From contig JAPOXK010000021.1 in assembly GCA_026707145.1 (NCBI GenBank), positions 1 through 64,000 on the forward strand: a stretch of DNA of 64,000 nt, read 5' to 3'. Of this stretch, positions 1-64,000 are shown piece after piece. The translations under genes and the position numbers were made by a program. Numbering within the stretch: position 1 is the first letter of the stretch; each line of letters opens with the position of its first letter. The notes below the pieces were generated by a model. The model made no database searches. It was not told the DNA's origin and saw only the letters and a list, made by a program, of their open reading frames with translations. The stretch is from Chloroflexota bacterium. GTDB lineage: Bacteria > Chloroflexota > Dehalococcoidia > Bin125.

Positions 1-1
1 G

Positions 2-55
2 GCCATCGAACGGTTCGGGCGGGAGGCCTTGGCTGAAGCGGCTGTGCCGGGATAG
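2..55 (+). CDS. C-terminal end of an unidentified protein (partial)
   Basis: The window opens inside a frame that reads 17 codons (ending REALAEAAVPG) before a TAG at 53-55. Residue composition is protein-like, but the fragment is too short to identify. It could be the tail of a plus-strand gene that begins outside the window or simply a chance open frame. Positions 56-169 show nothing I can name. Confidence 0.3.
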   Translation, partial: AIERFGREALAEAAVPG

Positions 56-169
56 GACTCTCACCGCGGGACTCGAACAACTTCCTCGCTCTCGCCCTGA
101 TGCGCGGGCTCGGCCCGCGGCAGCAGCGACAACAGTGGTTCGGAAGTACCGTCCGTGATAGCCGGAAGC

Positions 170-246
170 TGGTGGGCGATGGGGGACTCGAACCTCCGAC
201 CTTCCGGGTGTAAACCGGATGCTCTTGCCATCTGAGCTAATCGCCC
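170..246 (-). tRNA. tRNA-Val (anticodon TAC)
   Basis: Read on the minus strand this gives a full cloverleaf: 7-bp acceptor stem GGGCGAT/ATCGCCC, D stem GCTC/GAGC, anticodon stem TCCGG/CCGGA around loop TTTACAC, and an encoded ACCA end. The anticodon TAC reads GUA. The T stem pairs GGAGG with CCCCC, leaving one A-C mismatch; the related tRNA-Val at 1881-1957 has a perfect T stem. The gene faces away from the tRNA cluster at 1773-2200. Confidence 0.9.
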
Positions 247-336
247 AAGTCTCCTTGACTCGCTCCGTGTCACGAGTTGGGATCATGGTGGCACGCCGGA
301 GGACGTTCGAGAAGAGTGGCCAAGCGCGCCGGAGCG

Positions 337-1527
337 TCACCGGCCGGAGCCAAGAACGGCAAGCAGGGCCGTAGCGGCGTCATCGAATGCGGGGAGCGCC
401 TGCTCGAAGAGGGCGATCCCTCGCGCGATCCGTCCGGCGTCGCCTGCGTCGATCGCAGCCTCGAAGAGGGCGGCCGCCGTCTCGATCGGCAGCAGGGAAT
501 CGACGAGGTCCCGATGCGCCGCCACCGCAGTCCCGGATGGGACGAGCGCTTGGAGTGCGCGCAGATTGACGAGCCAGGCGCGCGCCTGCCCGGTGACGTT
601 GCGCTGCCAGACCACGTCGCCGATCAGCCCTGGTTCGATCGCGAAGCGGGCGAAGAGGTCGCCGGCCACGGCGTGATTGGCGCGCTGGGAGTCGATCAGG
701 TCACGGACGCGCTCGCCGTAGCCCGCGTCGGCGGGCATGGTGGCCGCCAATCGCTCACCGCTAATGCGCTCGACGGATTCGCGGATCTGATCGAAAGTCG
801 TGAAGCCGATCCGCACCTCCGCGACCCGTCCGTCCGCACCGATGTAGAGCGTGGTCGGCATGCCGATCACGCGGTAGACGCCGCCCAACTCGTCCTCGGT
901 ATCGAGCAGCAGCGCGTATTCGGCGCCCGTCTCGTCGGCGAAGCGCTGCGCGATCTCCAGTGGCTCCGCTCGGTTGATGCCGATGATGGCGACATCGTCA
1001 CCCGCGAGCTCGTGTACGCGCTGGAAGTCCGGCATCTCCTCAATGCAAAACGTGCACCAAGAAGCCCAGAAGTTCACAACCGCGGGAGCGCCAACGTCGC
1101 CAAGCCAGACCGGGTTACCGTCGAGATCTAGAAGCCGGAAGTCGGGCGCGAGGGCGCCGACCTGCGGCGCATCGCCCTCTCGCGGCAGGTAGCCGAGCTT
1201 GGTCCGCTCGGCCAGCTTGGCGGCGCGCACTTCCAAGGTCGCCAGCTCCTGGCCGGCAGAGGGATCGTCTTTGAGAGCCGCGATCTGTTCCGTGAGGACG
1301 TCGAGTTCTTCCAGGTCGGCGAGAAATTGCTCGCCGGCGACAGCGCGGACGTCGGCGCCGTCGGGTTCTAAGAGGAGAATGGGGGCGAGGACTGCCGCGA
1401 CGATGGCGGCGACGGTCGCGAGTCTGATCGCCGCCTGCCGCGGGCCGGCGGGCCGCTTGAGGATCGTGAACTCGAATCCAGCGAGAAAGCTCCAGAGCTT
1501 CGACATGAGAGACGCGGGGAAGGACAT
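337..1527 (-). CDS. membrane-anchored TlpA/ResA-type thioredoxin with C-terminal helical extension
   Basis: Probable extracytoplasmic thiol-disulfide oxidoreductase of the TlpA/ResA class. From the ATG at 1527 there is a short cytoplasmic N-terminus, one transmembrane segment at about residues 33-53, a coiled-coil-like stretch, and a thioredoxin fold with the active site WASWCTFC (Cys158 and Cys161) plus the cis-proline motif GMPTT. About 130 further residues follow the thioredoxin fold; they are predicted helical and I recognise no family. The open frame continues upstream to 1746, but that part is Arg-rich and overlaps promoter-like sequence, so I prefer 1527 (an ATG at 1506 is also possible; neither has a strong ribosome site). 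Substrate unknown; cytochrome maturation or general thiol reduction is usual for the family. Confidence 0.82.
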   Translation of the reverse strand: MSFPASLMSKLWSFLAGFEFTILKRPAGPRQAAIRLATVAAIVAAVLAPILLLEPDGADVRAVAGEQFLADLEELDVLTEQIAALKDDPSAGQELATLEVRAAKLAERTKLGYLPREGDAPQVGALAPDFRLLDLDGNPVWLGDVGAPAVVNFWASWCTFCIEEMPDFQRVHELAGDDVAIIGINRAEPLEIAQRFADETGAEYALLLDTEDELGGVYRVIGMPTTLYIGADGRVAEVRIGFTTFDQIRESVERISGERLAATMPADAGYGERVRDLIDSQRANHAVAGDLFARFAIEPGLIGDVVWQRNVTGQARAWLVNLRALQALVPSGTAVAAHRDLVDSLLPIETAAALFEAAIDAGDAGRIARGIALFEQALPAFDDAATALLAVLGSGR

Positions 1528-1666
1528 TCGGATCGCACTCGCCGTCAGCGGGGCGGAGTCGCGCAGTCCGGGCCCGCCCAGTCCCAAGGTACCGCGTCCG
1601 ACGCCCCTCCAGCATTGCCAAGCCGACTCCGCCGCCGGGGCCACTGCTTGAGTTACGCGCGGCGGG

Positions 1667-1672
1667 TATACT
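1667..1672 (+). promoter_or_regulatory. possible -10 box for the tRNA cluster
   Basis: TATACT lies about 100 bp before tRNA-Met. It is the best -10 match between the TlpA-like gene and the tRNA cluster. No good -35 sits at 16-18 bp (TTGAGT is 13 bp upstream), so the assignment is tentative. Confidence 0.35.
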
Positions 1673-1772
1673 TTGGATCGTTCGGGGTTTCCCGCAGCGT
1701 CCCGGGGGCGTCGTTTCGTTGACCGCCTTTTGCGCGGACTTAGCATCGCTCACGGGTCGCTGCCGGAGGCGG

Positions 1773-1848
1773 GGCAGCGTAGCTCAGTTGGCAGAGCAGG
1801 GGACTCATAAGCCCCGTGTCGCAGGTTCGAGTCCTGCCGCTGCTACCA
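1773..1848 (+). tRNA. tRNA-Met or lysidine-type tRNA-Ile (anticodon CAT)
   Basis: Cloverleaf with acceptor GGCAGCG/CGCTGCT (G-U at 1-72), D stem GCTC/GAGC, anticodon stem GGGGA/GCCCC with loop CTCATAA, T arm GCAGG-TTCGAGT-CCTGC and encoded ACCA. Anticodon CAT. The initiator hallmark (three G-C pairs at 29-31/39-41) is absent because position 31 is A opposite G39, so this is elongator tRNA-Met or a tRNA-Ile modified by TilS. It is first in a four-tRNA plus-strand cluster. Confidence 0.9.
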
Positions 1849-1880
1849 CACCCCCCACACAACCGAAGAGGGTCCGTCTC

Positions 1881-1957
1881 GGGCGATTAGCTCAGCTGGC
1901 CAGAGCGTCCGGTTCACATCCGGAAGGTCGGAGGTTCAAGTCCTCCATCGCCCACCA
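1881..1957 (+). tRNA. tRNA-Val (anticodon CAC)
   Basis: Acceptor GGGCGAT/ATCGCCC, anticodon stem TCCGG/CCGGA around TTCACAT, perfect T stem GGAGG/CCTCC, encoded ACCA. Anticodon CAC reads GUG. It is nearly identical to the minus-strand tRNA-Val(TAC) at 170-246, which suggests a duplication with anticodon change. Confidence 0.95.
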
Positions 1958-1965
1958 GGGTTCGC

Positions 1966-2051
1966 GCCGAAGTGGCGGAATGGCAGACGCGCTGCGTTCA
2001 GGACGCAGTGCCCGCAAGGGCGTGGGAGTTCAAATCTCCCCTTCGGCACCA
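1966..2051 (+). tRNA. tRNA-Leu (anticodon CAG)
   Basis: Type II tRNA of 86 nt with a long variable arm (TGCCCGCAAGGGCGT). Acceptor GCCGAAG/CTTCGGC, anticodon loop TTCAGGA, T arm GGGAG-TTCAAAT-CTCCC, encoded ACCA. Directly downstream, 2050-2070 forms a small hairpin (CACCCT/AGGGTG) with a T7 loop; this is not a standard terminator. Confidence 0.95.
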
Positions 2052-2123
2052 CCCTCTTTTTTTAAGGGTGCAAGGGCCCGGCGGTAGCCTGCCGCGTCCG
2101 CATCTGCGACGATCGCATCGCGC

Positions 2124-2200
2124 GCGCTCGTAGCTCAGTGGATTAGAGCGCTGCCCTGCGGAGGCAGAGGTCGTGGGTTCGAATCCCGCCGAGCGCGCCA
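2124..2200 (+). tRNA. tRNA-Arg (anticodon GCG)
   Basis: Acceptor GCGCTCG/CGAGCGC, anticodon stem CTGCC/GGCAG (perfect) enclosing loop CTGCGGA, T arm GTGGG-TTCGAAT-CCCGC, encoded GCCA. The anticodon is GCG where most bacteria use ACG edited to ICG. The G37 and A38 context fits the CGN-decoding arginine tRNAs. Confidence 0.92.
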
Positions 2201-2406
2201 TCCCCGGGACGCATGCCGTCCTGACTCACATAGCCCTGACCGGCACAGGCCGCAGGTTTTCTCGTCCGGGTATGCACGGCCGTTCCTCGCCGACGGCGGG
2301 CGTGACCGCCGATCACCAGCGGCGGACCGCCCGCTACATGGACGGACTGCGGAGCCGTGCGCCAAAGCGCCTGCGCCGCGAATAAACGGAGTATCTTGAA
2401 GCTGGG

Positions 2407-4257
2407 ATGTCCGAAGATCTAGCGACGCGTGGGCGGGCCTTGCCCGACAGACCGGGCGTCTACATCTTCCGCAATGCGCGTGGGGAGATCCTCTACGTCG
2501 GCAAGGCGGCGAGCCTGCGGGCGCGGGTGCGCTCGTATTTCGGCTCGCCGCGCGCCCTGGAGGGCAAGACGCGGAACCTCGTCAGGCGCATCGCCGACTT
2601 CGAGTACATCATCACCAGCACGGAGCAAGAGGCGCTGCATCTGGAGGCGACGCTGGTCAAGCGGCACCAGCCCTTTTACAACGTGCGTCTCAAGGACGAC
2701 AAACACTATCCCTACCTCAAGATCGACGTGCACGAGCCCTGGCCACGGGTCTACATCACGCGCCGCGTCGAGAGCGACGGCGCGCGCTACTTTGGTCCCT
2801 ACGCCAGCGCCGGGTCGGTGCGGACGACGCTGGCCTTGGTGAAGAAGCTGTTCCCCTGGCGCTCCTGCACGAAGACCATCACCGGAACCGACCCGCGGCC
2901 CTGCTTGGACTATTACATCCAGCGCTGCATCGCGCCGTGCACTTCGTACTGTACGGCGGAAGAGTACCGGGCGGTCATCGACCAAGTGATCCTCTTCCTT
3001 GAGGGGCGTACGACGGCCGTCGAACGGGCGCTGGAGCAAGAGATGCACGCTGCGGCCGAGGGCCTGGAATACGAGCGGGCAGCCCAGCTGCGCGACCAGC
3101 TCGCGTCCGTCCGCCGGGTTACGGAGGCGCAACTGACCGCGACGACTACACAGGCCGATATCGATGTCTTCGGTCTGGCTCAGGACGGGAACGACGCGGT
3201 AGCGCAAGTGTTCTTCGTGCGAGGCACGAAGATGACGGGCCGGGACCACTACGCCTTAGCCGGAGCAACGGACGAGGCGCCTCCGGAGGTCTTGCAGTCG
3301 TTCCTCAAGCAGTTCTACGAGAGCGCTCCCCGGGTTCCCAGGTTGGTGCTGCTACCCGTGCCGATCGAGGAGACGGATCTGCTGGCCGATTGGCTGAGCG
3401 CCAAACGAGCGGGTCCCGTGGAGTTGCGGGTCCCGAAGCGCGGCGAGAAGCGCCGCCTCGTGGCGATGGCCAATGACAACGCCCAAGAAGCGCTCACCAT
3501 GTTGCGCGTGAAGTGGATGACGGATCGCGGCAAAACGACGGCCGCGATGGAGGAGTTGGAGGAGGCGCTGAGCCTTCCTCGCACGCCCCATCGGATCGAG
3601 TGCTACGACATTTCGAACATTCGAGGATCGGATCCCGTGGCGAGCATGGTGGTGTTCCTGGACGGCAATCCCGCAAAGTCGGAGTACCGCCGCTTCAAGA
3701 TCAAGACGGCCGCGGGCGGCGACGACTTTGCCTCGATGGCGGAGGTGCTGCGGCGACGCTTCAAGCGCTTGGCGGCGACCCGCGAGCCAAGCGAAGCCGA
3801 TGCCTCCTCGCTGCCCGACGCAGGCTGGGGAAGCCGCCCAGACCTCGTAGTGGTCGACGGCGGCAAGGGACAGCTGTCGGCAGCGCTCGACGTGCTGCGG
3901 GACCTCGGTTTGCCCGAGCTGCCGGCGGTGGGGCTGGCTAAGCGCGAAGAGGAGATCTTCGTCGCTGATATGGGAGAGCCGATTCGCTTGGATCGGCGAT
4001 CACAGGGGTTGTACCTGCTGCAGCGGGTGCGCGATGAGGCGCATCGATTCGCTATCACATACCACCGCGGTTTGCGAAAGAGCCGAGCCCGTGCCAGCGC
4101 ACTCGACGCTCTGCCGGGCGTGGGGCCCAAGCGCAAGAAGGCGTTGCTGCGGAAATTCGGTACGATCCAGGCGATACGAGAGGCCGACACCGGTGAGATC
4201 GCCGATACGGACGGGATGACGCGGCGTCTTGCGGAAAAAGTGAAGGAGCGCCTGTGA
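2407..4257 (+). CDS. uvrC: UvrABC excinuclease subunit C
   Basis: Dual-incision nuclease subunit of nucleotide excision repair. The 616-residue protein has the usual length and domain order: GIY-YIG nuclease at about 14-95 (GVY and YVG motifs, catalytic Arg and Glu), a four-cysteine cluster at Cys154, 166, 174 and 178 matching the Fe-S cluster spacing known in E. coli UvrC, a UVR coiled-coil domain near 205-240 for UvrB contact, the RNase H-like second nuclease domain, and tandem helix-hairpin-helix motifs at the end (LPGVGPKRKKALL). A -10-like TATCTT ends 9 nt before the ATG and no ribosome site is visible, so the leader may be only 2-3 nt. Confidence 0.98.
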   Translation: MSEDLATRGRALPDRPGVYIFRNARGEILYVGKAASLRARVRSYFGSPRALEGKTRNLVRRIADFEYIITSTEQEALHLEATLVKRHQPFYNVRLKDDKHYPYLKIDVHEPWPRVYITRRVESDGARYFGPYASAGSVRTTLALVKKLFPWRSCTKTITGTDPRPCLDYYIQRCIAPCTSYCTAEEYRAVIDQVILFLEGRTTAVERALEQEMHAAAEGLEYERAAQLRDQLASVRRVTEAQLTATTTQADIDVFGLAQDGNDAVAQVFFVRGTKMTGRDHYALAGATDEAPPEVLQSFLKQFYESAPRVPRLVLLPVPIEETDLLADWLSAKRAGPVELRVPKRGEKRRLVAMANDNAQEALTMLRVKWMTDRGKTTAAMEELEEALSLPRTPHRIECYDISNIRGSDPVASMVVFLDGNPAKSEYRRFKIKTAAGGDDFASMAEVLRRRFKRLAATREPSEADASSLPDAGWGSRPDLVVVDGGKGQLSAALDVLRDLGLPELPAVGLAKREEEIFVADMGEPIRLDRRSQGLYLLQRVRDEAHRFAITYHRGLRKSRARASALDALPGVGPKRKKALLRKFGTIQAIREADTGEIADTDGMTRRLAEKVKERL

Positions 4258-4266
4258 GGCGTTTTT
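4247..4266 (+). terminator. intrinsic terminator overlapping the uvrC stop codon
   Basis: AGCGCC at 4247-4252 pairs with GGCGTT at 4258-4263, with the uvrC TGA in the 5-nt loop and a T5 run at 4262-4266. The stem is short and contains one G-U pair, so strength is uncertain. Confidence 0.45.
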
Positions 4267-4432
4267 CGGCGGTGATTAGCGCCCTCCGCCGACGAGGCGA
4301 GACCGCTGTCTCCAAGCGCTATTCGACGGAGAGAGCTCGCTGCCTCGACGATACCTTCGCGGCCGTCGCACGTACGAGGGCGGCGGACTCCGCCCCCGCC
4401 GTACGAAAGGGCTGGTCCCAAGCAACAATCGA

Positions 4433-4460
4433 TTTCCGGGGAAACGAATTTCCGGGGAAA
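4433..4460. repeat. tandem near-palindrome TTTCCGGGGAAA (two exact copies)
   Basis: Identical 12-nt copies at 4433-4444 and 4449-4460, start-to-start distance 16 bp. Each copy is a near-perfect dyad (TTTCC/GGAAA). They lie 38-65 bp upstream of the -35 box of the xerD promoter, a position typical of a regulator binding site. Confidence 0.6.
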
Positions 4461-4497
4461 AATAGTGGATGGGCGGTGCACATCGCCTTGAAGAGGC

Positions 4498-4527
4498 TTG
4501 AAGCGACGGCGGACCTCTTTCTATTAT
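4498..4527 (+). promoter_or_regulatory. sigma70-type promoter of xerD
   Basis: TTGAAG (4498-4503), 18-bp spacer, TATTAT (4522-4527). This predicts a leader of about 37 nt to the xerD ATG. With the uvrC terminator it makes xerD a separate transcription unit. The 4258-4570 interval otherwise holds only the tandem palindromes. Confidence 0.55.
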
Positions 4528-4570
4528 CCCGCCATCGTTTCCCCAAGCCCATTGATGATGGTGAGCTGAC

Positions 4571-5506
4571 ATGACCGACCGCAGCGCAGTGATGGACCAT
4601 GATGTCCACCAGTTCCTCAGCTTCATGTCCGTGGAAAAGGGCGCGTCCGCCAACACCATCTCGGCCTATCGCAACGACCTTCAGCAGTTCGGCAGTTACC
4701 TGCACGGCGTACGGCCCAACGGCAAATCGACGGCGCCCTGGGGATCCGTGAACGCCGACCTCTTGCAGGACTACATTCGGGAGATGCGCGCCAAGGACTA
4801 CGCGGATGCCACCGTCGCCAGGAAAGTGGCAGCGGTGAAGAGCTTCTTTAACTACCTGACGGCTGAAGGCGTCGTTGACAGCGATCCGACGGAGACGCTG
4901 TCGTCGCCTCGAGTAGGCAGATCTTTGCCGAAAGCGCTTTCCGTGCGGGAGGTTGACGAGCTGCTGGAGCAGCCGAGCAAGCGGTCCACTCCGGAAGCCC
5001 AGCGCGACAAGGCGATGATCGAGCTCCTCTATGCGACGGGCATGCGGGTCAGCGAGTTGGTGGCGCTCAATCTGGAATCGATCGAACTCCACAACAACCG
5101 GGCCACGGTGCGCTGTATCGGTAAGAGTAGCAAGGAGCGCCTGATCCCAATTCACGAGCAAGCCGTCATCGCCCTGCGGATCTACCTTGAGGAGGCCCGC
5201 CCCGATCTCGTCCGCGTTCGCAAGGAACGGGCGCTGTTCATTAACCGCCGCGGCGAGCGACTCACGCGCCAGGGCTTTTGGCTGATCCTTAAGAACTACG
5301 CCAAGGCGGCCAAGATCACCAGCGACGTGACTCCGCACACGCTGCGCCACTCCTTCGCGACGCACATGCTCCGAGGCGGGGCTCCGCTGCGGAACGTTCA
5401 GGAGATGCTTGGGCATGCCAACATCTCCACAACCCAGGTCTACACGCAGCTTACGGATGCTCACGTACGTGAGGTGTACGACAAGGCGCATCCTCGAGCG
5501 CACTGA
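4571..5506 (+). CDS. xerD: XerD-type tyrosine recombinase
   Basis: Site-specific recombinase of the XerC/XerD family, which resolves chromosome dimers at dif with FtsK. The 311-residue length is normal. The N-terminal SAM-like core-binding domain covers about 8-105 and the catalytic domain 120-305. The full catalytic set is visible: Arg159 (TGMRVSEL), Lys185 (GKSSKERL), His256 and Arg259 (HTLRHSFATHML), His282 and Tyr291 (LGHANISTTQVYTQL). It is surrounded by housekeeping genes with no attachment repeats, so a chromosomal Xer role is more likely than a phage integrase. It could be named XerC if the genome also has a XerD. Confidence 0.9.
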   Translation: MTDRSAVMDHDVHQFLSFMSVEKGASANTISAYRNDLQQFGSYLHGVRPNGKSTAPWGSVNADLLQDYIREMRAKDYADATVARKVAAVKSFFNYLTAEGVVDSDPTETLSSPRVGRSLPKALSVREVDELLEQPSKRSTPEAQRDKAMIELLYATGMRVSELVALNLESIELHNNRATVRCIGKSSKERLIPIHEQAVIALRIYLEEARPDLVRVRKERALFINRRGERLTRQGFWLILKNYAKAAKITSDVTPHTLRHSFATHMLRGGAPLRNVQEMLGHANISTTQVYTQLTDAHVREVYDKAHPRAH

Positions 5507-5548
5507 CCAGTCAGCAGAACGACCTGTGTTCCGAGGCTGCTCGTGTGA

Positions 5549-6883
<1,335 letters not shown>

Positions 6884-6912
6884 AGGTCGCCCCAAGCGCG
6901 TAAAGGAGTGGC

Positions 6913-7338
6913 ATGAGCGCATGCACCCACGATGAGCGCCGGGGCAGTCGAGAACAACTGCGCGATGTCCGAGCCGCCGCTCCCGGCCAGCAGACCGACA
7001 TGGAGCGCGTGCCGGCCGCCGCAGAGCGCTTGCACTCGTACCGCGCATATGATCGAACCACCGCTGGCCAAGACGGAAGTGCGTCGCGGGGAGGCCGTAC
7101 CAATGCTCTCCTTCCTGTCAGCGAGCGCGAACGGGCGGGTGATCCCGCGTCCAAGCGATCGTTGATCCACGAGAGCGCAGCCCCCGGTTGGCTCCCGCGA
7201 CGAGTCTGCAGTCCATGGGGCGCGTTGCATGCGCGTGACATCTTCCGAACGATCGCTCATTCGGCCTTGAACTCCGGCCCCAAGGGCTGGCGGATGGATG
7301 ATCCCCTGATCGCGGCCACGGACGGATCGAGGTCGTGA
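6913..7338 (+). CDS. hypothetical protein between eno and gap
   Basis: I do not recognise this 141-residue Arg/Asp/Ala-rich frame. Support comes from context: AAAGGAG lies 5 nt before the ATG, the gene starts 29 bp after eno, and its TGA overlaps the GTG of the next gene (GTGA), as in translationally coupled operons. Against it, composition is unremarkable and a minus-strand frame covers the same stretch. No transmembrane segment or signal peptide is seen. If it is not real, this is a 450-bp gap. Confidence 0.4.
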   Translation: MSACTHDERRGSREQLRDVRAAAPGQQTDMERVPAAAERLHSYRAYDRTTAGQDGSASRGGRTNALLPVSERERAGDPASKRSLIHESAAPGWLPRRVCSPWGALHARDIFRTIAHSALNSGPKGWRMDDPLIAATDGSRS

Positions 7339-8219
7339 GCGGCTCCGAACGCGATCCGCCTCCGCAACGGATCGCTCCGATCTCCGTCCCGGATCCGCCC
7401 CTCCTTCCCATCCCAGACGACTCACAGCCGGCGGCGGTGCGGGACGCGTTTCGGCAATGCGGCTTCGCGCTCCGCGAGGAGATCGCCTGGATCCAAGAGG
7501 CACTCGCTCTCGAGCATGCCATCGTCGCGGCCAGCACCGGCAGCAAGCTGCGCAACCACCGATACAGCGCCGCGCTGCTTCTCTGGTCACGCGTGTACAC
7601 GGCTGGACAGGAGCTGTTGCGCGCAACGACGTGGGGTGCCTACCCCGTCTGTCCGCCGTTGACGAGAGCGTCGCTCGAGTGGCTCGCAGCGGAGCAGGCC
7701 GTGGTGGGGCGTGAGCAGCGCGAGTATGCCGCTTGGCTGCGGGACGGTTTCCTGGCCGATGTGGAACGGGCGGCGACAGCGGTGGGGATGGGGCAGTACA
7801 TGGCCGGCCAACAGCTAGCGATGTCGGAATCTCTGGGGAGCGTCTACCGGGCGGCAGCGGAGCTGGCCCGGCCCCATTTCGGCGCGTCGACGCTTGCGGT
7901 GGCGCCGGGGTCGAACCGGCAGCGAATCGCCATTCACTGGGGTGACCAGTCCTTCCACTTCGGCTGGGCACAGCTGCTGAGCGGATGGCAGATCACGATC
8001 CGGGAGCATCAGTTGCGGTTCGCGATCGGCCGTGAACTGTTCGCGGTGGAGTCCAAGGATCGCGAGCAGTACCATCGGCTCGCTCGCAAAGGAGAGATGC
8101 TGCTGAACCGCCGCGACCGCTGCCGCGGGAGTTGGGTTCAGAAACAAGGGCGGCAGCATTTCTTAATCGAGAACTTCCGCCGTCAACCGGGCGGCGCACC
8201 GAAGCGGCTGTTGTTGTGA
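7335..8219 (+). CDS. uncharacterised protein encoded between eno and gap
   Basis: A 294-residue soluble protein that I cannot assign. The N-terminal 35 residues are Pro-rich. The middle is helical and rich in Ala, Leu and Trp, and the C-terminal third is basic and looks more beta-like (HWGDQSFHFGWAQLL). It starts at a GTG overlapping the previous stop and ends 14 bp before gap, so it should be co-transcribed with gap. Base and codon use match the neighbours. A link to glycolysis is only inferred from position. Confidence 0.7.
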   Translation: MSGSERDPPPQRIAPISVPDPPLLPIPDDSQPAAVRDAFRQCGFALREEIAWIQEALALEHAIVAASTGSKLRNHRYSAALLLWSRVYTAGQELLRATTWGAYPVCPPLTRASLEWLAAEQAVVGREQREYAAWLRDGFLADVERAATAVGMGQYMAGQQLAMSESLGSVYRAAAELARPHFGASTLAVAPGSNRQRIAIHWGDQSFHFGWAQLLSGWQITIREHQLRFAIGRELFAVESKDREQYHRLARKGEMLLNRRDRCRGSWVQKQGRQHFLIENFRRQPGGAPKRLLL

Positions 8220-8233
8220 CACAGGGAGACGCC

Positions 8234-9256
8234 ATGGCGACCAAGATCGGGATCAATGGCTTCGGCCGCATCGGTCGACAGGTGCTCAAGGGCATTCTGG
8301 AGCGGCACGGCTCTGCGCTCGAAGTTGTAGCGCTCAACGATCTAACGGACACCGCCACCAACGCGCATCTCTTGACGTACGACACCAACTACGGTCGTTA
8401 TGGAGACGAGGTCAAGGCAACCGCGGACGGCCTATCCGTCAACGGACGCGAAATCCGTGTACTGAGCGAGCGGGACCCCGGCCAGATTCCCTGGGGAGAC
8501 TACGGCGTAGAGATCGTCATCGAGTCGACCGGGATTTTCACGAACGCCGAGCGGGCGAGGGGACACTTGAATCACGGCCCCAAAAAGGTGGTGATCTCCG
8601 CCCCGGCGCGGGGTGACGACCTGACCGTGGTACTCGGGGTCAACCACGACGCTTATGATCCCGATCGCCACCACGTGATCTCGAACGCATCTTGCACGAC
8701 AAACTGTCTTGCCCCGGTGGCGAAGGTCTTGGACGACGCAGTCGGGATCAAGTCGGGCGTCATGTCGACGATCCACGCCTACACCAACGACCAAGTCATC
8801 CTGGACACTGTCCATAAAGATCTGCGCCGTGCACGCGCTGCTGGGATGAACATCATCCCGACTTCCACGGGGGCTGCTAAGGCAGTGGGCCTGGTGCTTC
8901 CACACCTCGCTGGCCGCCTCAATGGGATGGCTTATCGCGTCCCGACGAGCACGGTCTCCGTAGTGGATCTGACCATTGAGGCCGGGCGCGCGACATCGGT
9001 GGAAGAGGTCAACGAGGCGTTCCGCACCGCCGCCACGGACAGGGAGTCGCCCCTCTACGGCATCCTGGCCTACGAAGACAAGCCACTGGTGAGCTCGGAC
9101 TTCCAAGCACATCAGAGCAGCGCCATCGTCGACGCGCTGAGCACTTTGGTCATTGAGGGCACGCTCGTGAAGACGGTCGCTTGGTATGACAACGAGTGGG
9201 CTTACAGCTTGCGCGTCGGCGATCTCTGCGCCCTGATGGCGGAGCGCGGCCTGTAA
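8234..9256 (+). CDS. gap: glyceraldehyde-3-phosphate dehydrogenase, type I
   Basis: NAD(P)-dependent oxidation and phosphorylation of glyceraldehyde 3-phosphate. The 340-residue protein has the Rossmann start INGFGRIGR at 7-15, NDLTD after the second strand, the catalytic Cys154 in NASCTTNCLAP, the partner His in the IHAYTNDQ segment, and the C-terminal WYDNEWAYS. I start at the ATG at 8234, preceded by AGGGAGA at 8222-8228; the frame is open further upstream but that part lies inside the previous gene. Asp36 at the end of the second strand suggests NAD preference. Confidence 0.97.
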   Translation: MATKIGINGFGRIGRQVLKGILERHGSALEVVALNDLTDTATNAHLLTYDTNYGRYGDEVKATADGLSVNGREIRVLSERDPGQIPWGDYGVEIVIESTGIFTNAERARGHLNHGPKKVVISAPARGDDLTVVLGVNHDAYDPDRHHVISNASCTTNCLAPVAKVLDDAVGIKSGVMSTIHAYTNDQVILDTVHKDLRRARAAGMNIIPTSTGAAKAVGLVLPHLAGRLNGMAYRVPTSTVSVVDLTIEAGRATSVEEVNEAFRTAATDRESPLYGILAYEDKPLVSSDFQAHQSSAIVDALSTLVIEGTLVKTVAWYDNEWAYSLRVGDLCALMAERGL

Positions 9257-9282
9257 CCCGCAGTCGGCGCACCATCCCGTCC

Positions 9283-9301
9283 CGCGCCTACACTAGGCGC
9301 G
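9283..9301. promoter_or_regulatory. 8-bp inverted repeat containing the ffh -10 box
   Basis: CGCGCCTA (9283-9290) and TAGGCGCG (9294-9301) are perfect complements with a 3-nt loop and abut the ffh ATG at 9302. TACACT inside it (9289-9294) is a good -10 box that would place the transcript start on the start codon. The dyad could be an operator over the core promoter; it lacks a T run, so it is unlikely to be a gap terminator. Confidence 0.45.
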
Positions 9302-10636
9302 ATGTTTGAGTCGCTCACCGACAAGCTCCAGGGCGTCTTTCAGCAATTGGGCCGCCGCGGGACGGTCAGCGAATCCGATCTGGACGAGGCACTGCGGGAA
9401 GTCCGCTTGGCGTTGCTCGAAGCGGACGTCAATTTCAAGGTCGTCAAGAAGTTCGTAACGGCCGTCCGCGAGCGAGCCGCCGGGGAAGCGGTGCTCAAGA
9501 GTGTGACGCCGGTCCAGCAGATCATTGCGGTCGTCAATGATGAACTCGTGCGACTGTTGGGCGGCAAAGCGGAGGCCCTGGCACGGTCGCCTCGTCAGCC
9601 GACCGTCATCTTGCTCGTCGGTCTCCAGGGAACCGGCAAGACGACGACTGCAGCCAAGCTCGCGGTACGCCTGCTTAACCGGGGCGATAAACCGCTGCTC
9701 GTGGCTGCGGATATCTACCGGCCAGCTGCGGTCGAACAACTGCGGCAGCTCGGCCAGCAGGCTGCGATCGAGGTCTACGCGGAGGGGACGGATGTGCCGC
9801 CGGCCACGATCGTCGAGAACGGGATCAGACAGGCGCGCAAGATAGGCGCTTCGGTCGTGATCGTCGACACGGCGGGGCGCCTCCATGTCGACGAGGAGAT
9901 GATGGCGGAGGTCGCCGATCTCAAGAAGCGCTTCGAGCCGGCCGAAACGCTGCTGGTCGTCGACGCGATGACTGGGCAGGACGCGGTTACCTCCGCCCAA
10001 GCGTTCCACAAGGCCGTCTCGGTCAGCGGCCTGATCCTCACCAAGATGGACGGCGACGCTCGAGGCGGCGCCGCGCTCTCTATCCGAGTGATGACGGATG
10101 CTCCAGTGAAGTTCCTGGGAACCGGCGAGCGGATCGACGCCTTGGAGGTCTGCCATCCGGACCGGCTGGCGGCGCGGATCCTCGGCATGGGCGATGTCGT
10201 CACGCTAGTGGAAAAGGCGAAAGAGCAGATCAGTGAGTCGGACGTCAAATCGCTGCGGAAGCGGATGCAGGATGGGACCTTCGGCCTGGACGACTTTCTG
10301 GAGCAATTCCGCCAGCTGGAGCGTATGGGCCCTATGAGCCAAGTCCTCGGCATGCTGCCCGGGATGGGCGCTGTGAAGGGCAAGCTCAACCTTGAGGAGC
10401 TCGATGGCAGGGCGACGAGCCAGATTGAGGCGATTATCAACTCCATGACTCCGCAGGAGCGGCGTCATCCGGATATGATCAACGCCAGCCGCCGGCTGCG
10501 GATCGCAAGGGGCAGCGGCACGACTATCCAAGACGTGAATCAGCTATTGAACCAGTACAAGGAAGCCAAGAAGATTATGAAAGCCGTCGCCAGTGGCAAG
10601 GTGCCGAAGCTGGCGATCCCAGCCCTGCGGCAGTAG
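9302..10636 (+). CDS. ffh: signal recognition particle GTPase
   Basis: Ffh (SRP54) binds 4.5S RNA and signal sequences and delivers ribosomes to FtsY at the membrane. In the 444-residue protein the N domain (1-85) is followed by the G domain with P-loop GLQGTGKTTTA (107-117), DTAGRLHVD and TKMDGDARGG, then a methionine-rich M domain from about 330 (GMLPGMG and the RIARGSG RNA-binding motif). No ribosome site precedes the ATG; a -10 box ends 7 nt upstream, suggesting a leaderless transcript. It begins the ffh-rpsP-khpA-rimM group. Confidence 0.98.
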   Translation: MFESLTDKLQGVFQQLGRRGTVSESDLDEALREVRLALLEADVNFKVVKKFVTAVRERAAGEAVLKSVTPVQQIIAVVNDELVRLLGGKAEALARSPRQPTVILLVGLQGTGKTTTAAKLAVRLLNRGDKPLLVAADIYRPAAVEQLRQLGQQAAIEVYAEGTDVPPATIVENGIRQARKIGASVVIVDTAGRLHVDEEMMAEVADLKKRFEPAETLLVVDAMTGQDAVTSAQAFHKAVSVSGLILTKMDGDARGGAALSIRVMTDAPVKFLGTGERIDALEVCHPDRLAARILGMGDVVTLVEKAKEQISESDVKSLRKRMQDGTFGLDDFLEQFRQLERMGPMSQVLGMLPGMGAVKGKLNLEELDGRATSQIEAIINSMTPQERRHPDMINASRRLRIARGSGTTIQDVNQLLNQYKEAKKIMKAVASGKVPKLAIPALRQ

Positions 10637-10681
10637 AAGGGGGCGGGCCCTCGCACCCGGTTTGAAGGAGCAACAAGATCC

Positions 10682-11014
10682 GTGTTAAAAGTTCGCCTCA
10701 CAAGAACAGGCCGCAGAAAGCGCCCCTCGTATCGCGTCGTGGTCGCGGAAGATTCGTCGCCGCGGGACGGTCGCGTCGTGGAGCGGATCGGTTACTACGA
10801 TCCGCTGGCCGACCCCAAAGTCTTTCATGTGGATGAAGACCGCGTGAAGCACTGGCTGGGGCAAGGCGCGCAACCATCCCGCACGGTCCAGGGACTGCTG
10901 CACAAGCAAGGATTGATGGAAGCCTGGCAGCCCAAGCCACTGAGTAAGCGCGCGCTGGCAAAGCGCCAAGCCGCCGCTGGGGAAGCGTCGCCCACAGATG
11001 CCTCTCCCAGCTAA
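10682..11014 (+). CDS. rpsP: 30S ribosomal protein S16
   Basis: Small-subunit assembly protein. It begins at GTG 10682 with GAAGGAG at 10664-10670. The first 80 residues carry the conserved S16 core (VRLTRTGRRKRPSYRVVV, then RIGYYDP). The C-terminal 30 residues are a Lys/Ala/Ser-rich tail, common in longer S16 proteins. It lies 45 bp after ffh in the classic ffh-rpsP order. Confidence 0.97.
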   Translation: MLKVRLTRTGRRKRPSYRVVVAEDSSPRDGRVVERIGYYDPLADPKVFHVDEDRVKHWLGQGAQPSRTVQGLLHKQGLMEAWQPKPLSKRALAKRQAAAGEASPTDASPS

Positions 11015-11075
11015 GAGCCTCGCGGAGGAGCCGAGCGTGAAGCCCCCTGTGAACGCGAAGGTACGCAAGTAACCG

Positions 11076-11306
11076 ATGCTGCGCGACCTGATCGAGTACA
11101 TCGCGCTCCAACTCGTGGACGATGTCGACGCCGTTTCGGTGAGTGAGCGTGTACGCGGCGACCGCACGGTGATCACCCTGCATGTTCACGAGAGCGACAT
11201 GGGGCGCGTGATCGGGCGCGAGGGCCGGATCGCCAATGCCATGCGCACGCTGCTGCGCTCGGCCGGCGCCTCCAGCGACCGCCACGTGGTGCTCGAAGTT
11301 CGCTGA
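11076..11306 (+). CDS. khpA: KH-domain RNA-binding protein KhpA (YlqC family)
   Basis: A 76-residue single KH domain with the RNA-contact loop GREG in VIGREGRIANAMRTLL. KhpA proteins bind structured RNA, often together with KhpB/Jag, and influence cell division and ribosome-related processes. The location between rpsP and rimM is the canonical one. Its stop overlaps the rimM ATG (ATGA type). Confidence 0.92.
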   Translation: MLRDLIEYIALQLVDDVDAVSVSERVRGDRTVITLHVHESDMGRVIGREGRIANAMRTLLRSAGASSDRHVVLEVR

Positions 11307-11845
11307 TGCCGCTCCGTGATGCGGCGCGGCGCAAGGCGATCCCAACGGCGCGCACTGGGTATCGCGTGGTGGGGCGTGTGGAGCGCCCCTGGGGGCTCCA
11401 CGGCAATCTGAAGGTCGAGCCTCTGACGGATTTCCCCGAACGCTTCGCTTGCGGCGCTCGCGTGTTTTTGGACAGCACGGAGCGAACGATCGTGGCCAGC
11501 CGCTGGCAGAAAGGCCGCGTCTACGTGCGGCTGGAGGGCCTCGATACACCTGAAGCCGGGGAGCGATTCCGGGACACGCTGCTGGAGGTGCCGGTAGACG
11601 ACCACCCCCTGCTTGGAGAGAACGAGTACTACATTGATGAGATCGTGGGCAGCCGCGTCGAGGCGACGACGGGGGAAATCCTCGGTGTCGTCCGCGAAGT
11701 GCTCCGCCCCGGTGCGAACGACGTATTTGTGGTCGAACGCGAAGGGCAGCGGGATCTGCTGGTGCCCGCTATTCGCGACGTGGTGCGCAGCGTCGACACC
11801 GAAACGAAGCGCGTGCAGGTGGACCTGCCCGACGGGCTCGACTAG
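11306..11845 (+). CDS. rimM: 16S rRNA processing protein RimM
   Basis: Ribosome maturation factor that assists 30S head assembly with S19. In the 179-residue protein an N-terminal beta-barrel domain starts at GRVERPWGLHGNLKVEPLTDF and the C-terminal PRC-barrel domain carries EYYIDEIVG and VPAIRDVV. About 17 extra basic residues precede the usual start, so the GTG codons in the ORF's early part may be used instead; the ATG overlapping khpA is the simplest choice. trmD and rplS, the normal next genes, are not here: a tRNA-Ala follows. Confidence 0.95.
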   Translation: MPLRDAARRKAIPTARTGYRVVGRVERPWGLHGNLKVEPLTDFPERFACGARVFLDSTERTIVASRWQKGRVYVRLEGLDTPEAGERFRDTLLEVPVDDHPLLGENEYYIDEIVGSRVEATTGEILGVVREVLRPGANDVFVVEREGQRDLLVPAIRDVVRSVDTETKRVQVDLPDGLD

Positions 11846-11860
11846 GACGTCCACATTTCA

Positions 11861-11888
11861 TTGACACGTCCGAGGCTGGGTTTATAGC
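11861..11888 (+). promoter_or_regulatory. promoter of tRNA-Ala
   Basis: TTGACA (11861-11866), 16-bp spacer, TATAGC (11883-11888). The start would be near 11895, about 27 nt before the tRNA 5' end. This is the closest match to the sigma70 consensus in the window. Confidence 0.8.
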
Positions 11889-11921
11889 CTCAATACGAGC
11901 GGTTACCGGCCGCTCCCTCGC

Positions 11922-11997
11922 GGGGATATAGCTCAATTGGGAGAGCGCAGCGTTCGCAACGCTGAGGTCGGGGGTTCGAATCCCCCTATCTCCACCA
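11922..11997 (+). tRNA. tRNA-Ala (anticodon CGC)
   Basis: Acceptor GGGGATA/TATCTCC, D arm GCTC-AATTGGGA-GAGC, anticodon stem CAGCG/CGCTG with loop TTCGCAA, T arm GGGGG-TTCGAAT-CCCCC and encoded ACCA. CGC reads GCG. The G3-U70 alanine identity pair is present (G3 opposite T70). Confidence 0.95.
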
Positions 11998-12200
11998 GTT
12001 TTCGCTCAAGACCCTAAGGGACTGGAACTCGCTCTTTGAGGACGACCTCAGCGGTCGGGGTAGCGCCGTCTGGTCACGCTTAAGGTGTTATCGGCCGCCG
12101 CGTGTTTTGCCATTTCGGAAGATTTCCTCATGAGGGTATGACTCATCAGGCAGCTCATATGGAGCAGAATTTCTCTCTGGTGGCTGGGCAGACGGGCGCA

Positions 12201-12587
12201 CTACTGGTTCGCCTGCGAATCTAGAACGGTCGTCTGCGATCCTGCTGGCATGATCGAGAGATGCGACATCGGCGAGCCCGTGCCGTGCGCGCCGTGCCAG
12301 TGGTCCTCCTCGGCTGGCACGACCACGCAGTCACCGGCGCTGATCACGTGCTCGCCCTCTCGGTTGCCTACCTGCCCGATGCCTGCGACGACGTACAGCA
12401 CTTGATCACTGGTGTGGCGGTGCCAGCCTGCCCGTGCGCCTGGTCCGAACTGTACGACTTGCACGTTAACCTGTGTGGAGGCGGAGCCTGTGAGAGCCCT
12501 GGTCCAGACCTGGCCACCCTCGAAAATGGCCATCTTCGTGCGCTCGATCGTATCGCCATCGTCCGATTTCAGGATCCGAAGCGTCAT
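12201..12587 (-). CDS. small cupin-domain protein
   Basis: A 128-residue single-domain cupin. Cupin motif 1 reads GWHRHTSDQVLYVVAG, giving the two histidines of a metal site with Gln where Glu is usual, and motif 2 is GDCVVVPAEEDHWHG with the third histidine. The rest is the beta-barrel of the cupin_2 family. Such proteins range from dioxygenases to sugar or signal binding, so no substrate is proposed. GAGGTGG precedes the ATG. It stands alone, facing the EEP gene at 12790-14757. Positions 11998-12200 show nothing further. Confidence 0.8.
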   Translation of the reverse strand: MTLRILKSDDGDTIERTKMAIFEGGQVWTRALTGSASTQVNVQVVQFGPGARAGWHRHTSDQVLYVVAGIGQVGNREGEHVISAGDCVVVPAEEDHWHGAHGTGSPMSHLSIMPAGSQTTVLDSQANQ

Positions 12588-12789
12588 CGCCCACCTCTTT
12601 GCTTTCCCTAAGGCAGCATAGCCACGCTCGTCTGCTTGCGTCTCGCCGGCTGCCGTCGGCCGGTGCCGCGTCAGCTACCGACTATCTGGGTGCGCGACGC
12701 TACTAGCCCGAACACATGGCCGTGGGCGAGTGTGCGGGTCTTACGACGACGGTTGGCGCTAGCCAAGCGAAACGGCTCAGTTGACCAGC

Positions 12790-14757
12790 TCATTCTGTAT
12801 CCCCGGTGGATAGCAGGACCGCGGTCAGGGGCAGGTGGTCCGATGCCGTGGTCTGAATCGCTCTGACTTCATTCAACGCGAAGTGGCCGGTCGCCAGGAT
12901 GTAGTCGATTTGCCGTCGCGGACGTTCTGCCGGGTAGGTCGGGGTGAGGCTGTCACCTGCCAGCAGGCCCGATTGAGTCAGGAGTTGCATTTCCTCGTCG
13001 TGCGGCTGGGCATTCAGGTCGCCCAAGAGGATGGTGGGCCGAGTCCAGTCGATGCTGTCGAGCAGGGCGCGTACTTGCGGCAATCGCTGCTGCGGCTCTT
13101 GTTGGACGTGGTGCAGATGAGTGGCGACGACCTGAATCTGCTCACCGGAGACGGCGATCGTCACGATCAAGTAGGCGCGGTCGAAACGGAGAGTCCCGTT
13201 GTTCGGCATCGGCCTGTTCTCAACCGCGACGATCGGATAACGGCTGAGAACGGCATTGCCCCACAGCGGATCGGCAGCCGGTCCCCAGGCTGCCTGCATC
13301 CCGAGCCGCTCTGAGAGCCAGCTCAGCGCGTCGACCGAGCCGTTGACCGCCCAGCCCCGTGAAACCTCCTGCAGCGCGACGATCTGCAGTTGCTCTGATT
13401 CCAGCACGTCGGCGATCGCGTCGAGGCCGGGCCGGCCGGAGGCGTCGAAGCCCTGGTGAATGTTGTACGTCGCCACGCGCAATGGGGATGCGGCGGCCGG
13501 AGACGCCGGCGGTGAGTTCCAAGTAACGAGCTGATGCAAAGGCAGCAACAGCAGCAGGAACGCCAGAGTCAGGACACCGAATTCCCATGTCCGTTCCTGC
13601 CTCGGGAGTAGATGCCGCGAGACGGCGCGCTTCCGGTCGACGCCGTGGACGGAAGGCGGTCTGCGCAGACAGGCGGGGGCTCCTACTGCTGCGGCTGCGA
13701 CGATTGGAATGATCCACTGAGGAACGGGCATGTCGATCTCGTAGTGCGCGTACCAGCCGAACAGGACCACCGGGATGGCGAGCAGTCCCAGCGCTGCGGC
13801 AAACCACCCGCGGCCACCGCCGTTGCGAACCGCCAGTGCAGGAGTCCACAGCAACGCAATCGCAATCGGCCCCACGATTGCGCTGATCGCAGCCAACGCC
13901 GGAGTCGGAGCCGGGGCGGCGCATGCGATGAGGCACGCCGCAGCCAGCAACGACACCCAATATGGCGCGACTGAGCCGCGCCGGGACAGAAAGATCGCCA
14001 CCCAGATCGCGATCAGGTTCGCGGTCAGAGTCCAAGCGAACACTGCCGGCAACTCCCAGCCGATCAGCGCCGCGTGGCGAGCGAGGTTTTGAAACACCAA
14101 CACGCTCAGTGCGAAGCCGGCGCCGACGACGAATGAAGAGAGCGGTGGGGTGTTCCCGGTAGCTGCTCCGGTTCGTGCCTGCGTCAGCCACAGAATGAGC
14201 GCGAGCTGGACGGACGTGAGCGTCACTGTCGTGATCTGTGGAGGGAGTCCGGGTGCGGTGCCGAGATCGAGCGTCCCAAATGCGCCCTTGATCGCCGAAT
14301 CGATAGTGAGGCCGAGCAAGAGCGCCACGATTGGTGGAGCACCCGCGCGAGCTTTGGCCGGCGAATGAGCGCCGGCGACCACCAGCGGTACCAGCCACAA
14401 CCAGATCACAACACCGGCGATCTGGATCCCGAGACGCGCGCCGGGCTCCGTCGTGAACTGCTCTGCGACTCGCAGCAGGGCCAGCACGGCGGCCAAGGCC
14501 AGGAACGCGCGACGGGCATCGAGCAGCCGCCGAATCAGCGGCGCCCCAAATCCCGCGAGAAAGATCGCGAAGATCATGGCGGCGAGAAGCGATGAATCGA
14601 TATCTCGTACCTGCCCGAGGTAGACGGACAGGCTCGCAAGTGCGCCTCGCAGCAACGGCAAGCCCTCGGCGATTGCGAACGCCGCCGCGATTAAGGGGAT
14701 GGCCGGCGCCAATGCTGTCGTCGTCCTGATCATGAGCGAGTTGAAGGTACCGCTCAT
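12790..14757 (-). CDS. polytopic membrane protein fused to an EEP-family phosphohydrolase domain
   Basis: The first ~420 residues contain about 13 hydrophobic segments. The last ~230 form an endonuclease/exonuclease/phosphatase domain: ATYNIHQG, ALQEVSRG with the metal Glu, NAVLSRYP, ATHLHH, LLGDLNAQPHD and the terminal SDHLPL with catalytic Asp-His. EEP enzymes cleave phosphodiesters in nucleic acids, lipids or inositol phosphates; membrane tethering favours a lipid or extracytoplasmic substrate, which is inference. Starts at 14757 (ATG) or 14733 (ATG) are both possible and neither has a good ribosome site. Confidence 0.82.
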   Translation of the reverse strand: MSGTFNSLMIRTTTALAPAIPLIAAAFAIAEGLPLLRGALASLSVYLGQVRDIDSSLLAAMIFAIFLAGFGAPLIRRLLDARRAFLALAAVLALLRVAEQFTTEPGARLGIQIAGVVIWLWLVPLVVAGAHSPAKARAGAPPIVALLLGLTIDSAIKGAFGTLDLGTAPGLPPQITTVTLTSVQLALILWLTQARTGAATGNTPPLSSFVVGAGFALSVLVFQNLARHAALIGWELPAVFAWTLTANLIAIWVAIFLSRRGSVAPYWVSLLAAACLIACAAPAPTPALAAISAIVGPIAIALLWTPALAVRNGGGRGWFAAALGLLAIPVVLFGWYAHYEIDMPVPQWIIPIVAAAAVGAPACLRRPPSVHGVDRKRAVSRHLLPRQERTWEFGVLTLAFLLLLLPLHQLVTWNSPPASPAAASPLRVATYNIHQGFDASGRPGLDAIADVLESEQLQIVALQEVSRGWAVNGSVDALSWLSERLGMQAAWGPAADPLWGNAVLSRYPIVAVENRPMPNNGTLRFDRAYLIVTIAVSGEQIQVVATHLHHVQQEPQQRLPQVRALLDSIDWTRPTILLGDLNAQPHDEEMQLLTQSGLLAGDSLTPTYPAERPRRQIDYILATGHFALNEVRAIQTTASDHLPLTAVLLSTGDTE

Positions 14758-15321
14758 TCAGGGAGCAACGCTCACTTGCCTGCCGCGAAACGGGTCGGCG
14801 TCGGCGCGGTTGGAAACCAGGCTCAGAATCGCCGAAGGGAACCCCTCGCCGAACTTTCCGGGAACCCGCCCAGCAACCCGGAGGAAAGTCGAGCGAGCGA
14901 ATCACCGACCCGCTGTCGGTCGGCCCGCGCGATTGCGAGTAGCGCAGGCTACCGCTGCCTCCAGGCTCTCAAGCGCTCAGATACAGACTTCCTACTGGAA
15001 AGTTCGCAGTACGGTCTCGGCAGGCCCGCCGAAGTGGATGAAATTACAAACCTTCTCCAGCACCTTCGCTTGGGTACGGCAATCAGCTTCCCGCCCAGCG
15101 GCGGCGGCCACCGGGACAGCCGTCGTCGATTCCGCTGGTAGTGTAAGGACTCTTGGGAAGGCTGCTGGTTCGAAAGCAGCGGCCGCTTGCCGTCTCAACG
15201 CTGTGAGACGCGGGCGCTCCCAGGCGTGCGGGCCGCAAAGGCGGTGGCAGACGGGCTCGGAGGTTTCCCTCGGATGCTTCCTGCAGCGGTTGGTTGCCCT
15301 GCTGGCCCCCAGGAGGCTGGG
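14758..15321. other. 564-bp stretch without a convincing gene
   Basis: Only short frames of poor composition run through it on both strands. A hairpin with a T-arm-like loop (GCTGC...GCAGC around GGTTCGAA, near 15160-15180) is the one structured element; no cloverleaf surrounds it. Promoters for the divergent genes on either side should lie here, but I see no strong boxes. Confidence 0.4.
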
Positions 15322-16155
15322 ATGAAGTGGTTGGAGCACCTGGAGTGGCGGTGCATCTTCCGCCCGACGGCGGCCATCCGGTCCACCCCCGCCGCATATG
15401 ACGTGGACTATGAGGACGTGTCCTTTCTCACCGCCGATGGGGAGATATTGCACGGGTGGTTTCTTCCTGCCTCTGCCAACGCAGCTGCCATCCCCGGCGC
15501 GACTATCCTCTGGTTTCACGGCAACGGCGGCAACGTCGGAACCCAGACGCACGATGTGGCGTGGCTGCACCGCCGCTTGCAGGTGAACGTTTTGGTCTTC
15601 GATTACCGCGGGTATGGCCGCAGCACGGGGCGGCCCACGGAGCCGGGGGTGTACCGGGACGCTCGGGCGGCCCTGGCCTACCTCTCGTCCCGCAAGGAGG
15701 TCGCCGCTAACCGGATTGTCTATCTGGGCCGATCCCTCGGCGCTGCGATCGCGGTTGAACTGGCGCAGGCGGGGGCCGGCACGCAGCCTCCTGCCGGACT
15801 GGTCCTCGATTCGGCTTTCACCAGCACGAAGGACATGGCGCGGGCGTTGCACCGGTGTAATCCGCTGCGGTTTCTGGTCCCCCAGCGGTTCAACAGCCTG
15901 GCTCGCATCTCCCGGGTGGATTGCCCACTGCTGGTTATCCACGGCGAAAGGGATGCGCTGGTTCCCCTGGAACAGGCCCGGCGCCTGTTCGATGCCGCCC
16001 GCAGTCCCAAGACCTTCCTCCCGCGGCGTGGGGCCGGCCATAATGCGGACTTCGGGTTGGACCAGGAGGACTTGCGGGCAGCGCTTGAGGGGTTCCTGGC
16101 AGCGGTGATCCGTACTACTGCTGGTCCTGCCGGAAAAGGTGGGTCCCAGCAGTAG
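15322..16155 (+). CDS. alpha/beta hydrolase (ABHD17/BEM46-like serine hydrolase)
   Basis: A 277-residue alpha/beta-hydrolase. Oxyanion-hole segment WFHGNGGN, nucleophile elbow GRSLGAA, acidic residue in HGERDALVP and catalytic His in GAGHNADF are all in order and match the BEM46/YfhR group. The start is fixed by AGGAGG 6 nt before the ATG at 15322; the frame is open about 45 codons further upstream but reads poorly. An amphipathic N-terminal stretch may associate with membrane. Substrate unknown. Confidence 0.88.
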   Translation: MKWLEHLEWRCIFRPTAAIRSTPAAYDVDYEDVSFLTADGEILHGWFLPASANAAAIPGATILWFHGNGGNVGTQTHDVAWLHRRLQVNVLVFDYRGYGRSTGRPTEPGVYRDARAALAYLSSRKEVAANRIVYLGRSLGAAIAVELAQAGAGTQPPAGLVLDSAFTSTKDMARALHRCNPLRFLVPQRFNSLARISRVDCPLLVIHGERDALVPLEQARRLFDAARSPKTFLPRRGAGHNADFGLDQEDLRAALEGFLAAVIRTTAGPAGKGGSQQ

Positions 16156-16270
16156 CGGTGCGCGGCGACGCCGACGTTCGCCGCGGCGCAGAACACCGAC
16201 GCAGACAAAGTTGCGCCGCGACCGCTTGCCCCTCTGGGAGAGCGAGGCTCACAGGAGTATCGTCGGCGGC

Positions 16271-16276
16271 TACGAT
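16271..16276 (+). promoter_or_regulatory. -10 box of the F420-type nitroreductase gene (leaderless arrangement)
   Basis: TACGAT ends 6 nt before the ATG at 16283, which puts the expected transcript start on the start codon. No ribosome site lies upstream and no clear -35 is seen. Confidence 0.45.
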
Positions 16277-16282
16277 GCGGGT

Positions 16283-16696
16283 ATGGGACCACGACTGATC
16301 AAAGCAGTGACCCGGATGCAGCAGCCGCTGTTCACGTTGATGCGTGGGCGGTGGCAGGGGCCGCCGACGCTGCGGCTGTGGACGAGGGGACGGCAGTCGG
16401 GCCGCGAACGGTCGGTGCTGCTGCTGTATCTCGACGATGGGCCGCGGGTGGTCGTGGTGGGGTCGTACGGGGGGCACGCGGAGCATCCGGAGTGGTGGAA
16501 GAACCTGTTGGTTGAGCCCAACTGCCGGATCTGGTCGGCGAAGCGGGGCGCGGAGGTGATGGTGGCGTCGGAGTTGGAGGGGGAAGAGCGGGAAGCAGCT
16601 TGGGAGCGGCTGCTTGCGATGTACGCCCCGTATGCGGCGTATCAGCGGAAGACGTCGAGACGGATCCCCGTGGTCGCGTTGTCGCCGGCGGGATGA
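16283..16696 (+). CDS. deazaflavin (F420)-dependent nitroreductase-family protein
   Basis: A 137-residue split-barrel protein of the Ddn/nitroreductase family that uses coenzyme F420H2. Family landmarks are clear: LWTRGRQSGRERSVLLLYL, VVVGSYGGHAEHPEWWKNLL with the F420-contacting loop, the EWW helix, and the C-terminal YAPYAAYQRKTSRRIPVVAL. The upstream-extended frame is Arg-rich and unlike the family, so the start is set at 16283. Members reduce quinones, xenobiotic enones or nitro groups; the substrate here is unknown. Its presence implies that the organism makes F420. Confidence 0.88.
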   Translation: MGPRLIKAVTRMQQPLFTLMRGRWQGPPTLRLWTRGRQSGRERSVLLLYLDDGPRVVVVGSYGGHAEHPEWWKNLLVEPNCRIWSAKRGAEVMVASELEGEEREAAWERLLAMYAPYAAYQRKTSRRIPVVALSPAG

Positions 16697-17016
16697 GACA
16701 GGCTAGCAAATCGACATAATTACATCGGACCATGTCCGCAGCGGGCGCTGGACCCGCGGTCGCACTCCGGAAAGCGGGAGCGGCGAGGCCGAGCGATGGC
16801 CGCAGCGCATAGCCGGATGGTCCGCTGCATCTCCGTGTTCGAACCGATCGAGGGACTGACGCACAGCGGCCGAGCGGGGAGAAGTTCGCAGGACAGCCCA
16901 CTGTGGTAGGTTGACCCGGGGTGCGGCGCGAGAACGCAACAGGCCCTCTCGTTGGTAACGCGCTGCCCTCGGACCACGCAGGATGAGTGCGGGCTCCGTA
17001 CAAGTCGTGCGCGCTG
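16697..17016. other. 320-bp intergenic stretch
   Basis: It contains a short AT-rich patch around 16710-16730 (ATAATTACAT), which could belong to a promoter, but no consensus pair is evident. Frames crossing it on the minus strand are shadows of the transporter gene that follows. Confidence 0.35.
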
Positions 17017-19494
17017 ATGGGGTTGTTTGCGGTGGGCAGACTGCTCGACGCTCTCAGCGGGCTCGTCACGGTTCGACCGCGCGTGACGCTGTGCGTCCTC
17101 GCCGTTATCACGATTGTGCTCGGTGCCGGCGCGACACAGCGCGCCCCGCAAGCGGACACGCAGGCATTCCTTGCCGACGACAGCGCCGTGGCAGTGGCGC
17201 TGTCGAAGATTGAGCGGCTGTTTGGGGACTCCGCGCAGAGCGTAGCGGTCACCCTGGTGTTTCGCGGGCCGATCCTCACGCCCGCTGGCTTGGCCCAGAT
17301 CGATGCCGTGATCGCACGCGCGACATCGGACGCACGGGTCGCCGACCTGCTGGCGGCGGATGGGGGAGTGGTCGGGCCCACGCACGTCCTGACACCCGTG
17401 CTGGGACACCGCGATTTCGCCGGAATGACACAGGAGGAGATCGAGGAGGCGCTCGGTCGCGTCCAGCGTGATCCGGAGCTTACGGGCGCGCGCGCGATGC
17501 TCGATGCGCTGACGGGGACCGACGCCGACGGCGCTGCGGTCGCTATCGCCACGATTCGGTTGCGCGGGCTCGGCGATGCGGAGCGGGTGATCGAGGCGGA
17601 GTTCACCATTCACGCGATCGCTGAGGAAAGCGAAGGGCCCCTCGCGGCGCGCAGCCTCTCACCCGCGACCATCGCTGCGGAGAAGGACGGCGCCACGGGC
17701 TCGACGATGACGCGGCTGATGGGGCTGGCGCTCGTCGTGATCGCGGCGGTGACGTTCCTCTTCACGCGCGCGCTCTCGGATGTGCTGCTGACGGTGGCGA
17801 GCCTCCTCATCACGATCGTGTGGATCGTGGGAGCGCAGGGCTGGCTGGGGCCCCAGGCCCTGGGGTTGATCGGTCCGCCCAACACCCTCACCAGCATGGT
17901 GCCGGTCATGCTCATCGGCCTGGCCGTGGACTATGCGATTCAAACGATTGCGCTCTATCGCGAGCAGCGCAGCAGGGGCCAAGCGGCGGCGGTCGCCGTA
18001 CGGGCGGGGCTGCGCAGAGCGATCATCCCGCTGGCGCTCGCAGCCGCCACAACGATCGCCGGCTTCCTCACCAACCTCGTCTCTCCGATTCCGGCCAACG
18101 GCGATTTCGGTATCACTGCGGGGTTGGGGGTGGCGTTCGGCCTGATCGTCATGCTGACGCTGATCCCGTCGGGGCGCGCGCTGATCGACGGGCGCCGGGA
18201 AGCGCGCGGCGGTCTCCCGCGCGCGCGGCTCTTGGCGAACGCGCTCCCGGGCGTCGGCGGAGCGGCGGCGGCGATTGGGCGCGAGCTGGCGCGCCGGCCG
18301 GCGCCCTACCTGGCCGTCGTCGTCGTTGCCACGGTGCTGTTGGGGGTCGCGGCCACCCAGATCGAATCGGCCTTCGACCGGCGCGATCTGCTTCCCGCCA
18401 GCGGTGCTTCGCGGACCGACCTGGCAACGCTCGATGCCGCCTTCGGCGGCGCGACGGCAGATGTCAGCGTGCTAATCGAAGCGGAGGTGACGCAGGCCCG
18501 TACGATCCTCAACTTGCTCGACTTCACGGACGCATTCCGGGACGACCTGCGCCGGCCGCGAGGGGTGGAAGGCGACATTGAGGCCTCGTTGGGATTGGTC
18601 GTGCTGGATTGGACCACCGACAGTGGCACGCCCGGCGATAAGTACGACCCCGAACTCGCGGCGCTGTTCGAGCGCGCATCCGTCGGCGTGCGGGTCGATC
18701 CCGTGCTCGCGCAGGCGTTTCTCGACCGTCTGGCGGCGAACGATCCGGACACGGTCGCCCGCGTGCTGGTCGACAATCCGGACGGCGTCGATGCCCTGCT
18801 GCTGCGCTTCCGGGCGCTGGAGGGCGACCTGGAGCACACCGCCGCCATGCGGGATGACATCAACGGCCTCTGGTTCGGGAGAGACGAGGAGTTCACGGCC
18901 ACATCGGGCGACATCGTGAGCCTGACGATCGCCAACACCATCACCGAGAGTCAGACCCAGTCGATCGTCACGACCATCGCCGTCGCCTTGGCGATTCTGG
19001 TGGTCTTCTTTTGGATCACGCAGGGGCAGCCGGCGTTGGGCTTCATCGCGGTGGTGCCGATCGGGCTCGTGTTGGTCTGGGTGCTGGGCACCATGGCGCT
19101 CCTCAACATCCCCTACAACGTGGTGACCGCCTTGATTACGGCGCTCTCGATCGGGATCGGCGTCGACTACACGATCCATATGATCCACCGCTACAAAGAG
19201 GAGTACGCTGCTCTGCGCGACCCGGAGGCGGCGGCCAGCCGCACGCTCGCGACGACCGGCTCCGCGCTGATCGGGTCGGCGCTGACCACGGCGCTCGGGT
19301 TCGGGATGTTGGCCCTCTCGCCGCTGACACCCTTCCAGCAATTCGGCCTGCTCACGGCGATCACGATTGCCTACGCCCTGATCGCGGCTGTGCTGGTGCT
19401 TCCCCCGGCGATGATCGTCTGGGGGGCCTACCAGAATCTGCGGCTGCGCCACGCCGTCGAGCGGGCGCGCATCCAAATCGACGATCGGGCGTAA
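17017..19494 (+). CDS. MMPL/RND-family transporter (HAE3-like)
   Basis: Polytopic exporter of about 825 residues built as two homologous halves. Each half has one N-terminal transmembrane helix, an extracytoplasmic domain, then a five-helix bundle containing the proton-relay motif GxxxDY (LIGLAVDYAIQT in the first half, GIGVDYTIHMIHRYKEEY in the second). This two-GxxxDY arrangement is typical of MMPL and hopanoid or lipid-type HAE3 RND proteins. No membrane-fusion protein or regulator is adjacent. I start at ATG 17017, ten codons inside the open frame, because the first hydrophobic segment follows directly. Cargo unknown; lipids are the usual inference. Confidence 0.9.
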   Translation: MGLFAVGRLLDALSGLVTVRPRVTLCVLAVITIVLGAGATQRAPQADTQAFLADDSAVAVALSKIERLFGDSAQSVAVTLVFRGPILTPAGLAQIDAVIARATSDARVADLLAADGGVVGPTHVLTPVLGHRDFAGMTQEEIEEALGRVQRDPELTGARAMLDALTGTDADGAAVAIATIRLRGLGDAERVIEAEFTIHAIAEESEGPLAARSLSPATIAAEKDGATGSTMTRLMGLALVVIAAVTFLFTRALSDVLLTVASLLITIVWIVGAQGWLGPQALGLIGPPNTLTSMVPVMLIGLAVDYAIQTIALYREQRSRGQAAAVAVRAGLRRAIIPLALAAATTIAGFLTNLVSPIPANGDFGITAGLGVAFGLIVMLTLIPSGRALIDGRREARGGLPRARLLANALPGVGGAAAAIGRELARRPAPYLAVVVVATVLLGVAATQIESAFDRRDLLPASGASRTDLATLDAAFGGATADVSVLIEAEVTQARTILNLLDFTDAFRDDLRRPRGVEGDIEASLGLVVLDWTTDSGTPGDKYDPELAALFERASVGVRVDPVLAQAFLDRLAANDPDTVARVLVDNPDGVDALLLRFRALEGDLEHTAAMRDDINGLWFGRDEEFTATSGDIVSLTIANTITESQTQSIVTTIAVALAILVVFFWITQGQPALGFIAVVPIGLVLVWVLGTMALLNIPYNVVTALITALSIGIGVDYTIHMIHRYKEEYAALRDPEAAASRTLATTGSALIGSALTTALGFGMLALSPLTPFQQFGLLTAITIAYALIAAVLVLPPAMIVWGAYQNLRLRHAVERARIQIDDRA

Positions 19495-19730
19495 GCGGCG
19501 TCTTCGGCGTTTCAGGTTCCCGATCGGATATCGGTCCCGAAAAGTTCGCAGTCCCCGACGCTCCGGCCCACCAGACTTGGCAAACGCAAGACCCCTGCAC
19601 CCGTGTGATTCAAATGGGCCGTCTCGCGCCAGGGGCCGGTGATTCATGGTGAAAGGGAAGCCAGGAGTCGTAACGCGACCATCCGGAGACGGACGCGCCT
19701 GCGGTAAGTCCGTCCCCATCGTTCCGACGA
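19495..19730. other. intergenic sequence at the left end of the accessory island
   Basis: No gene, tRNA or inverted repeat is convincing here. I looked for a copy of the tRNA-Pro 3' end (the right island border) and found none. Confidence 0.35.
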
Positions 19731-19925
19731 TTAGGAGTCGTCGCAGATCGCCAGCACGAGGGCGACGAGGTCGTTGTCCTCCACCGCCACCAGCTTAAGC
19801 GCATCGGCCTGGAGGGTGTTCCGGTAGGCCATGAAGACGACCTGGACGGGCTCGGTCTGGCCGATGCGCCAGGACCTGCGCGAAGCCTGCCGCACGTGTA
19901 GACGGCGTAATCCGTTTCATACCAC
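19731..19925 (-). pseudogene. C-terminal remnant of an SNF2-type helicase, frameshifted
   Basis: Reading the minus strand, WYETDYAVYT is followed, after a missing base near 19896-19897, by VRQASRRSWRIGQTEPVQ and then VFMAYRNTLQADALKLVA to a TAA at 19731. RSWRIGQ followed by a Y-T-L-x-A-D-A-L segment is the motif VI and tail seen in SNF2/Rad54-like helicases carried on mobile elements. Only about 65 codons remain, in two frames, with no start, so this is a decayed end. Nothing identifiable lies between 19926 and 20025. Confidence 0.65.
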
Positions 19926-20025
19926 CGATCGGGAAGGGGGTCGCGCGCCGGCACGATCGACGAATGCCGTGCCGGCGTCGCCGCCAGTTGGTCCGGTTGC
20001 GCCCACCCCGCGGCGCGCACGCCAG

Positions 20026-21246
20026 TCAGCGTTCGTACGGGATGGTCTCCACGTCCTCGATCTCGTCGTCCCGGGTGAACCGCCAGATGCCGATGTATCC
20101 CCGCTGGAGGTCTCCGTTCACATCCCAGTCGATAGAGTTGGCGGCGCCCTCGTAGTCGACGTCTCCGCCGGCCCGGATGATGCGCAGGGCGCGGGCGACA
20201 CCCTCCGGTCCAGGGAGCACCCGCTCGCCCGGAGCGCTCCCGACGCCGCGCAGGGCGTCGCGAATGGCGATCCCCCCGGCGCTGCCCGCAGCCTCTGCCG
20301 CCAGCACGATGGCGATGGCGGCGTCGTAGGTTTCCTTCACGTAGCTGGCCGCCGTGCCCTCGCCGTATGCGTCGCGGAAGGCGGCGTCCCAGGCAACGGC
20401 GGAAGCGCTGTCGTGCGAAGGGCCGCTGGCGGTCCCGTACATGCCGGCCAGCCTGCCGCCGCCCACGGCCGCGGCCAGCTCCGCCCGTCTGAGCGCGTCG
20501 CCGAAGACGAACTGATCGTAGAGGCCGCTCGCCAGCGCCTCGGGGAGGATGACCTCGGCCTCGGGCCAGAAGGTGAGCAGGACGAGCGCTTGGGCGCCGC
20601 CCCGCACGCTCTCCTCAAGCAGGTCGCGGTAGCTCTCGCGGAGCTCGGCCGGGGAGGCGACGAGCACGATGTCCCCCGTCCAGGCTTGCCCGAAGGCCTC
20701 CGCCAGGCCCTGACCCCAGGCGTCGTCGCGGTAGATCACGCCCACGTTGTCGAAGCCCCGCTCCCGTGTGAGCCGCGCCAGGGCGGGGCCCTGGGCGACA
20801 TCGGAGAGGGCCGTACGGAAGAAGAGGTCGCGGTCCGCGTGCAGCGTGAGCAGGGGAGAAGAAGCCGAAGGGCTGATCACGAGGACATCGGCCGGCGCCG
20901 CGACCTCGATCACCACGAGCGAGTCCGCGCTGCTGTTGGGACCAACGATGGCGTGGACGCCCTCGTCCTCGATCAGGCGGCGCGCCTCCGCCTCGGGGTG
21001 GAGAGTGTCTCCCTCCGCGACTTCGACCGGCCGGCTGAGCACGCCGCCGCCCGCATTCACATGCGTGATGGCGAGTGTGAAGGCGCGCAGCCGGTCGCGG
21101 GCCGTCTCCGTTTGCGTCTCGCTGTTGACGAGCATCACCCCGATCTTCAGCGGCGTGATTTCCCTGCCGTCACTGCAGGCCGCGATCGCGCTCGCCAGCA
21201 ACGCGACGCCTGCCGCGAGGGCCAGCGCGACGCCCGCACTCCTCAT
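20026..21246 (-). CDS. periplasmic substrate-binding lipoprotein (LivJ/Peripla_BP_6 type)
   Basis: A 406-residue binding protein of the type used by branched-chain amino acid ABC importers and some sensors. The start at 21246 has AGGAGG upstream and yields a lipoprotein signal (hydrophobic stretch, then SAIAAC). The mature part is a type I bilobed fold with VGPNSSADS and ISPSASSP at the ligand cleft. No permease or ATPase gene is nearby. The gene starts 21 bp after the sensor-regulator gene on the same strand, so it is probably co-expressed with it. It may feed a transporter encoded elsewhere or serve as a ligand sensor. Confidence 0.85.
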   Translation of the reverse strand: MRSAGVALALAAGVALLASAIAACSDGREITPLKIGVMLVNSETQTETARDRLRAFTLAITHVNAGGGVLSRPVEVAEGDTLHPEAEARRLIEDEGVHAIVGPNSSADSLVVIEVAAPADVLVISPSASSPLLTLHADRDLFFRTALSDVAQGPALARLTRERGFDNVGVIYRDDAWGQGLAEAFGQAWTGDIVLVASPAELRESYRDLLEESVRGGAQALVLLTFWPEAEVILPEALASGLYDQFVFGDALRRAELAAAVGGGRLAGMYGTASGPSHDSASAVAWDAAFRDAYGEGTAASYVKETYDAAIAIVLAAEAAGSAGGIAIRDALRGVGSAPGERVLPGPEGVARALRIIRAGGDVDYEGAANSIDWDVNGDLQRGYIGIWRFTRDDEIEDVETIPYER

Positions 21247-21266
21247 GAACTCCGTCACTCCTCCTC

Positions 21267-23117
21267 CTAGTCCGTCGTCTCGCCCCTCGGCATCCGGTAG
21301 CCGACGCGGAGCTGGGTGAAGATGTAGGCGGGGTCCTCGGCGTCGTCGCCGAGCTTGCGGCGCAGGCTGCGGACCACCGTGCGCATCGGGCGCACGTCGG
21401 CGTCGCCGGCGCGCCGCCAGACCCGCCGCAGCAGATGCTCGTAGGTCAGCACCCGTCCGCCGTTGGCTGCCAGCTCGGCCAGCGTCCGGTACTCGATGTC
21501 GGTCAGCGGGACGGGACGGCCGTCTAGGCGCACCAGGCGCTCGGCATAGTCGATGGTCAGGCCGCCCAGCACGTAGGGCGCCGCCGGCTTGGGCGCCTCC
21601 CGCCGGCGCAGGGCCGCCCGGATCCGGGCCGCCAGCTCCACCGGAGAGAAGGGCATGACCACGTAGTCGGCGGCCCCCATATCCAACGCCCGAGCCAGGA
21701 GTGGCTCCTGGCCGTGGGCCGACAGCACGATGACCGGGACGGCCGCCGTCTCCACGAGGTTCCGCAGCAGGGCAACGCCGTCGGCCCCCGGCAGCAGGAG
21801 ATCGAGCAGGACCAGATGGGGGCGCTCCCGTTCCACGCAACGCAGCGCCTCCTCCGGGTCGGCGGTCACGATGGGCGCGTACCCCGCCTGCAGGAGGGCG
21901 CCCCGGACGGCGCGCAGCGCCTGGGGGTCGCCGGCCAGCGCCAGCACGCGCACCGGTGCGGCCGCCCGCCGACGCGCCGCGCGGGCCGGCGTGGACGGAG
22001 CCGCAGGGACGGACGCGCCCTGCTCCACAGCCGGGATCGTGAAGAGGAACCGCGCCCCCGGGCCCGGCCCGTCGCTCTCGGCCCAGATGCGGCCCCCGTG
22101 GGCCTCCACGATGCCCTTGCAGACGGCCAGGCCCAGACCGGTATCGCCCCGCGGCTCCCCGGCATCGATCCGGAAGAATCTCCGAAAGAGGTGGGGCAGG
22201 CGCTCCTCCGGAATGCCCGTGCCGTCGTCGGAGACGGCCACGGCCACGTGCACCCCCTCCCGAGCGGCGTGCACCCGGATGGGGGACGACTCCGGCGAGT
22301 TGCGGGCCGCGTTGGCCAGCAGGGCGCCCAGCACCTGCGCCATGCGCACCCGGTCCGCCATCACCCAGGGCAGATCCTCCGCCAGGTCGATGGCGACTGG
22401 GTGCCGGCCGCCGCCGCTGTGGAAGGCGTTCCGGGCGTCCCCTACCAAGCCGGCCACGTCCGCCGGTTCCGGCGCGACCGCCAGGGTGCCCGTCTCAATG
22501 CGGGCCACATCCAGCAGGTCGCCGACCAGCAGGTGCATCCGGTCGACTTGGGCGTCGATGATCCCGAAGAACTGCCGCAGATCGGCGGAGCTGAGCGGGG
22601 CTGCGGGTTCCAACAGGGTCGCCACCGCGCCTTTGACCGCGGTCAGCGGAGTGCGCAGCTCGTGGCCGACCATCGACAGGAACTCCGCCCGCAACCGCTC
22701 CTGCTCCTCCAGCGGTGTCAAGTCCTGGAGGATTACCACGAACGATTCGACCTGGCCCTCCTCCGAGCGGATGGGCGTGGCGTTGAGCAACGCGCGGACG
22801 CTCCTTCCGTCGGTTCTCCGCATGACGATCTCCTCGGCCCGCACCGTCTCGCTAGCGCTCAGCGCCTGAACCAGGGGCAGCTCCTCAAGGGAAATCTCCC
22901 TCCCGTCGGCCCGAACGATTGTCAGCGCCTCCAGGAGTTGCTCCGGCAGCTGGTCCTCATCTCGCAGACCGTCCACGATCCGTCGCGTCTCCTGGTTGAA
23001 GGAGACCGACCCCGTGCCGAGGTCGAACACTACGACGCCCACGGGCGAGGTGTCGATCAGCGTTTCCAGGTCGGCCTGGGCCTTGCGGAGCTCCCGGATC
23101 TCGTCGTCCCGGTCCAT
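21267..23117 (-). CDS. single-chain sensor kinase-response regulator: PAS-HisKA-HATPase-REC-winged helix
   Basis: A whole two-component system in one 616-residue chain without transmembrane segments. Order: short coiled coil, PAS (about 16-135), HisKA with His152 in VGHELRTPL, HATPase_c (248-363; N box LLANAARNS, G1 DDGTGIP, G2 GLGLAVCKG), receiver (389-504) with Asp439 in LLDLLLPG, and a PhoB/OmpR-type winged helix (515-611; LTDIEYRTLAELAANGG, VRSLRRKLGDD, RVGYRM). The receiver has Ser466, but the conserved Lys is Met488 and the usual acidic pair is reduced to GD. The ATG at 23117 has a GGGGGTGG ribosome site. First gene of a unit with the binding lipoprotein. Confidence 0.93.
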   Translation of the reverse strand: MDRDDEIRELRKAQADLETLIDTSPVGVVVFDLGTGSVSFNQETRRIVDGLRDEDQLPEQLLEALTIVRADGREISLEELPLVQALSASETVRAEEIVMRRTDGRSVRALLNATPIRSEEGQVESFVVILQDLTPLEEQERLRAEFLSMVGHELRTPLTAVKGAVATLLEPAAPLSSADLRQFFGIIDAQVDRMHLLVGDLLDVARIETGTLAVAPEPADVAGLVGDARNAFHSGGGRHPVAIDLAEDLPWVMADRVRMAQVLGALLANAARNSPESSPIRVHAAREGVHVAVAVSDDGTGIPEERLPHLFRRFFRIDAGEPRGDTGLGLAVCKGIVEAHGGRIWAESDGPGPGARFLFTIPAVEQGASVPAAPSTPARAARRRAAAPVRVLALAGDPQALRAVRGALLQAGYAPIVTADPEEALRCVERERPHLVLLDLLLPGADGVALLRNLVETAAVPVIVLSAHGQEPLLARALDMGAADYVVMPFSPVELAARIRAALRRREAPKPAAPYVLGGLTIDYAERLVRLDGRPVPLTDIEYRTLAELAANGGRVLTYEHLLRRVWRRAGDADVRPMRTVVRSLRRKLGDDAEDPAYIFTQLRVGYRMPRGETTD

Positions 23118-23196
23118 CGCCACCCCCTGATTGGGCCCCGGAAGGCCCGCCGTTCCCGCCAACGGCAGACGGCCCGGATTGGGCGCTGTCGGGGCA

Positions 23197-23235
23197 ATGA
23201 TAGCGTGTCCCGGCGAAAACTCATACAAAACTCAT
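23197..23235 (-). promoter_or_regulatory. promoter with PhoB-type tandem direct repeat upstream of the sensor-regulator
   Basis: On the minus strand a -10 box TATCAT (23202-23197) is preceded by two exact copies of ATGAGTTTT at 23235-23227 and 23224-23216, spaced 11 bp. The proximal copy occupies the -35 position, which has no good hexamer of its own. PhoB/OmpR-type winged helices bind 11-bp-spaced direct repeats in just this position at activated promoters. The 23118-23426 interval holds this element and AT-rich sequence, but no gene. Confidence 0.55.
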
Positions 23236-23426
23236 GGATATTTTGATTACTGCTCACGGCAGTCTTACACCGCATCGGTAGACTGTGGGCCGATTGGTCC
23301 ATCAGGGAGAGGCGCGGAGGGCCGCATGCACCACAGCGGACTGTCCCTGCCGAATCCTTGCCGTGTCCCTCGGAGGGAGTGGAGGGATCGGTGCGATCGG
23401 CGATCCCTCGATCGAAGGAGGACCCA

Positions 23427-23666
23427 ATGAAACGCTGGTGCATAGAGGTCGGCGAACGGCTGGGCTGGGCCGTCGCCATGATCGGGTGGGGCTGCGCCTT
23501 GGTGCTGGTCGCCGGGCTCCGCCTGATCGCCCGCCCCCTCCCCCGGCTGGGCCGCGGCGTGCGCCTCGGCCGGGCGGCGCAGCCCTTCTTCCCCGACGGG
23601 GATCTCGGCCCGCGTCCGGCTGTGCGCCCGCGGCACCCACGGGGCCAAGGTCCTTCACCGGACTAG
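23427..23666 (+). CDS. small single-span membrane protein
   Basis: A 79-residue ORF with an excellent ribosome site (GAAGGAGG, 7 nt before ATG). Residues 1-13 are amphipathic (MKRWCIEVGERLG), followed by one transmembrane segment (about 14-36) and a Pro/Arg-rich basic tail. It is transcribed divergently from the sensor-regulator. Its N-terminus resembles the tiny ORFs at 27179 and 28453 (M-x-x-W ... G-x-x-L-G). No family recognised. Confidence 0.6.
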   Translation: MKRWCIEVGERLGWAVAMIGWGCALVLVAGLRLIARPLPRLGRGVRLGRAAQPFFPDGDLGPRPAVRPRHPRGQGPSPD

Positions 23667-23702
23667 TGCGCTGGCGTGGCGTGGCCGGGAAAGAGGCCTC
23701 GT

Positions 23703-23987
23703 ATGACCGGGAATGAGCAGCGGACACCGATCGCGATCCCCGCGACCAAGCGGGACATCGACGAGCTGCGGGAGGCGCTCGTCTTGGAGATCCACAAGGT
23801 GGAGGACGGCGTCACCACGCGCATCAGCCGCCTCGAACAGCGCATGGACGGTCAGCTCGACGCGATCAAGCGCCAGGTGCAGCAGGCGAAGGAGGAGGCG
23901 GGGCGCGTGCGACAGGACCTCATCGTGATCAAGAACGATCTGGTGCAGCTCCGCAGCGACATCCAGATCATGCTGCGGCGCCGGTGA
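23703..23987 (+). CDS. small coiled-coil protein
   Basis: A 94-residue soluble protein from the ATG at 23703 (AAAGAGG upstream). From about residue 17 to the end it is one charged heptad-type helix (IDELREALVLEIHKVEDG, then LEQRMDGQLDAIKRQVQQAKE). Similar small coiled-coil proteins often accompany membrane proteins; the gene lies 36 bp after the single-span protein, which makes a pair plausible. Function unknown. Confidence 0.6.
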   Translation: MTGNEQRTPIAIPATKRDIDELREALVLEIHKVEDGVTTRISRLEQRMDGQLDAIKRQVQQAKEEAGRVRQDLIVIKNDLVQLRSDIQIMLRRR

Positions 23988-23990
23988 GGC

Positions 23991-24070
23991 CGGGGACGGA
24001 GCCACCCTTGCTCCCCAAGGGCTCCGGCCATGCGGAACTGAACTCGCTCTATGGCCCGGCTCCGTCCCCG
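23991..24070 (+). ncRNA. candidate three-way-junction RNA element
   Basis: Outer 13-bp perfect stem CGGGGACGGAGCC (23991-24003) with GGCTCCGTCCCCG (24058-24070). Inside are two hairpins: CCCTTG/CAAGGG (24005-24010, 24016-24021) with a 5-nt loop, and GGCCAT/ATGGCC (24026-24031, 24051-24056). It begins just after the coiled-coil gene stop. The ATG of the next tiny ORF lies in the 3' strand of the last hairpin, so the element could control its translation. It could instead be a palindromic repeat acting as DNA. Confidence 0.4.
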
Positions 24071-24155
24071 CCTCCCGATCGGCTGCGCGATCCTCCTGAT
24101 CCTGGTGGTGCTCACGATCTTCTGGGTAGCCACCGTCACCGCATTGCTGCGCTAG
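24051..24155 (+). CDS. 34-residue single-span membrane peptide
   Basis: ATG at 24051, TAG at 24153. The peptide is five basic-flanked residues, then a continuous hydrophobic span (GCAILLILVVLTIFWVATV) to the end. There is no clear ribosome site; the start codon is inside a predicted stem. Hydrophobic spans of this purity are unusual by chance in such GC-rich DNA, but the gene remains unproven. Confidence 0.35.
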   Translation: MARLRPRLPIGCAILLILVVLTIFWVATVTALLR

Positions 24156-24526
24156 TCCGCCGGGGCCGCTTGCTCCGCGCCCGTTCCTGCTGCTCATCGA
24201 CTTTGAATGGCGATGGGCTTTGCCAGCGAAACGGATCGCCGGGCAATACCACCTCGTCTCCCGCAGCCGCACCCTGACGGCCATGCTGATGCTCCGGCCC
24301 GCGGTCCGCTCGCGCGCGTTCGCGCGCCTCGAGAGGCTCCCCTTGGTGGGGCGCCGTCTGCGCCGCTGGCGCTGGCGCGTCCAGATCGAAGGAAGCCTGC
24401 TCCCCGCCTGGCGGCGGCCAGGGCGGGGGTCCCTCAGGCGGCGAGGGGTTTTCCCGGCGGCCATGCCGCTGTTCCTGGCTCGGGTCGCGTCGCGGGTAAC
24501 CGCCCGGCGGCGGATCTGACGGGCCG

Positions 24527-24685
24527 ATGGTTCGCAGCCGCTGCATGGTCGTCGTATTCACCGCCGTCGCCCTGCTTCTGGCCGGGGTAGTTTTCTTGGC
24601 GGTTGCCCTCCCGGCCCGCGTGTGGCGCGCGATCGCGCCGCGGGGGCAGCGGCGCGGTGCGGGCGCCCGGATCCCGCGCCGATGA
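24527..24685 (+). CDS. 52-residue membrane peptide overlapping the MpaB-like oxygenase start
   Basis: MVRSRC, then a single hydrophobic span (VVVFTAVALLLAGVVFLAVA), then a basic tail. The stop overlaps the next gene's ATG by ATGA, which suggests translational coupling to the oxygenase and perhaps a membrane partner for it. No strong ribosome site. Positions 24156-24526 hold only Arg-rich frames that I do not accept. Confidence 0.45.
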   Translation: MVRSRCMVVVFTAVALLLAGVVFLAVALPARVWRAIAPRGQRRGAGARIPRR

Positions 24686-25881
24686 CGCCGAGGGCTGATC
24701 TGGTGCCGGCGATGCCGAGCGACTACGTAGCCGGGTACCCGCGGGCGCGGGCGTACGACCCCGCGCTGGCGGCCACCTACATCCGGCACACGGGGATCGG
24801 CGACCCGCTGGCCGACGCCGCGGCCGCCGATTGCGCCGCGCTGGACCGGGCCGCGGTCGCCCGCTGGATCGAGGCCGGCATGCGCGGGGCGGACGACCCG
24901 GGACTGCGGGAGGCTCCGGTCTCGCTGCGGGCCTTCTTTGAGGCGGCGGAGATCCCGCCCGCCTGGCTGGACCCCGCAGCCTTCGGCCCGGGCGTCCGCA
25001 TGTTCCACCGTAACTCCTACACGATCCTGGTGGCCTTCGTGACGGGCGTCCTCATCGAGGGCTTCACCACCAACATCGCCAAGTCCTTCATGCTTACCGG
25101 CCGGGTGCAGGACCGGGGCGTGCGGCGGCTGGGGCAGAACAACCGCCACATGACGGAGATCTTCTTCCCCGGCGGCCTGGAGCGGCAGGGAGACGGCTGG
25201 AAGCTGTCGGTCCGCATCCGGCTGGTTCACGCCCAGATGCGCCACCTCTTGCAGGCCTCGGAGGAGTGGGACGCCGCCGCCTGGGGGACGCCCATCAGCG
25301 CCGCCCACCTGGGCTTCGCCATCGCCGCCTTCTCCGCCCGGCTGCTGAGGCACACGCGGACCCTGGGCGCGTCCTACAGCGCCGAGGAGGCCGCCAGCTT
25401 CATGGCGGTCTGGCGCTACACCGGCTACTTGATGGGAATCCCGGAGACGATCCTCTTTCGGGACGAGGCCGCAGCCCTGCAGCTCTACGACGGCGGCCGG
25501 CTGTGCGAGCCCGATCCCAGCGCCGAGTCGATCGTGATGGCCAACGCCCTGGTCAACTCGGCCCCCCTCATCGCCGGCATCACCGATCCCCAGGCCCGCC
25601 GCGGCCTGGCCCGCTACACCTACCGGATCTCCCGGGGGCTCATCGGCAAGGAGACGGCGGACGCCCTGCGCTACCCACCCCTACGCACCTTCGGCGTGGT
25701 CCCCTGGTTCCGCTGGCAGGTCCGCCTTGGCCGCCTGGTCGATCGCTGGATGCCGGGGCGGCGGCAAGGCCGCAGCTTCACCCGCTTCGGCTACCTCTTG
25801 GCCGCTTCGACTTTCGACCCGGACCGCATCCGCTACACCCTGCCCGACCATATTCACGACGAACACTCGAGCGAGTGGTAG
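24682..25881 (+). CDS. MpaB/latex-clearing-protein-like oxygenase (DUF2236)
   Basis: A 399-residue member of the DUF2236 family, which includes rubber oxygenase (Lcp) and fungal MpaB and binds b-type heme. The helical core shows the family-typical LSVRIRLVHAQMRHLL (candidate heme-region His), the preceding GRVQDRGVRRLGQNN turn, and RYTGYLMGIPE later in the chain. Known relatives cleave isoprenoid double bonds or prenyl side chains. There is no signal peptide. The start at 24682 is set by the ATGA overlap with the upstream membrane peptide. Substrate unknown. Confidence 0.8.
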   Translation: MTPRADLVPAMPSDYVAGYPRARAYDPALAATYIRHTGIGDPLADAAAADCAALDRAAVARWIEAGMRGADDPGLREAPVSLRAFFEAAEIPPAWLDPAAFGPGVRMFHRNSYTILVAFVTGVLIEGFTTNIAKSFMLTGRVQDRGVRRLGQNNRHMTEIFFPGGLERQGDGWKLSVRIRLVHAQMRHLLQASEEWDAAAWGTPISAAHLGFAIAAFSARLLRHTRTLGASYSAEEAASFMAVWRYTGYLMGIPETILFRDEAAALQLYDGGRLCEPDPSAESIVMANALVNSAPLIAGITDPQARRGLARYTYRISRGLIGKETADALRYPPLRTFGVVPWFRWQVRLGRLVDRWMPGRRQGRSFTRFGYLLAASTFDPDRIRYTLPDHIHDEHSSEW

Positions 25882-25894
25882 GGGCCGAGAACGG

Positions 25895-26092
25895 ATGGAC
25901 CTCTTTCGGGAAGTGGCCGAATCGAAAGTCGTCCGGGCCTTGGAGCGTTGCGTGTGGCGGTGGTGGCACGCACGGCGGCGGCTGTCCGGTTGGAAGACGG
26001 GCGCGGCGACGGCCGCCCGCGCCGCTGTTGTCGTTCCGGCCACGATCGGGCGCGGCATCCTGAAGCGGACACGGGCGCACCGGAAGGGATAA
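25895..26092 (+). CDS. small basic protein
   Basis: A 65-residue ORF 13 bp after the oxygenase. It has an N-terminal helix with Trp/Arg clusters (RCVWRWWHARRR), then a weakly hydrophobic Ala/Val stretch and a basic end. GGGGCCGAG precedes the ATG. Unrecognised; the oxygenase and this ORF may form one transcript. Confidence 0.4.
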   Translation: MDLFREVAESKVVRALERCVWRWWHARRRLSGWKTGAATAARAAVVVPATIGRGILKRTRAHRKG

Positions 26093-26098
26093 CCAACA

Positions 26099-26400
26099 AT
26101 GATCACCGAGAGCAAGTACCGCGGAACGCAAGACTACATCCGGTTGCTGACCGATCTCGTCACCGCAGCGCAGTATCGCGGCACCACGACGTACCAGCAC
26201 ATCGCCACCATCATGGGGCTCCCGACCAGCGTGGGCGCCCCATGTTGAGCGCGGTGGTCATAAACACCGACGGCAGGCCGGGCGCCGGGTTCTATGACGC
26301 GGCCGTGAAGTTTGGCCGCGCCCCGGCCAATGCCGACGAAGCCTTTTGGAACCAAGAGCGGGCCGCGGTCCACGACGCCTGGAAGCGCCCCTGCCCCAAC
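26099..26400 (+). pseudogene. decayed conserved hypothetical gene (internal deletion and frameshift)
   Basis: The first part (26099-26245) reads MITESKYRGTQDYIRLL and on to QHIATIMGLPTS before a premature TGA at 26246. The second part, in another frame from about 26236, reads GRPMLSAVVINTDGRPGAGF and on to AFWNQERAAVHDAWKRP. From memory, intact relatives join these blocks through a stretch of about 20 residues, so a deletion plus frameshift is the simplest reading. The family's function is not known to me. Confidence 0.5.
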
Positions 26401-26667
26401 CCGCCCCTAGTCTCCGGATGCCGACGCGATGATCGCATCGAAGGTGTCGTGCAGGTATGCACGGTCCGGGGGCACACGGCGGGTCAGCTCCCGCCCGTCG
26501 CCCAGGGCGAACGTGATCTCGCCACCGGGGCGCCGGGGCTGTCGTTCTCGCCGGCGTGCAGCCGCCCCGACCGCAGGGGATCGGGGCGGCTCCCTGCGAA
26601 GGTCGTCGCCTCTGGAACTCCCCCTCCTCGTCGCACCGTACGCCCACCGCACGAAGGGAGCCCAGCG

Positions 26668-27144
26668 ATGCGCCGTTATCTCTGGATCGTCTGCGCCCTG
26701 CCGGTGATTCTCGTCGGGGCAGGGTGCGAGGGCGGCGAGCCCCGCCCCATCACGGACGGCTGGCTCTGCACGGCATCCACGGACGCGGCTCTGCTGTCCG
26801 ATCTGCTGCTCGTCACACTGTTGGCAACCGGGGAGCTGGCCGGGACGACGTCCGTCTACGTAGACGGCGCGGCTGGCGCCCAGCTGCGCGCAAGCCGCAT
26901 CGCCCAGGCGAAGGAGCGGCTTGCCATTATCGAAGGGATCCTGGCTGAGGTGCCGCGGGAGCAGCGGGTGGCCTGGCAGGGGGTCCACGACCCGCTGGCC
27001 CAGGGCGTCCGGGGCCTGCGCGACAGCGTCGAGGCGATGCAGGTGCCCGAGGCTGCGACGGCGATGGAAGATCTGATCAACGCCTCCGGAAGCTTCGCCC
27101 AGGCGGCTCGGGCCCTGGTCGACCGCTGCTTGGTGGAGCCATGA
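26668..27144 (+). CDS. small lipoprotein of unknown function
   Basis: A 158-residue ORF with AAGGGAG 7 nt before ATG. The N-terminus is a lipoprotein signal with lipobox VGAGC at about residues 15-19. The mature part is helical and Ala-rich (AKERLAIIEGILAEV and DLINASGSFAQAARALV), probably a helical bundle on the outer face of the membrane. The reading frame is open far upstream, but only because the decayed gene before it lost its stop. No family recognised. Confidence 0.7.
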   Translation: MRRYLWIVCALPVILVGAGCEGGEPRPITDGWLCTASTDAALLSDLLLVTLLATGELAGTTSVYVDGAAGAQLRASRIAQAKERLAIIEGILAEVPREQRVAWQGVHDPLAQGVRGLRDSVEAMQVPEAATAMEDLINASGSFAQAARALVDRCLVEP

Positions 27145-27178
27145 CCGCAGCCGCCCTCCATTCACTGAGGAGGTCGGC

Positions 27179-27268
27179 ATGCGCCTGTGGATTCTGTTCG
27201 GTCGCGGGTTGGGATTGTTAGGGCACCTGGCAAGACGGGTGCTCGGGTTGCCAACGTGTCACGCCTAA
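27179..27268 (+). CDS. 29-residue amphipathic peptide (tiny-peptide family member)
   Basis: GAGGAGG sits 5 nt before the ATG, one of the best ribosome sites in the window. The peptide begins MRLWILFGRGLGLLGHL. It aligns with the 25-residue ORF at 28453 (MDAWMVLGRVLGWVGRL) and with the start of the 79-residue protein at 23427. It could be a leader for the membrane peptide that follows or a product in its own right. Confidence 0.45.
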   Translation: MRLWILFGRGLGLLGHLARRVLGLPTCHA

Positions 27269-27282
27269 CGGTCGGCGATGGC

Positions 27283-27369
27283 ATGCGCTTCGGTTGCGGC
27301 CTGATCCTGCTGGGTATGATGGTCAGCGGCGCACTGGTCGTCCTGCTTCTCGTGCTCGGTGGCGCGTGA
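27283..27369 (+). CDS. 28-residue hydrophobic peptide
   Basis: ATG 27283 to TGA 27369; the peptide is one hydrophobic span (CGLILLGMMVSGALVVLLLV). There is no clear ribosome site; an in-frame start further upstream is possible. It follows the 27179 peptide by 14 bp. Weak evidence, kept because the same peptide-then-membrane-span order recurs at 28453-28588. Confidence 0.3.
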   Translation: MRFGCGLILLGMMVSGALVVLLLVLGGA

Positions 27370-27705
27370 CACGTCAGCGAGAGAGCACCACGACTCTGAG
27401 AGCATGACCGAAGTGCCGGCGGCACAGCTGCGCCGGTCGGCCATCGCGTAAGCCCGCCGCCTCGGGTGCCCCAACACCAAAGGCTGCGGCCACTGCCTTC
27501 CGGATGTGGGACCGCTGTAGCCGCTCCCGGCCCCAGGGGCTCCTTCGCAGACCACCAGCCGCCGCGGGGATCCGGATGCACGGTCCATGGATCGCCACTG
27601 GCGTCGTGGGAAGCGCAGTGTGTGTCGGTGGGCGGCGGCGGGAGGATAGTACGACGACGGCTCGCAGGACGCCTGCGCTCCCACGACAACTGCGACCGGC
27701 GCGGG
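27370..27705. other. 336-bp stretch without a supportable gene
   Basis: Frames on both strands are short or biased. No hairpin terminator or consensus promoter is clear apart from the -10 box listed at 27706. Confidence 0.35.
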
Positions 27706-27711
27706 TATCAT
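27706..27711 (+). promoter_or_regulatory. -10 box of the OB-fold lipoprotein gene (leaderless arrangement)
   Basis: TATCAT ends 6 nt before the ATG at 27718. No ribosome site is present. An ACGACA at 18-bp spacing could serve as a weak -35. Confidence 0.5.
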
Positions 27712-27717
27712 GCGGCC

Positions 27718-28098
27718 ATGCGACCCCTGTGGCTGCTCCTCCCCGCCATCCTCCTAATCACCGCCGCCTGTGCGGCCGATGCTGCCCCTCCGCGGGACCC
27801 GCCGCCGCCGGGCCACGCCCTGCAGCGCCCGGCCGCCGATCTGATCGCGGGCCCCTGGGAGTACCAGGGGCGCGTGCTCATCGTGAAAGGCTCAGTGGCG
27901 GCCTTCGGGCGGGACGCGGACGGCCAGCTCTACGTGATGCTGAACGACGCCGTGCGCGGGGTGCGCTGCACCTTCACCCCAGGCTTCGAGCACGACTGGG
28001 ACGCGACGGCGCTCCGCGCGACGATCACTGTGGTCGGCATCGGGGACAGCATCGATACCCCCTATGTCCCCCTGCGCCGGTGCCGCCCGGTCAACTGA
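27718..28098 (+). CDS. secreted or lipid-anchored OB-fold protein (tRNA_anti-like)
   Basis: A 126-residue protein with a lipoprotein-type signal (LLPAILLITAAC) and one small beta-barrel. The pattern VKGSVAAFGRDADGQLYVML, then VRCTFTP and ITVVGIGD, ending in a Cys, matches the tRNA_anti-like OB-fold family of small exported proteins. Two cysteines in the mature part (in VRCTF and RRCRP) could form a disulfide. Family role is unclear; ligand binding at the cell surface is plausible. Confidence 0.65.
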   Translation: MRPLWLLLPAILLITAACAADAAPPRDPPPPGHALQRPAADLIAGPWEYQGRVLIVKGSVAAFGRDADGQLYVMLNDAVRGVRCTFTPGFEHDWDATALRATITVVGIGDSIDTPYVPLRRCRPVN

Positions 28099-28452
28099 CG
28101 ACAATGCCGCGGCGCTGCCCGCGGCGCCGGTCCTGCTCGGCCGGCGCGGGGCCGAGGACTGAGTAGCCGCAGTTCTCTTGCTCGCGAGGCTGTCCCCGCG
28201 CGCAGGTTCAAGCCGCCAGACCTCTCGCGGTGCGTGGTCCGTCGGCTCTATACAGGTGCTCGGGGTACGAGGGCTGGTCGAGCGGCTCAGGGCAGTGGGT
28301 GCGACGTGACAGGAAACATCCGCGTCCACTCCTCGTTGCCGCTGTAGTGGACTGACCATCGGTGGCGAGTTCAGCAGGTCGGCAGGGCGGTGCAGTGCGT
28401 ATGCTGGCCGGGAGGGTTTGGCTGCTACGCCCATCAGCAAGAGAGAATCGGC
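28099..28452. other. 354-bp stretch without a supportable gene
   Basis: No frame of good composition and no RNA gene. It lies between the OB-fold lipoprotein and the second tiny-peptide unit. Confidence 0.35.
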
Positions 28453-28530
28453 ATGGACGCATGGATGGTACTCGGTCGCGTGCTGGGTTGGGTCGGTCGG
28501 CTTCCGGTGGGGCGCCATGCGGTGAGGTAG
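28453..28530 (+). CDS. 25-residue amphipathic peptide (tiny-peptide family member)
   Basis: Reads MDAWMVLGRVLGWVGRL and eight more residues to TAG 28528. AGAGAGAA precedes the ATG. Shared pattern with the 27179 peptide: W, two aliphatics, G-R-x-L-G, aliphatic, G, L. Both ATGs are preceded by TCGGC. It is followed 57 bp later by a GTG-started frame with two hydrophobic spans. Confidence 0.4.
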   Translation: MDAWMVLGRVLGWVGRLPVGRHAVR

Positions 28531-28587
28531 CCCTACCGCGTGCACATGCGACGGTTGTCCGCGTGGCCGAGAGAAAGGAAAACTCCC

Positions 28588-29061
28588 GTGTGTATTCGCC
28601 GCTTGGTGACGCACGGCCTGGTGTTCGCGCTGGCGGTCCTGGTGGGCTTCGTGGGGTTGGCTGCGGACCTGCAGGTCGATCCGATCGCGGCGGTCGCGCT
28701 CTGGATTGTCGCGGCCGTGATCGCGGCGGGCAACGTGGTCTTGAGAGGCGACGCCTCCGCAACGCCAAGGCGCGCCTGGACGACATCTATCCCTACAGCG
28801 ACATGTCCAAAGCGGAGTACCGCCGTCGCAAAGAGGAAATCGACCGGCAGCTGCGCCAGTTGGCCCCTCCGCAGCCGAAGCAACGTGTCGATGTCGCCAC
28901 ACGCGGCGCCGAGTTCCTTCATGATCTCGGCGCCCTATGGTCACACTCGGCCACCACAGACGAGCACCGCAAGCGATTCGTGCAGACGGTTATTGAGGAG
29001 ATCCGGCTCGACGACCACGGTGTCGCGGCCGTCCGGCTACGGGACGAATATGCACCCTTGA
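28588..29061 (+). CDS. chimeric frame: two-span membrane N-terminus run into recombinase debris
   Basis: GTG 28588 with AAAGGAAAA upstream. Residues 1-53 carry two hydrophobic spans (GLVFALAVLVGFVGLAA and AVALWIVAAVIAAG) and look like a real small membrane protein. From about residue 55 the sequence becomes Ser/Arg/Thr-rich nonsense because the frame crosses the serine recombinase remnant in the wrong register. The membrane gene was probably truncated at this junction. Confidence 0.4.
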   Translation: MCIRRLVTHGLVFALAVLVGFVGLAADLQVDPIAAVALWIVAAVIAAGNVVLRGDASATPRRAWTTSIPTATCPKRSTAVAKRKSTGSCASWPLRSRSNVSMSPHAAPSSFMISAPYGHTRPPQTSTASDSCRRLLRRSGSTTTVSRPSGYGTNMHP

Positions 29062-29111
29062 TAGCCACCGCTGAAGCGAGTGGGGGTTTTGGTCGGGGTG
29101 GGCAGATTTGA
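28743..29111 (+). pseudogene. C-terminal remnant of a serine recombinase/integrase
   Basis: The frame reads ARLDDIYPYSDMSKAEYRRR, a coiled-coil helix, then FLHDLGALWSHSATTDEHRK and on to IRLDDHGVAAVRLRDEYAP. This is the pattern of the C-terminal coiled-coil region of large serine recombinases (turn D-x-S-x-x-E-Y, then the late FVQTVIEEI strand). The N-terminal resolvase domain and zinc ribbon are absent. The last codons (GRGGQI) are supplied by the antisense of the tRNA-Pro gene. It marks the right edge of the island. Confidence 0.7.
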
Positions 29112-29166
29112 ACTGCCGGCCTCACGGCCCCAAACCGCGCGCTCTGCCGGACTGAGCTACACCCCG
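29090..29166 (-). tRNA. tRNA-Pro (anticodon TGG)
   Basis: Minus strand cloverleaf: acceptor CGGGGTG/CACCCCG, D stem GCTC/GAGC, anticodon stem CGCGG/CCGTG (one G-U) with loop TTTGGGG, T arm GGCAG-TTCAAAT-CTGCC, encoded ACCA. TGG reads CCA and other CCN codons by wobble. A recombinase remnant ends inside its 3' half on the other strand, so this gene is the likely integration target of the island. Confidence 0.95.
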
Positions 29167-29171
29167 AGCTT

Positions 29172-29208
29172 GATCGTCCGCCGGGCACAGCGCGATCTAC
29201 GGACGATC
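29172..29208. repeat. 9-bp perfect inverted repeat between pyrD and tRNA-Pro
   Basis: GATCGTCCG (29172-29180) and CGGACGATC (29200-29208) with a 19-nt loop. There is no T run on either side. It could be a weak terminator for pyrD, a processing signal before the tRNA, or an operator. Confidence 0.5.
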
Positions 29209-29254
29209 TTCACCGTACGGCGCTGACCGGCAGGCGGCAAGACAGCGGGCGGCG

Positions 29255-30190
29255 CTAGTCGCTCGCGCCAGCGTTGGCGGCGCCGATCAGCTCCTCGATC
29301 GATCCTACGCCCTGCTCGCGGCAGTATGTTTCTAGCTCCTCCAGTACGGTCAGGGGCGCGCAGGGGTCGCGGTAGCTGGCCGTGCCGACTTGCACCGCGC
29401 TGGCGCCGGCCAGTAGGTACTCGACGGCGTCGCGGCCGCTCTCGATTCCGCCGCAGCCGATCACCGGGACGGTGACGGCCGCCGCCGTCTCATAGACCAA
29501 GCGGAGAGCCAGCGGCCGGATCGCTGGCCCGGTCAGGCCGGCGGCAGGCCGGGCCGTGCGAGGCCGGCGGGTTCGTACGTCGATCGCCATTCCGAGGAAC
29601 GAGTTGGTAACGCAGAGGGCGTGAGCGCCGGCCTCCTCCGCGGCGCGCGCGATGGGGACGATATCCGTGACCTGCGGAGTGAGCTTGACGATGACCGGAA
29701 GCGTGGTGGAACTCACGACCGCTGCGGTGACATCCGCCGTGAGTTGAGGGTCTTGGCCAAACTCCATCCCGCCGACGTCGAGGTTGGGGCAGGAGACGTT
29801 GAGTTCGAGGGCGGCGACGCCGGGCACGGCGTCTAACTTACTTGCGAGGGTAGCGAACTCGCCGACGGTGTCGCCAAGGATGTTGATGATCACCGGCACG
29901 TCCCACGTCGCCCAGATGGGACAGATATCGCGGACGAGGCGCGAGAGCCCCATGTTCTGGAACCCGATGCTGTTGAGCATTCCCGCGGGGGTCTCGGCGA
30001 TCCGCGGAGTGGGGTTGCCCTGGCGCGGCTTGAGCGTGAGACCTTTCGAAACGATCGCCCCCAACCGCTGGATATCGAAGACTTTGGCGAGTTCGGTGCC
30101 GTTGGAAAACGTGCCCGATGCCGTCATCACGGGATTCCGCAGGCGCAGGCTGCGCTTGCTGTCACGCGCGAGTTCGATCGCTAGGTCCAT
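29255..30190 (-). CDS. pyrD: dihydroorotate dehydrogenase, class 1B catalytic subunit
   Basis: FMN enzyme oxidising dihydroorotate to orotate; class 1B works with the PyrK electron-transfer subunit and NAD. The 311-residue TIM barrel has SKGLTLKPRQGN, NSIGFQNMGL, the active-site Cys loop ELNVSCPN, VKLTPQV and the FMN-phosphate site GCGGIESGRDAVEYLLAGAS. Class 1B is chosen for the Cys base and because pyrK is present at 35487-36260. It is not in the pyr operon: mrp, the NYN gene and two MBL genes intervene. GGTAGGA lies upstream, with no strong ribosome site. Confidence 0.96.
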   Translation of the reverse strand: MDLAIELARDSKRSLRLRNPVMTASGTFSNGTELAKVFDIQRLGAIVSKGLTLKPRQGNPTPRIAETPAGMLNSIGFQNMGLSRLVRDICPIWATWDVPVIINILGDTVGEFATLASKLDAVPGVAALELNVSCPNLDVGGMEFGQDPQLTADVTAAVVSSTTLPVIVKLTPQVTDIVPIARAAEEAGAHALCVTNSFLGMAIDVRTRRPRTARPAAGLTGPAIRPLALRLVYETAAAVTVPVIGCGGIESGRDAVEYLLAGASAVQVGTASYRDPCAPLTVLEELETYCREQGVGSIEELIGAANAGASD

Positions 30191-30236
30191 AGGGCTGTAG
30201 TCCTACCGGGGTCCGGCGAGCTGCTGCGGAAAACGC

Positions 30237-30263
30237 AACAGCGCCGCTCGAGGCGGCGCTGTT
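30237..30263 (-). terminator. 11-bp hairpin terminator before pyrD
   Basis: AACAGCGCCGC pairs perfectly with GCGGCGCTGTT around a 5-nt loop. On the minus strand it is followed by GCGTTTTCC, a short T run, so it can end the transcript of the zinc-ribbon gene at 30288-30581. It lies 47 bp before the pyrD start and could also act as an attenuator of read-through into pyrD. Confidence 0.6.
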
Positions 30264-30287
30264 CGGCATACAACTGGATCCATCGGC

Positions 30288-30581
30288 TCACACGCTGACG
30301 GTGTTCTCCTCCACGACGGGCTCCTCGGAGGCGGGCCGCCGCCGACGAACGATACCCATATCGTTCCAGCGGGACCGCCCTTCCGCCCCGTCCCAGATCG
30401 AATCTTCAGACGAATTCGGGAACCGGCGCTTGAGGCCGCAGATCTTGCAGCTTCCTGGGCTGGTTGGACCGTTCGGCGGGTCGATGATCCAGTGATGGTT
30501 GCAGGCACCGCGCCGGGCCGACCGCCGCCGGGCGGTGCTACTCCGTCCCTGACTCGCTCGCTCTTTGCTTTGAGTTCTCAT
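30288..30581 (-). CDS. small zinc-ribbon-like protein
   Basis: A 97-residue protein with a basic N-terminus and a compact CNHHW ... CKICGLKRRFPNS module (Cys-x-His plus Cys-x-x-Cys), which looks like a treble-clef or zinc-ribbon metal site. The C-terminal third is acidic and Arg-rich, probably disordered. GGAGAAACG stands directly before the ATG. A hairpin terminator follows. I know of similar unnamed small proteins in related bacteria but no function. Confidence 0.65.
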   Translation of the reverse strand: MRTQSKERASQGRSSTARRRSARRGACNHHWIIDPPNGPTSPGSCKICGLKRRFPNSSEDSIWDGAEGRSRWNDMGIVRRRRPASEEPVVEENTVSV

Positions 30582-30909
30582 CGTTTCTCCATTGAAGCGG
30601 TCCCGCGTCGGCCTCCTCGTCGCAGCGCGCCGCTTCTTTTTCGCTCCCCGTTTCCAACATATGAACCGCCTGATCGAGCGTCAAGAAACGGGCTTTCGTA
30701 CGATGTGCCTCGTGTAATTCTTGACACCACTTCTGTAATAGATACGCTGGATGAGAGATTAGGGATTGATATTCCTCCGGCGATCGCAGAGTCGCGCCCT
30801 TGTCATTACAGCCGCCAATGAGTCCCGTCATCCGGCTTTGGCGTATAGCTTGACGTCCAGCCGCCCTGATTGGTTCCCCGTTCTGGCTCTCGCCCTTGTT
30901 CACGCCCAT
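30538..30909 (-). CDS. hypothetical protein overlapping the zinc-ribbon gene
   Basis: A 123-residue frame with a natural-looking composition (SPEEYQSLISHPAYLLQKW then LTLDQAVHMLETGSEKE) and lower GC than its neighbours. AGGGGAACGAG precedes the ATG. Its last 14 codons overlap the start of the zinc-ribbon gene in another frame. No domain recognised. The lower GC hints at foreign origin. A plus-strand promoter candidate also lies inside it, which argues for some caution. Confidence 0.45.
   Translation of the reverse strand: MGVNKGESQNGEPIRAAGRQAIRQSRMTGLIGGCNDKGATLRSPEEYQSLISHPAYLLQKWCQELHEAHRTKARFLTLDQAVHMLETGSEKEAARCDEEADAGPLQWRNDENSKQRASESGTE
30721..30748 (+). promoter_or_regulatory. candidate promoter reading toward mrp
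   Basis: TTGACA (30721-30726), 16-bp spacer, TACGCT (30743-30748). It would give a long leader of about 380 nt to mrp at 31135, and it lies inside an antisense ORF, so it may be chance. Confidence 0.3.
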
Positions 30910-31134
30910 GATTCTCGTTCCCCTGCGTCAACGGGAGACACCGCGGGCGCTGTGCCATGCGGATCCTGATGCTGATGGCTGAAGGAACCGCTCTCGATAC
31001 GGTCGGCCGCGTACACGATTCGCCACTGCGCCGCGGCGCGGGCCTCCCTCTTCCGCGATCAGATCGCGCAGAACGCGACCGTCACGCTGCAAGCGGCCGA
31101 CGCGAGCCCCATCGCGATCACCTGGAGGACGCGA

Positions 31135-31947
31135 GTGCCTGATTCGCCGCCGCCACAGGAAGCGAAGCAAGTGGAGGGGGTGGGGCATATCATCGCCGTC
31201 GCTTCCAATAAAGGCGGCGTCGGCAAGACGACCGTGGCGGTCAATCTCGCCGTATCGCTGGCTCGCAGCGGGGCCAAGGTCGGTCTGATCGACGCCGACA
31301 TCACCGGGCCCAACGTTCCGACGATGTTTGGACTGAGCGCGGGTTTCCAAGCGGAGAGCGAGCAGGGGCTGCATCCCATTTCACGCTTCGGCGTGAAGCT
31401 CGTTTCGATCGGCTTCATCGTGCCGCGCGCGGCGCCTGTCGTTTGGCGAGGACCCATGATCGGTACGGCGGTACGGCAGTTGCTTCACGACGTGCCGTGG
31501 GGGGAGCTGGACTATCTGCTGATCGACCTGCCGCCGGGCACCAGTGACGCGCCGATGTCCATGGCGCAAGAGGCTGCGATCGCCGGGGCCATCATCGTCA
31601 CGACGCCGCAGCTCGTGGCGTTGGAGGATGCGGCCAAAGCCGTAACGATGTTTGAGAAGCTCAACGTGCCGATCTTCGGCATCGTCGAGAACATGTCGTA
31701 TTACATCACGCCGGATACGGGCCAGCGCGTTGAGATCTTCGGCCACGGCGGGGGGCGAGCCGCCGCCGAGGCGCAGGGAGTCGACTTTCTCGGTGAGATT
31801 CCCCTGTCGCAGGGCGTGCGCGAGGGTGGGGACAGCGGCCAGCCGATCGCGGAGAGCCACCCCGATTCCGAGGTGGCAAGCGCGTTCGACGAGATCGGCG
31901 ACAAGATCGCTGCCAAGCTCAGCGCGCTGGACCTATTGCGGATCTGA
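31135..31947 (+). CDS. Mrp/NBP35-family ATPase lacking the CxxC motif
   Basis: P-loop ATPase of the Mrp/ApbC family, Fe-S cluster carriers and scaffolds. The 270-residue protein has the deviant Walker A SNKGGVGKTT (about 24-33), the switch DADITGPNVP, IDLPPGTSDA and the late FGHGGG. The segment that normally holds the cluster-bridging CPHC reads ITPDTG, so both Cys are Thr. The N-terminal MIP18 (DUF59) domain is also missing. GTG start with GGAGG 9 nt upstream. A minimal scaffold variant or a non-cluster role is possible. The next gene starts 11 bp later. Confidence 0.9.
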   Translation: MPDSPPPQEAKQVEGVGHIIAVASNKGGVGKTTVAVNLAVSLARSGAKVGLIDADITGPNVPTMFGLSAGFQAESEQGLHPISRFGVKLVSIGFIVPRAAPVVWRGPMIGTAVRQLLHDVPWGELDYLLIDLPPGTSDAPMSMAQEAAIAGAIIVTTPQLVALEDAAKAVTMFEKLNVPIFGIVENMSYYITPDTGQRVEIFGHGGGRAAAEAQGVDFLGEIPLSQGVREGGDSGQPIAESHPDSEVASAFDEIGDKIAAKLSALDLLRI

Positions 31948-31958
31948 GGAGAGCAAGT

Positions 31959-32888
31959 TTGCCTAGTATCTTGAGACGGAAGACCAAGGAATCGGCGCCG
32001 GCCGAAGCTGAGAAGACGAGCGCGGAACCCGCTCGGAAGCGTACCAGCTCCAGCGGACGGAGTCGCAGCGCGCGCTCACGGGCGAGTGCGAGCACCACTG
32101 CCGCGACCAAGACGGCTGCCAAGACGGCAAAGACGACGCCGGCATCGAGAGGCCGCCGCAATCCACGTTCGTCCAAGTCCGCAGCACGGGGCGGCGAGAA
32201 CGGGCGGGAGGTGGCCGCCGAAGCCGCCGGTCTCGACCTTACAGCCTTGTTGACTCGACAGAATGCGCTGCTCGAATCGCTCATCGGAGTACAGGAGCGA
32301 AATAGCGCCCTCCTTGCGGACCTCGCTGGTCGCGTTTCGTCCAGCCGCGAGCCAGGCGGCATCGCGCCGGCTGAGTTAACCGTCGGGCTGCGGCCGCGAC
32401 TCGCCATCTTCGTCGACGTGCCCAACGTCCTTTACGCGGCGGAGCGGTCCGGTATCGAGTTGGACTGGGGAAAAATTGCGGATTTTCTGAGCGAAGGACG
32501 CACGTTGGTGCGCGCCATGGCTTACGCACCCATCTCCGATGATCCGAACGCTCGTATGGAGAATGAGCGATTTGTGGTGCCCTTCGTCGATCACGGCTAC
32601 CGCATCGTCACCAAGCCGCTGAAACGCTTCAGCGGCGGCGGGGTCAAGGCCAACTTCGACGTGGAGCTCGCGCTTGACATTCTCACGTTGGCTGATCGCC
32701 TGGATGTCGTCGCGTTGGTCTCCGGCGACGGCGATTTCCGCCGCTTGGTCGAGATCGTCGCGAGCCGGGGAGTACGCGTGGAAGTGGTGGCCTTCGGGCA
32801 GAGCACGGCCGCTGACTTGCGGGCTGTCGCCGATCGCTACATTGACATCGCAGCCTACGTACCGGAGTTCAGCGCCAGCCCGAAGTAA
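31959..32888 (+). CDS. NYN-domain (LabA/DUF88) protein with basic N-terminal tail
   Basis: A 309-residue protein starting at TTG 31959, with GAGGAGAG upstream. Residues 1-85 are Lys/Arg/Ser/Ala-rich and disordered, suggesting nucleic-acid contact. About 90-125 form a coiled coil (LTRQNALLESLIGVQERN). The C-terminal 165 residues are an NYN domain of the PIN-like nuclease fold: first acidic strand IFVDVPNVLYAA, then KANFDVELALDIL and VALVSGDGDFRRLVE with the remaining acidic residues. A role in RNA processing is inferred. It shares a transcript with mrp. Confidence 0.85.
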   Translation: MPSILRRKTKESAPAEAEKTSAEPARKRTSSSGRSRSARSRASASTTAATKTAAKTAKTTPASRGRRNPRSSKSAARGGENGREVAAEAAGLDLTALLTRQNALLESLIGVQERNSALLADLAGRVSSSREPGGIAPAELTVGLRPRLAIFVDVPNVLYAAERSGIELDWGKIADFLSEGRTLVRAMAYAPISDDPNARMENERFVVPFVDHGYRIVTKPLKRFSGGGVKANFDVELALDILTLADRLDVVALVSGDGDFRRLVEIVASRGVRVEVVAFGQSTAADLRAVADRYIDIAAYVPEFSASPK

Positions 32889-32917
32889 TCGCCTCAGGGC
32901 TGTAGCCCGTTGCTCTG

Positions 32918-33766
32918 CTAGATCGGGCGGAAAACGCGCTGGCCGTTGCGCTGCTCGGCGTAACCGAGGCCCGGGTAGGGGAAATGCCCGCTGGCGATCA
33001 GTGCGCCCTCGCGCTCCGCGCTCCGGAACAGTTCGTCTCGTCCGCTCGCCGACAGCTCCTTGTCGATGTCGACCCACAGAGACCAGTCGGGCCGGTTCAC
33101 TTGAGCGGGTGAGTGGGCGGCGTCGCCGAGGATATAGACGCGCTCCCCTTCACTGGCGAGCACGTAGGAGACGTGTCCGACGGTATGGCCACGGGTGGGA
33201 ATGCTGCTGACGTGCGCCGTGGCGGTGTAGTCACCGTCGAATAGCTCGAGCTGTCCCGACCGCTCGATCGGCTCGAGCACTTGGTCGTAGAACGCGATTC
33301 CTTTCCGCTCATCCGTCGCGGTCCAGAATTCCCATTCCGCCCTCTGAACGACATGTTTGGCGTTGGGGAAGTGCGGCACGTTGGCGCCATCCTGCTCCAG
33401 AGTGTTCCAGCCGGTGTGGTCGAAGTGCAGATGCGTGTGGACGACGAGGTCGATATCTGCGGGCTGTACGCCAACTTTGGCCAGCATCATGGGGAACACG
33501 GGCGGTACTTCGATCGGCAGACGGGCGGTCTGCGCGTCGCGGAAGCCGATGCCGCTGTCGACGAGGATGCTTTTCCCTTCACTGCGAATCAGCCACACAC
33601 CCAAGTTCATCGTGAAGAGGCCATCGGTATCGAGGAGATGCCGGAAAGGTTGCCACTCTTCCAGGGTCGACATCGGAAACGACTCGATCGGATCGCGACG
33701 CGCCCAGGTCTCTTGGAGCGCGATCAGCTCCGTTGCGCCGATCGAAAGCTTGCGAAAGTTGCTCAC
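32918..33766 (-). CDS. MBL-fold metallohydrolase (paralogue 1)
   Basis: A 282-residue metallo-beta-lactamase-fold hydrolase. Zinc motif THLHFDHTG with further His in RGHTVGH, the Asp in LGDAAHS and a late His in SGHFPYPG. GTG start, 12 bp after paralogue 2 in the same operon. The sequence LVDSGIG ... HTHLHFDHTGWNT is typical of the lactonase/YtnP-like branch, but no substrate is claimed. Confidence 0.88.
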   Translation of the reverse strand: MSNFRKLSIGATELIALQETWARRDPIESFPMSTLEEWQPFRHLLDTDGLFTMNLGVWLIRSEGKSILVDSGIGFRDAQTARLPIEVPPVFPMMLAKVGVQPADIDLVVHTHLHFDHTGWNTLEQDGANVPHFPNAKHVVQRAEWEFWTATDERKGIAFYDQVLEPIERSGQLELFDGDYTATAHVSSIPTRGHTVGHVSYVLASEGERVYILGDAAHSPAQVNRPDWSLWVDIDKELSASGRDELFRSAEREGALIASGHFPYPGLGYAEQRNGQRVFRPI

Positions 33767-33778
33767 GACGGAGGTGGG

Positions 33779-34609
33779 TTACGTGATCGGTACGAAGCGG
33801 CGCCTGCCGCCTTCGCGTCGGGCGTGACCGAAGCCCGGATGCGAGAAGTGATTCACTGCCATCAGCGCTCCCTCCTGCTCGATCCGATCGAGGATGCGAT
33901 GACGGCTCATGCCGGAGTCACTGGGGTCGATGTCGAAACCGCACGGCCAATCCGTCATGGTGACTTGGGCGGGGTGATGCGCGGCATCCCCCAGGATATA
34001 CGCACGCTCACCTCCGCTCGCGATCGCGAAGCCAACGTGTCCGGGCGTGTGGCCGGGAAGAGGCACCGTGACGATTTCGCTATTCACCACATGCTCGCCC
34101 GCGACTAAGTCGAGGAGTCCCGCTTCCTCGATCGGCAGCAAATTCGTCGGCGCTTGTCCGAGCTCCAGGTTCTCGTCCTTGATCCAGAAATCCCAATCCT
34201 TCTGCTGCATCACATGCCGCGCATTAGGGAAGAGCGGGGTGGGCTTCCCACCCTCGTCGACCGTGTTCCAGCCGGTGTGATCGAAGTGCAGGTGGGTAAA
34301 AAGCACCAGGTCGATATCGGTCGGCTTAACCGAGAGTTCGGCCAGAATGGCCGGTAAGGAGGGCGTCTCTAGGATCGGGAACTCGGTCGGGCGTCCCCCA
34401 AAGCCCGTGTCGACGAGCATCGTTTGGCCTTGACTGCGCAGCAGCCAGCAAGCCGAGTTGAGCGTGATGCGTCCCTCCTCGTCGAGGAACTCGCCGAAGG
34501 CGCTCCAGTCGGTGTCGGGGAAGACATCGGTCGGCGGTAGCTTCATCCAGGTGTCTTGGAGACAGTGGATCTCGACATTTCCGACGAGCTGCTTTTGGTG
34601 CTTGCCCAT
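33779..34609 (-). CDS. MBL-fold metallohydrolase (paralogue 2)
   Basis: A 276-residue paralogue of the following gene. Zinc site FTHLHFDHTG, PGHTPGH, ILGDAAHHPAQV and NHFSHPGFGH. GGGAGG lies 5 nt before the ATG. It begins 11 bp after the DNA methyltransferase, so methyltransferase and both hydrolases probably share a transcript. The two paralogues differ mainly in surface loops and may act on related esters or lactones. Confidence 0.88.
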   Translation of the reverse strand: MGKHQKQLVGNVEIHCLQDTWMKLPPTDVFPDTDWSAFGEFLDEEGRITLNSACWLLRSQGQTMLVDTGFGGRPTEFPILETPSLPAILAELSVKPTDIDLVLFTHLHFDHTGWNTVDEGGKPTPLFPNARHVMQQKDWDFWIKDENLELGQAPTNLLPIEEAGLLDLVAGEHVVNSEIVTVPLPGHTPGHVGFAIASGGERAYILGDAAHHPAQVTMTDWPCGFDIDPSDSGMSRHRILDRIEQEGALMAVNHFSHPGFGHARREGGRRRFVPIT

Positions 34610-34620
34610 GTCAACCTCCC

Positions 34621-35421
34621 TCAGCCTTGGTCACGCTCCTTGCGGCGGCGCGCGGCACGCGCGGCCTTGAGCCGGGCGCGTGCGAGGGTAGCGTATTCGG
34701 GCGTCGATTCGACCAGCACCCAGTCGCGGCCGTGCGCCTCGGCGGCGACCGCGAGCGTGCCCGCGCCGCCGAATGGGTCAAGGATCAGATCACCCCGTGC
34801 CGTGCTTAGCTCTACGAGTCGTTCGATCAAGCCGAGTGGCTTCTGCGAAGGGTGGCTACCTTCTTTACGCTCACTCTTGGGCGTCACGCCGAACTCCCAG
34901 AGATTGCGCAGCTGCTTGCCGCCGTTGAACTCTTTCGCACGCCAATAATCGAAAGTCCAGCCGCTCGCCTTGTCTTTACCGGCCGGCGCGCCATTGACTG
35001 CCCAGATGAGCTGCTCAGTACTCTCAGTCAACATGCGCGCCGTGATGTTGGGTTGAGCGTTGGGTTTGTACCAGACGATCGAGTTGAGGATGCGGCGGTG
35101 GAGACCGCTCTGCAGGATGAAGCCGAGTTCGTAGATGTTGTGGTACGTGCCGAAGACGATGATGTTGCCGTTGGGTTTCACGACGCGACAGACCTCGCGC
35201 AGCCATTCCACGTTGAAGCGGAAGAAGTCATCACTCTCGAACTGGTCCCAGGTTTCTTGCATGGTCACGTGCGAAGAGAACGCCCACCCCAGACCCTTCT
35301 TCTTGCTCATGTTGAAGGGTGGGTCGGCGATGCAGTGATCGATGCACGCCTCGGGCCACTTGCGCATGACGGCGAGCGCGTCGCCGCGGATCACGCGGTT
35401 CGGCTGGGGAGGTTTGGTCAT
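34621..35421 (-). CDS. orphan site-specific DNA methyltransferase (N6-adenine/N4-cytosine)
   Basis: A 266-residue amino-MTase of the beta class: the catalytic motif IV (ADPPFNMS) comes first and the AdoMet-binding motif I (LDPFGGAGTLAVAA) near the C-terminus. Between them are NIIVFGTYHN and the typical SHPSQKPLGLIERLV segment before motif I. No restriction enzyme or specificity gene is near, so it is solitary, as with CcrM- or Dam-like regulators. It sits 65 bp after pyrK. Target sequence cannot be read from the protein. Confidence 0.88.
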   Translation of the reverse strand: MTKPPQPNRVIRGDALAVMRKWPEACIDHCIADPPFNMSKKKGLGWAFSSHVTMQETWDQFESDDFFRFNVEWLREVCRVVKPNGNIIVFGTYHNIYELGFILQSGLHRRILNSIVWYKPNAQPNITARMLTESTEQLIWAVNGAPAGKDKASGWTFDYWRAKEFNGGKQLRNLWEFGVTPKSERKEGSHPSQKPLGLIERLVELSTARGDLILDPFGGAGTLAVAAEAHGRDWVLVESTPEYATLARARLKAARAARRRKERDQG

Positions 35422-35486
35422 AGCACTATTTGATCACGCGGCCCCGATCGATGGAAGAGGTGGACCGCTGATCACGGGCGGCACGT

Positions 35487-36260
35487 CTAGAAAACATCGA
35501 GCAACTCGAAGCGCGGCCCGTCCTTGCAGCAGAGCCGGACGCCTTTACGGGTGAAGACGGCGCAGCCGTAGCAAATTCCCGTACCGCAGGCCATCTCCGT
35601 CTCCATCAAGATCTGCACCGAGCGACGCATCCCTTCGCGGCGCACGATGTCTGCCATGGCGCGGAACATGGGCACAGGCCCGCAGGCCAGCGTTTGGTCC
35701 GCCCATGGGAGGTACTGAGCGACGAGATCGGTGACCAGGCCCTCCTTGCCGAGCGAGCCATCCTCCGTTGCGACGGCGTACTCCACCTCTGGCGGTAGTA
35801 GCGCCGCAGGGAACGCCTGCTGGGCGGTGCGCGCGCCGCAGCACACCACGATGGTCTGTCCCCGGGCGAGCTCTTGGTCAGCGAGGGCGACCAAAGGAGC
35901 CATGCCCACGCCGCCGCCGGCGAGAAGCAGGTTGCCCGTTCCGGGCCGTACCTGGAAGCCGTTGCCGAGTGGACCCGTCATGAGCAACTGATCGTTGTGC
36001 TGCTGGGCGGCCATCCGCGTCGTGGTCTCACCGACGACCGTGTAGAGCAGCGCGAACGCGCGGCTCTTCCCTTCGCCGCGGAAGCGATAGAACGAGAAGG
36101 CACGTGGGAGGAAGGGATCGAGCCCGTCGCGTGGCTGCACCATCACGAACTGGCCCGGATACGCGGATTGGCAGAATTCGTTGCCCTCGTACCAAGTGAC
36201 AAACGTGCCCGGGTAGATCTCTTCGGTGTCGATGACGCGTGCGAGTCCGTGGTGGATCAC
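35487..36260 (-). CDS. pyrK: dihydroorotate dehydrogenase electron-transfer subunit
   Basis: FAD and [2Fe-2S] subunit that passes electrons from PyrD to NAD. The 257-residue protein shows an N-terminal FAD barrel (PGQFVMVQ, PRAFSFY), an NAD-binding lobe (LLLAGGGVGMAPLVAL) and the C-terminal four-Cys cluster site in EMACGTGICYGCAVF plus VRLCCKDGP. The extra Cys next to the last ligand is unusual but harmless. It starts 6 bp after carB and is the last pyr gene of the operon; its partner pyrD is 5 kb away. Confidence 0.95.
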   Translation of the reverse strand: MIHHGLARVIDTEEIYPGTFVTWYEGNEFCQSAYPGQFVMVQPRDGLDPFLPRAFSFYRFRGEGKSRAFALLYTVVGETTTRMAAQQHNDQLLMTGPLGNGFQVRPGTGNLLLAGGGVGMAPLVALADQELARGQTIVVCCGARTAQQAFPAALLPPEVEYAVATEDGSLGKEGLVTDLVAQYLPWADQTLACGPVPMFRAMADIVRREGMRRSVQILMETEMACGTGICYGCAVFTRKGVRLCCKDGPRFELLDVF

Positions 36261-36266
36261 GAGCGT

Positions 36267-39200
36267 TCAGGCTCCAGAGCACCCCACGCTGCTGGCATGT
36301 GGACGCTTCCTGGTGTAATCGCCGAGAGGGAGAACGCTGTAGTCGCCGCGATGGGTCACCATTGCCGCAACCGCGTGAGCGGCAGTGTCGATGCTCGTGA
36401 AGCACGGGATCCGCTCTTCGGCGGCGGCGCGCCGGATCTCAAAGCCGTCCCGCAGCGGTGCACGCTGTCCCTCCGGGGTGTTGACGATGAAATCCACCGT
36501 CTTGTTGCGGATCACGTCGACGACATTGGGTCGAGCGCCCTCCTGCAGCCGTGGCACGACAGTCGCCTGGAAGCCCAGTCCCTTCACCAGGTCGGCTGTG
36601 CCGGCCGTAGCGAAGATGGCGTAGTCCGCGGCGCCGAGGTTGCGGATGATCGGGATCGCGGCGGGTTTGTCGCGATCGGCGATGCTGAGCAGGGCGGCAC
36701 CCGCGGGCGGCAGCGCCGCGTCGGCGGCGAGTAGGGCTTTGGCCAATGCGCGCTCGTAGGTGTGATCGATCCCCATTACCTCGCCCGTCGACTTCATCTC
36801 CGGGCCGAGATAGGTGTCGACGCCGGTCAGCTTGGACATGCTGAAGACGGGCGCCTTGATCGCGACCAAGTCGCGCGCCGGCCAGAGACCCGGCGCGTAC
36901 CCGAGGTCGGCCAGCGAGCGCCCCAGCATGATGTCGATGGCAACTTGCACCATGGGCACCGTCGTGACCTTGCTGAGGAATGGCACCGTGCGGCTGGAGC
37001 GGGGATTGACCTCCAGGACGTGGACGTTGCTCTGATCGCCTTCCTCGTTGGCGTCTCGCATGATCACGAATTGGATATTCATCAGACCGCGGACGTTGAG
37101 GGCCGCACCGATGCGCTCCGTGAAATCGACGATGGTCTCGACCTCATGGGAGTGCAAGCTGGGTGCCGGATAGACGGCCATCGAGTCACCGGAGTGCACG
37201 CCCGCCCGCTCGACATGCTCCATAATCCCAGGGATAAGGACCTGCTTGCCGTCGCAGATCGCGTCCACTTCCACTTCCAACCCCGCGAGATATTTGTCGA
37301 TGAGCACCGGCTTATCCGGTGATGACTCCAGCGCGTGGTTCATATAGCGAGCGAGTTCGCCCGCGTGCTGGACGATCTCCATCGCCCGCCCTCCGAGTAC
37401 GTACGAGGGTCGCACCAACACGGGATAGCCTAAGGACTGCGCCGCTACTACCGCGTCCTCCACGGATCGTACGGCGGTTCCCGGTGGCTGCGGAATGCCG
37501 AGCTCCGCCAGGAAGGCTTCGAAGCGCTCGCGGTCCTCCGCACGATCGATCGCCTCGGCGGATGAGCCGAAGATCGGGAGCGCCGCCACGCTGAGTGGCA
37601 CGGCGAGGTTGATCGCCGTCTGCCCGCCGAACTGGAGGATGCTGGGTACGGCCGCGTCGGGATCGCGACGTTCGTTGTCCAGAATGTTGCGGACGCTTTC
37701 CTCATCGAGCGGCTCGAAATAGAGCCGGTCGGACGTATCGAAGTCCGTGGAGACCGTCTCGGGGTTGCTGTTGGCCAGGATGGCGGCGTAGCCGGCGCGC
37801 TGTAGGGCTTGTGCCGCCTTGACGGAGCAGTAGTCGAACTCGATCCCTTGACCGATCCGAATCGGACCGCTGCCCACGACAAGGACGCCGGCGCCGTCAT
37901 GCGGCAGCGCTTCATTCTCCTCCTCGTATGAGGAGTAGAAGTATGGCGTTCCGGCGTCGAACTCGGCTGCGCAGGTGTCGACCATCTTGTAGACGGGAAG
38001 GATTTCCCAGTCGAGACGCTGCTGGCGCACCTTGTCCGTCACCGAGCCGGCGAGGTTGGCGATCTGCTCGTCACTAAAACCGGCCCGTTTTGCCTCGCGC
38101 ATCAGTTCCGGGGCCAGCGGTTCACTTAGCAGCCGTTGCTCTAGCTCGATCAGCTGCAGTAGCTGGTCCAAGAACCAAGGATCGACGTGGGTCTCCCGCG
38201 CCAGCGTGATCGGATCGGGGCGCCGACGCAGGGCGGCGGCCAGCTGCCAAAGCCGGTTGTCGGTTGCGCGGGTGGCGGCCACAGCGGGATCCTGGCTTGT
38301 GCGGTCTTCCCAGAGCAGGCTGCGACCGCCGATTTCCAGGGAGCGCACCGCTTTCTGCAGCGCCGCCGGGAAAGTGCGGTCGATCGCCATGACCTCGCCG
38401 GTTGCTTTCATCTGCGTTCCGAGTGCCCGGTCGCCGGCGCCGAATTTGTCGAAGGGCCAGCGCGGAATCTTCACGACGCAATAGTCGAGTGCGGGCTCGA
38501 AAGCGGCCGTCGTTTTGCCGGTGACGGCGTTGCGGATCTCGTCGAGTCGCTTGCCGACCGCGATCTTGGCCGCTACGCGTGCGATCGGATAGCCGGTTGC
38601 CTTGCTCGCCAGCGCCGATGAGCGACTGACGCGCGGGTTCACCTCGATCACGTGGTAGGGGAGGGAGCCGTCGTCCGCTCCTTCCCGTTCCCATTCGATA
38701 ACGTCGGGTCGGGGAGCCAGGGCGAATTGCACGTTGCAGCCGCCCTCAATCCCGAGCGCGCGGATGATGCGGAGCGCGGCGGAGCGGAGCTGCTGATAAT
38801 CCTTGTCCGACAACGTCTGGCTAGGCGCGACCACGATGGAATCGCCGGTATGCACCCCCATCGGATCGAGGTTCTCCATGTTGCAGACGGTGATGCAGGT
38901 GTCGGCGGCGTCGCGCATCACCTCGTACTCGATCTCTTTCCAGCCCAACAGCGATCGTTCGATTAGCACTTGGTCGATCGGGCTGGCGGCGATGCCGCTA
39001 CGCACGAGCGTCTCGAACTCGGCTTCGTCATGCGCGATGCCGCCGCCGGTTCCGCCCAGGGTGTAGGCGGGGCGGATCACTGCGGGGAGCCCGATGATGG
39101 GCAGCGCCTCGATCGCTTGATCCAGGGTGGTGACCGTGCGACTTGGTGGCGAGGGCTCGCCGATCTGCGCCAGAATCGTCTTGAAGCGCTCGCGGTCCTC

Positions 39201-39596
39201 CGCGTCCTTAATCGTCTCCAGTGGCGTACCCAGCAATCGCACGTTGTGCTGCGCCAGCACGCCGGCATCGGCGAGCGCGACGGCGAGGTTGAGCGCAGTC
39301 TGACCGCCAAGCGTTGGGAGCAGTCCGTCCGGTTTCTCGCGCTCAATGATCCGCGTCAGCACATCGACCGTGAGCGGCTCGATGTACACGATGTCCGCAA
39401 CCCCTTCGTCGGTCATGATCGTGGCGGGGTTGGAGTTGACGAGGACGGATGTCACGCCTTCTTCGCGCATCGCCTTGCAGGCCTGCGTGCCCGCGTAGTC
39501 GAATTCGGCGGCCTGCCCGATCACGATCGGGCCACTGCCAATCACCAGCACCTTCTCCGGCTTGCGCGGGCGCGTTGGAGCGTGCGGCTCAGCCAT
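36267..39596 (-). CDS. carB: carbamoyl-phosphate synthase large subunit
   Basis: Makes carbamoyl phosphate from bicarbonate, ATP and glutamine-derived ammonia. The 1109-residue chain is full length. It has two ATP-grasp halves ([17 protein letters not shown] in the first, [17 protein letters not shown] in the second), an oligomerisation region near 410-555 and a C-terminal MGS-like allosteric domain ([14 protein letters not shown]). The ATG overlaps the end of the small membrane gene upstream. UMP/ornithine control by the C-terminal domain is the family rule. Confidence 0.98.
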
Positions 39597-39879
39597 GGGG
39601 TGTGCCTCCGCTCTCGCCGAGCGCTTCGTGTGACGATCCTGCCCCTTCGGCTGAATCGGAGGTCAGCCAGCCGCGCCAGGTGGCACCGAGGATCGCCATT
39701 CCCAGGGCCAACGGCAGCGTGATCAGGGGGACAACCACCGTGAGCACCGCGCAGGTCGCGTCACGGTCACCGCCCACGAAGCAAGCGACGCCAAAGCTAA
39801 GCGCGGTTATCCCGCCCCCGGCCGCGGCACCGAACAGCCCGAACAGCCCGAACAGGAGTAGATCCGCGTGGGCGCTCAC
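39589..39879 (-). CDS. uncharacterised membrane protein encoded between carA and carB
   Basis: A 96-residue protein with hydrophobic spans at about 8-36 ([19 protein letters not shown]) and 43-66, and a short polar C-terminus rich in Ser, Glu and Gly. Its GTG overlaps the carA stop (GTGA) and its last codons overlap the carB ATG, so it is translated in step with both. The start region contains a three-fold GAACAGCCC-type repeat. I recognise no family; the overlaps are the main evidence that it is real. Confidence 0.7.
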
Positions 39880-40982
39880 CCTGCCCCCTTGCTGACGAGG
39901 TCGAGGAAATCGTCGAAGAGATGGTTGTTGTCGAGCGGCCCGGGCGAGGCTTCCGAGTGATACTGGATCGAGATCACGGGGTATTCGTCATGCGTGATTC
40001 CCTCGACGGTATCGTCGTGGAGGTTAATGTGGCTGACGCGTGCCCCGCCGCGGAGTCCCTCCGGATCGACCGCGTAGCCGTGGTTTTGCACCGTGATCGA
40101 GACGCGCCCGCTTGCTAACTCTCTTACGGGGTGGTTGCCGCCGCGGTGCCCGAATTTGAGCTTGAACGTTTCGGCGCCTAATGATCTGGCGATCAACTGG
40201 TGGCCCAAACAGATCCCCATGAGTGGGACCCGCCCGAGAAGCTGGCGCGTGGTTGCGATCTGGGCGTCGCGGAGAGCGGGGTCGCCGGGTCCCGGGGAGA
40301 GCAGGACGCCGTCTGGCTCGATCGCCAGAATCTCTTGGGCGGAGGCGGCCACCGGCAGGACTGTGACCCGGCAGTCTCGCGCCTGCAAGTGGCGCAAGAT
40401 GTTGTACTTGAGACCCTCGTCGAGAACCGCGATGTGGTAGCGGCCCTGTCCCTGCGTCGGGTCGACGGGTCCGCCGCGCCAGCCGTACGGCTTGGACGTG
40501 CTCACGGAATCGGCGAAGTCCTGGCTGTCGTAAGCGGGGAGATCGGCGAGGCGCGTACGGGCGCGCTCCACCCCGTCCAAATCCGTGACCACACCTTGCA
40601 TCACGCCGCGGGCGCGCAATGCGCGCGTCAGCGCGCGCGTATCGACGCCGGATAGCCCCGGGATGCCTGCGGCGAGCAGATACTCGTGCAGCGTAATCCC
40701 GCCGTGGGGGTGACTGGGGTTGCGGCAATCGCTGCGGACGATGAGCGCGCGTGGCTGCACGCGAGCGCTCTCGTCGATCAGCGGTTCCAGGCCGTAGTTT
40801 CCGATGAGCGGGTAGGTCAAGGTGAGGACTTGGCCGGCGTAGGAAGGGTCGGTCAGCATCTCTTGATACCCGGTCATCGCGGTGTTGAAGACGACCTCGC
40901 CCCAGGCGTCGCCGGCCGCGCCGATACGGTGTCCGAAGAAGACGCGCCCGTCTTCGAGCACCAGGGCGGCGTTCCTGGTCAT
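39876..40982 (-). CDS. carA: carbamoyl-phosphate synthase small subunit (glutaminase)
   Basis: Hydrolyses glutamine and channels ammonia to CarB. Starting at ATG 40982 (ATGA overlap with pyrC) it is 368 residues. The N-terminal CPSase domain carries FNTAMTGYQEMLTDPSY, and the class I amidotransferase domain has the nucleophile in GICLGHQL and the His-Glu pair in IQYHSEASPGP. The longer open frame upstream is Arg-rich antisense-like sequence over pyrC and is not used. Confidence 0.97.
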   Translation of the reverse strand: MTRNAALVLEDGRVFFGHRIGAAGDAWGEVVFNTAMTGYQEMLTDPSYAGQVLTLTYPLIGNYGLEPLIDESARVQPRALIVRSDCRNPSHPHGGITLHEYLLAAGIPGLSGVDTRALTRALRARGVMQGVVTDLDGVERARTRLADLPAYDSQDFADSVSTSKPYGWRGGPVDPTQGQGRYHIAVLDEGLKYNILRHLQARDCRVTVLPVAASAQEILAIEPDGVLLSPGPGDPALRDAQIATTRQLLGRVPLMGICLGHQLIARSLGAETFKLKFGHRGGNHPVRELASGRVSITVQNHGYAVDPEGLRGGARVSHINLHDDTVEGITHDEYPVISIQYHSEASPGPLDNNHLFDDFLDLVSKGAG

Positions 40983-42337
40983 GCGGGCGCCTCTTCCGCG
41001 CGCGCGTCGAAAACGAGACGGCCGCCTAGCACGGTGGCGACCACGCGTCCCGTAAGCGTTCGTCCGGTGAGAGGCGTGTTCTTGCCGAGTGACGCGAACC
41101 GATCCGGGTTGACGACCCAGCGGCACGCGGGGTCGATGATGGCGAGGTCGCCTGGCGCGCCCTCCGCCAGTGTGCCGAGGCCCCGGTGCGTCTCGCGATC
41201 GAGTCTCCAGGCGCGGACGGGCCCGATCGTCAGACGTTCGATCACGGTGGCGAGCGTCAGCTTGCGCTCCGACACCAGGGTTCCCAAGACGCCGAACGCC
41301 GTTTCGAGGCCACTGATCCCGTAGGCCGCGTGCTGGAATTCACACTGTTTATCGGGAAGTGCGTGGGGGGCATGATCGGTGGCGACCGCGTCCAGCACTC
41401 CTGTTGCTAAAGCATCGACGCAGGCCGCGGCGTGCGCTGCGGGCCGCAAGGGCGGGGCGACTTTGGCGTTGGTGTCGTAGGAGTTGGGGTCGAGGCCGTT
41501 GGTCGTCTCTCCTGCAACGGCGGCGTCGGTGAGGAAGAGATGGTGCGGCGTGACCTCTGCGCTGATGCGCAGACCGTGCTCCTTGGCGGTGGCGACGGCT
41601 GCGCAGCTGGCGGCGGTGCTGACGTGTGCAAAGTGCAGCTGGGCACCCGTCAGCTCGGCTAGGTGAATATCACGATCGAGCATCGCGATCTCCGCCGCTG
41701 CAGGCTGACCCGACAGGCCGAGACGAGCGGAGACGGCACCCTCATGCATCACGCCCCGCTCTTGCCCTGCGCCGGCGATCGCAAGGTCTTCACAATGCTC
41801 GCTGATCGGTAGATCCAGGGCGGCGGCGTAGTCAAAAGCACGGCGAGCGACGCCCGCATCGGCGATGCCTTCGCCGTCGTCGGAGTAAGCCACGACGCCG
41901 GCCGCGCGGAGCGCCTCCATTTCCGCTAGCTCTTTGCCTCGCCGGCCCTTGGTGATCGCGCCGACGGGGAGGACGCGCGCCGAGGCTCCTCGGGCGCGCT
42001 CCAGCACCTGAGCCACGACCGCTGCGCTATCCATTGTCGGATCGGTATTGGCCATGGCGCAGACGGTGGTGTAGCCGCCGCGGGCGGCGGCGATCGTACC
42101 CGAAGCGATGGTCTCCTTGTGTTCGAAACCCGGCTCGCGCAGGTGCGTGTGCAGATCGACGAAGCCGGGAGCAACCACGAGCCCAGTGGCGTCAAAGACC
42201 GGAGCGTTGGCGGCTAGTTCGGCAGCGACCGCCGCGATACGACCGTCGCGGACGAGAACGTCGAGCGTCCCCTCGACACCGTTGGCGGGGTCGATGATGC
42301 GTCCCCCTCGCACAAGGAGATCCGTCGGTGATGTCAT
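40979..42337 (-). CDS. pyrC: dihydroorotase, class I
   Basis: Cyclises carbamoyl aspartate. In the 452-residue amidohydrolase, the metal motif is DLHTHLREPG and the carboxylated-Lys position is replaced by the class I Asp in VVAYSDDGEGI. Later landmarks are His in SEHCED, HFAHVST, EVTPHHL and the catalytic Asp in ATDHAPH. It overlaps pyrB by 4 nt and carA by 4 nt. Confidence 0.97.
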   Translation of the reverse strand: MTSPTDLLVRGGRIIDPANGVEGTLDVLVRDGRIAAVAAELAANAPVFDATGLVVAPGFVDLHTHLREPGFEHKETIASGTIAAARGGYTTVCAMANTDPTMDSAAVVAQVLERARGASARVLPVGAITKGRRGKELAEMEALRAAGVVAYSDDGEGIADAGVARRAFDYAAALDLPISEHCEDLAIAGAGQERGVMHEGAVSARLGLSGQPAAAEIAMLDRDIHLAELTGAQLHFAHVSTAASCAAVATAKEHGLRISAEVTPHHLFLTDAAVAGETTNGLDPNSYDTNAKVAPPLRPAAHAAACVDALATGVLDAVATDHAPHALPDKQCEFQHAAYGISGLETAFGVLGTLVSERKLTLATVIERLTIGPVRAWRLDRETHRGLGTLAEGAPGDLAIIDPACRWVVNPDRFASLGKNTPLTGRTLTGRVVATVLGGRLVFDARAEEAPA

Positions 42338-43344
42338 GCGCCGCCTCGCGCGAGCAGATAGAGGACGGCCATGCGCACGGCTACGCCGTGTTGTACCTGC
42401 CGCTCGATCTCGCTCTGCAGGCCCCGGGCGACATCCGGAGAGATCTCGACCCCTTCATTCAACGGTCCGGGGTGCAGCACCGGTGCATTTTCCCGGGCCA
42501 GCCCAAGACGCTCGCGAGTGATTTGGTAGCGACGTGCGTACTCCCGGAGCGAGGGGACCTGCACGCCCGCCGCTCGCTCACGTTGGAGTCGCAGCGCTAT
42601 TACCGCGTCGGCGTCTTCCAGCGCCCGGTCGAGATCGTCGTCGATGCGGACGGCAGGCAGGCCGAGCGGATGATTTTGGTTGAGCCCCGGCGGTAACAGG
42701 GACTGCGGAGCGACTAGCGTGACCGTGGCCCCGAGGCGCGTCAGTGTCCAGAGATTCGAGCGGGCGACTCGCGAGTGCTTGATGTCTCCCACGATGCAGA
42801 TGCGCTTATCTTGGAGATCCCCGAGTGCTTTTTGCAGGGTGTAGGCGTCGAGCAGAGCTTGGGTAGGATGCGCGTGGGTGCCGTCGCCCGCGTTGATGAT
42901 ACGGGCGGTGCTGTGGCGCGCAGCGAGGTACGGCGCTCCTGCTTGTGGGTGTCGCATGACGACGATATCGGCTCCGATCGCCCCGATCGTGCGGACGGTG
43001 TCGATGAGCGACTCGCCTTTCTCCACGCTGGACCCTTTGGCGCTGAGGTTGATCACGTCCGCGCCGAGGATCTTGCCTGCTAGTTCGAACGAAGCCCGGG
43101 TACGGGTACTGGCCTCGTAAAAGAGCGTGACCACGGTGATGCCGCGCAGGGCCGGTGTGCGCGCGACGCGGCGCTGCAGGACCTCCTCCATTGCCGCGGT
43201 GCTCTGCAGCAAACGCTCGATCTCAGCGGTATCGAGCGCGTCGACATCAAGGAGATGGCGATGGCGCCAGGAAACTTGTTGGCCTGTAGGATCGCCCGCG
43301 GGGACGGGACTCACGGGCGCTTCTGTTTGCGGTTGCGTAATCAT
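42334..43344 (-). CDS. pyrB: aspartate carbamoyltransferase catalytic subunit
   Basis: Condenses carbamoyl phosphate with aspartate. The carbamoyl-phosphate site FYEASTRTRASFE, the later HPTQALLDAYTL and HPGPLNEGVE, and the aspartate-side loop are intact. The 336-residue chain carries about 25 extra N-terminal residues that look disordered. No pyrI regulatory gene is present, as expected when control is by PyrR. It begins 12 bp after pyrR. Confidence 0.97.
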   Translation of the reverse strand: MITQPQTEAPVSPVPAGDPTGQQVSWRHRHLLDVDALDTAEIERLLQSTAAMEEVLQRRVARTPALRGITVVTLFYEASTRTRASFELAGKILGADVINLSAKGSSVEKGESLIDTVRTIGAIGADIVVMRHPQAGAPYLAARHSTARIINAGDGTHAHPTQALLDAYTLQKALGDLQDKRICIVGDIKHSRVARSNLWTLTRLGATVTLVAPQSLLPPGLNQNHPLGLPAVRIDDDLDRALEDADAVIALRLQRERAAGVQVPSLREYARRYQITRERLGLARENAPVLHPGPLNEGVEISPDVARGLQSEIERQVQHGVAVRMAVLYLLARGGA

Positions 43345-43356
43345 GACTGCGCCTGC

Positions 43357-43923
43357 CTACGTCTGTGCGCTTGCAGCAGGGGTACGCGACCGCAAGACGA
43401 CTTCGTCGCGGCCATCCGTTTCGGCAAGGCGCACGAGCACCTCGTCTTCTCGATGCGTGGGAAGATTCTTGCCGATGTAGTCCGGCCGAATCGGCAGCTC
43501 GCGGTGTCCGCGGTCGATCAGCACGGCGAGTTCGATCGCGGCAGGCCGGCCATAGTCGATCAAGGCGTCGAGCGCCGCTCGGATGGAGCGCCCGGTGAAA
43601 AGTACGTCGTCCACCAAGACGATGACGCGATCGTCGATCGCGGCGGGCAGGACGCTGGTACGCAGCGGTGCGGTCGCGTTGCGGAGCGGGATGTCGTCAC
43701 GGTGAAGGCTGATGTCGAGGGCGCCGGTAGGTGGCGGCGCGCTTGCAAAGTGACTGATCGACTGTGCGATCCTCTCGGCCAATGGCACACCGCGCGTGCG
43801 CATGCCGATCAAAACGGGCGGCGCCCCCTCGGAGTGCCGTTCCACGATCTCGTGGCTGATGCGCACGAGAGTGCGCTGGAGCGCGCGCGCGCCAAGCACT
43901 TCGGTCTCCGTGACGCTGGTCAC
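43357..43923 (-). CDS. pyrR: PyrR, uracil-sensing regulator of the pyr operon
   Basis: RNA-binding regulator with a phosphoribosyltransferase fold; in other bacteria it binds pyr leader RNA when UMP is high. The PRPP loop is VIVLVDDVLFTGRSIRAAL and the N-terminal basic helix region is present. The frame is open to GTG 43932, but GTG 43923 overlaps the stop of a 27-codon leader ORF (GTGA) and neither GTG has its own ribosome site. I therefore favour the coupled start at 43923 (188 residues); the difference is three residues. Confidence 0.93.
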   Translation of the reverse strand: MTSVTETEVLGARALQRTLVRISHEIVERHSEGAPPVLIGMRTRGVPLAERIAQSISHFASAPPPTGALDISLHRDDIPLRNATAPLRTSVLPAAIDDRVIVLVDDVLFTGRSIRAALDALIDYGRPAAIELAVLIDRGHRELPIRPDYIGKNLPTHREDEVLVRLAETDGRDEVVLRSRTPAASAQT

Positions 43924-44003
43924 GAAGGACACTCTGGGCCGCTCGTTGCGGATCGTTCAGAAACGGACTGGTCGGGAGGATGGGGAGAAAGGTTCGTGTA
44001 CAT
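43920..44003 (-). CDS. 27-codon leader ORF coupled to pyrR
   Basis: ATG 44003, TGA 43920-43922, reading MYTNLSPHPPDQSV and 13 more residues. The sequence upstream offers AAAGGA and GGTGG as ribosome sites, directly after the PyrR-binding hairpin. The stop overlaps a pyrR GTG. The peptide itself has no attenuator-type codon run. Its likely role is to load ribosomes for pyrR under control of the hairpin. Confidence 0.5.
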   Translation of the reverse strand: MYTNLSPHPPDQSVSERSATSGPECPS

Positions 44004-44024
44004 CTGCCGCCACCGCTGTCCTTT

Positions 44025-44042
44025 CCGGCCTCACGGGACCGG
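44025..44042 (-). promoter_or_regulatory. PyrR-binding RNA hairpin in the pyr leader
   Basis: The minus-strand RNA reads CCGGUCCCGUGAGGCCGG. It folds as a six-pair stem with a bulged U and loop CGUGA, and it matches the conserved PyrR recognition sequence ARUCCNGNGAGGYU with a compensating A-U to G-C change at the ends. No terminator hairpin with U run follows before pyrR, so control is more likely at translation than by attenuation. The rest of 43933-44296 shows no gene. Confidence 0.75.
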
Positions 44043-44296
44043 TTTTAAAGTCCAACGACGATTGCCTTGAGGAGGTTAGCACGGCGAGTTGCTCATGGCG
44101 CGTCGACTGCTCTACACCCCTACGTCGTGCTGCCGCTGAGATGCATGCACAGATACATTCCTAACAGGAAGCGACGAGTGCATTCCGGCACCGGCCTGCG
44201 GAAACGCGGGGCTCTCCCATCGGTATGCGGCGTCGCGTTGGATCGTACACTGTGGCGCGACGCCGAGGACGGGCGGCGGCGGCGGGATCGTGCGAG

Positions 44297-44980
44297 ATGA
44301 CGATAAAGCGAGCGCTGCTTGGTGCACGACTCCCTGCGGTAGGAATGGCCGTCGCGCTTACAGTGGTGTTCGCCGGCGCCTGCTCGAGCGGCGACGCTCT
44401 CGGTTCCAGCGCTCCCCCGCCCGGCAGCACCGATTCGCTTCCCGTCGACGTTGATCGAGTCCCGCAACCGCTTGACTTTGTCAACGACCCGGCGTTGGAG
44501 GCGTACCTGCTCCGAGATACCCCGGAGCTACCTGAGCGTTTCGTCGAGGTCCAGCGCGGTGATCGTCAACCCATTCTCTCCCTCGGTCGCGTCCAGGCGG
44601 CCGCTCGGGCGAGTTACGTCAGTGGCATTACACGTGAGTACTTAGCCGTCGACGTGCTCCGAATTCAGTCCGATATCGAGCCAATGGGATTTTTCGCCGC
44701 TTTTGTTGCGACGTTGGTGCAGGATCCCAATTTCCACGATTTGCGGCGTATCGGAGTGGTGCGGGGCGTTGGCGACAGCGCCAGGCACTTCGCATTCACG
44801 CTGGAAGGCGACGATACTGAGGTGACGGCGCTTTTGCGAGGAGAGATCATCGCCCTGCTTTTCTACCGGCGCCCGGCCGCCTTTCGGCAACCGCTCGATC
44901 TCTCGTCGCTACTCGTGATGGTCGATTTGCTGATCCAATTCGATGCACAGGCGATCACCGCCGGTAGCCAGGCTAAGTGA
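44297..44980 (+). CDS. lipoprotein of unknown function
   Basis: From ATG 44297 the protein is 227 residues: a lipoprotein signal (VALTVVFAGAC), a Ser/Pro/Gly linker, then an alpha/beta domain of about 170 residues with FVNDPALEAYLLRDTP and SDIEPMGFFAAFVATLVQD. TACACT about 45 bp upstream is a candidate -10 box. It diverges from the pyr operon across the leader region. No family recognised. Confidence 0.72.
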   Translation: MTIKRALLGARLPAVGMAVALTVVFAGACSSGDALGSSAPPPGSTDSLPVDVDRVPQPLDFVNDPALEAYLLRDTPELPERFVEVQRGDRQPILSLGRVQAAARASYVSGITREYLAVDVLRIQSDIEPMGFFAAFVATLVQDPNFHDLRRIGVVRGVGDSARHFAFTLEGDDTEVTALLRGEIIALLFYRRPAAFRQPLDLSSLLVMVDLLIQFDAQAITAGSQAK

Positions 44981-44987
44981 CGGCGCG

Positions 44988-45191
44988 CTAAAGATTCTCG
45001 GCCTGCTGCATCTCGGGCGGCAGTAGGTTGGGGATCCCATCCTCAATGGGGTACTTGAAGTCGATCGACTTCGAGTAGAGATGACCCTGCAGGATCTCGT
45101 TCTCGTCTTCCGGATCGAGTGCGTCTATGACGAGATCGAGTGGTTCCTTCGTCACCGGACATACCAAGATCTCGACTAAGTCCCGCTGCAT
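44988..45191 (-). CDS. Trm112-like small protein
   Basis: A 67-residue protein of the Trm112p-like/UPF0434 group. The start MQRDLVEILVCPVTKEPL and the YPIEDGIPNLLPPE end are characteristic. Zinc-binding relatives have paired Cys; only one Cys is present here, so it is a metal-free version, common in bacteria. Family members act as small partners of methyltransferases. It faces the lipoprotein gene; the two stops are 8 bp apart. Confidence 0.88.
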   Translation of the reverse strand: MQRDLVEILVCPVTKEPLDLVIDALDPEDENEILQGHLYSKSIDFKYPIEDGIPNLLPPEMQQAENL

Positions 45192-45300
45192 GGAGACGTA
45201 CCTTGCTCTCTAGGCCCGCTTCTCGCCCTTTCGCTGATCCTAACAGCTGATTCCCCCACGAGATGGGAGGAGCCTCTGGAGCTTTCTTCGCTCGGAGCAG

Positions 45301-45774
45301 TCAGGCGTCCGCACGTCCCAGCGAATAGGTGATCCGTCCCTTCGCGACGAGGCGCCCGCCGTCGTCGTGGATCTCCGCGTCGCCTACGGCAAGGCTTCCT
45401 CCCTTGCGGAGGATCGTGCCGCTGATGAATAGCGCGCTCCCGTTGGCTGGGCGCAGGTAGGAGATATTGAGTTCGGCGGTGCCGCGCATGATATCGCCGC
45501 GCACGCAGAGGGTCCGCACCGCCGACACGACCGCGATGTCGATGAGGGCCGCCATGATGCCGCCGTGCACACCGCCGGCTGCGCCGCCTCCGAGGAGCGG
45601 GGAGATAGGGAGCCGGAACTCGGTCCGCCCCCGTTCGATGGAGGAGAGCTCGGCGCCGAACAGCGCCTGCCCGCCGATCATGTGATAGGTCTGCCGGACC
45701 CGATCAAGCGACTCAAGCCAGTCGGGCTCAGCACCCTCGGTGTCCCTAGCACGGTCGCTGGCGGCTTCGGTCAT
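45301..45774 (-). CDS. PaaI-type hotdog thioesterase
   Basis: A 157-residue single hotdog domain. GGVHGGIMAALIDIAVVSAV carries the conserved HGG...D/E motif of PaaI-like acyl-CoA thioesterases. The strands TAELNISYLRPA and ISGTILRKGGSLAVGDAEI complete the fold. Substrates are usually aryl- or medium-chain acyl-CoA; none is inferred. No operon partner is obvious. Confidence 0.88.
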   Translation of the reverse strand: MTEAASDRARDTEGAEPDWLESLDRVRQTYHMIGGQALFGAELSSIERGRTEFRLPISPLLGGGAAGGVHGGIMAALIDIAVVSAVRTLCVRGDIMRGTAELNISYLRPANGSALFISGTILRKGGSLAVGDAEIHDDGGRLVAKGRITYSLGRADA

Positions 45775-45877
45775 GTGCTCTCAGAATGCGGCCATCCACC
45801 GCTTCGACCGTGGCCGCGCCGCCACGATAGCGCAGTCTCACGCTCGGGACCGCTTCGGACGGAGGAAGGACGCGTGC

Positions 45878-46816
45878 TCAGGGGAGGAATTGGCGCAGCG
45901 CAAACCAGATATTAGCGGGGCGCTCTGCCAGTCGCCGCATGAAGTAGGGATACCACCGCTCGCCGTACGGCAGGTAGATGCGAACAGGATACTGCTCGTG
46001 CAAGAGGCGCTCCTGCAATCGCGGACGCACGCCGTAGAGGAGCTGGACTTCCCAGCGATCCGCCTCGATATGGCGGCGGAATGCGAGTGAGCGGGCGCTT
46101 GCGAGCAGGGGCTCGTCGTGCGTGGCGACGGCGAAAAAGCTGCCGCGGACGAAGCTCTCCGGTGCGAACGCCGCCCGCAGCAGCCGCTGATAGGCTTGGA
46201 AGACCGCTTTCCGCGACTGGTGGGCAATGGCCCTCGGTTCAGCGTAGGCGCCCTTGACGAGCCGCACTCGAGCGATCCGGTCGTCCAGGAGCGTGCGGAG
46301 GTCGTTGGGAGTGCGATGGAGATAGGCTTGCAGCGCCATGCCGAGGATCTCGTGTCGTTGGCCTACGGCGCGATAGAGCGCGAGTGTGGGGTCGACCGCG
46401 TTCGAGCGCTCGATGTCCAGTTCCACGCGGGCCCCGGCTGCCTCCGCGGCCGTCACAATTCGTTCTAGGTTGCGCTCGGCGAGGCCGGCGTCGAGCTGCA
46501 GGCCGATGAGCGACGGTTTAATGGCGACCTTGGCTTGCTCACTGATCGCTGCTGCGGCAACCAAATCGATCAACGTTTCGTATTCCGCCACTGCCGAGGC
46601 AGTCTCAGCCTCGGTGGCAACGTCTTCGCCGAGGTAAGAAAAGGTCACGCGGTAGCCTCGATCAATGAGGGAGCAGGCAGTTGCGACCGCGGCTTGGGCG
46701 TCGCTTCCTGCGATAAACCGGTTGACCAGCCGCCCCGCGTAGGGCGCGCGCTCAATCGCATTGCCGATGGCAGGCTTCCCAGCGAACCAGAGCAGGAGGG
46801 GTCTGAGGAGGGTCAT
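45878..46816 (-). CDS. proline dehydrogenase
   Basis: FAD enzyme oxidising proline to pyrroline-5-carboxylate. The 312-residue monofunctional TIM barrel shows KPSLIGLQ, RVRLVKGAYAEP, FAVATHDEPL, WEVQLLYGVR and the signature RIYLPYGERWYPYFMRRLAER. It lacks the P5C dehydrogenase half of PutA, which must be encoded elsewhere. Gene stands between the thioesterase and rpmJ. Confidence 0.95.
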   Translation of the reverse strand: MTLLRPLLLWFAGKPAIGNAIERAPYAGRLVNRFIAGSDAQAAVATACSLIDRGYRVTFSYLGEDVATEAETASAVAEYETLIDLVAAAAISEQAKVAIKPSLIGLQLDAGLAERNLERIVTAAEAAGARVELDIERSNAVDPTLALYRAVGQRHEILGMALQAYLHRTPNDLRTLLDDRIARVRLVKGAYAEPRAIAHQSRKAVFQAYQRLLRAAFAPESFVRGSFFAVATHDEPLLASARSLAFRRHIEADRWEVQLLYGVRPRLQERLLHEQYPVRIYLPYGERWYPYFMRRLAERPANIWFALRQFLP

Positions 46817-46866
46817 GCTGCTCGGGGCGGAGCCGGTGGGGGCAGCGTGCGAGCCGGCGGGCGGAT

Positions 46867-46983
46867 TTAGCCCTGCCGCTGTTTGTTGCGAGGATTTTTC
46901 TTATTAATGATGTAGACACGGCCCTTCCGTCTGACGATCTGATCGTCTCTCGATCGTTTCTTGACGGAAGCGCGAACCTTCAT
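46867..46983 (-). CDS. rpmJ: 50S ribosomal protein L36, zinc-free form
   Basis: A 38-codon gene reading [20 protein letters not shown] then [18 protein letters not shown]. The L36 N- and C-terminal signatures are present, but the C-x-x-C ... C ... H zinc ligands are replaced (Ser, Asp, Ile, Asn). GGAGG lies 5 nt before the ATG. It is outside any ribosomal operon, as alternative C-minus L36 copies induced by zinc limitation often are. Confidence 0.92.
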
Positions 46984-47087
46984 GTGTTCCTCCGGTGTCG
47001 CCGTCACCCTAGCACAGCACGCTCGCGACGACTGTTCCGGAGGCGGACCGCCATTGATTACCGCAGGGCCGCTGGTTGGCGGGCCGG

Positions 47088-47093
47088 TAGCAT
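47088..47093 (+). promoter_or_regulatory. -10 box of the RNase D gene (leaderless arrangement)
   Basis: TAGCAT ends 6 nt before the GTG start at 47100, so the transcript would begin at the start codon. No ribosome site is visible. Confidence 0.45.
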
Positions 47094-47099
47094 GTCGGC

Positions 47100-48290
47100 G
47101 TGACTACCAATGATCTCATCGGTACGACCGGGGCTGCCGATACCCTTCTCGATGAAATACGGCACGCCGGCCGCTTTGCTCTCGACACGGAGTTCGTCTC
47201 GGAGCGCACATACCGACCACGACTAGCGCTGGTGCAGGTCGCGACGCCCGACCGTGTTGCGGCGATCGATCCGCTCGCCGTCGAGAATCTCGATGCACTG
47301 TGGCGGCTCGTCGCTGACCCGGCTGTCGTCACGGTCGTGCATGGCGGCGAACAGGAAGCGCGATTCTGCCGTCTGGCGACGGGATCTCTGCCGGCGGCTT
47401 ACGTCGATGTGCAGCTCGCTGCGGGATTCGTCGGGGAGCGCTTTCCGATGTCGTACGCCAACCTTGTCGAACGCGTCTTGAAGCGGCGACCCCGGAAAGG
47501 ACAGGCGCGAACGGATTGGCTCCGGCGGCCCTTGTCCGATTCGCAGCTGGATTACGCTTTGGAAGACGTCCGGCACCTGCAAGCGCTGTGGGATCGGCTA
47601 GAGCAGCTGCTTGATGCGCGTAACCGCCGCTCTTGGCTGGAAGAAGAAGGGGATCGCCGCTTGGCTGCAGTCGAGCGCGATCTGATGGGCGTCCGCTGGC
47701 GCCGTGTGGCAGGCGCGCAGAATCTGGGTCGGCGCGGCTTGGCTGTCGTCCGTGAGCTTTCGACTTGGCGGGAACGGGAGGCGGCGCAGCGCGATCACCC
47801 CCGTGCCTGGGTCCTCTCCGATCATCTGATCGTCGCGATCGCGGAATCGCTGCCGCGCTCGCCCGCCGATCTCCGGCGCCTGCGCGGCCTGGATCGCGTC
47901 AAGGATCGATACGCGGCAACTCTGCTGGCTAGCGTCGAGCGGGCGCTGACCCTGCCCGAGAATGAGCTTCCCTCCAGGGGCCGCCCGCCTCGGAAAGAGG
48001 CACAGGTCCGGATGTTGGGGCTCTTGCTTGAAGCCGTGTTGGAGTCGCATTGCGCGAAAGAGGGGATCGACACGTCCCTTATCGGTGGAGCGAGCGACTT
48101 GCGTGACTTGGTGCGCTGGCACCTCGACGGCAAACGGGGAGAAGCGGACCTTGCTCTGGTCCATGGTTGGCGGGCCACGTTGGTCGGCGATCTATTCGAG
48201 CAGGCATTGCAGGGCCAGGTGACCGTGCGCGTACGCGACGCTTGGGCGCGAGACGCGCTCGAAGTAGCGCAGTGTGAGGGTGCCAGTTGA
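47100..48290 (+). CDS. rnd: ribonuclease D (DEDDy exonuclease with HRDC domain)
   Basis: 3'-5' exoribonuclease for stable-RNA maturation. The 396-residue protein has ALDTEF (first two acids), [11 protein letters not shown] with Glu at the usual Asp position, and YALEDVRHL with the catalytic Tyr and last Asp. An HRDC domain follows at about 212-285 ([18 protein letters not shown], then [14 protein letters not shown]). The last 100 residues are a second, weaker helical HRDC-like region. GTG start, with only a -10 box upstream. Confidence 0.92.
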
Positions 48291-48464
48291 GCGACTGCTC
48301 TCGGGTGGCCGTGGGTTTCTGTTAGACGGCGGACGCTGTCATTCTCGCGTGTGCCGGATCGGTGCTTGACGCAGCGCTGGAAGCGATCGGAGGGCGAACG
48401 GAAGATCCGGGTGGGCTACATTGCTTCGCCTGCCCCGCGGGGCCCGCTCAACTCCGGCCGCCGC

Positions 48465-49892
48465 TCACCTGTTCAGCTTCGCTCGCTGTATTCGCGTTTT
48501 CTCGATCGACTGGCGCACCGAGGCGCGCTCGGCCTCTAGGGCGGCGCTCTTATTGACCGGATAGGGTGGCTGCGCTTGCTTGAGCGAACGCAGGCTCGCG
48601 GGGAGTACTGCGATCTCGGCAGCCGTGCGATCGCGGGCGGTGCGGAGCGAGTCCGATCCGGCCGGGAGGCGCTGGCCGCGCCGCATGACGGGCACCAGCA
48701 GGGGGCGGCCCGCGAGGCGTTCGTCGTGCCGTGCGATCGTGTCGCCTGTGGCGATGCCGTTCTCCTCTGCACGGAACACTTGCTTTCGTCCCGGCAGGAC
48801 GGACTTGTTTGGCGAGAGCTTCATCCGGCCCCGGCCCGCGTACTCCGTCAGCTTATAGGCGCTGTCGAAATGTGGCGCATCCTCGGAGATGCCCATGCGC
48901 GTACCGACCGCATAGGCGTCGATCGGCGCGCGGCCGGCCTCAAGGCGGGCGATCGCGTATTCGTCGAGGTCACTGCTGGCGACGATGCTGACACGCTGCA
49001 GGCCGGCCGCGTCCAGCAGCGCGCGCGCCTTCTTCGAGAGCGTGAGCAAGTCGCCGGAATCAAGCCGGATCGCACTCACGCGGAAGCCTTGCCCCAGCTC
49101 CGTCGCCAGCCGCACGACTTCACCCACGCCGGCCAGCGTGTCGTAGGTATCGGCGAGCAGCACCGTCTCGGGGTACAGCGACGCGTACTCACGGAATGCT
49201 TGGGCCTCGCTTTCGTGCGCTTCAATGTAGGAGTGCGCCATGGTGCCGCTGGCGGGAATGTCGTAAACCTGCGCCGCCAGCACGTTCGACGTGCCGGCGG
49301 CGCCGCCGATGAAGGCGGCCCGGGCCGCCTTCATGCCGGCGTCCGTGCCGTGCGTGCGCCGTAATCCGAACTCGATCACCGGTTTGCCGCCTGCCGCCTG
49401 CACCACGCGTGCTGCCTTGGAGGCGACCAACGTCTGATAGTGGATCTGGTTGAGCAGGAAGGCCTCCACGAGTTGCGCCTGCGGCAGAGGCCCGAGCACT
49501 TCGAGGATCGGTTCGTTCGCGAATACGGCGGTTCCCTCGGGTACGGCGTAGACATCGCCTTCGAACCGGAAGTTGGCCAGCGCGTCGGCGAACTCGCGGT
49601 CGAATTCTGGCAGGGAGGCGAGGTACTCGCGCGCGCCTTCCGAGAAAGACAGCGTCTCAAGGAAATGCAGCGCATCGTCGAGCCCCGCCGCGACTAGGAA
49701 GTTGCGCGTCTCGGGCAGCCGGCGTGCAAAGAGGTCGAAGACGGCGGTTTCGGTGAGCCCTTCACGCAGGTAGGCCTGCACCATCTTGAGTTCGTAGAGG
49801 TCGGTCAGCAGGGCAGCGTTTCCGCTGTGTACCCACGACCGCGCGCTGCCGTGCTCTTGGGGGTGGGGCCTTTGAGGCGACGACAGAACCAT
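48465..49892 (-). CDS. pncB: nicotinate phosphoribosyltransferase
   Basis: Joins nicotinate and PRPP to form NaMN, with ATP-driven phosphorylation of a histidine. From ATG 49892 the protein is 475 residues. Landmarks: TDLYELKMVQAYL near the start, FGLRRTHGTDAG with the phosphorylated His, IPASGTMAHS, RLDSGDL and KLSPNKSVLPGRKQVFR. The open frame upstream overlaps pncA and is not used. It follows pncA by 16 bp: a two-gene NAD-salvage operon. Confidence 0.95.
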   Translation of the reverse strand: MVLSSPQRPHPQEHGSARSWVHSGNAALLTDLYELKMVQAYLREGLTETAVFDLFARRLPETRNFLVAAGLDDALHFLETLSFSEGAREYLASLPEFDREFADALANFRFEGDVYAVPEGTAVFANEPILEVLGPLPQAQLVEAFLLNQIHYQTLVASKAARVVQAAGGKPVIEFGLRRTHGTDAGMKAARAAFIGGAAGTSNVLAAQVYDIPASGTMAHSYIEAHESEAQAFREYASLYPETVLLADTYDTLAGVGEVVRLATELGQGFRVSAIRLDSGDLLTLSKKARALLDAAGLQRVSIVASSDLDEYAIARLEAGRAPIDAYAVGTRMGISEDAPHFDSAYKLTEYAGRGRMKLSPNKSVLPGRKQVFRAEENGIATGDTIARHDERLAGRPLLVPVMRRGQRLPAGSDSLRTARDRTAAEIAVLPASLRSLKQAQPPYPVNKSAALEAERASVRQSIEKTRIQRAKLNR

Positions 49893-49908
49893 TGAACCGA
49901 CCGCCGGG

Positions 49909-50487
49909 CTAGACGGCGGTGAGAACCTGTGCTCCCGCTGTCCGCATCTCGGCGATGGCGCGCTCGCCGTCGCCGGGTTGGACGTTTGCGGCGCGGGTAC
50001 CGTCAAGGATCAGGTGCACCTCGAACCCGGGCTCCTTCAAGCCGTCCAGCACGCTGGCGCGGACGCAATAGTCCAGCGCGACGCCGCAGACCCACAAGCG
50101 CTGCACCCCGTGTTCACGCATGCGGGCCGCGAGTGCGGTGCCGTCGAAAGCCGAGTAGGCTTCCTTATCTGGGTCGTTGCCCTTGTCGACGATGATCGCG
50201 TCCGCCGGCAAGCTGACATCCGGATGGATCTCCGCGCCCGCGGTGCCCTGTACGCAGTGCACCGGCCACGGTCCGCCGCGCTCCTCGAAGCTGCAATGCG
50301 CGGGCGGATGGTAGTCGCGTGACGCGAAGACTGGAACGCCCGCTTTCTCGGCGGCTGCGATCCAGCGATTGATGAGCGGCATGATCTCGAGCCCGTCTTC
50401 GAGTGGCAGCAGCCCACCCGGCAAGAAATCGACCTGCATGTCGACGATTAGCAGCGCGTCCCCTGGCTTGAGATCCGGATCATTCAT
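49909..50487 (-). CDS. pncA: nicotinamidase
   Basis: Hydrolyses nicotinamide to nicotinate, the substrate of the next gene. In the 192-residue isochorismatase fold, Asp in LLIVDMQVDF, metal ligands in SRDYHPPAHCSF, catalytic Lys in VDKGND and nucleophile Cys in CGVALDYCVRAS are all visible. AAAGGAG precedes the ATG by 7 nt. Confidence 0.95.
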   Translation of the reverse strand: MNDPDLKPGDALLIVDMQVDFLPGGLLPLEDGLEIMPLINRWIAAAEKAGVPVFASRDYHPPAHCSFEERGGPWPVHCVQGTAGAEIHPDVSLPADAIIVDKGNDPDKEAYSAFDGTALAARMREHGVQRLWVCGVALDYCVRASVLDGLKEPGFEVHLILDGTRAANVQPGDGERAIAEMRTAGAQVLTAV

Positions 50488-50602
50488 GGCAGACTCCTTT
50501 CGACTTCTGCGTCCCGTCGCGCAACGGCGCTACGCCACCGGCAGAATACTGCTCGCTGGTGACAAGACGGGATCACCGACCCCGCAGGTTCATCTTCGCT
50601 AT

Positions 50603-51001
50603 TCAGGTGTATGGCAGGTCAACCGTCGCCCAGGGCGACTGGAGAGCGGGTACGCGGTACTTGGTCGTTTTCGGGATCAAACCACGCTCTGTGACACGCG
50701 GCAGCAGCGCTTCCAGACGGCGCAAGCGTCGTTGCCAGAGCAGGCGCAGGAATGCCCGATCGAGACGTCGATCGACGCCGTGGTGGGTCAGTCGCAAGTG
50801 GGTACCGGCTGCGTACGGCACCAAAATCCACTCGGTCCGTTCGTTCGCCCGTCCCGTGGAGCGCACGATCCGCCGTGGCTTTTCCGCCTCGACGAGTGGC
50901 CCGGCCCCGACGCCGTGCCAGGCGGCTAGGCAGATGGGCGCCGTTAAGGACTGCCAAACGCGCGATCGCGGGAAAGGAAGCTGCTTCTCGAGGGCGATCA
51001 C
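50603..51001 (-). CDS. SRPBCC/AHSA1-like small protein
   Basis: A 132-residue frame from GTG 51001 that begins like a START-fold protein: LEKQLPFPRSRVWQSLTAP, then LAAWHGVG, ERTEWILVPYAAGTHLRLTHHG and a C-terminal helix (RAFLRLLWQRRLRRLEAL). That order fits activator-of-Hsp90/polyketide-cyclase relatives. The last 30 residues look like read-through of a lost stop. The gene may be slightly degraded. Nothing else is visible in 50488-50602. Confidence 0.55.
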   Translation of the reverse strand: MIALEKQLPFPRSRVWQSLTAPICLAAWHGVGAGPLVEAEKPRRIVRSTGRANERTEWILVPYAAGTHLRLTHHGVDRRLDRAFLRLLWQRRLRRLEALLPRVTERGLIPKTTKYRVPALQSPWATVDLPYT

Positions 51002-51037
51002 CGGTTTCGGTTTTCCCGGCCCAACCTGGGAGCGGCG

Positions 51038-51946
51038 CTATGCGGATTCGGGCTTGTGCTGCTTCAAGAACGATCCAAGCCGGTCAACGGCTTCCTGCGC
51101 TTCTGGCAGCGTGGCCCACATGTGGTGCCAGACGTGGAACATCTCCGGCCAAACCTCCTCGGTCACCGCTACTCCCGCCTCCCGGGCGCTCTGGGCGGTG
51201 CGTGTAGTGTCGTCCAAGATGATCTCCGCGTCTCCCACTTGCATGAGCAGGGGCGGCAAACTTCGGAGGTCGGCGAACATCGGCGATGCGAGTGGCGAGC
51301 GGCGATCGTGCCCTCCCAAGTAATGCGAGGCCATGACCTCCAAGATCTCGTGGGTCAAGCGCGGATCTGCCGTCTTGCGGGTCTGCATCGACGCACCGCT
51401 CAACGACAGGTCGGTCCAAGGTGAGATCAACACGGCTGCACTCGGAAGCGGGTCGCCGGCGTCCCGGGCCGCGATCATCGTTGCCAGGGTCAGACCGCCG
51501 CCGGCGGAATCGCCGACGATGGCGGTCGAACGAGCGGGCGCGGGCCCAGTCGGGCCATTAGCGCGCATCCAGCGATAAGCGGCGAGGCCGTCGTCGACCG
51601 CCGCCGGGAAGGGGTCCTCCGGCGCGAGGCGGTAGTCGACGATCAGCGCCGCGCAGCCGCTGGCGTGTGAGATCGCGGCGGCGAGGTCCCGATGGGTAGC
51701 GATATTGCCAATGACATACCCACCGCCGTGGAAGTGCAGAACGCGATGCGCGGGGTTGGCCCCCGCCGCGACGACCCACTCGCCCGGCACGCCTCCCGCG
51801 TCGACGGGTGTCAGGTCTGTATCGTCTGGCATCGGCCACTCGGCAGCGTTGTAACCGGCGCGCAGTTCTTCGATGCTCAGTTTCGGATCTAACGGGGGCG
51901 TAGCACGCATCCGTTCCACGATCGCCTGGAACTCCGAGGAGGCCAT
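51038..51946 (-). CDS. HSL-family alpha/beta hydrolase (esterase)
   Basis: A 302-residue hormone-sensitive-lipase-type esterase. Oxyanion motif HFHGGGYVIG, nucleophile elbow VGDSAGGGL, Asp in LLMQVGDAEIILDD and catalytic His in the MFHVWHHM segment. GGAAGGACG lies before the ATG at 51946; the open frame upstream is ignored. Substrates are usually short-chain esters. Divergent from the hydantoinase gene. Confidence 0.9.
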   Translation of the reverse strand: MASSEFQAIVERMRATPPLDPKLSIEELRAGYNAAEWPMPDDTDLTPVDAGGVPGEWVVAAGANPAHRVLHFHGGGYVIGNIATHRDLAAAISHASGCAALIVDYRLAPEDPFPAAVDDGLAAYRWMRANGPTGPAPARSTAIVGDSAGGGLTLATMIAARDAGDPLPSAAVLISPWTDLSLSGASMQTRKTADPRLTHEILEVMASHYLGGHDRRSPLASPMFADLRSLPPLLMQVGDAEIILDDTTRTAQSAREAGVAVTEEVWPEMFHVWHHMWATLPEAQEAVDRLGSFLKQHKPESA

Positions 51947-52151
51947 CGCTGTCGTCCTTCCCTCGCTGCTTGCTGTCGGGCGGGTCCGAGATTGCATGGC
52001 TCGATGCTGCCTATGGTAGTCGATGGGTCCGGATGCTCTGCTTTTGCCGCGCGCGGTCCCTTTAAGAAAAGGCGGGTGCTACGCTGAGCCACGAAATCGC
52101 CCGGACTAGCAGGCAACGGCGCCCGGCCGTGGGCGACGGAGGAGAGTGGGC

Positions 52152-53924
52152 ATGGCCCAGGAGATGAAAGTTGACCCGATCACCTTCGAAGTGCTCCGCA
52201 ACGCCTTCGCGGCGGTCAGCAACGAGATGGCCTTGGTCGTGGCTAAAACCGCTTACTCCACCCCTGTTAACGAGGGTCGGGATTTTTCCGGCTCCGTGTA
52301 CGACCGCTGGGGTAAGCTCGTATCCCAGGGTGAGTTTGACCTTCCCGCCTTCGTCGGTCTGACCATGCTGACGGTGCCGGAGGTGATCCGCGCGGTCGGT
52401 ATCGAGAACATGAAGTCCGGCGACATCTACATGATCAACGATCCGTACGTCGCCAGCACGCACTGCAACGACATTCACCTGGTCAAACCCATCTTTTACG
52501 AAGGGCAGTTGATCGGCTTCACGACCTCCACCGCCCACTGGTCGGACGTCGGAGGCGTCGCTCCGGGCTCCCTCAATGCCCGCGCGCGCTCGCACTTCGA
52601 GGAGGGTGTGCGCATCCCGGCGTTGCGCATCTACCGGGAAGGCGTACTGAACAAGGACGTGCTCAGCATCTTGCTGGCGAACATGCGGCAGTCTTGGGAG
52701 CGTATCGGCGATCTCAACGCGCAGACGGCTGCGGTCAAGGCCGGTGAGGCGCGTGTCTTGGCCTACGTGGAGAAGTTCGGCGTTCAGACCGTGCTTGATG
52801 CGATGGAGGATGTGCAGAATCACTCCGAGCGCCTCGCCCGCCGTTCCTGGAGCAACCTTCCGGACGGCACCTACGAGTCCGAGGACTTCATCGACCAGGA
52901 CATTCATACCGGCGAGCCCAAGCGCATCGCGCTCAAGCTGACCATCGAAGGGGACCACGCGATCTTCGATCTCACCGGCAGCGACGGCGCCGCCGAAGCT
53001 GCCGTCAACTGTACGATCGCGGCAACGACGTCGGCCGTTTTCATCGGCTTGGCCGGCGTGCTGCCGCCCATGCCGATGAATTCCGGCGTGATGCGGACCG
53101 TGGAGATCAAGGCCAAACGCGGCTCGATCGTCTGGGCGCAACCCCCGGTTGGGATCTCCGGGTTGGCGGCGACGAGCATGGAATGCGTGGTCTCTTGTTG
53201 CATGAACGCCTTGAGCCAGGCCTACCCGGAGCGCGGCGCGGCGACTCCCTTCAGCATCCTCAATACGGTCTTCGCCGGACACGACACGCGGCCTGACTTC
53301 GACGCTCCCTTCATCAGCTATGTCTGGGGCTTTGGCGGCCTCGGCGCGACGCTCAACAAGGACGGGCACAATGTCACCGGCTCGCCCTACTCGGCCAGCA
53401 CCATGAACATCCCGGCCGAGTTGCAGGAGCGCCGCTATCCGGTGCTGTGGCATGCGCATAAGTGCAAGGACAGCGGCGGAGGGCCGGGTCGGCGCCGCGG
53501 TGGTACCGGCCTGCTGCAGATCGTCGAGTTTGCGTATACCGGCGGGACGATCACCTGTATCGGCGATCGCGAGCGCTTCGGTCCCAAGGGCATCTTCGGC
53601 GGTCATGAGGGCGGCAAGGCCGGGCTGGTGATTAACTTGGACACCGAAAACGAGCGCAACATCGGGATTTTCGCGCTCAACGCCGAAGCGGAGGCCGGCG
53701 AGGTGATGAGCTTCTGGTCCGCGGGCGGAGGGGGTTATGGGGACCCGTTGGAGCGCGAGCCTGCACTCATCATTAAGGACATGATGGACGACTACATCAC
53801 GATCCAAGAGGCGCGTGATATCTACGGCGTGGTGGTGCGAGAGAAGGACCGTCGGCGCCTCGTGTACGAGGTCGATCAGGCGGCCACCGAGAACCTCCGC
53901 AAGGAGATGGCTAGGGCTCGCTGA
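52152..53924 (+). CDS. hydantoinase B / N-methylhydantoinase HyuB-type subunit
   Basis: A 590-residue HyuB family protein. DPITFEVLRNAFAAVSNEMA at the start, INDPYVASTHCNDIHLVKPIF, and GGGPGRRRGGTGLLQ plus GPKGIFGGHEGGKAG near the end are hallmarks. It starts at ATG 52152 with GGAGGA before it. HyuB normally pairs with HyuA (the ATP-dependent half) for hydantoin, oxoproline or acetone-type substrates; no hyuA is in this window, so the partner is elsewhere or the protein acts alone. Confidence 0.93.
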   Translation: MAQEMKVDPITFEVLRNAFAAVSNEMALVVAKTAYSTPVNEGRDFSGSVYDRWGKLVSQGEFDLPAFVGLTMLTVPEVIRAVGIENMKSGDIYMINDPYVASTHCNDIHLVKPIFYEGQLIGFTTSTAHWSDVGGVAPGSLNARARSHFEEGVRIPALRIYREGVLNKDVLSILLANMRQSWERIGDLNAQTAAVKAGEARVLAYVEKFGVQTVLDAMEDVQNHSERLARRSWSNLPDGTYESEDFIDQDIHTGEPKRIALKLTIEGDHAIFDLTGSDGAAEAAVNCTIAATTSAVFIGLAGVLPPMPMNSGVMRTVEIKAKRGSIVWAQPPVGISGLAATSMECVVSCCMNALSQAYPERGAATPFSILNTVFAGHDTRPDFDAPFISYVWGFGGLGATLNKDGHNVTGSPYSASTMNIPAELQERRYPVLWHAHKCKDSGGGPGRRRGGTGLLQIVEFAYTGGTITCIGDRERFGPKGIFGGHEGGKAGLVINLDTENERNIGIFALNAEAEAGEVMSFWSAGGGGYGDPLEREPALIIKDMMDDYITIQEARDIYGVVVREKDRRRLVYEVDQAATENLRKEMARAR

Positions 53925-53925
53925 A

Positions 53926-55083
53926 GTGGAGGCGTCGCCCGAGCCGGAGGATAATGCTCTCTGGCTTCTTGCCGAGGGCATGGCGCAGGCCGCAGCCGAT
54001 CTGCTCGCCGCGCTCGACGATGATCAGCAAACCCAAGCGTGTTTCCCTTTTAACGACGAGCGTGAGCGCACCCGTTGGTACTACACGCCCAACGCTCGCG
54101 GAGGGGTTCCACTGGGCGAGCTATCGCCGCACCAGGAGCGATTGACGCATAAGCTCGTCGCTACCGGCCTAAGCGAGGGCGGCTACGTCACCGCGTCGAC
54201 CATCATTGGTTTGGAAAACACCCTAGATGCGCTTGAGAAGTGGCGTACCCACTGGTATCCCGAGCGTGGCCGGGACCCCGGGAAGTATTTCGTCTCGATT
54301 TTCGGTGATCCGGGCCGCTTTCCTTGGGGATGGCGCTTCGAGGGACATCACGTTTCCCTGCATTACACCCTTGCGACGGCTGACGGCGGCGGCCTGCTGA
54401 TCACGCCGCTCCCTACCTTCTTTGGCTCGGATCCGGCGCGCGCCTCCTTTGTAGGCGCCTCCGGCGACCTGCGCCCGCTGGCTGCTGAGGAGGAGCTTGC
54501 TCGGGCACTAGTGCAAAGCCTGCCTTCCGCGCTGCGCGCGAAAGCTGTTATTTCCGATGTGCCGCCGCCCGATATCGTCATGGCGAACCGCTCTCGCATC
54601 GTGGACGGCGCCTCCCCGATCCCGGCGGCGCAACTGATGGGCCGCGCGATGACCGCCGAGCGCCAGGCCCAGATCGACGAGTGGCACAAAAGGCTAGGGC
54701 TGGCTGCTCACCACTTCGAGCTGTTCCGCTATTCGACCGCGCCGAAGGGTGTGCCGGCGGGCGCGATGCCTGAGGACGCGCGCCGGCGCTTCCGTGAGCT
54801 CCTGCGCCAATACGTGGATCGCATGCCGGCAGCGATCGTGCGGATCGAAGTGGAGAAGCTCACGGGTGCCGCGTTCGACGCGCTCCACTTCGCCTGGGCT
54901 GGCTCGGTCGAGCCTGAGCGCGCGCACTATTACCGGCTCCAGGGCCCGCGGCTGCTTGTCGAGTACGACAAGGTGCAGCGCGAAGCCAACCACATTCACT
55001 CGGTCTGGCGTGACCCGCAGGGTGACTTCGGCTACGACATCCTCGCGCGGCACTATGCGGACGCGTGGACGCCTGGGGGATGA
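53926..55083 (+). CDS. DUF3500-family protein
   Basis: A 385-residue protein matching DUF3500: QTQACFPFNDERERTRWYYTP, a Leu-rich helical segment and WGWRFEGHHVSLHYTL. Function of the family is unknown; it is often found with catabolic enzymes. GTG start 1 nt after the hydantoinase stop, so the two are co-translated. Histidines in EGHHVSLH and REANHIHSVW could bind metal, which is speculation. Confidence 0.8.
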   Translation: MEASPEPEDNALWLLAEGMAQAAADLLAALDDDQQTQACFPFNDERERTRWYYTPNARGGVPLGELSPHQERLTHKLVATGLSEGGYVTASTIIGLENTLDALEKWRTHWYPERGRDPGKYFVSIFGDPGRFPWGWRFEGHHVSLHYTLATADGGGLLITPLPTFFGSDPARASFVGASGDLRPLAAEEELARALVQSLPSALRAKAVISDVPPPDIVMANRSRIVDGASPIPAAQLMGRAMTAERQAQIDEWHKRLGLAAHHFELFRYSTAPKGVPAGAMPEDARRRFRELLRQYVDRMPAAIVRIEVEKLTGAAFDALHFAWAGSVEPERAHYYRLQGPRLLVEYDKVQREANHIHSVWRDPQGDFGYDILARHYADAWTPGG

Positions 55084-55101
55084 GGAGCCACGGGGGCAGC
55101 G

Positions 55102-55524
55102 CTAGCGGGCCGCCTCCTGGATCTGGGCAGCGTGTTCGTTGAGGTGCATCGCGTTGCTCTGCATGACCCCCGCCACGGTTTCCATCCGCTCGTGCTTCAC
55201 CGCTAAGTCCGCGTCCGTCACATACTGCAGACGGCCGTCGCAATCCTTGGAAACCTCATTGAAGGCCGCGAGTGCGTCGGCGGCCGTCGCGTAGGAGGGC
55301 TCGATCGGGTCCAGTCCGGGATAGCCACAGGACACGCAGACTTGGGTGGTGAACCATGGCTCGGCGCCGATCGTGTGCTCGGCTGCCTGACGCGGGGACC
55401 ATGCCTCTTCCCCGTCACCGGATGCCGGCTGGCGTTCCCAGTTGGCGCCGGCTTCTTCAAGGGCGGAGCGGAAGGCGGAACGGGCCTTGGTGATCTCGGC
55501 GCGTAGCTCGTCTGGTGTGGGCAT
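55102..55524 (-). CDS. DinB-like four-helix protein
   Basis: A 140-residue protein from ATG 55524 with AAAGGACAG upstream. The helices WSPRQAAEHTIGAEPW and MHLNEHAAQIQEAAR provide the spaced His of the DinB/DUF664 metal site. Such proteins include thiol-dependent transferases. CVSCGYPG adds a Cys pair not typical of the fold. Convergent with the DUF3500 gene. Confidence 0.72.
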   Translation of the reverse strand: MPTPDELRAEITKARSAFRSALEEAGANWERQPASGDGEEAWSPRQAAEHTIGAEPWFTTQVCVSCGYPGLDPIEPSYATAADALAAFNEVSKDCDGRLQYVTDADLAVKHERMETVAGVMQSNAMHLNEHAAQIQEAAR

Positions 55525-55687
55525 GATCGGCTGTCCTTTCGGGTGTGTCCGCAGCCAACTGGGGATAACACAGGCGCCGGGCCTAGGCAACGCGGCTGTG
55601 GATGCCGCCTCTGTATCTTCGGGCGCGCCGTCGCGGTCAGGACTGATATCGAGCCGCTCTTCCTTATCCGGTAAGTTGGATGGGCCG

Positions 55688-57214
55688 CTAGTCACTGCGC
55701 ATCCAGTCGGCGATCCGCTCTGCCACCATGATCGTGGTCGCGTTGGTGTTTGCGCGGGGCGTCTCCGGAAAGATCGAGGCGTCGGCAGCCCGCAACCCAC
55801 GCAGGCTGTGGACCCGCCCGTACTGATCCACAACCGCGCGCGGATCGCCGGAGGGGCCCATCGGGCAGGTAGCGGAAGTGTGATGCCCGGTAGTGACGTT
55901 GGCGCGGATCCAGGCGTCGAGGGCTGCGTCCGTTTCGAGATCGCGGTGAAACGGCTGGTAGCGACTGTCGATCAGCCCTTCGAATTCTGAGCGCGCCGCT
56001 AGTTCCACCGCCAGCCGTACCCCTTCACGCAAGCGTTCCAGGTCCCAAGGGTCGGCGAGCTGATTCATTTCGATTCGTGGCGGGTCCGTCGGGTCGGAGG
56101 AAGCGAGCGTGATTGAACCGCGCGATCGCGGCATCTCCAGCGCCGGCATCAGGCCATAGCCCTCGCCGGCCGCGTTGGCGCGGCTGAAGTCCAGCCGAAT
56201 CCGGCTGAACCCTACGAGCTGCATGTCGTTGGGTTCGTCCGATCCGGTGGCGGTATAGCGCAATCCCACCTGAAGGAAGGGCACCTCGTCCGCGATCGTC
56301 CCCGGACACGGCCGGTAAAGCGTCAGCACGGAGGCGTGGTCGGTGAGCGTTCGCCCGACGGGCAGGTCGGCTCGCGGCTCGATCCCGAAGCGGCGGAGCT
56401 GCGCGCCCGGCCCCACCCCTGAATGCAGCAAGAGATGCGGTGTCATGACGGCGCCTGCGCAGAGTACCGTTTCTGCGCCCCGGACTTGCTGCACGCCTCC
56501 GCCCGCCTCCACTTCCAATCCGATGCAACGGTCTCCCTCGAACAGAAGCCGTCGCGCCTGCACGCCGGCTCGGATCGTGAGGTTCAGCCGCTGGCGGATC
56601 GGCTCCAGGTAGGTGATAGCAGTGCTCAGCCGCTGCCCGTCGATCTTGTTCATGGGCCATGGCCCGACTCCACCGAGGGAATCGGGATGGTTCATATCGT
56701 CGTCGTAGGCAAAGCCGCGCGCGCGACAAGCGTCGTGCATGGCGCGCTGGAACGGCACCCAGGTTGATTCATGGGCGCGCAGGATCGGCATGGGTCCGTC
56801 GCTTCCGTGCAGATCATCCGCGTAGTTCTGGTCGGATTCGAGCTTGCGAAAATAGGGCAGCACTTTCCGCCAAGACCACTCGTCGTTGCCGGCCGCAGCC
56901 CAGCGCTCATAGTCCGCGGGCGTGCCGCGCAGGAACACGCATCCGTTCACCGCAGAAGAGCCGCCGGTGACCTTGCCGCGTGGGAGGGGCGTGGGCCGCT
57001 GCTCGGCGTGCTCGACGGCGCGCAGGCCCCAGTCGTGCGTCTTCACGGCGTTGGCGATCGACTCGGCACTCCGCAATTCCGGCGGGAGTGTGGCGATCGA
57101 ATAATCGGCTCCGGCTTCCAGCAGGAGTACCGATCGGCTTGGATCCTCAGTGAGCCGTGCCGCCAGCGCCGCCCCCGCGGCCCCCGCGCCCACGACGATC
57201 ACGTCGTAACGCAT
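55688..57214 (-). CDS. GMC-family FAD oxidoreductase (choline dehydrogenase-like)
   Basis: A 508-residue GMC flavoenzyme. N-terminal FAD site YDVIVVGAGAAGAALAARL, GGSSAVNGCVFLRG, and the C-terminal catalytic region GHHTSATCPMG and PRANTNATTIMVAERIADWM. Substrates in the family are alcohols, choline or polyethylene glycol. I start at ATG 57214 rather than 57223 because a -10 box ends 7 nt before it and there is no ribosome site, the same arrangement as other leaderless candidates here. Confidence 0.92.
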   Translation of the reverse strand: MRYDVIVVGAGAAGAALAARLTEDPSRSVLLLEAGADYSIATLPPELRSAESIANAVKTHDWGLRAVEHAEQRPTPLPRGKVTGGSSAVNGCVFLRGTPADYERWAAAGNDEWSWRKVLPYFRKLESDQNYADDLHGSDGPMPILRAHESTWVPFQRAMHDACRARGFAYDDDMNHPDSLGGVGPWPMNKIDGQRLSTAITYLEPIRQRLNLTIRAGVQARRLLFEGDRCIGLEVEAGGGVQQVRGAETVLCAGAVMTPHLLLHSGVGPGAQLRRFGIEPRADLPVGRTLTDHASVLTLYRPCPGTIADEVPFLQVGLRYTATGSDEPNDMQLVGFSRIRLDFSRANAAGEGYGLMPALEMPRSRGSITLASSDPTDPPRIEMNQLADPWDLERLREGVRLAVELAARSEFEGLIDSRYQPFHRDLETDAALDAWIRANVTTGHHTSATCPMGPSGDPRAVVDQYGRVHSLRGLRAADASIFPETPRANTNATTIMVAERIADWMRSD

Positions 57215-57221
57215 GCCTGCC

Positions 57222-57227
57222 ATCGTA
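57222..57227 (-). promoter_or_regulatory. -10 box of the GMC oxidoreductase gene (leaderless arrangement)
   Basis: TACGAT on the minus strand ends 7 nt before the ATG at 57214. No -35 box or ribosome site is evident. Confidence 0.4.
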
Positions 57228-57398
57228 GCGGTCGCTTGCCTGCGTGCCTCCTGTTGTCCCGTCGTGAAGCCGCTGCTCGGCGAGTGGCTTCCTATCGCTG
57301 CCTGTCGCGTTGACCGACCCGGCGGCTCCCTCTAGTCTCCGGCAGCCCCGTATGGAGACTCACGCGTTGGCACGCGTGCTGAGAGGAGTTTTCTGGCC

Positions 57399-58436
57399 AT
57401 GGAGATCGGCAGCTACATGAACTCGCATGGGCTCATCGTGCGCAGCGAGACGGAGTTTTGGCTGGAGAACATTGAGGCATCCGAGATGCGGCCGCTTGAG
57501 TTTGCCCGGTCCGCCGAGCGGTTGGGCTACCACTCGCTCTGGTTTCCCGATCACGTGACGTTGCCGCTGCAAACCACGCCGGTGCACATCGCCAATCCGG
57601 AGTCTGGCAAGCGCCACTATGTCGAGCGCCCGCAGCTCATGGACGCACTGACGACTATGGCCGCCGTCGCGGCCGTTACGGAGCGCATCAAGCTCGCGAC
57701 GTCCGTGTTGATCTCTCCGTACCGTCCCCCCCTGCACGACGCCCGCCAGTTCGCCACCGTCGACTGGCTCTCCAACGGCCGCGTGATCGCGGGCGTAGGC
57801 GCGGGCTGGGCGAAGGAAGAGTTCGACGCCCTCCTGCTCGATCACGACAAGCGGGGCGAGATGACGGATGAATGCATCCAGGTCTACAAGACCTCTTGGG
57901 AAGACGAAACTCCCCAGTTCGAGGGGGAGTTCTACCGGTTTAGCAACATCACGATGGACCCCAAGCCGGTTCAGAAGCCGCGCCCGCCCATCGTCTTTGG
58001 CGGTATGTCCAGGGCGGGCGCACGCCGGGCCGCGCGCCTCTGTGACGGCTTCTATCCGATCTTCATGCACCCGGCCGCTCGCCCGCATGACCTTGATCAT
58101 TTCCAAGATGAGATCCGGCGCGAGGCTGAGCGTGTTGGGAAGGATCTGTCCGAGTTCATGATGATCGGGCTTGTCGGAGTGCGTATCACCAGCGCCGATG
58201 ATCCCAGCCTCAAACGCGATCCACGTCCGATCTGCGAGGGCACGCCGGAGATGATCCTTGAGGATCTGCAGCAGTTCGCGGAGGCGGGTTACTCCTTGAT
58301 GGTGCTCCACCAAGATTGTCGCGATACGCAGTCCGTTGGGGAGCTGTTCGAGCGCATGGAGCAGTGCGGTGAGGAGATCATTCCGACCGCGAAGAGCTTC
58401 AAGCCGGGTGGCGAATGGATGCCCGTGCCGGCCTAA
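57399..58436 (+). CDS. LLM-class (luciferase-like) oxidoreductase, probably F420-dependent
   Basis: A 345-residue luciferase-like TIM barrel. AERLGYHSLWFPDHV, TERIKLATSVLISPYRPP, WLSNGRVIAGVGAGWAKEEF and PPIVFGGMSRAGARRAARLCDG follow the LLM order. The GxGAGW motif and absence of a partner flavin reductase favour F420 as cofactor, in line with the F420-type protein at 16283. AGGAG lies 10 nt before the ATG. It converges with the amidase gene; 58437-58535 has an inverted repeat (CCTCCCG/CGGGAGG) but no T run. Confidence 0.9.
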   Translation: MEIGSYMNSHGLIVRSETEFWLENIEASEMRPLEFARSAERLGYHSLWFPDHVTLPLQTTPVHIANPESGKRHYVERPQLMDALTTMAAVAAVTERIKLATSVLISPYRPPLHDARQFATVDWLSNGRVIAGVGAGWAKEEFDALLLDHDKRGEMTDECIQVYKTSWEDETPQFEGEFYRFSNITMDPKPVQKPRPPIVFGGMSRAGARRAARLCDGFYPIFMHPAARPHDLDHFQDEIRREAERVGKDLSEFMMIGLVGVRITSADDPSLKRDPRPICEGTPEMILEDLQQFAEAGYSLMVLHQDCRDTQSVGELFERMEQCGEEIIPTAKSFKPGGEWMPVPA

Positions 58437-58535
58437 CTCCTCCCGGCAGAGCCTCTCGATAACGCCGTGCGCCGGTTTTCGGGAGGGTGCGCTCAGGCGC
58501 GTATTGAGGGGCGCCGCCGCACTTGCAGCGCCCGT

Positions 58536-59912
58536 CTAGAGCGCTGGCTGCTGCGTGTGCCAGTCCGTCGCCTGCTCGTAGGCGTGCGCCACCCGGCACA
58601 ACGTCACCTCGTCGAAGTGGCGCGCGCCGATCATCAGGCCGATCGGGAGACCATTCGCGTCGAAGCCGCAGGGCAGGCTCAGCGCCGGGATGCCGGTCAC
58701 GTCATAGCGGAAGGTGTAGCGCGCCATGAGCCGCTGAGGGTCGCCCACGCGCAGCGGCGGCGCCGTCGCCGGCGTAGTCGGCGAGACGAGCACGTCGACC
58801 TCTCGGAGGACCGCGCTCGCCTCTTCAATGAGCTTGCGGCGCAGACGCTGGTCGTTGATGTAGTTGACGGCAGGAATCGCCCGCCCTCCCTCAAGCGCCG
58901 TGCGCACGTCCGCGCCGAATCGCTTCGGGGCTTCACGCAGCCGCTCGTGGTGATAGGCGGCCGCCTCCGTCCAGATGATGCTCAGCCGCCCTGCCGCCGC
59001 CTCGAGGGGTAGGGCGACCGTCACCAGCGTGGCGCCGAGCTCTTGGAGCGTCTCCAGCGCTCCTTCGCAGGCTGCCGCGACATCATCGCGGCACTGCAGC
59101 CAAAACGGATCGCGCGGCACGCCCACGCGCACGCCAGCGAGACCTCGGTCAAGCTCGCTCGTGTAATCGCTGGTCGGCAGATCGGCACTGCCGGGGTCCT
59201 CGGGATCGTGACCGGCGATGGTGTTCAGGATCAGCGCCGCGTCTTCGACCGTTCTCGCCAGCGGACCCACGTGGTCAAGCGTCCAGGAGAGCGGCAGGAC
59301 TCCGCGCCGGCTTACTCGCCCGTAGGTCGGCATCAAGCCGACAATCCCACATAACGATGCAGGGATTCGGATCGAGCCGCCGGTGTCCGTACCCAGCGTC
59401 CCCAAGCATGAGCCTGCAGCGATCGCGGCGCCGCAGCCGCCACTGCTCCCCCCCGCGATCCGCCCGGGATCCCAGGGGTTGCGCACATCGCCGTAGTGTG
59501 GGTTGAGGCTGCTGGTCCCAAAGGCGAACTCGTGCAAGTTGAGCTTGCCGGTGAGCACGATTCCGGCGTCGTTCAGCTTCGTTACCACAAAGGCGTTCTC
59601 TGTGGGGATGCGTTCGCGCAAGAAGCTCGAACCCGCCGTGGTACGGATACCGGCAGTGTCGTAGAGATCCTTGAGCGCGAAGGGGATGCCGTGCAACGGT
59701 CCCCGGTCGCGGCCGGCCTGCAGCTCGGCGTCGGCGCGCGCTGCTGCCTCCCGTGCGCGCTCCGCCGTGATGGTGATATAGGCGTTGATCGCAGGCTCCG
59801 TCGCCTCGATCCGAGCGAGCACCGACTCAGTCAGTGTGATGGTCGAGAGCATTCCCTCCCGTAGCGCCGCGCCGGCCTCGCGGATCGTGAGCGGGCGCGG
59901 ATCAGGTGTCAC
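58536..59912 (-). CDS. amidase of the AtzE/GatA-like signature family
   Basis: A 458-residue amidase with the Ser-cisSer-Lys triad: Lys in PFALKDLYDT, cis-Ser in GGSSGGCGAAIAAG, nucleophile Ser in GTDTGGSIRIPA. The C-terminus has LPCGFDANGLPIGL. It overlaps by 11 nt the upstream small gene, which resembles the GatC/AtzG-type partner, so the pair probably works as a heteromeric amide hydrolase rather than in tRNA amidation (no gatB nearby). Substrate unknown; carboxybiuret-type amides are one possibility. Confidence 0.9.
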   Translation of the reverse strand: MTPDPRPLTIREAGAALREGMLSTITLTESVLARIEATEPAINAYITITAERAREAAARADAELQAGRDRGPLHGIPFALKDLYDTAGIRTTAGSSFLRERIPTENAFVVTKLNDAGIVLTGKLNLHEFAFGTSSLNPHYGDVRNPWDPGRIAGGSSGGCGAAIAAGSCLGTLGTDTGGSIRIPASLCGIVGLMPTYGRVSRRGVLPLSWTLDHVGPLARTVEDAALILNTIAGHDPEDPGSADLPTSDYTSELDRGLAGVRVGVPRDPFWLQCRDDVAAACEGALETLQELGATLVTVALPLEAAAGRLSIIWTEAAAYHHERLREAPKRFGADVRTALEGGRAIPAVNYINDQRLRRKLIEEASAVLREVDVLVSPTTPATAPPLRVGDPQRLMARYTFRYDVTGIPALSLPCGFDANGLPIGLMIGARHFDEVTLCRVAHAYEQATDWHTQQPAL

Positions 59913-60117
59913 GCGCGGTACGGATCTGCAAGCCGAACGCGGGCTCGGTTTCGGCCAGTTCGTGTGAGGCGGCGTTGATCGGCCGCGCGAGCAGTGCTAC
60001 GACGGTCGGCGCGATCGCCTCCAAGGCCTCGTCGTCGACTGCGATCTCTGCCGCCCGCGCGACCTCGTGCAGCGCTGCCAGAACCTTCGCGTTGGCCGAT
60101 AGGGTGTCGGCGGTCAC
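59902..60117 (-). CDS. AtzG/GatC-like small subunit of the amidase
   Basis: A 71-residue helical protein (GTG start with GAGG upstream). VLAALHEVARAAEIAVDDEA, a second helix and the terminal HELAETEPAFGLQ match the DUF4089/AtzG pattern, in which the E-P-A-F end wraps around the amidase. The frame overlaps the amidase start, implying coupled synthesis. Positions 60118-60402 hold the divergent promoter region; TATCCT near 60315 is a possible -10 for the dehydrogenase. Confidence 0.7.
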   Translation of the reverse strand: MTADTLSANAKVLAALHEVARAAEIAVDDEALEAIAPTVVALLARPINAASHELAETEPAFGLQIRTARDT

Positions 60118-60402
60118 GTGGACCTCGGGGGGATGACCGGAAGCGCGCGTCCGGCCGTCACGAGCGACAGTACGAACCCATTCCCAGGAGCCGTCGCGTC
60201 GGGTAAGCGGTCCGATCCGGCGTGGAAGCGTATGTGGTGGGTCTGGGAGAGCGCTTTCATTGCGTCGCCTTTCTAGGCGAGCAGCTATCGCGGAGCGACA
60301 GCCGGGTGGCTTGGTCTATCCTAGGGCTTCGAGCGCTCTGCAGGGTCCAGCGGCTCCGAGGGCCGCACCGGCCCTGTGATCGCGCGCCGCGAGGGGTACG
60401 TT

Positions 60403-61863
60403 ATGGCTCAGGCGACCGCTTCAAGCGAACTAGTGCCCGCGTTGATCGGCGGGCGCTGGAGACCGGCTTCCACGTCCACGGTCGATGAGATTCCCGATCC
60501 CGGCAGCGGCGAAACGATCGCATGGCTTCCCTACTCTTCGGCGGAGGAGATTGAGGCGGCTGTGGCGGTGGCGAAAGAGGCCCTTGTTTCCTGGAGCGAG
60601 ACGCCGGTGCCCCAGCGGGCGCAGGCGATGTTCCGCTTTAAACGGCTGCTGGAGGAGCGTGAGGACGAGTTGGCGGCGCTTGTCACGCAGGAGAACGGCA
60701 AGACGCTCGCGGAAGCCGTGGGCGAGGTGCGCCGCGGCATCGAAGTTGTCGACTTCGCCTGCGGCGCCCCAACGCTCTTGATGGGCACCAACCTGGACCA
60801 GATCGCCGCCGGGATCGATTCGGAGATCGGGCGCTTTCCTGTTGGGGTGGTGGTAGGGATCACGCCTTTCAACTTTCCGAACATGGTGCCACTTTGGATG
60901 ATCCCCGTTGCACTCGTGTGCGGGAACACTTTTATTCTCAAGCCCTCCCAGCGCACGCCGCTCTCCGCCGTGCGCATCGGGGAGCTGCTCGAGGAAGCAG
61001 GGTTACCGCCTGGCGTGTTCAACATCGTTCACGGCGCGAACGATGCAGTGAACGCCTTGATCTCCCACTCGGATGTCGCTGCGGTTTCGTTCGTCGGGTC
61101 GGCTGGGGTCGCGCGCTACATCTACCGGGAGTCGGCTCTCCACGGGAAGCGGGTGCAGGCGCTCGGCGGCGCCAAGAACCATATCGTCGTGATGAACGAT
61201 GCCGATATGGAGCAGTCGATTCCGGCCCTGGTCTCCTCCGCCTTCGGCGCCGCCGGGCAACGCTGCTTAGCGGGAAGCGTGGCGGTGGGAGTGGGCGCGG
61301 TGGGCGATGAGATGGTGCGGCAGATCGTCGCCCGCGCCGAGACGCTGCGCGTCGGACGCGGATCGGATCCCCAAAGCGAGATGGGACCGGTGATCCGCGA
61401 CGAAAGGCGTCAAGAGCTGCTTGGCTATATCAAAGAAGCCAACGGGCAGGGGGCCAAGCTCGTCTCGGACGGCCGCGGCGTCGGGCCAGCCGAAGGCTTC
61501 TTCCTAGGACCGACGGTGTTTGACGACGTCACCCCGGATATGAAGCTCTGGCGCGATGAGCTGTTCGGCCCGGTCCTCGCAGTGGTCCGTGCGGCCGACA
61601 TCGATGAGGCGATCCGGGTGTTGAACCGCAGCACCTACGGCAACATGGCCAGCATCTTCACGAGCAGCGGCAAGAACGCGCGCGAGTTCCGTCGGCGGGC
61701 GGACGCGGGCATGCTGGGCGTCAATATCGGCGTGGCGGCTCCCATGGCCTTTTTCCCGTTCGGCGGGCACAAGGAGTCCTTCTACGGCGATCTACACGCC
61801 ACGGGCATGGACGCCATCTACTTCTATACGAGTACCAAGGTGACCATTTCACGATGGTTTTGA
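60403..61863 (+). CDS. mmsA: CoA-acylating methylmalonate-semialdehyde dehydrogenase
   Basis: Oxidises methylmalonate semialdehyde (valine, inositol or thymine breakdown) to propionyl-CoA with NAD and CoA. In the 486-residue ALDH fold, GVVVGITPFNFPNMVPLWMI, ILKPSQRTPLSA and the catalytic Cys in GAAGQRCLAGS are MmsA-typical. KESFYGDLHATGMDAIYFYT ends the chain. The general ALDH Glu is replaced by the GAKNH segment (LGGAKNHIVV), which is diagnostic for the CoA-dependent type. GAGGGG lies 6 nt before the ATG at 60403. Confidence 0.93.
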   Translation: MAQATASSELVPALIGGRWRPASTSTVDEIPDPGSGETIAWLPYSSAEEIEAAVAVAKEALVSWSETPVPQRAQAMFRFKRLLEEREDELAALVTQENGKTLAEAVGEVRRGIEVVDFACGAPTLLMGTNLDQIAAGIDSEIGRFPVGVVVGITPFNFPNMVPLWMIPVALVCGNTFILKPSQRTPLSAVRIGELLEEAGLPPGVFNIVHGANDAVNALISHSDVAAVSFVGSAGVARYIYRESALHGKRVQALGGAKNHIVVMNDADMEQSIPALVSSAFGAAGQRCLAGSVAVGVGAVGDEMVRQIVARAETLRVGRGSDPQSEMGPVIRDERRQELLGYIKEANGQGAKLVSDGRGVGPAEGFFLGPTVFDDVTPDMKLWRDELFGPVLAVVRAADIDEAIRVLNRSTYGNMASIFTSSGKNAREFRRRADAGMLGVNIGVAAPMAFFPFGGHKESFYGDLHATGMDAIYFYTSTKVTISRWF

Positions 61864-61890
61864 GCGCCGCCGGACCGGGGCGCTAGCGCT

Positions 61891-62772
61891 GTGCCGGCTG
61901 CGGTCCCGGGGCCAACGTCGCACGTGTACTTCTCGCAGCGTCTGCGGCTGCACTACGTCGATTGGGGGAACGAGTCCGCGCCTGCGCTGATCATGTTGCA
62001 TGGTGGTCGCGACCACTGCCGCAGTTGGGATTGGACGGCCCAAGAGCTGCGCGATGACTACCACGTGATCGCGCCCGATCTGCGTGGGCACGGCGACTCG
62101 CAGTGGGTGTTGGGCGCCGGCTACACGCTCGAGGACTATGTCTACGATCTTGCCCAGTTGATCCACCAGAAGCAGCTGGCGCCGGTTCGGATCATCGCGC
62201 ACTCTCTCGGCGGCGTGGTCGCCCTCCAATATGCGGGGATCTATCCGGAGACCGTGCAGAAGCTCGTCGCCGTTGAGGGCTTGATGCTCCCGATGGAGTG
62301 GCGTGGGAAACACTCCACTCAGCCCGTCGCCGCTCGCATGCATGAGTGGATCGAGATGCTGCGCGGCATGGCGGGCCGGATCCCCCGCCGCTACCCGACT
62401 ATTGAGGCGGCCGTACAGCGAATGCAGGAAGCCAACAAACGTCTCACGCCAGCGCAGGCACGCCACCTCACCATCCACGGCGTCAATCAGAACGAAGACG
62501 GCACCTACACCTGGAAATTCGATAATTACGAGCACGCCTTCTCTCCACGACTCTTCAGGGAACCGGAAGCGCGCGAGCTGTGGCGCCGCATCACCTGCCC
62601 CACTCTCTTGATTGAGGGGCGCGAAAGCCGCAGCGATGGCGGCAAGGTCGTCGAACGCGCCCGCGTCTTCCAGGACGTACAGGTGCTTTACGTTGATGAC
62701 GCCGGGCACTGGGTCCATCACGATCAGCTGGATCTATTCGTTCGCGAGGTGCGCGCCTTCCTCGCAGGCTGA
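61891..62772 (+). CDS. alpha/beta-fold hydrolase
   Basis: A 293-residue hydrolase from GTG 61891. LHGGRDHCRSWDW gives the oxyanion hole, IAHSLGGVVALQYA the nucleophile, LLIEGRESRSDGG the acid region and DDAGHWVHHD the catalytic His. It follows mmsA by 27 bp in the same direction. A role in ester or C-C bond hydrolysis of the same pathway is possible but not shown. Confidence 0.88.
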   Translation: MPAAVPGPTSHVYFSQRLRLHYVDWGNESAPALIMLHGGRDHCRSWDWTAQELRDDYHVIAPDLRGHGDSQWVLGAGYTLEDYVYDLAQLIHQKQLAPVRIIAHSLGGVVALQYAGIYPETVQKLVAVEGLMLPMEWRGKHSTQPVAARMHEWIEMLRGMAGRIPRRYPTIEAAVQRMQEANKRLTPAQARHLTIHGVNQNEDGTYTWKFDNYEHAFSPRLFREPEARELWRRITCPTLLIEGRESRSDGGKVVERARVFQDVQVLYVDDAGHWVHHDQLDLFVREVRAFLAG

Positions 62773-62823
62773 GCGCGACCGGGCGATTAGACTGCGGACT
62801 GCGGCTTGGGATGGAGGGACGCG

Positions 62824-63231
62824 ATGTCTGGAATCGTCGGGTTGGCGGAAGTGGTGCTCTTCGTCGGCGATATGAGCAAATCGCTGGCCTTCTATCGTGG
62901 CGTGCTCGGGCTACAGGTCTTCTCGCCTCCTGAGCTGCCCGGCAAGTTCCTGCGGATCGGCAGTCATGGGACGGGTGTTCCCCACCAGATCGTCCTTGTC
63001 CCGCGGCCCGAAGGCGTTACTGCCGCCGAGGGCACGAAGCAGCAGCGCGACCTGCACCACATTGGTCTCGAAGTCGCGCCGGAGGATTTCGCGGCCGAGA
63101 GGGAGCGCATCCGTGGCCTTGGCTTGGAGGTGCGGGAGGGAGAGCATCCCTTCCTGCCCGTACAGGCTTTCTACATCGACGATCCCGACGGCAACGAGGT
63201 CGAGATCGTCACTCGCTACGACCTGCGCTGA
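62824..63231 (+). CDS. VOC-family (glyoxalase/dioxygenase-fold) protein
   Basis: A 135-residue VOC domain from ATG 62824 with GGAGGG upstream. First module: LAEVVLFVGDMSKSLAFYRG. Second: LHHIGLEVAPEDF and the metal Glu in AFYIDDPDGNEVEIV. The His in DLHHIGL is a second metal-ligand candidate. Substrate unknown. Confidence 0.85.
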   Translation: MSGIVGLAEVVLFVGDMSKSLAFYRGVLGLQVFSPPELPGKFLRIGSHGTGVPHQIVLVPRPEGVTAAEGTKQQRDLHHIGLEVAPEDFAAERERIRGLGLEVREGEHPFLPVQAFYIDDPDGNEVEIVTRYDLR

Positions 63232-63237
63232 TCGCCG

Positions 63238-63888
63238 ATGGCCGGCACGGATCCTGGCCGTGAACCTTCCAGCGTGCCGCAGGTGCGTGTCGCGACCACG
63301 AGCGAGATTCCGACACTCGCCACGATTCTGGCCCGGGCCTTTGACCGCGATCCGCTGGTCGACTGGTGGGCGAGGAAGGACGGCCGGCGCGGCGCCGTTA
63401 TCGAAGAGATGTTCGCGCACGCACTTAAGCGGAACGTACCGCTGGGCTCCGTGTACGTGACGGAGGACGGGACGGGCGTCGCGCTCTGGGAGGCGCCGAA
63501 CGTGCCCGCGCCCGGCCTGCGCGGGATGCTGGATGCGTGGCGGCTGTTCGCGCGCGTGGCTGGCTGGCGCCACTTTCCCGCTGTTTGGCGGAGCCTCCGC
63601 ATGCTTGATGCCCATCACCCGCATACCCCCCATTACTACTTGCTCGCAATCGGCGTCCTACCCGGTCAGCAGGGCCGCGGCATCGGCACGGCGCTCATGC
63701 GGCCGGTCTTGGAGCGCTGCAACCGGGAGGGTGTCCCGGGCTATCTGGTTTGCACGACCAGCCGCAACATTCCCCTCTACGAACGCAACGGCTTTCACGT
63801 CACCGAGACGTTGCAGATGCCGAAGGACGGTCCGCTGCAGTGGCTCATGTGGCGCGACCCGTCGGCGCTGGACGGCGTGGGCTGCTGA
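63238..63888 (+). CDS. GNAT-family N-acetyltransferase
   Basis: A 216-residue acetyltransferase. After an N-terminal strand and helix (ATTSEIPTLATILARAF), the acetyl-CoA loop is LLAIGVLPGQQGRGIGTALM and the last module is LVCTTSRNIPLYERNGFHV. It starts 6 bp after the VOC gene. This size and spacing fit the GNAT group that acts on small amines or toxins; acceptor unknown. Confidence 0.87.
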   Translation: MAGTDPGREPSSVPQVRVATTSEIPTLATILARAFDRDPLVDWWARKDGRRGAVIEEMFAHALKRNVPLGSVYVTEDGTGVALWEAPNVPAPGLRGMLDAWRLFARVAGWRHFPAVWRSLRMLDAHHPHTPHYYLLAIGVLPGQQGRGIGTALMRPVLERCNREGVPGYLVCTTSRNIPLYERNGFHVTETLQMPKDGPLQWLMWRDPSALDGVGC

Positions 63889-63935
63889 TCCGCTACTCCG
63901 GCCGCATCGAAGCGACGGCGACATCCTCGCTAACG

Positions 63936-64000
63936 ATGGATGGCGAGATGGCCCGCACGGCTGAGCGTGACGCGTTTGAGGCGCGTGTAGGCGAGAGCGA
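63936..64000 (+). CDS. start of a possible gene cut by the window edge
   Basis: ATG 63936 opens MDGEMARTAERDAFEARVGE and remains open at the edge. No clear ribosome site. Too short to assess. Confidence 0.25.
   Translation, partial: MDGEMARTAERDAFEARVGES

Follow-up and report, generated by a model that had tools for sequence, protein, structure and literature searches.

The regulators closest to the one described here are winged-helix proteins of the OmpR/PhoB type. PhoB acts at the pho box, in which 11-bp direct repeats of CTGTCAT are read head-to-tail by winged helices; the box stands in for the -35 element, with its end about 10-11 nt from the -10 box, and an 11-nt gap between box and -10 is characteristic of activated pho-box promoters. 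In the crystal, Arg201 of PhoB hydrogen-bonds a guanine (PMC3973317). The same 11-bp phase is found in the GlnR box, GTnAC-n6-GTnAC (5+6 bp; PMC10704036), and comparable direct repeats of GTRAC-like sites make up the MtrA box, G/T-T-G/A-A-C-C-N5-G-T-G/T-A-C (PMC5650626). PhoP of M. tuberculosis binds as a tandem dimer to TCACAGC-n4, a 7+4 = 11-bp direct repeat, and binds cooperatively to three and four such repeats (PMC4832192). Some response regulators, GlnR included, have an atypical receiver, and receivers that lack the DD pair and the K are termed pseudo-receivers (PMC12632262).

The stretch of DNA analysed here (“the window,” 64 kb) encodes on its minus strand P0001 (21267..23117), a 616-aa fused regulator with the Pfam architecture PAS-HisKA-HATPase-REC-Trans_reg_C. 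As in hybrid histidine kinases, HisKA, HATPase_c, and REC lie in one chain, and the C-terminal Trans_reg_C winged helix (PF00486, E 2.2e-16, residues 533-609) is the PhoB/OmpR-type domain that a first-pass annotation of this DNA had assigned to the gene. We place the start at ATG 23117, since the relative L033 uses the corresponding ATG, which closely follows a stop codon; this comparison led us to reject TTG 23228, to which the reading frame is open and which lies inside the repeat described below. Nearly all of the ~105 homologues carry ~175 additional N-terminal residues, which in L032 constitute a GAF domain; this domain is absent from both the window protein and L033. The next gene in the operon (20026..21258, minus strand; start GTG 21258 or ATG 21246) begins 8-20 nt past the P0001 stop codon and encodes a lipoprotein-type substrate-binding protein (Peripla_BP_6 in Pfam), which may provide the ligand input for the sensor. 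In L032, a Peripla_BP_6 gene also adjoins the regulator, but in convergent orientation. The downstream neighbours of the homologues include no evident common gene, so no conserved regulon emerges from them.

Upstream of P0001 lie the two exact copies of ATGAGTTTT in 11-bp phase that had originally drawn attention to this promoter (element ATGAGTTTTGTATGAGTTTT, 23235-23216, minus strand). At ≤3 mismatches the 20-bp element has no other match in the window (0 expected, 100 shuffles) or across the 2.42-Mb genome, and when the 250 nt upstream were shuffled with dinucleotides preserved, 12 of 5000 shuffles contained a 9/9 repeat at spacing 10-12. The repeat is only half of a larger array: two further half-sites, GTAAG at 23268 and GTGAG at 23257, precede it on the minus strand in the same 11-bp phase. 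From 23268 to 23197 this strand reads, in order, GTAAGACTGCC GTGAGCAGTAA TCAAAATATCC ATGAGTTTTGT ATGAGTTTTCG CCGGGACACGC TATCAT, that is, two 11-bp direct-repeat pairs set 33 bp apart. Half-site 1 (GTAAGACTGCC, 23258..23268) and half-site 2 (GTGAGCAGTAA, 23247..23257) were located by the array scan and form the distal pair; a spacer slot (TCAAAATATCC, 23236..23246) maintains the pair-to-pair distance, which is 32-33 bp across homologues. The two repeat copies are half-site 3 (ATGAGTTTTGT, 23225..23235) and, at the -35 position, half-site 4 (ATGAGTTTTCG, 23214..23224). The four cores are GTAAG, GTGAG, ATGAG, and ATGAG, and their joint score was unmatched in any of 2000 dinucleotide-preserving shuffles.

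The promoter itself has the layout of a class II activator-dependent promoter, with a box at the -35 position and a good -10 but no -35 hexamer. The -10 box TATCAT (23202-23197, minus strand) matches TATAAT at 5/6 positions, and L033 has TATAAT at the identical place; no TTGACA-like hexamer occurs 15-19 bp upstream of it, the best candidate (3/6) being at background level. In these respects the first-pass annotation was accurate. The distance from half-site 4 to the -10 is 22 nt in the window, L033, and L034 alike. The pattern TGAGTTTT-N12-STATNAT has only eight exact matches across 393 genomes, and a scan of both strands of the 64-kb window returned no second array.

We then considered 101 non-redundant homologue promoters, each taken from the true start of its gene. 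Pairs of RTGA are strongly over-represented at the spacings of the array, with 35 seen against 2.2 expected at 11 bp, 18 against 2.3 at 22 bp, 38 against 2.2 at 32 bp, and 20 against 2.2 at 43 bp; the opposite strand of the same promoters shows no RTGA spacing peak. This phasing is present in every recognition-helix class, the small-residue class having been tested with the window left out. An iteratively fitted model of four half-sites (pair spacing 10-12, inner half-sites of the pairs 20-23 apart, last half-site 20-24 nt before the -10) fits 89 of the 101 promoters at ≥8 bits. It places 79 of them above the 99% shuffle threshold, compared with 2.5% of 393 other upstream regions, a control set that includes some from tandem paralogues or neighbours. 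A convincing array is missing in the remaining 22 promoters, including that of the same-genome paralogue L115. The window array scores 34.9, above all 2020 shuffles. The PhoB/OmpR-type 11-bp architecture originally proposed is therefore borne out, with phased arrays before ~80% of homologous genes. The exact window repeat, on the other hand, recurs in none of the other homologue promoters searched, and what is conserved family-wide is the arrangement of four phased half-sites and not two perfect copies.

The closest relatives illustrate this well, and the array of each was unmatched in 1000 shuffles. L033 (66% identity, no GAF) has GTGAT-GTGAG-ATTAA-GTGAG followed at 22 nt by TATAAT; L034 has GTGAG-GTGAT-GTGAA-ATGAG and then TATAGT; and L032 (73% identity) has ATGAG-GTGAG-ATGAA-ATGAG and then TACAAT. 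A second L032 array (GTAAG-GTGAG-GTTAA-GTGAG) lies 2.5 kb upstream, where an intact-looking array and promoter (L032:850-1080) precede a decayed GAF-less kinase-regulator gene, apparently the ghost of the window gene's orthologue. Slot 1 is conserved in L033, L034, and the L032 relic, and slot 2 holds GTGAG or GTGAT in L033, L034, and L032. Slot 3 is ATTAAATCAGT in L033 and GTTAAATCAAT in the L032 relic, while slot 4 is GTGAGTTTT in L033 and ATGAGTTTT in L034. From these slots we conclude that half-site 4 and the phase are old, and that the perfect match between half-sites 3 and 4 is a peculiarity of the window lineage.

Residue 584 of the recognition helix (codon 21366..21368, minus strand) is Ser in the window protein and Lys or Arg in most homologues; it is the equivalent of PhoB Arg201, because the corresponding PmrA Asn196 precedes a conserved L-R-x-K (PMC3973317). 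Where it is Lys or Arg, base 5 of the half-site is C in 45 of 48 cases; where it is Ser, Thr, Ala, or Asn, base 5 is G in 19 of 20. Overall concordance is thus 64/68, and masking bases 5 and 6 during site finding leaves the relation unchanged. MtrA, which has Arg at this position, agrees with the Lys/Arg-to-C rule in having GTRAC-like sites (PMC5650626).

On this sequence evidence, we consider it highly likely that the array is a four-subunit OmpR/PhoB-type autoregulatory operator for the fused regulator just downstream. As in other targets of this type, direct-repeat half-sites at 10-11 bp stand upstream of the promoter. The winged helices at the C terminus of the fused kinase-regulator would occupy the four half-sites head-to-tail, presumably as two head-to-tail dimers on one face of the DNA, with the 33 bp between pairs corresponding to about three helical turns. 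The proximal pair would sit at the -35 position, where half-site 4 would take the place of the -35 element and leave a gap of ~11 nt to the -10, the arrangement of class II PhoB-type activation. Regulator and co-transcribed lipoprotein would then be under autogenous control, probably positive. The likeness to PhoB extends to the 11-bp direct repeats, the replacement of the -35, the gap to the -10, and the variable recognition-helix residue at the Arg201 position (PMC3973317). The window nevertheless does not contain a pho box: its half-site is RTGAG, not CTGTCAT, there are two pairs 33 bp apart, the regulator is fused to a kinase, and Ser occupies the 201 position. It differs from the M. tuberculosis PhoP site in its core, and in that the pairs are set apart by an extra turn instead of forming four consecutive repeats.

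The first-pass annotation had predicted positive autoregulation. Regulation of the gene by its own product is well supported by the arrays and by the helix co-variation; the positive sign is likely in the window's clade, where activation is suggested by the lack of a -35-like hexamer. We regard as unlikely, though worth bearing in mind, that the same operator serves negative autoregulation, with bound regulator blocking RNA polymerase at the -35/-10 and limiting its own synthesis. Half-site 4 is located where sigma region 4 would bind, and K-class paralogues carry within this half-site a -35-like TTGTRA (TTGTAA or TTGTGA) at 17 bp spacing, so that the sign may differ there and repression is possible. 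In the window's clade, however, the missing hexamer would leave little basal promoter to repress, and the 11-nt gap from box to -10 is typical of activated promoters.

The receiver of P0001, whose losses the first-pass annotation did not see, deserves separate attention. It has A395 and G396 in place of DD and M488 in place of K, with D439 and S466 kept, whereas 99 ungapped homologues have D (96), D (95), and K (98) at the substituted positions. P0001 is the only one of the 99 without the lysine, and the only one to have lost the acidic pair and the lysine together. It thus departs from the canonical phosphorylatable OmpR/PhoB-type receiver (DD, D, T/S, K) and by sequence is a pseudo-receiver as defined in PMC12632262. 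GlnR also has an atypical receiver, but the P0001 receiver differs from other pseudo-receivers in being part of a hybrid protein whose kinase appears intact, and in that the phospho-Asp is present. A receiver that has lost the lysine and the two acidic residues that bind metal may fail to dimerise on phosphorylation, which makes phosphorylation control of the autoregulatory loop doubtful. A more speculative proposal, which we hold only tentatively and think unlikely as it stands, is that a fused kinase-regulator whose receiver is chemically dead has retained a private autoregulatory operator and even sharpened it, the loop working without Asp phosphorylation. If true, the loop would depend on how much regulator is present or on allosteric action of the sensor part, and P0001 would represent a hybrid two-component protein turned into a self-sustaining one-component switch.

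The same substitutions might indicate that the gene is decaying and that its operator is a relic of former autoregulation. The GAF domain has also been lost, and decayed copies with surviving arrays are known, both in L032 (at 896) and in the window's own genome (C5:2546). We find decay improbable for P0001, in which the frame is intact over 616 codons and the phospho-Asp, the HisKA His, the ATPase, and the Trans_reg_C domain are all in place. Its half-sites are, moreover, nearer to the RTGAG consensus than those of its relatives.

It must also be asked whether the fused regulator is merely the target of another OmpR-type regulator, stand-alone or paralogous, that binds the array. Such regulators are numerous in these genomes, and GTnAC-n6-GTnAC, with its 11-bp phase, is the layout of both the MtrA and the GlnR box (PMC10704036, PMC5650626); K/R-class paralogues in fact have essentially the GlnR/MtrA half-site. 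The window has the spacing of these boxes, but its base 5 is G and not C, and neither GlnR nor MtrA is fused to a kinase. More importantly, the operator letter follows the recognition helix encoded just downstream and has switched with it about four separate times, which a trans-acting third party does not predict. Tests that take the tree into account favour a model in which residue 584 and base 5 evolve dependently (LR 20.7 and 19.9, p = 4e-4 and 5e-4); in 2000 tree simulations the observed concordance was never attained. When clusters at 70% identity are the only control for relatedness, p = 0.24, from a table that is too small, with few points. The co-variation argues strongly, in our view, for binding of each protein to its own promoter; binding by another regulator is quite improbable, and P0001 almost certainly controls its own gene. 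That the repeat arose by chance in an AT-rich promoter island (the region is a dip to 42% G+C) and has no regulatory meaning would suit the restriction of the exact repeat to the window, but the shuffles and the family-wide phasing refute it as far as the array is concerned, and it can be set aside almost entirely.

The principle of autoregulation is well known; this family is a natural record of protein/site co-evolution. In a regulator family that has been widely duplicated, autoregulatory promoters indicate the binding site of each protein without experiment; here ~70-80 protein/site pairs link a single recognition-helix position to a single operator base across several separate switches. 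The divergence of specificity among OmpR-type paralogues thereby becomes testable: a swap at residue 584 is expected to change RTGAG to RTGAC. For uncultured bacteria, mostly Chloroflexota, whose regulatory sites have largely yet to be mapped, the arrays also offer candidate operators.

The repeat had further been put forward as a search motif for other targets, a use that its own genome does not bear out. There, a profile of the window's operator type matches only the P0001 promoter, and the regulon of P0001 is therefore probably its own operon. The own-genome paralogues carry a different operator type, and a K-type profile matches their promoters and one kinase remnant. A weak array at C5:2546 was tried as a new target and rejected, as it precedes that decayed remnant; the corresponding locus (L186:1040-1210, C5:2546 onward) has a K-type array before a decayed kinase-regulator start and adjoins a leucine-rich-repeat gene on the opposite strand, whose product has 1197 aa. 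In relatives, ankyrin-repeat and leucine-rich-repeat lipoprotein genes that directly follow the kinase-regulator genes are themselves preceded by arrays of this type (L068:6010-7407; L058:5990-7799). In the window itself, a small divergent ORF (MKRWCIEVGERLGWAVAMIGWGCALVLV..., 23427-23666, plus strand) with a membrane-like stretch points away from the array.
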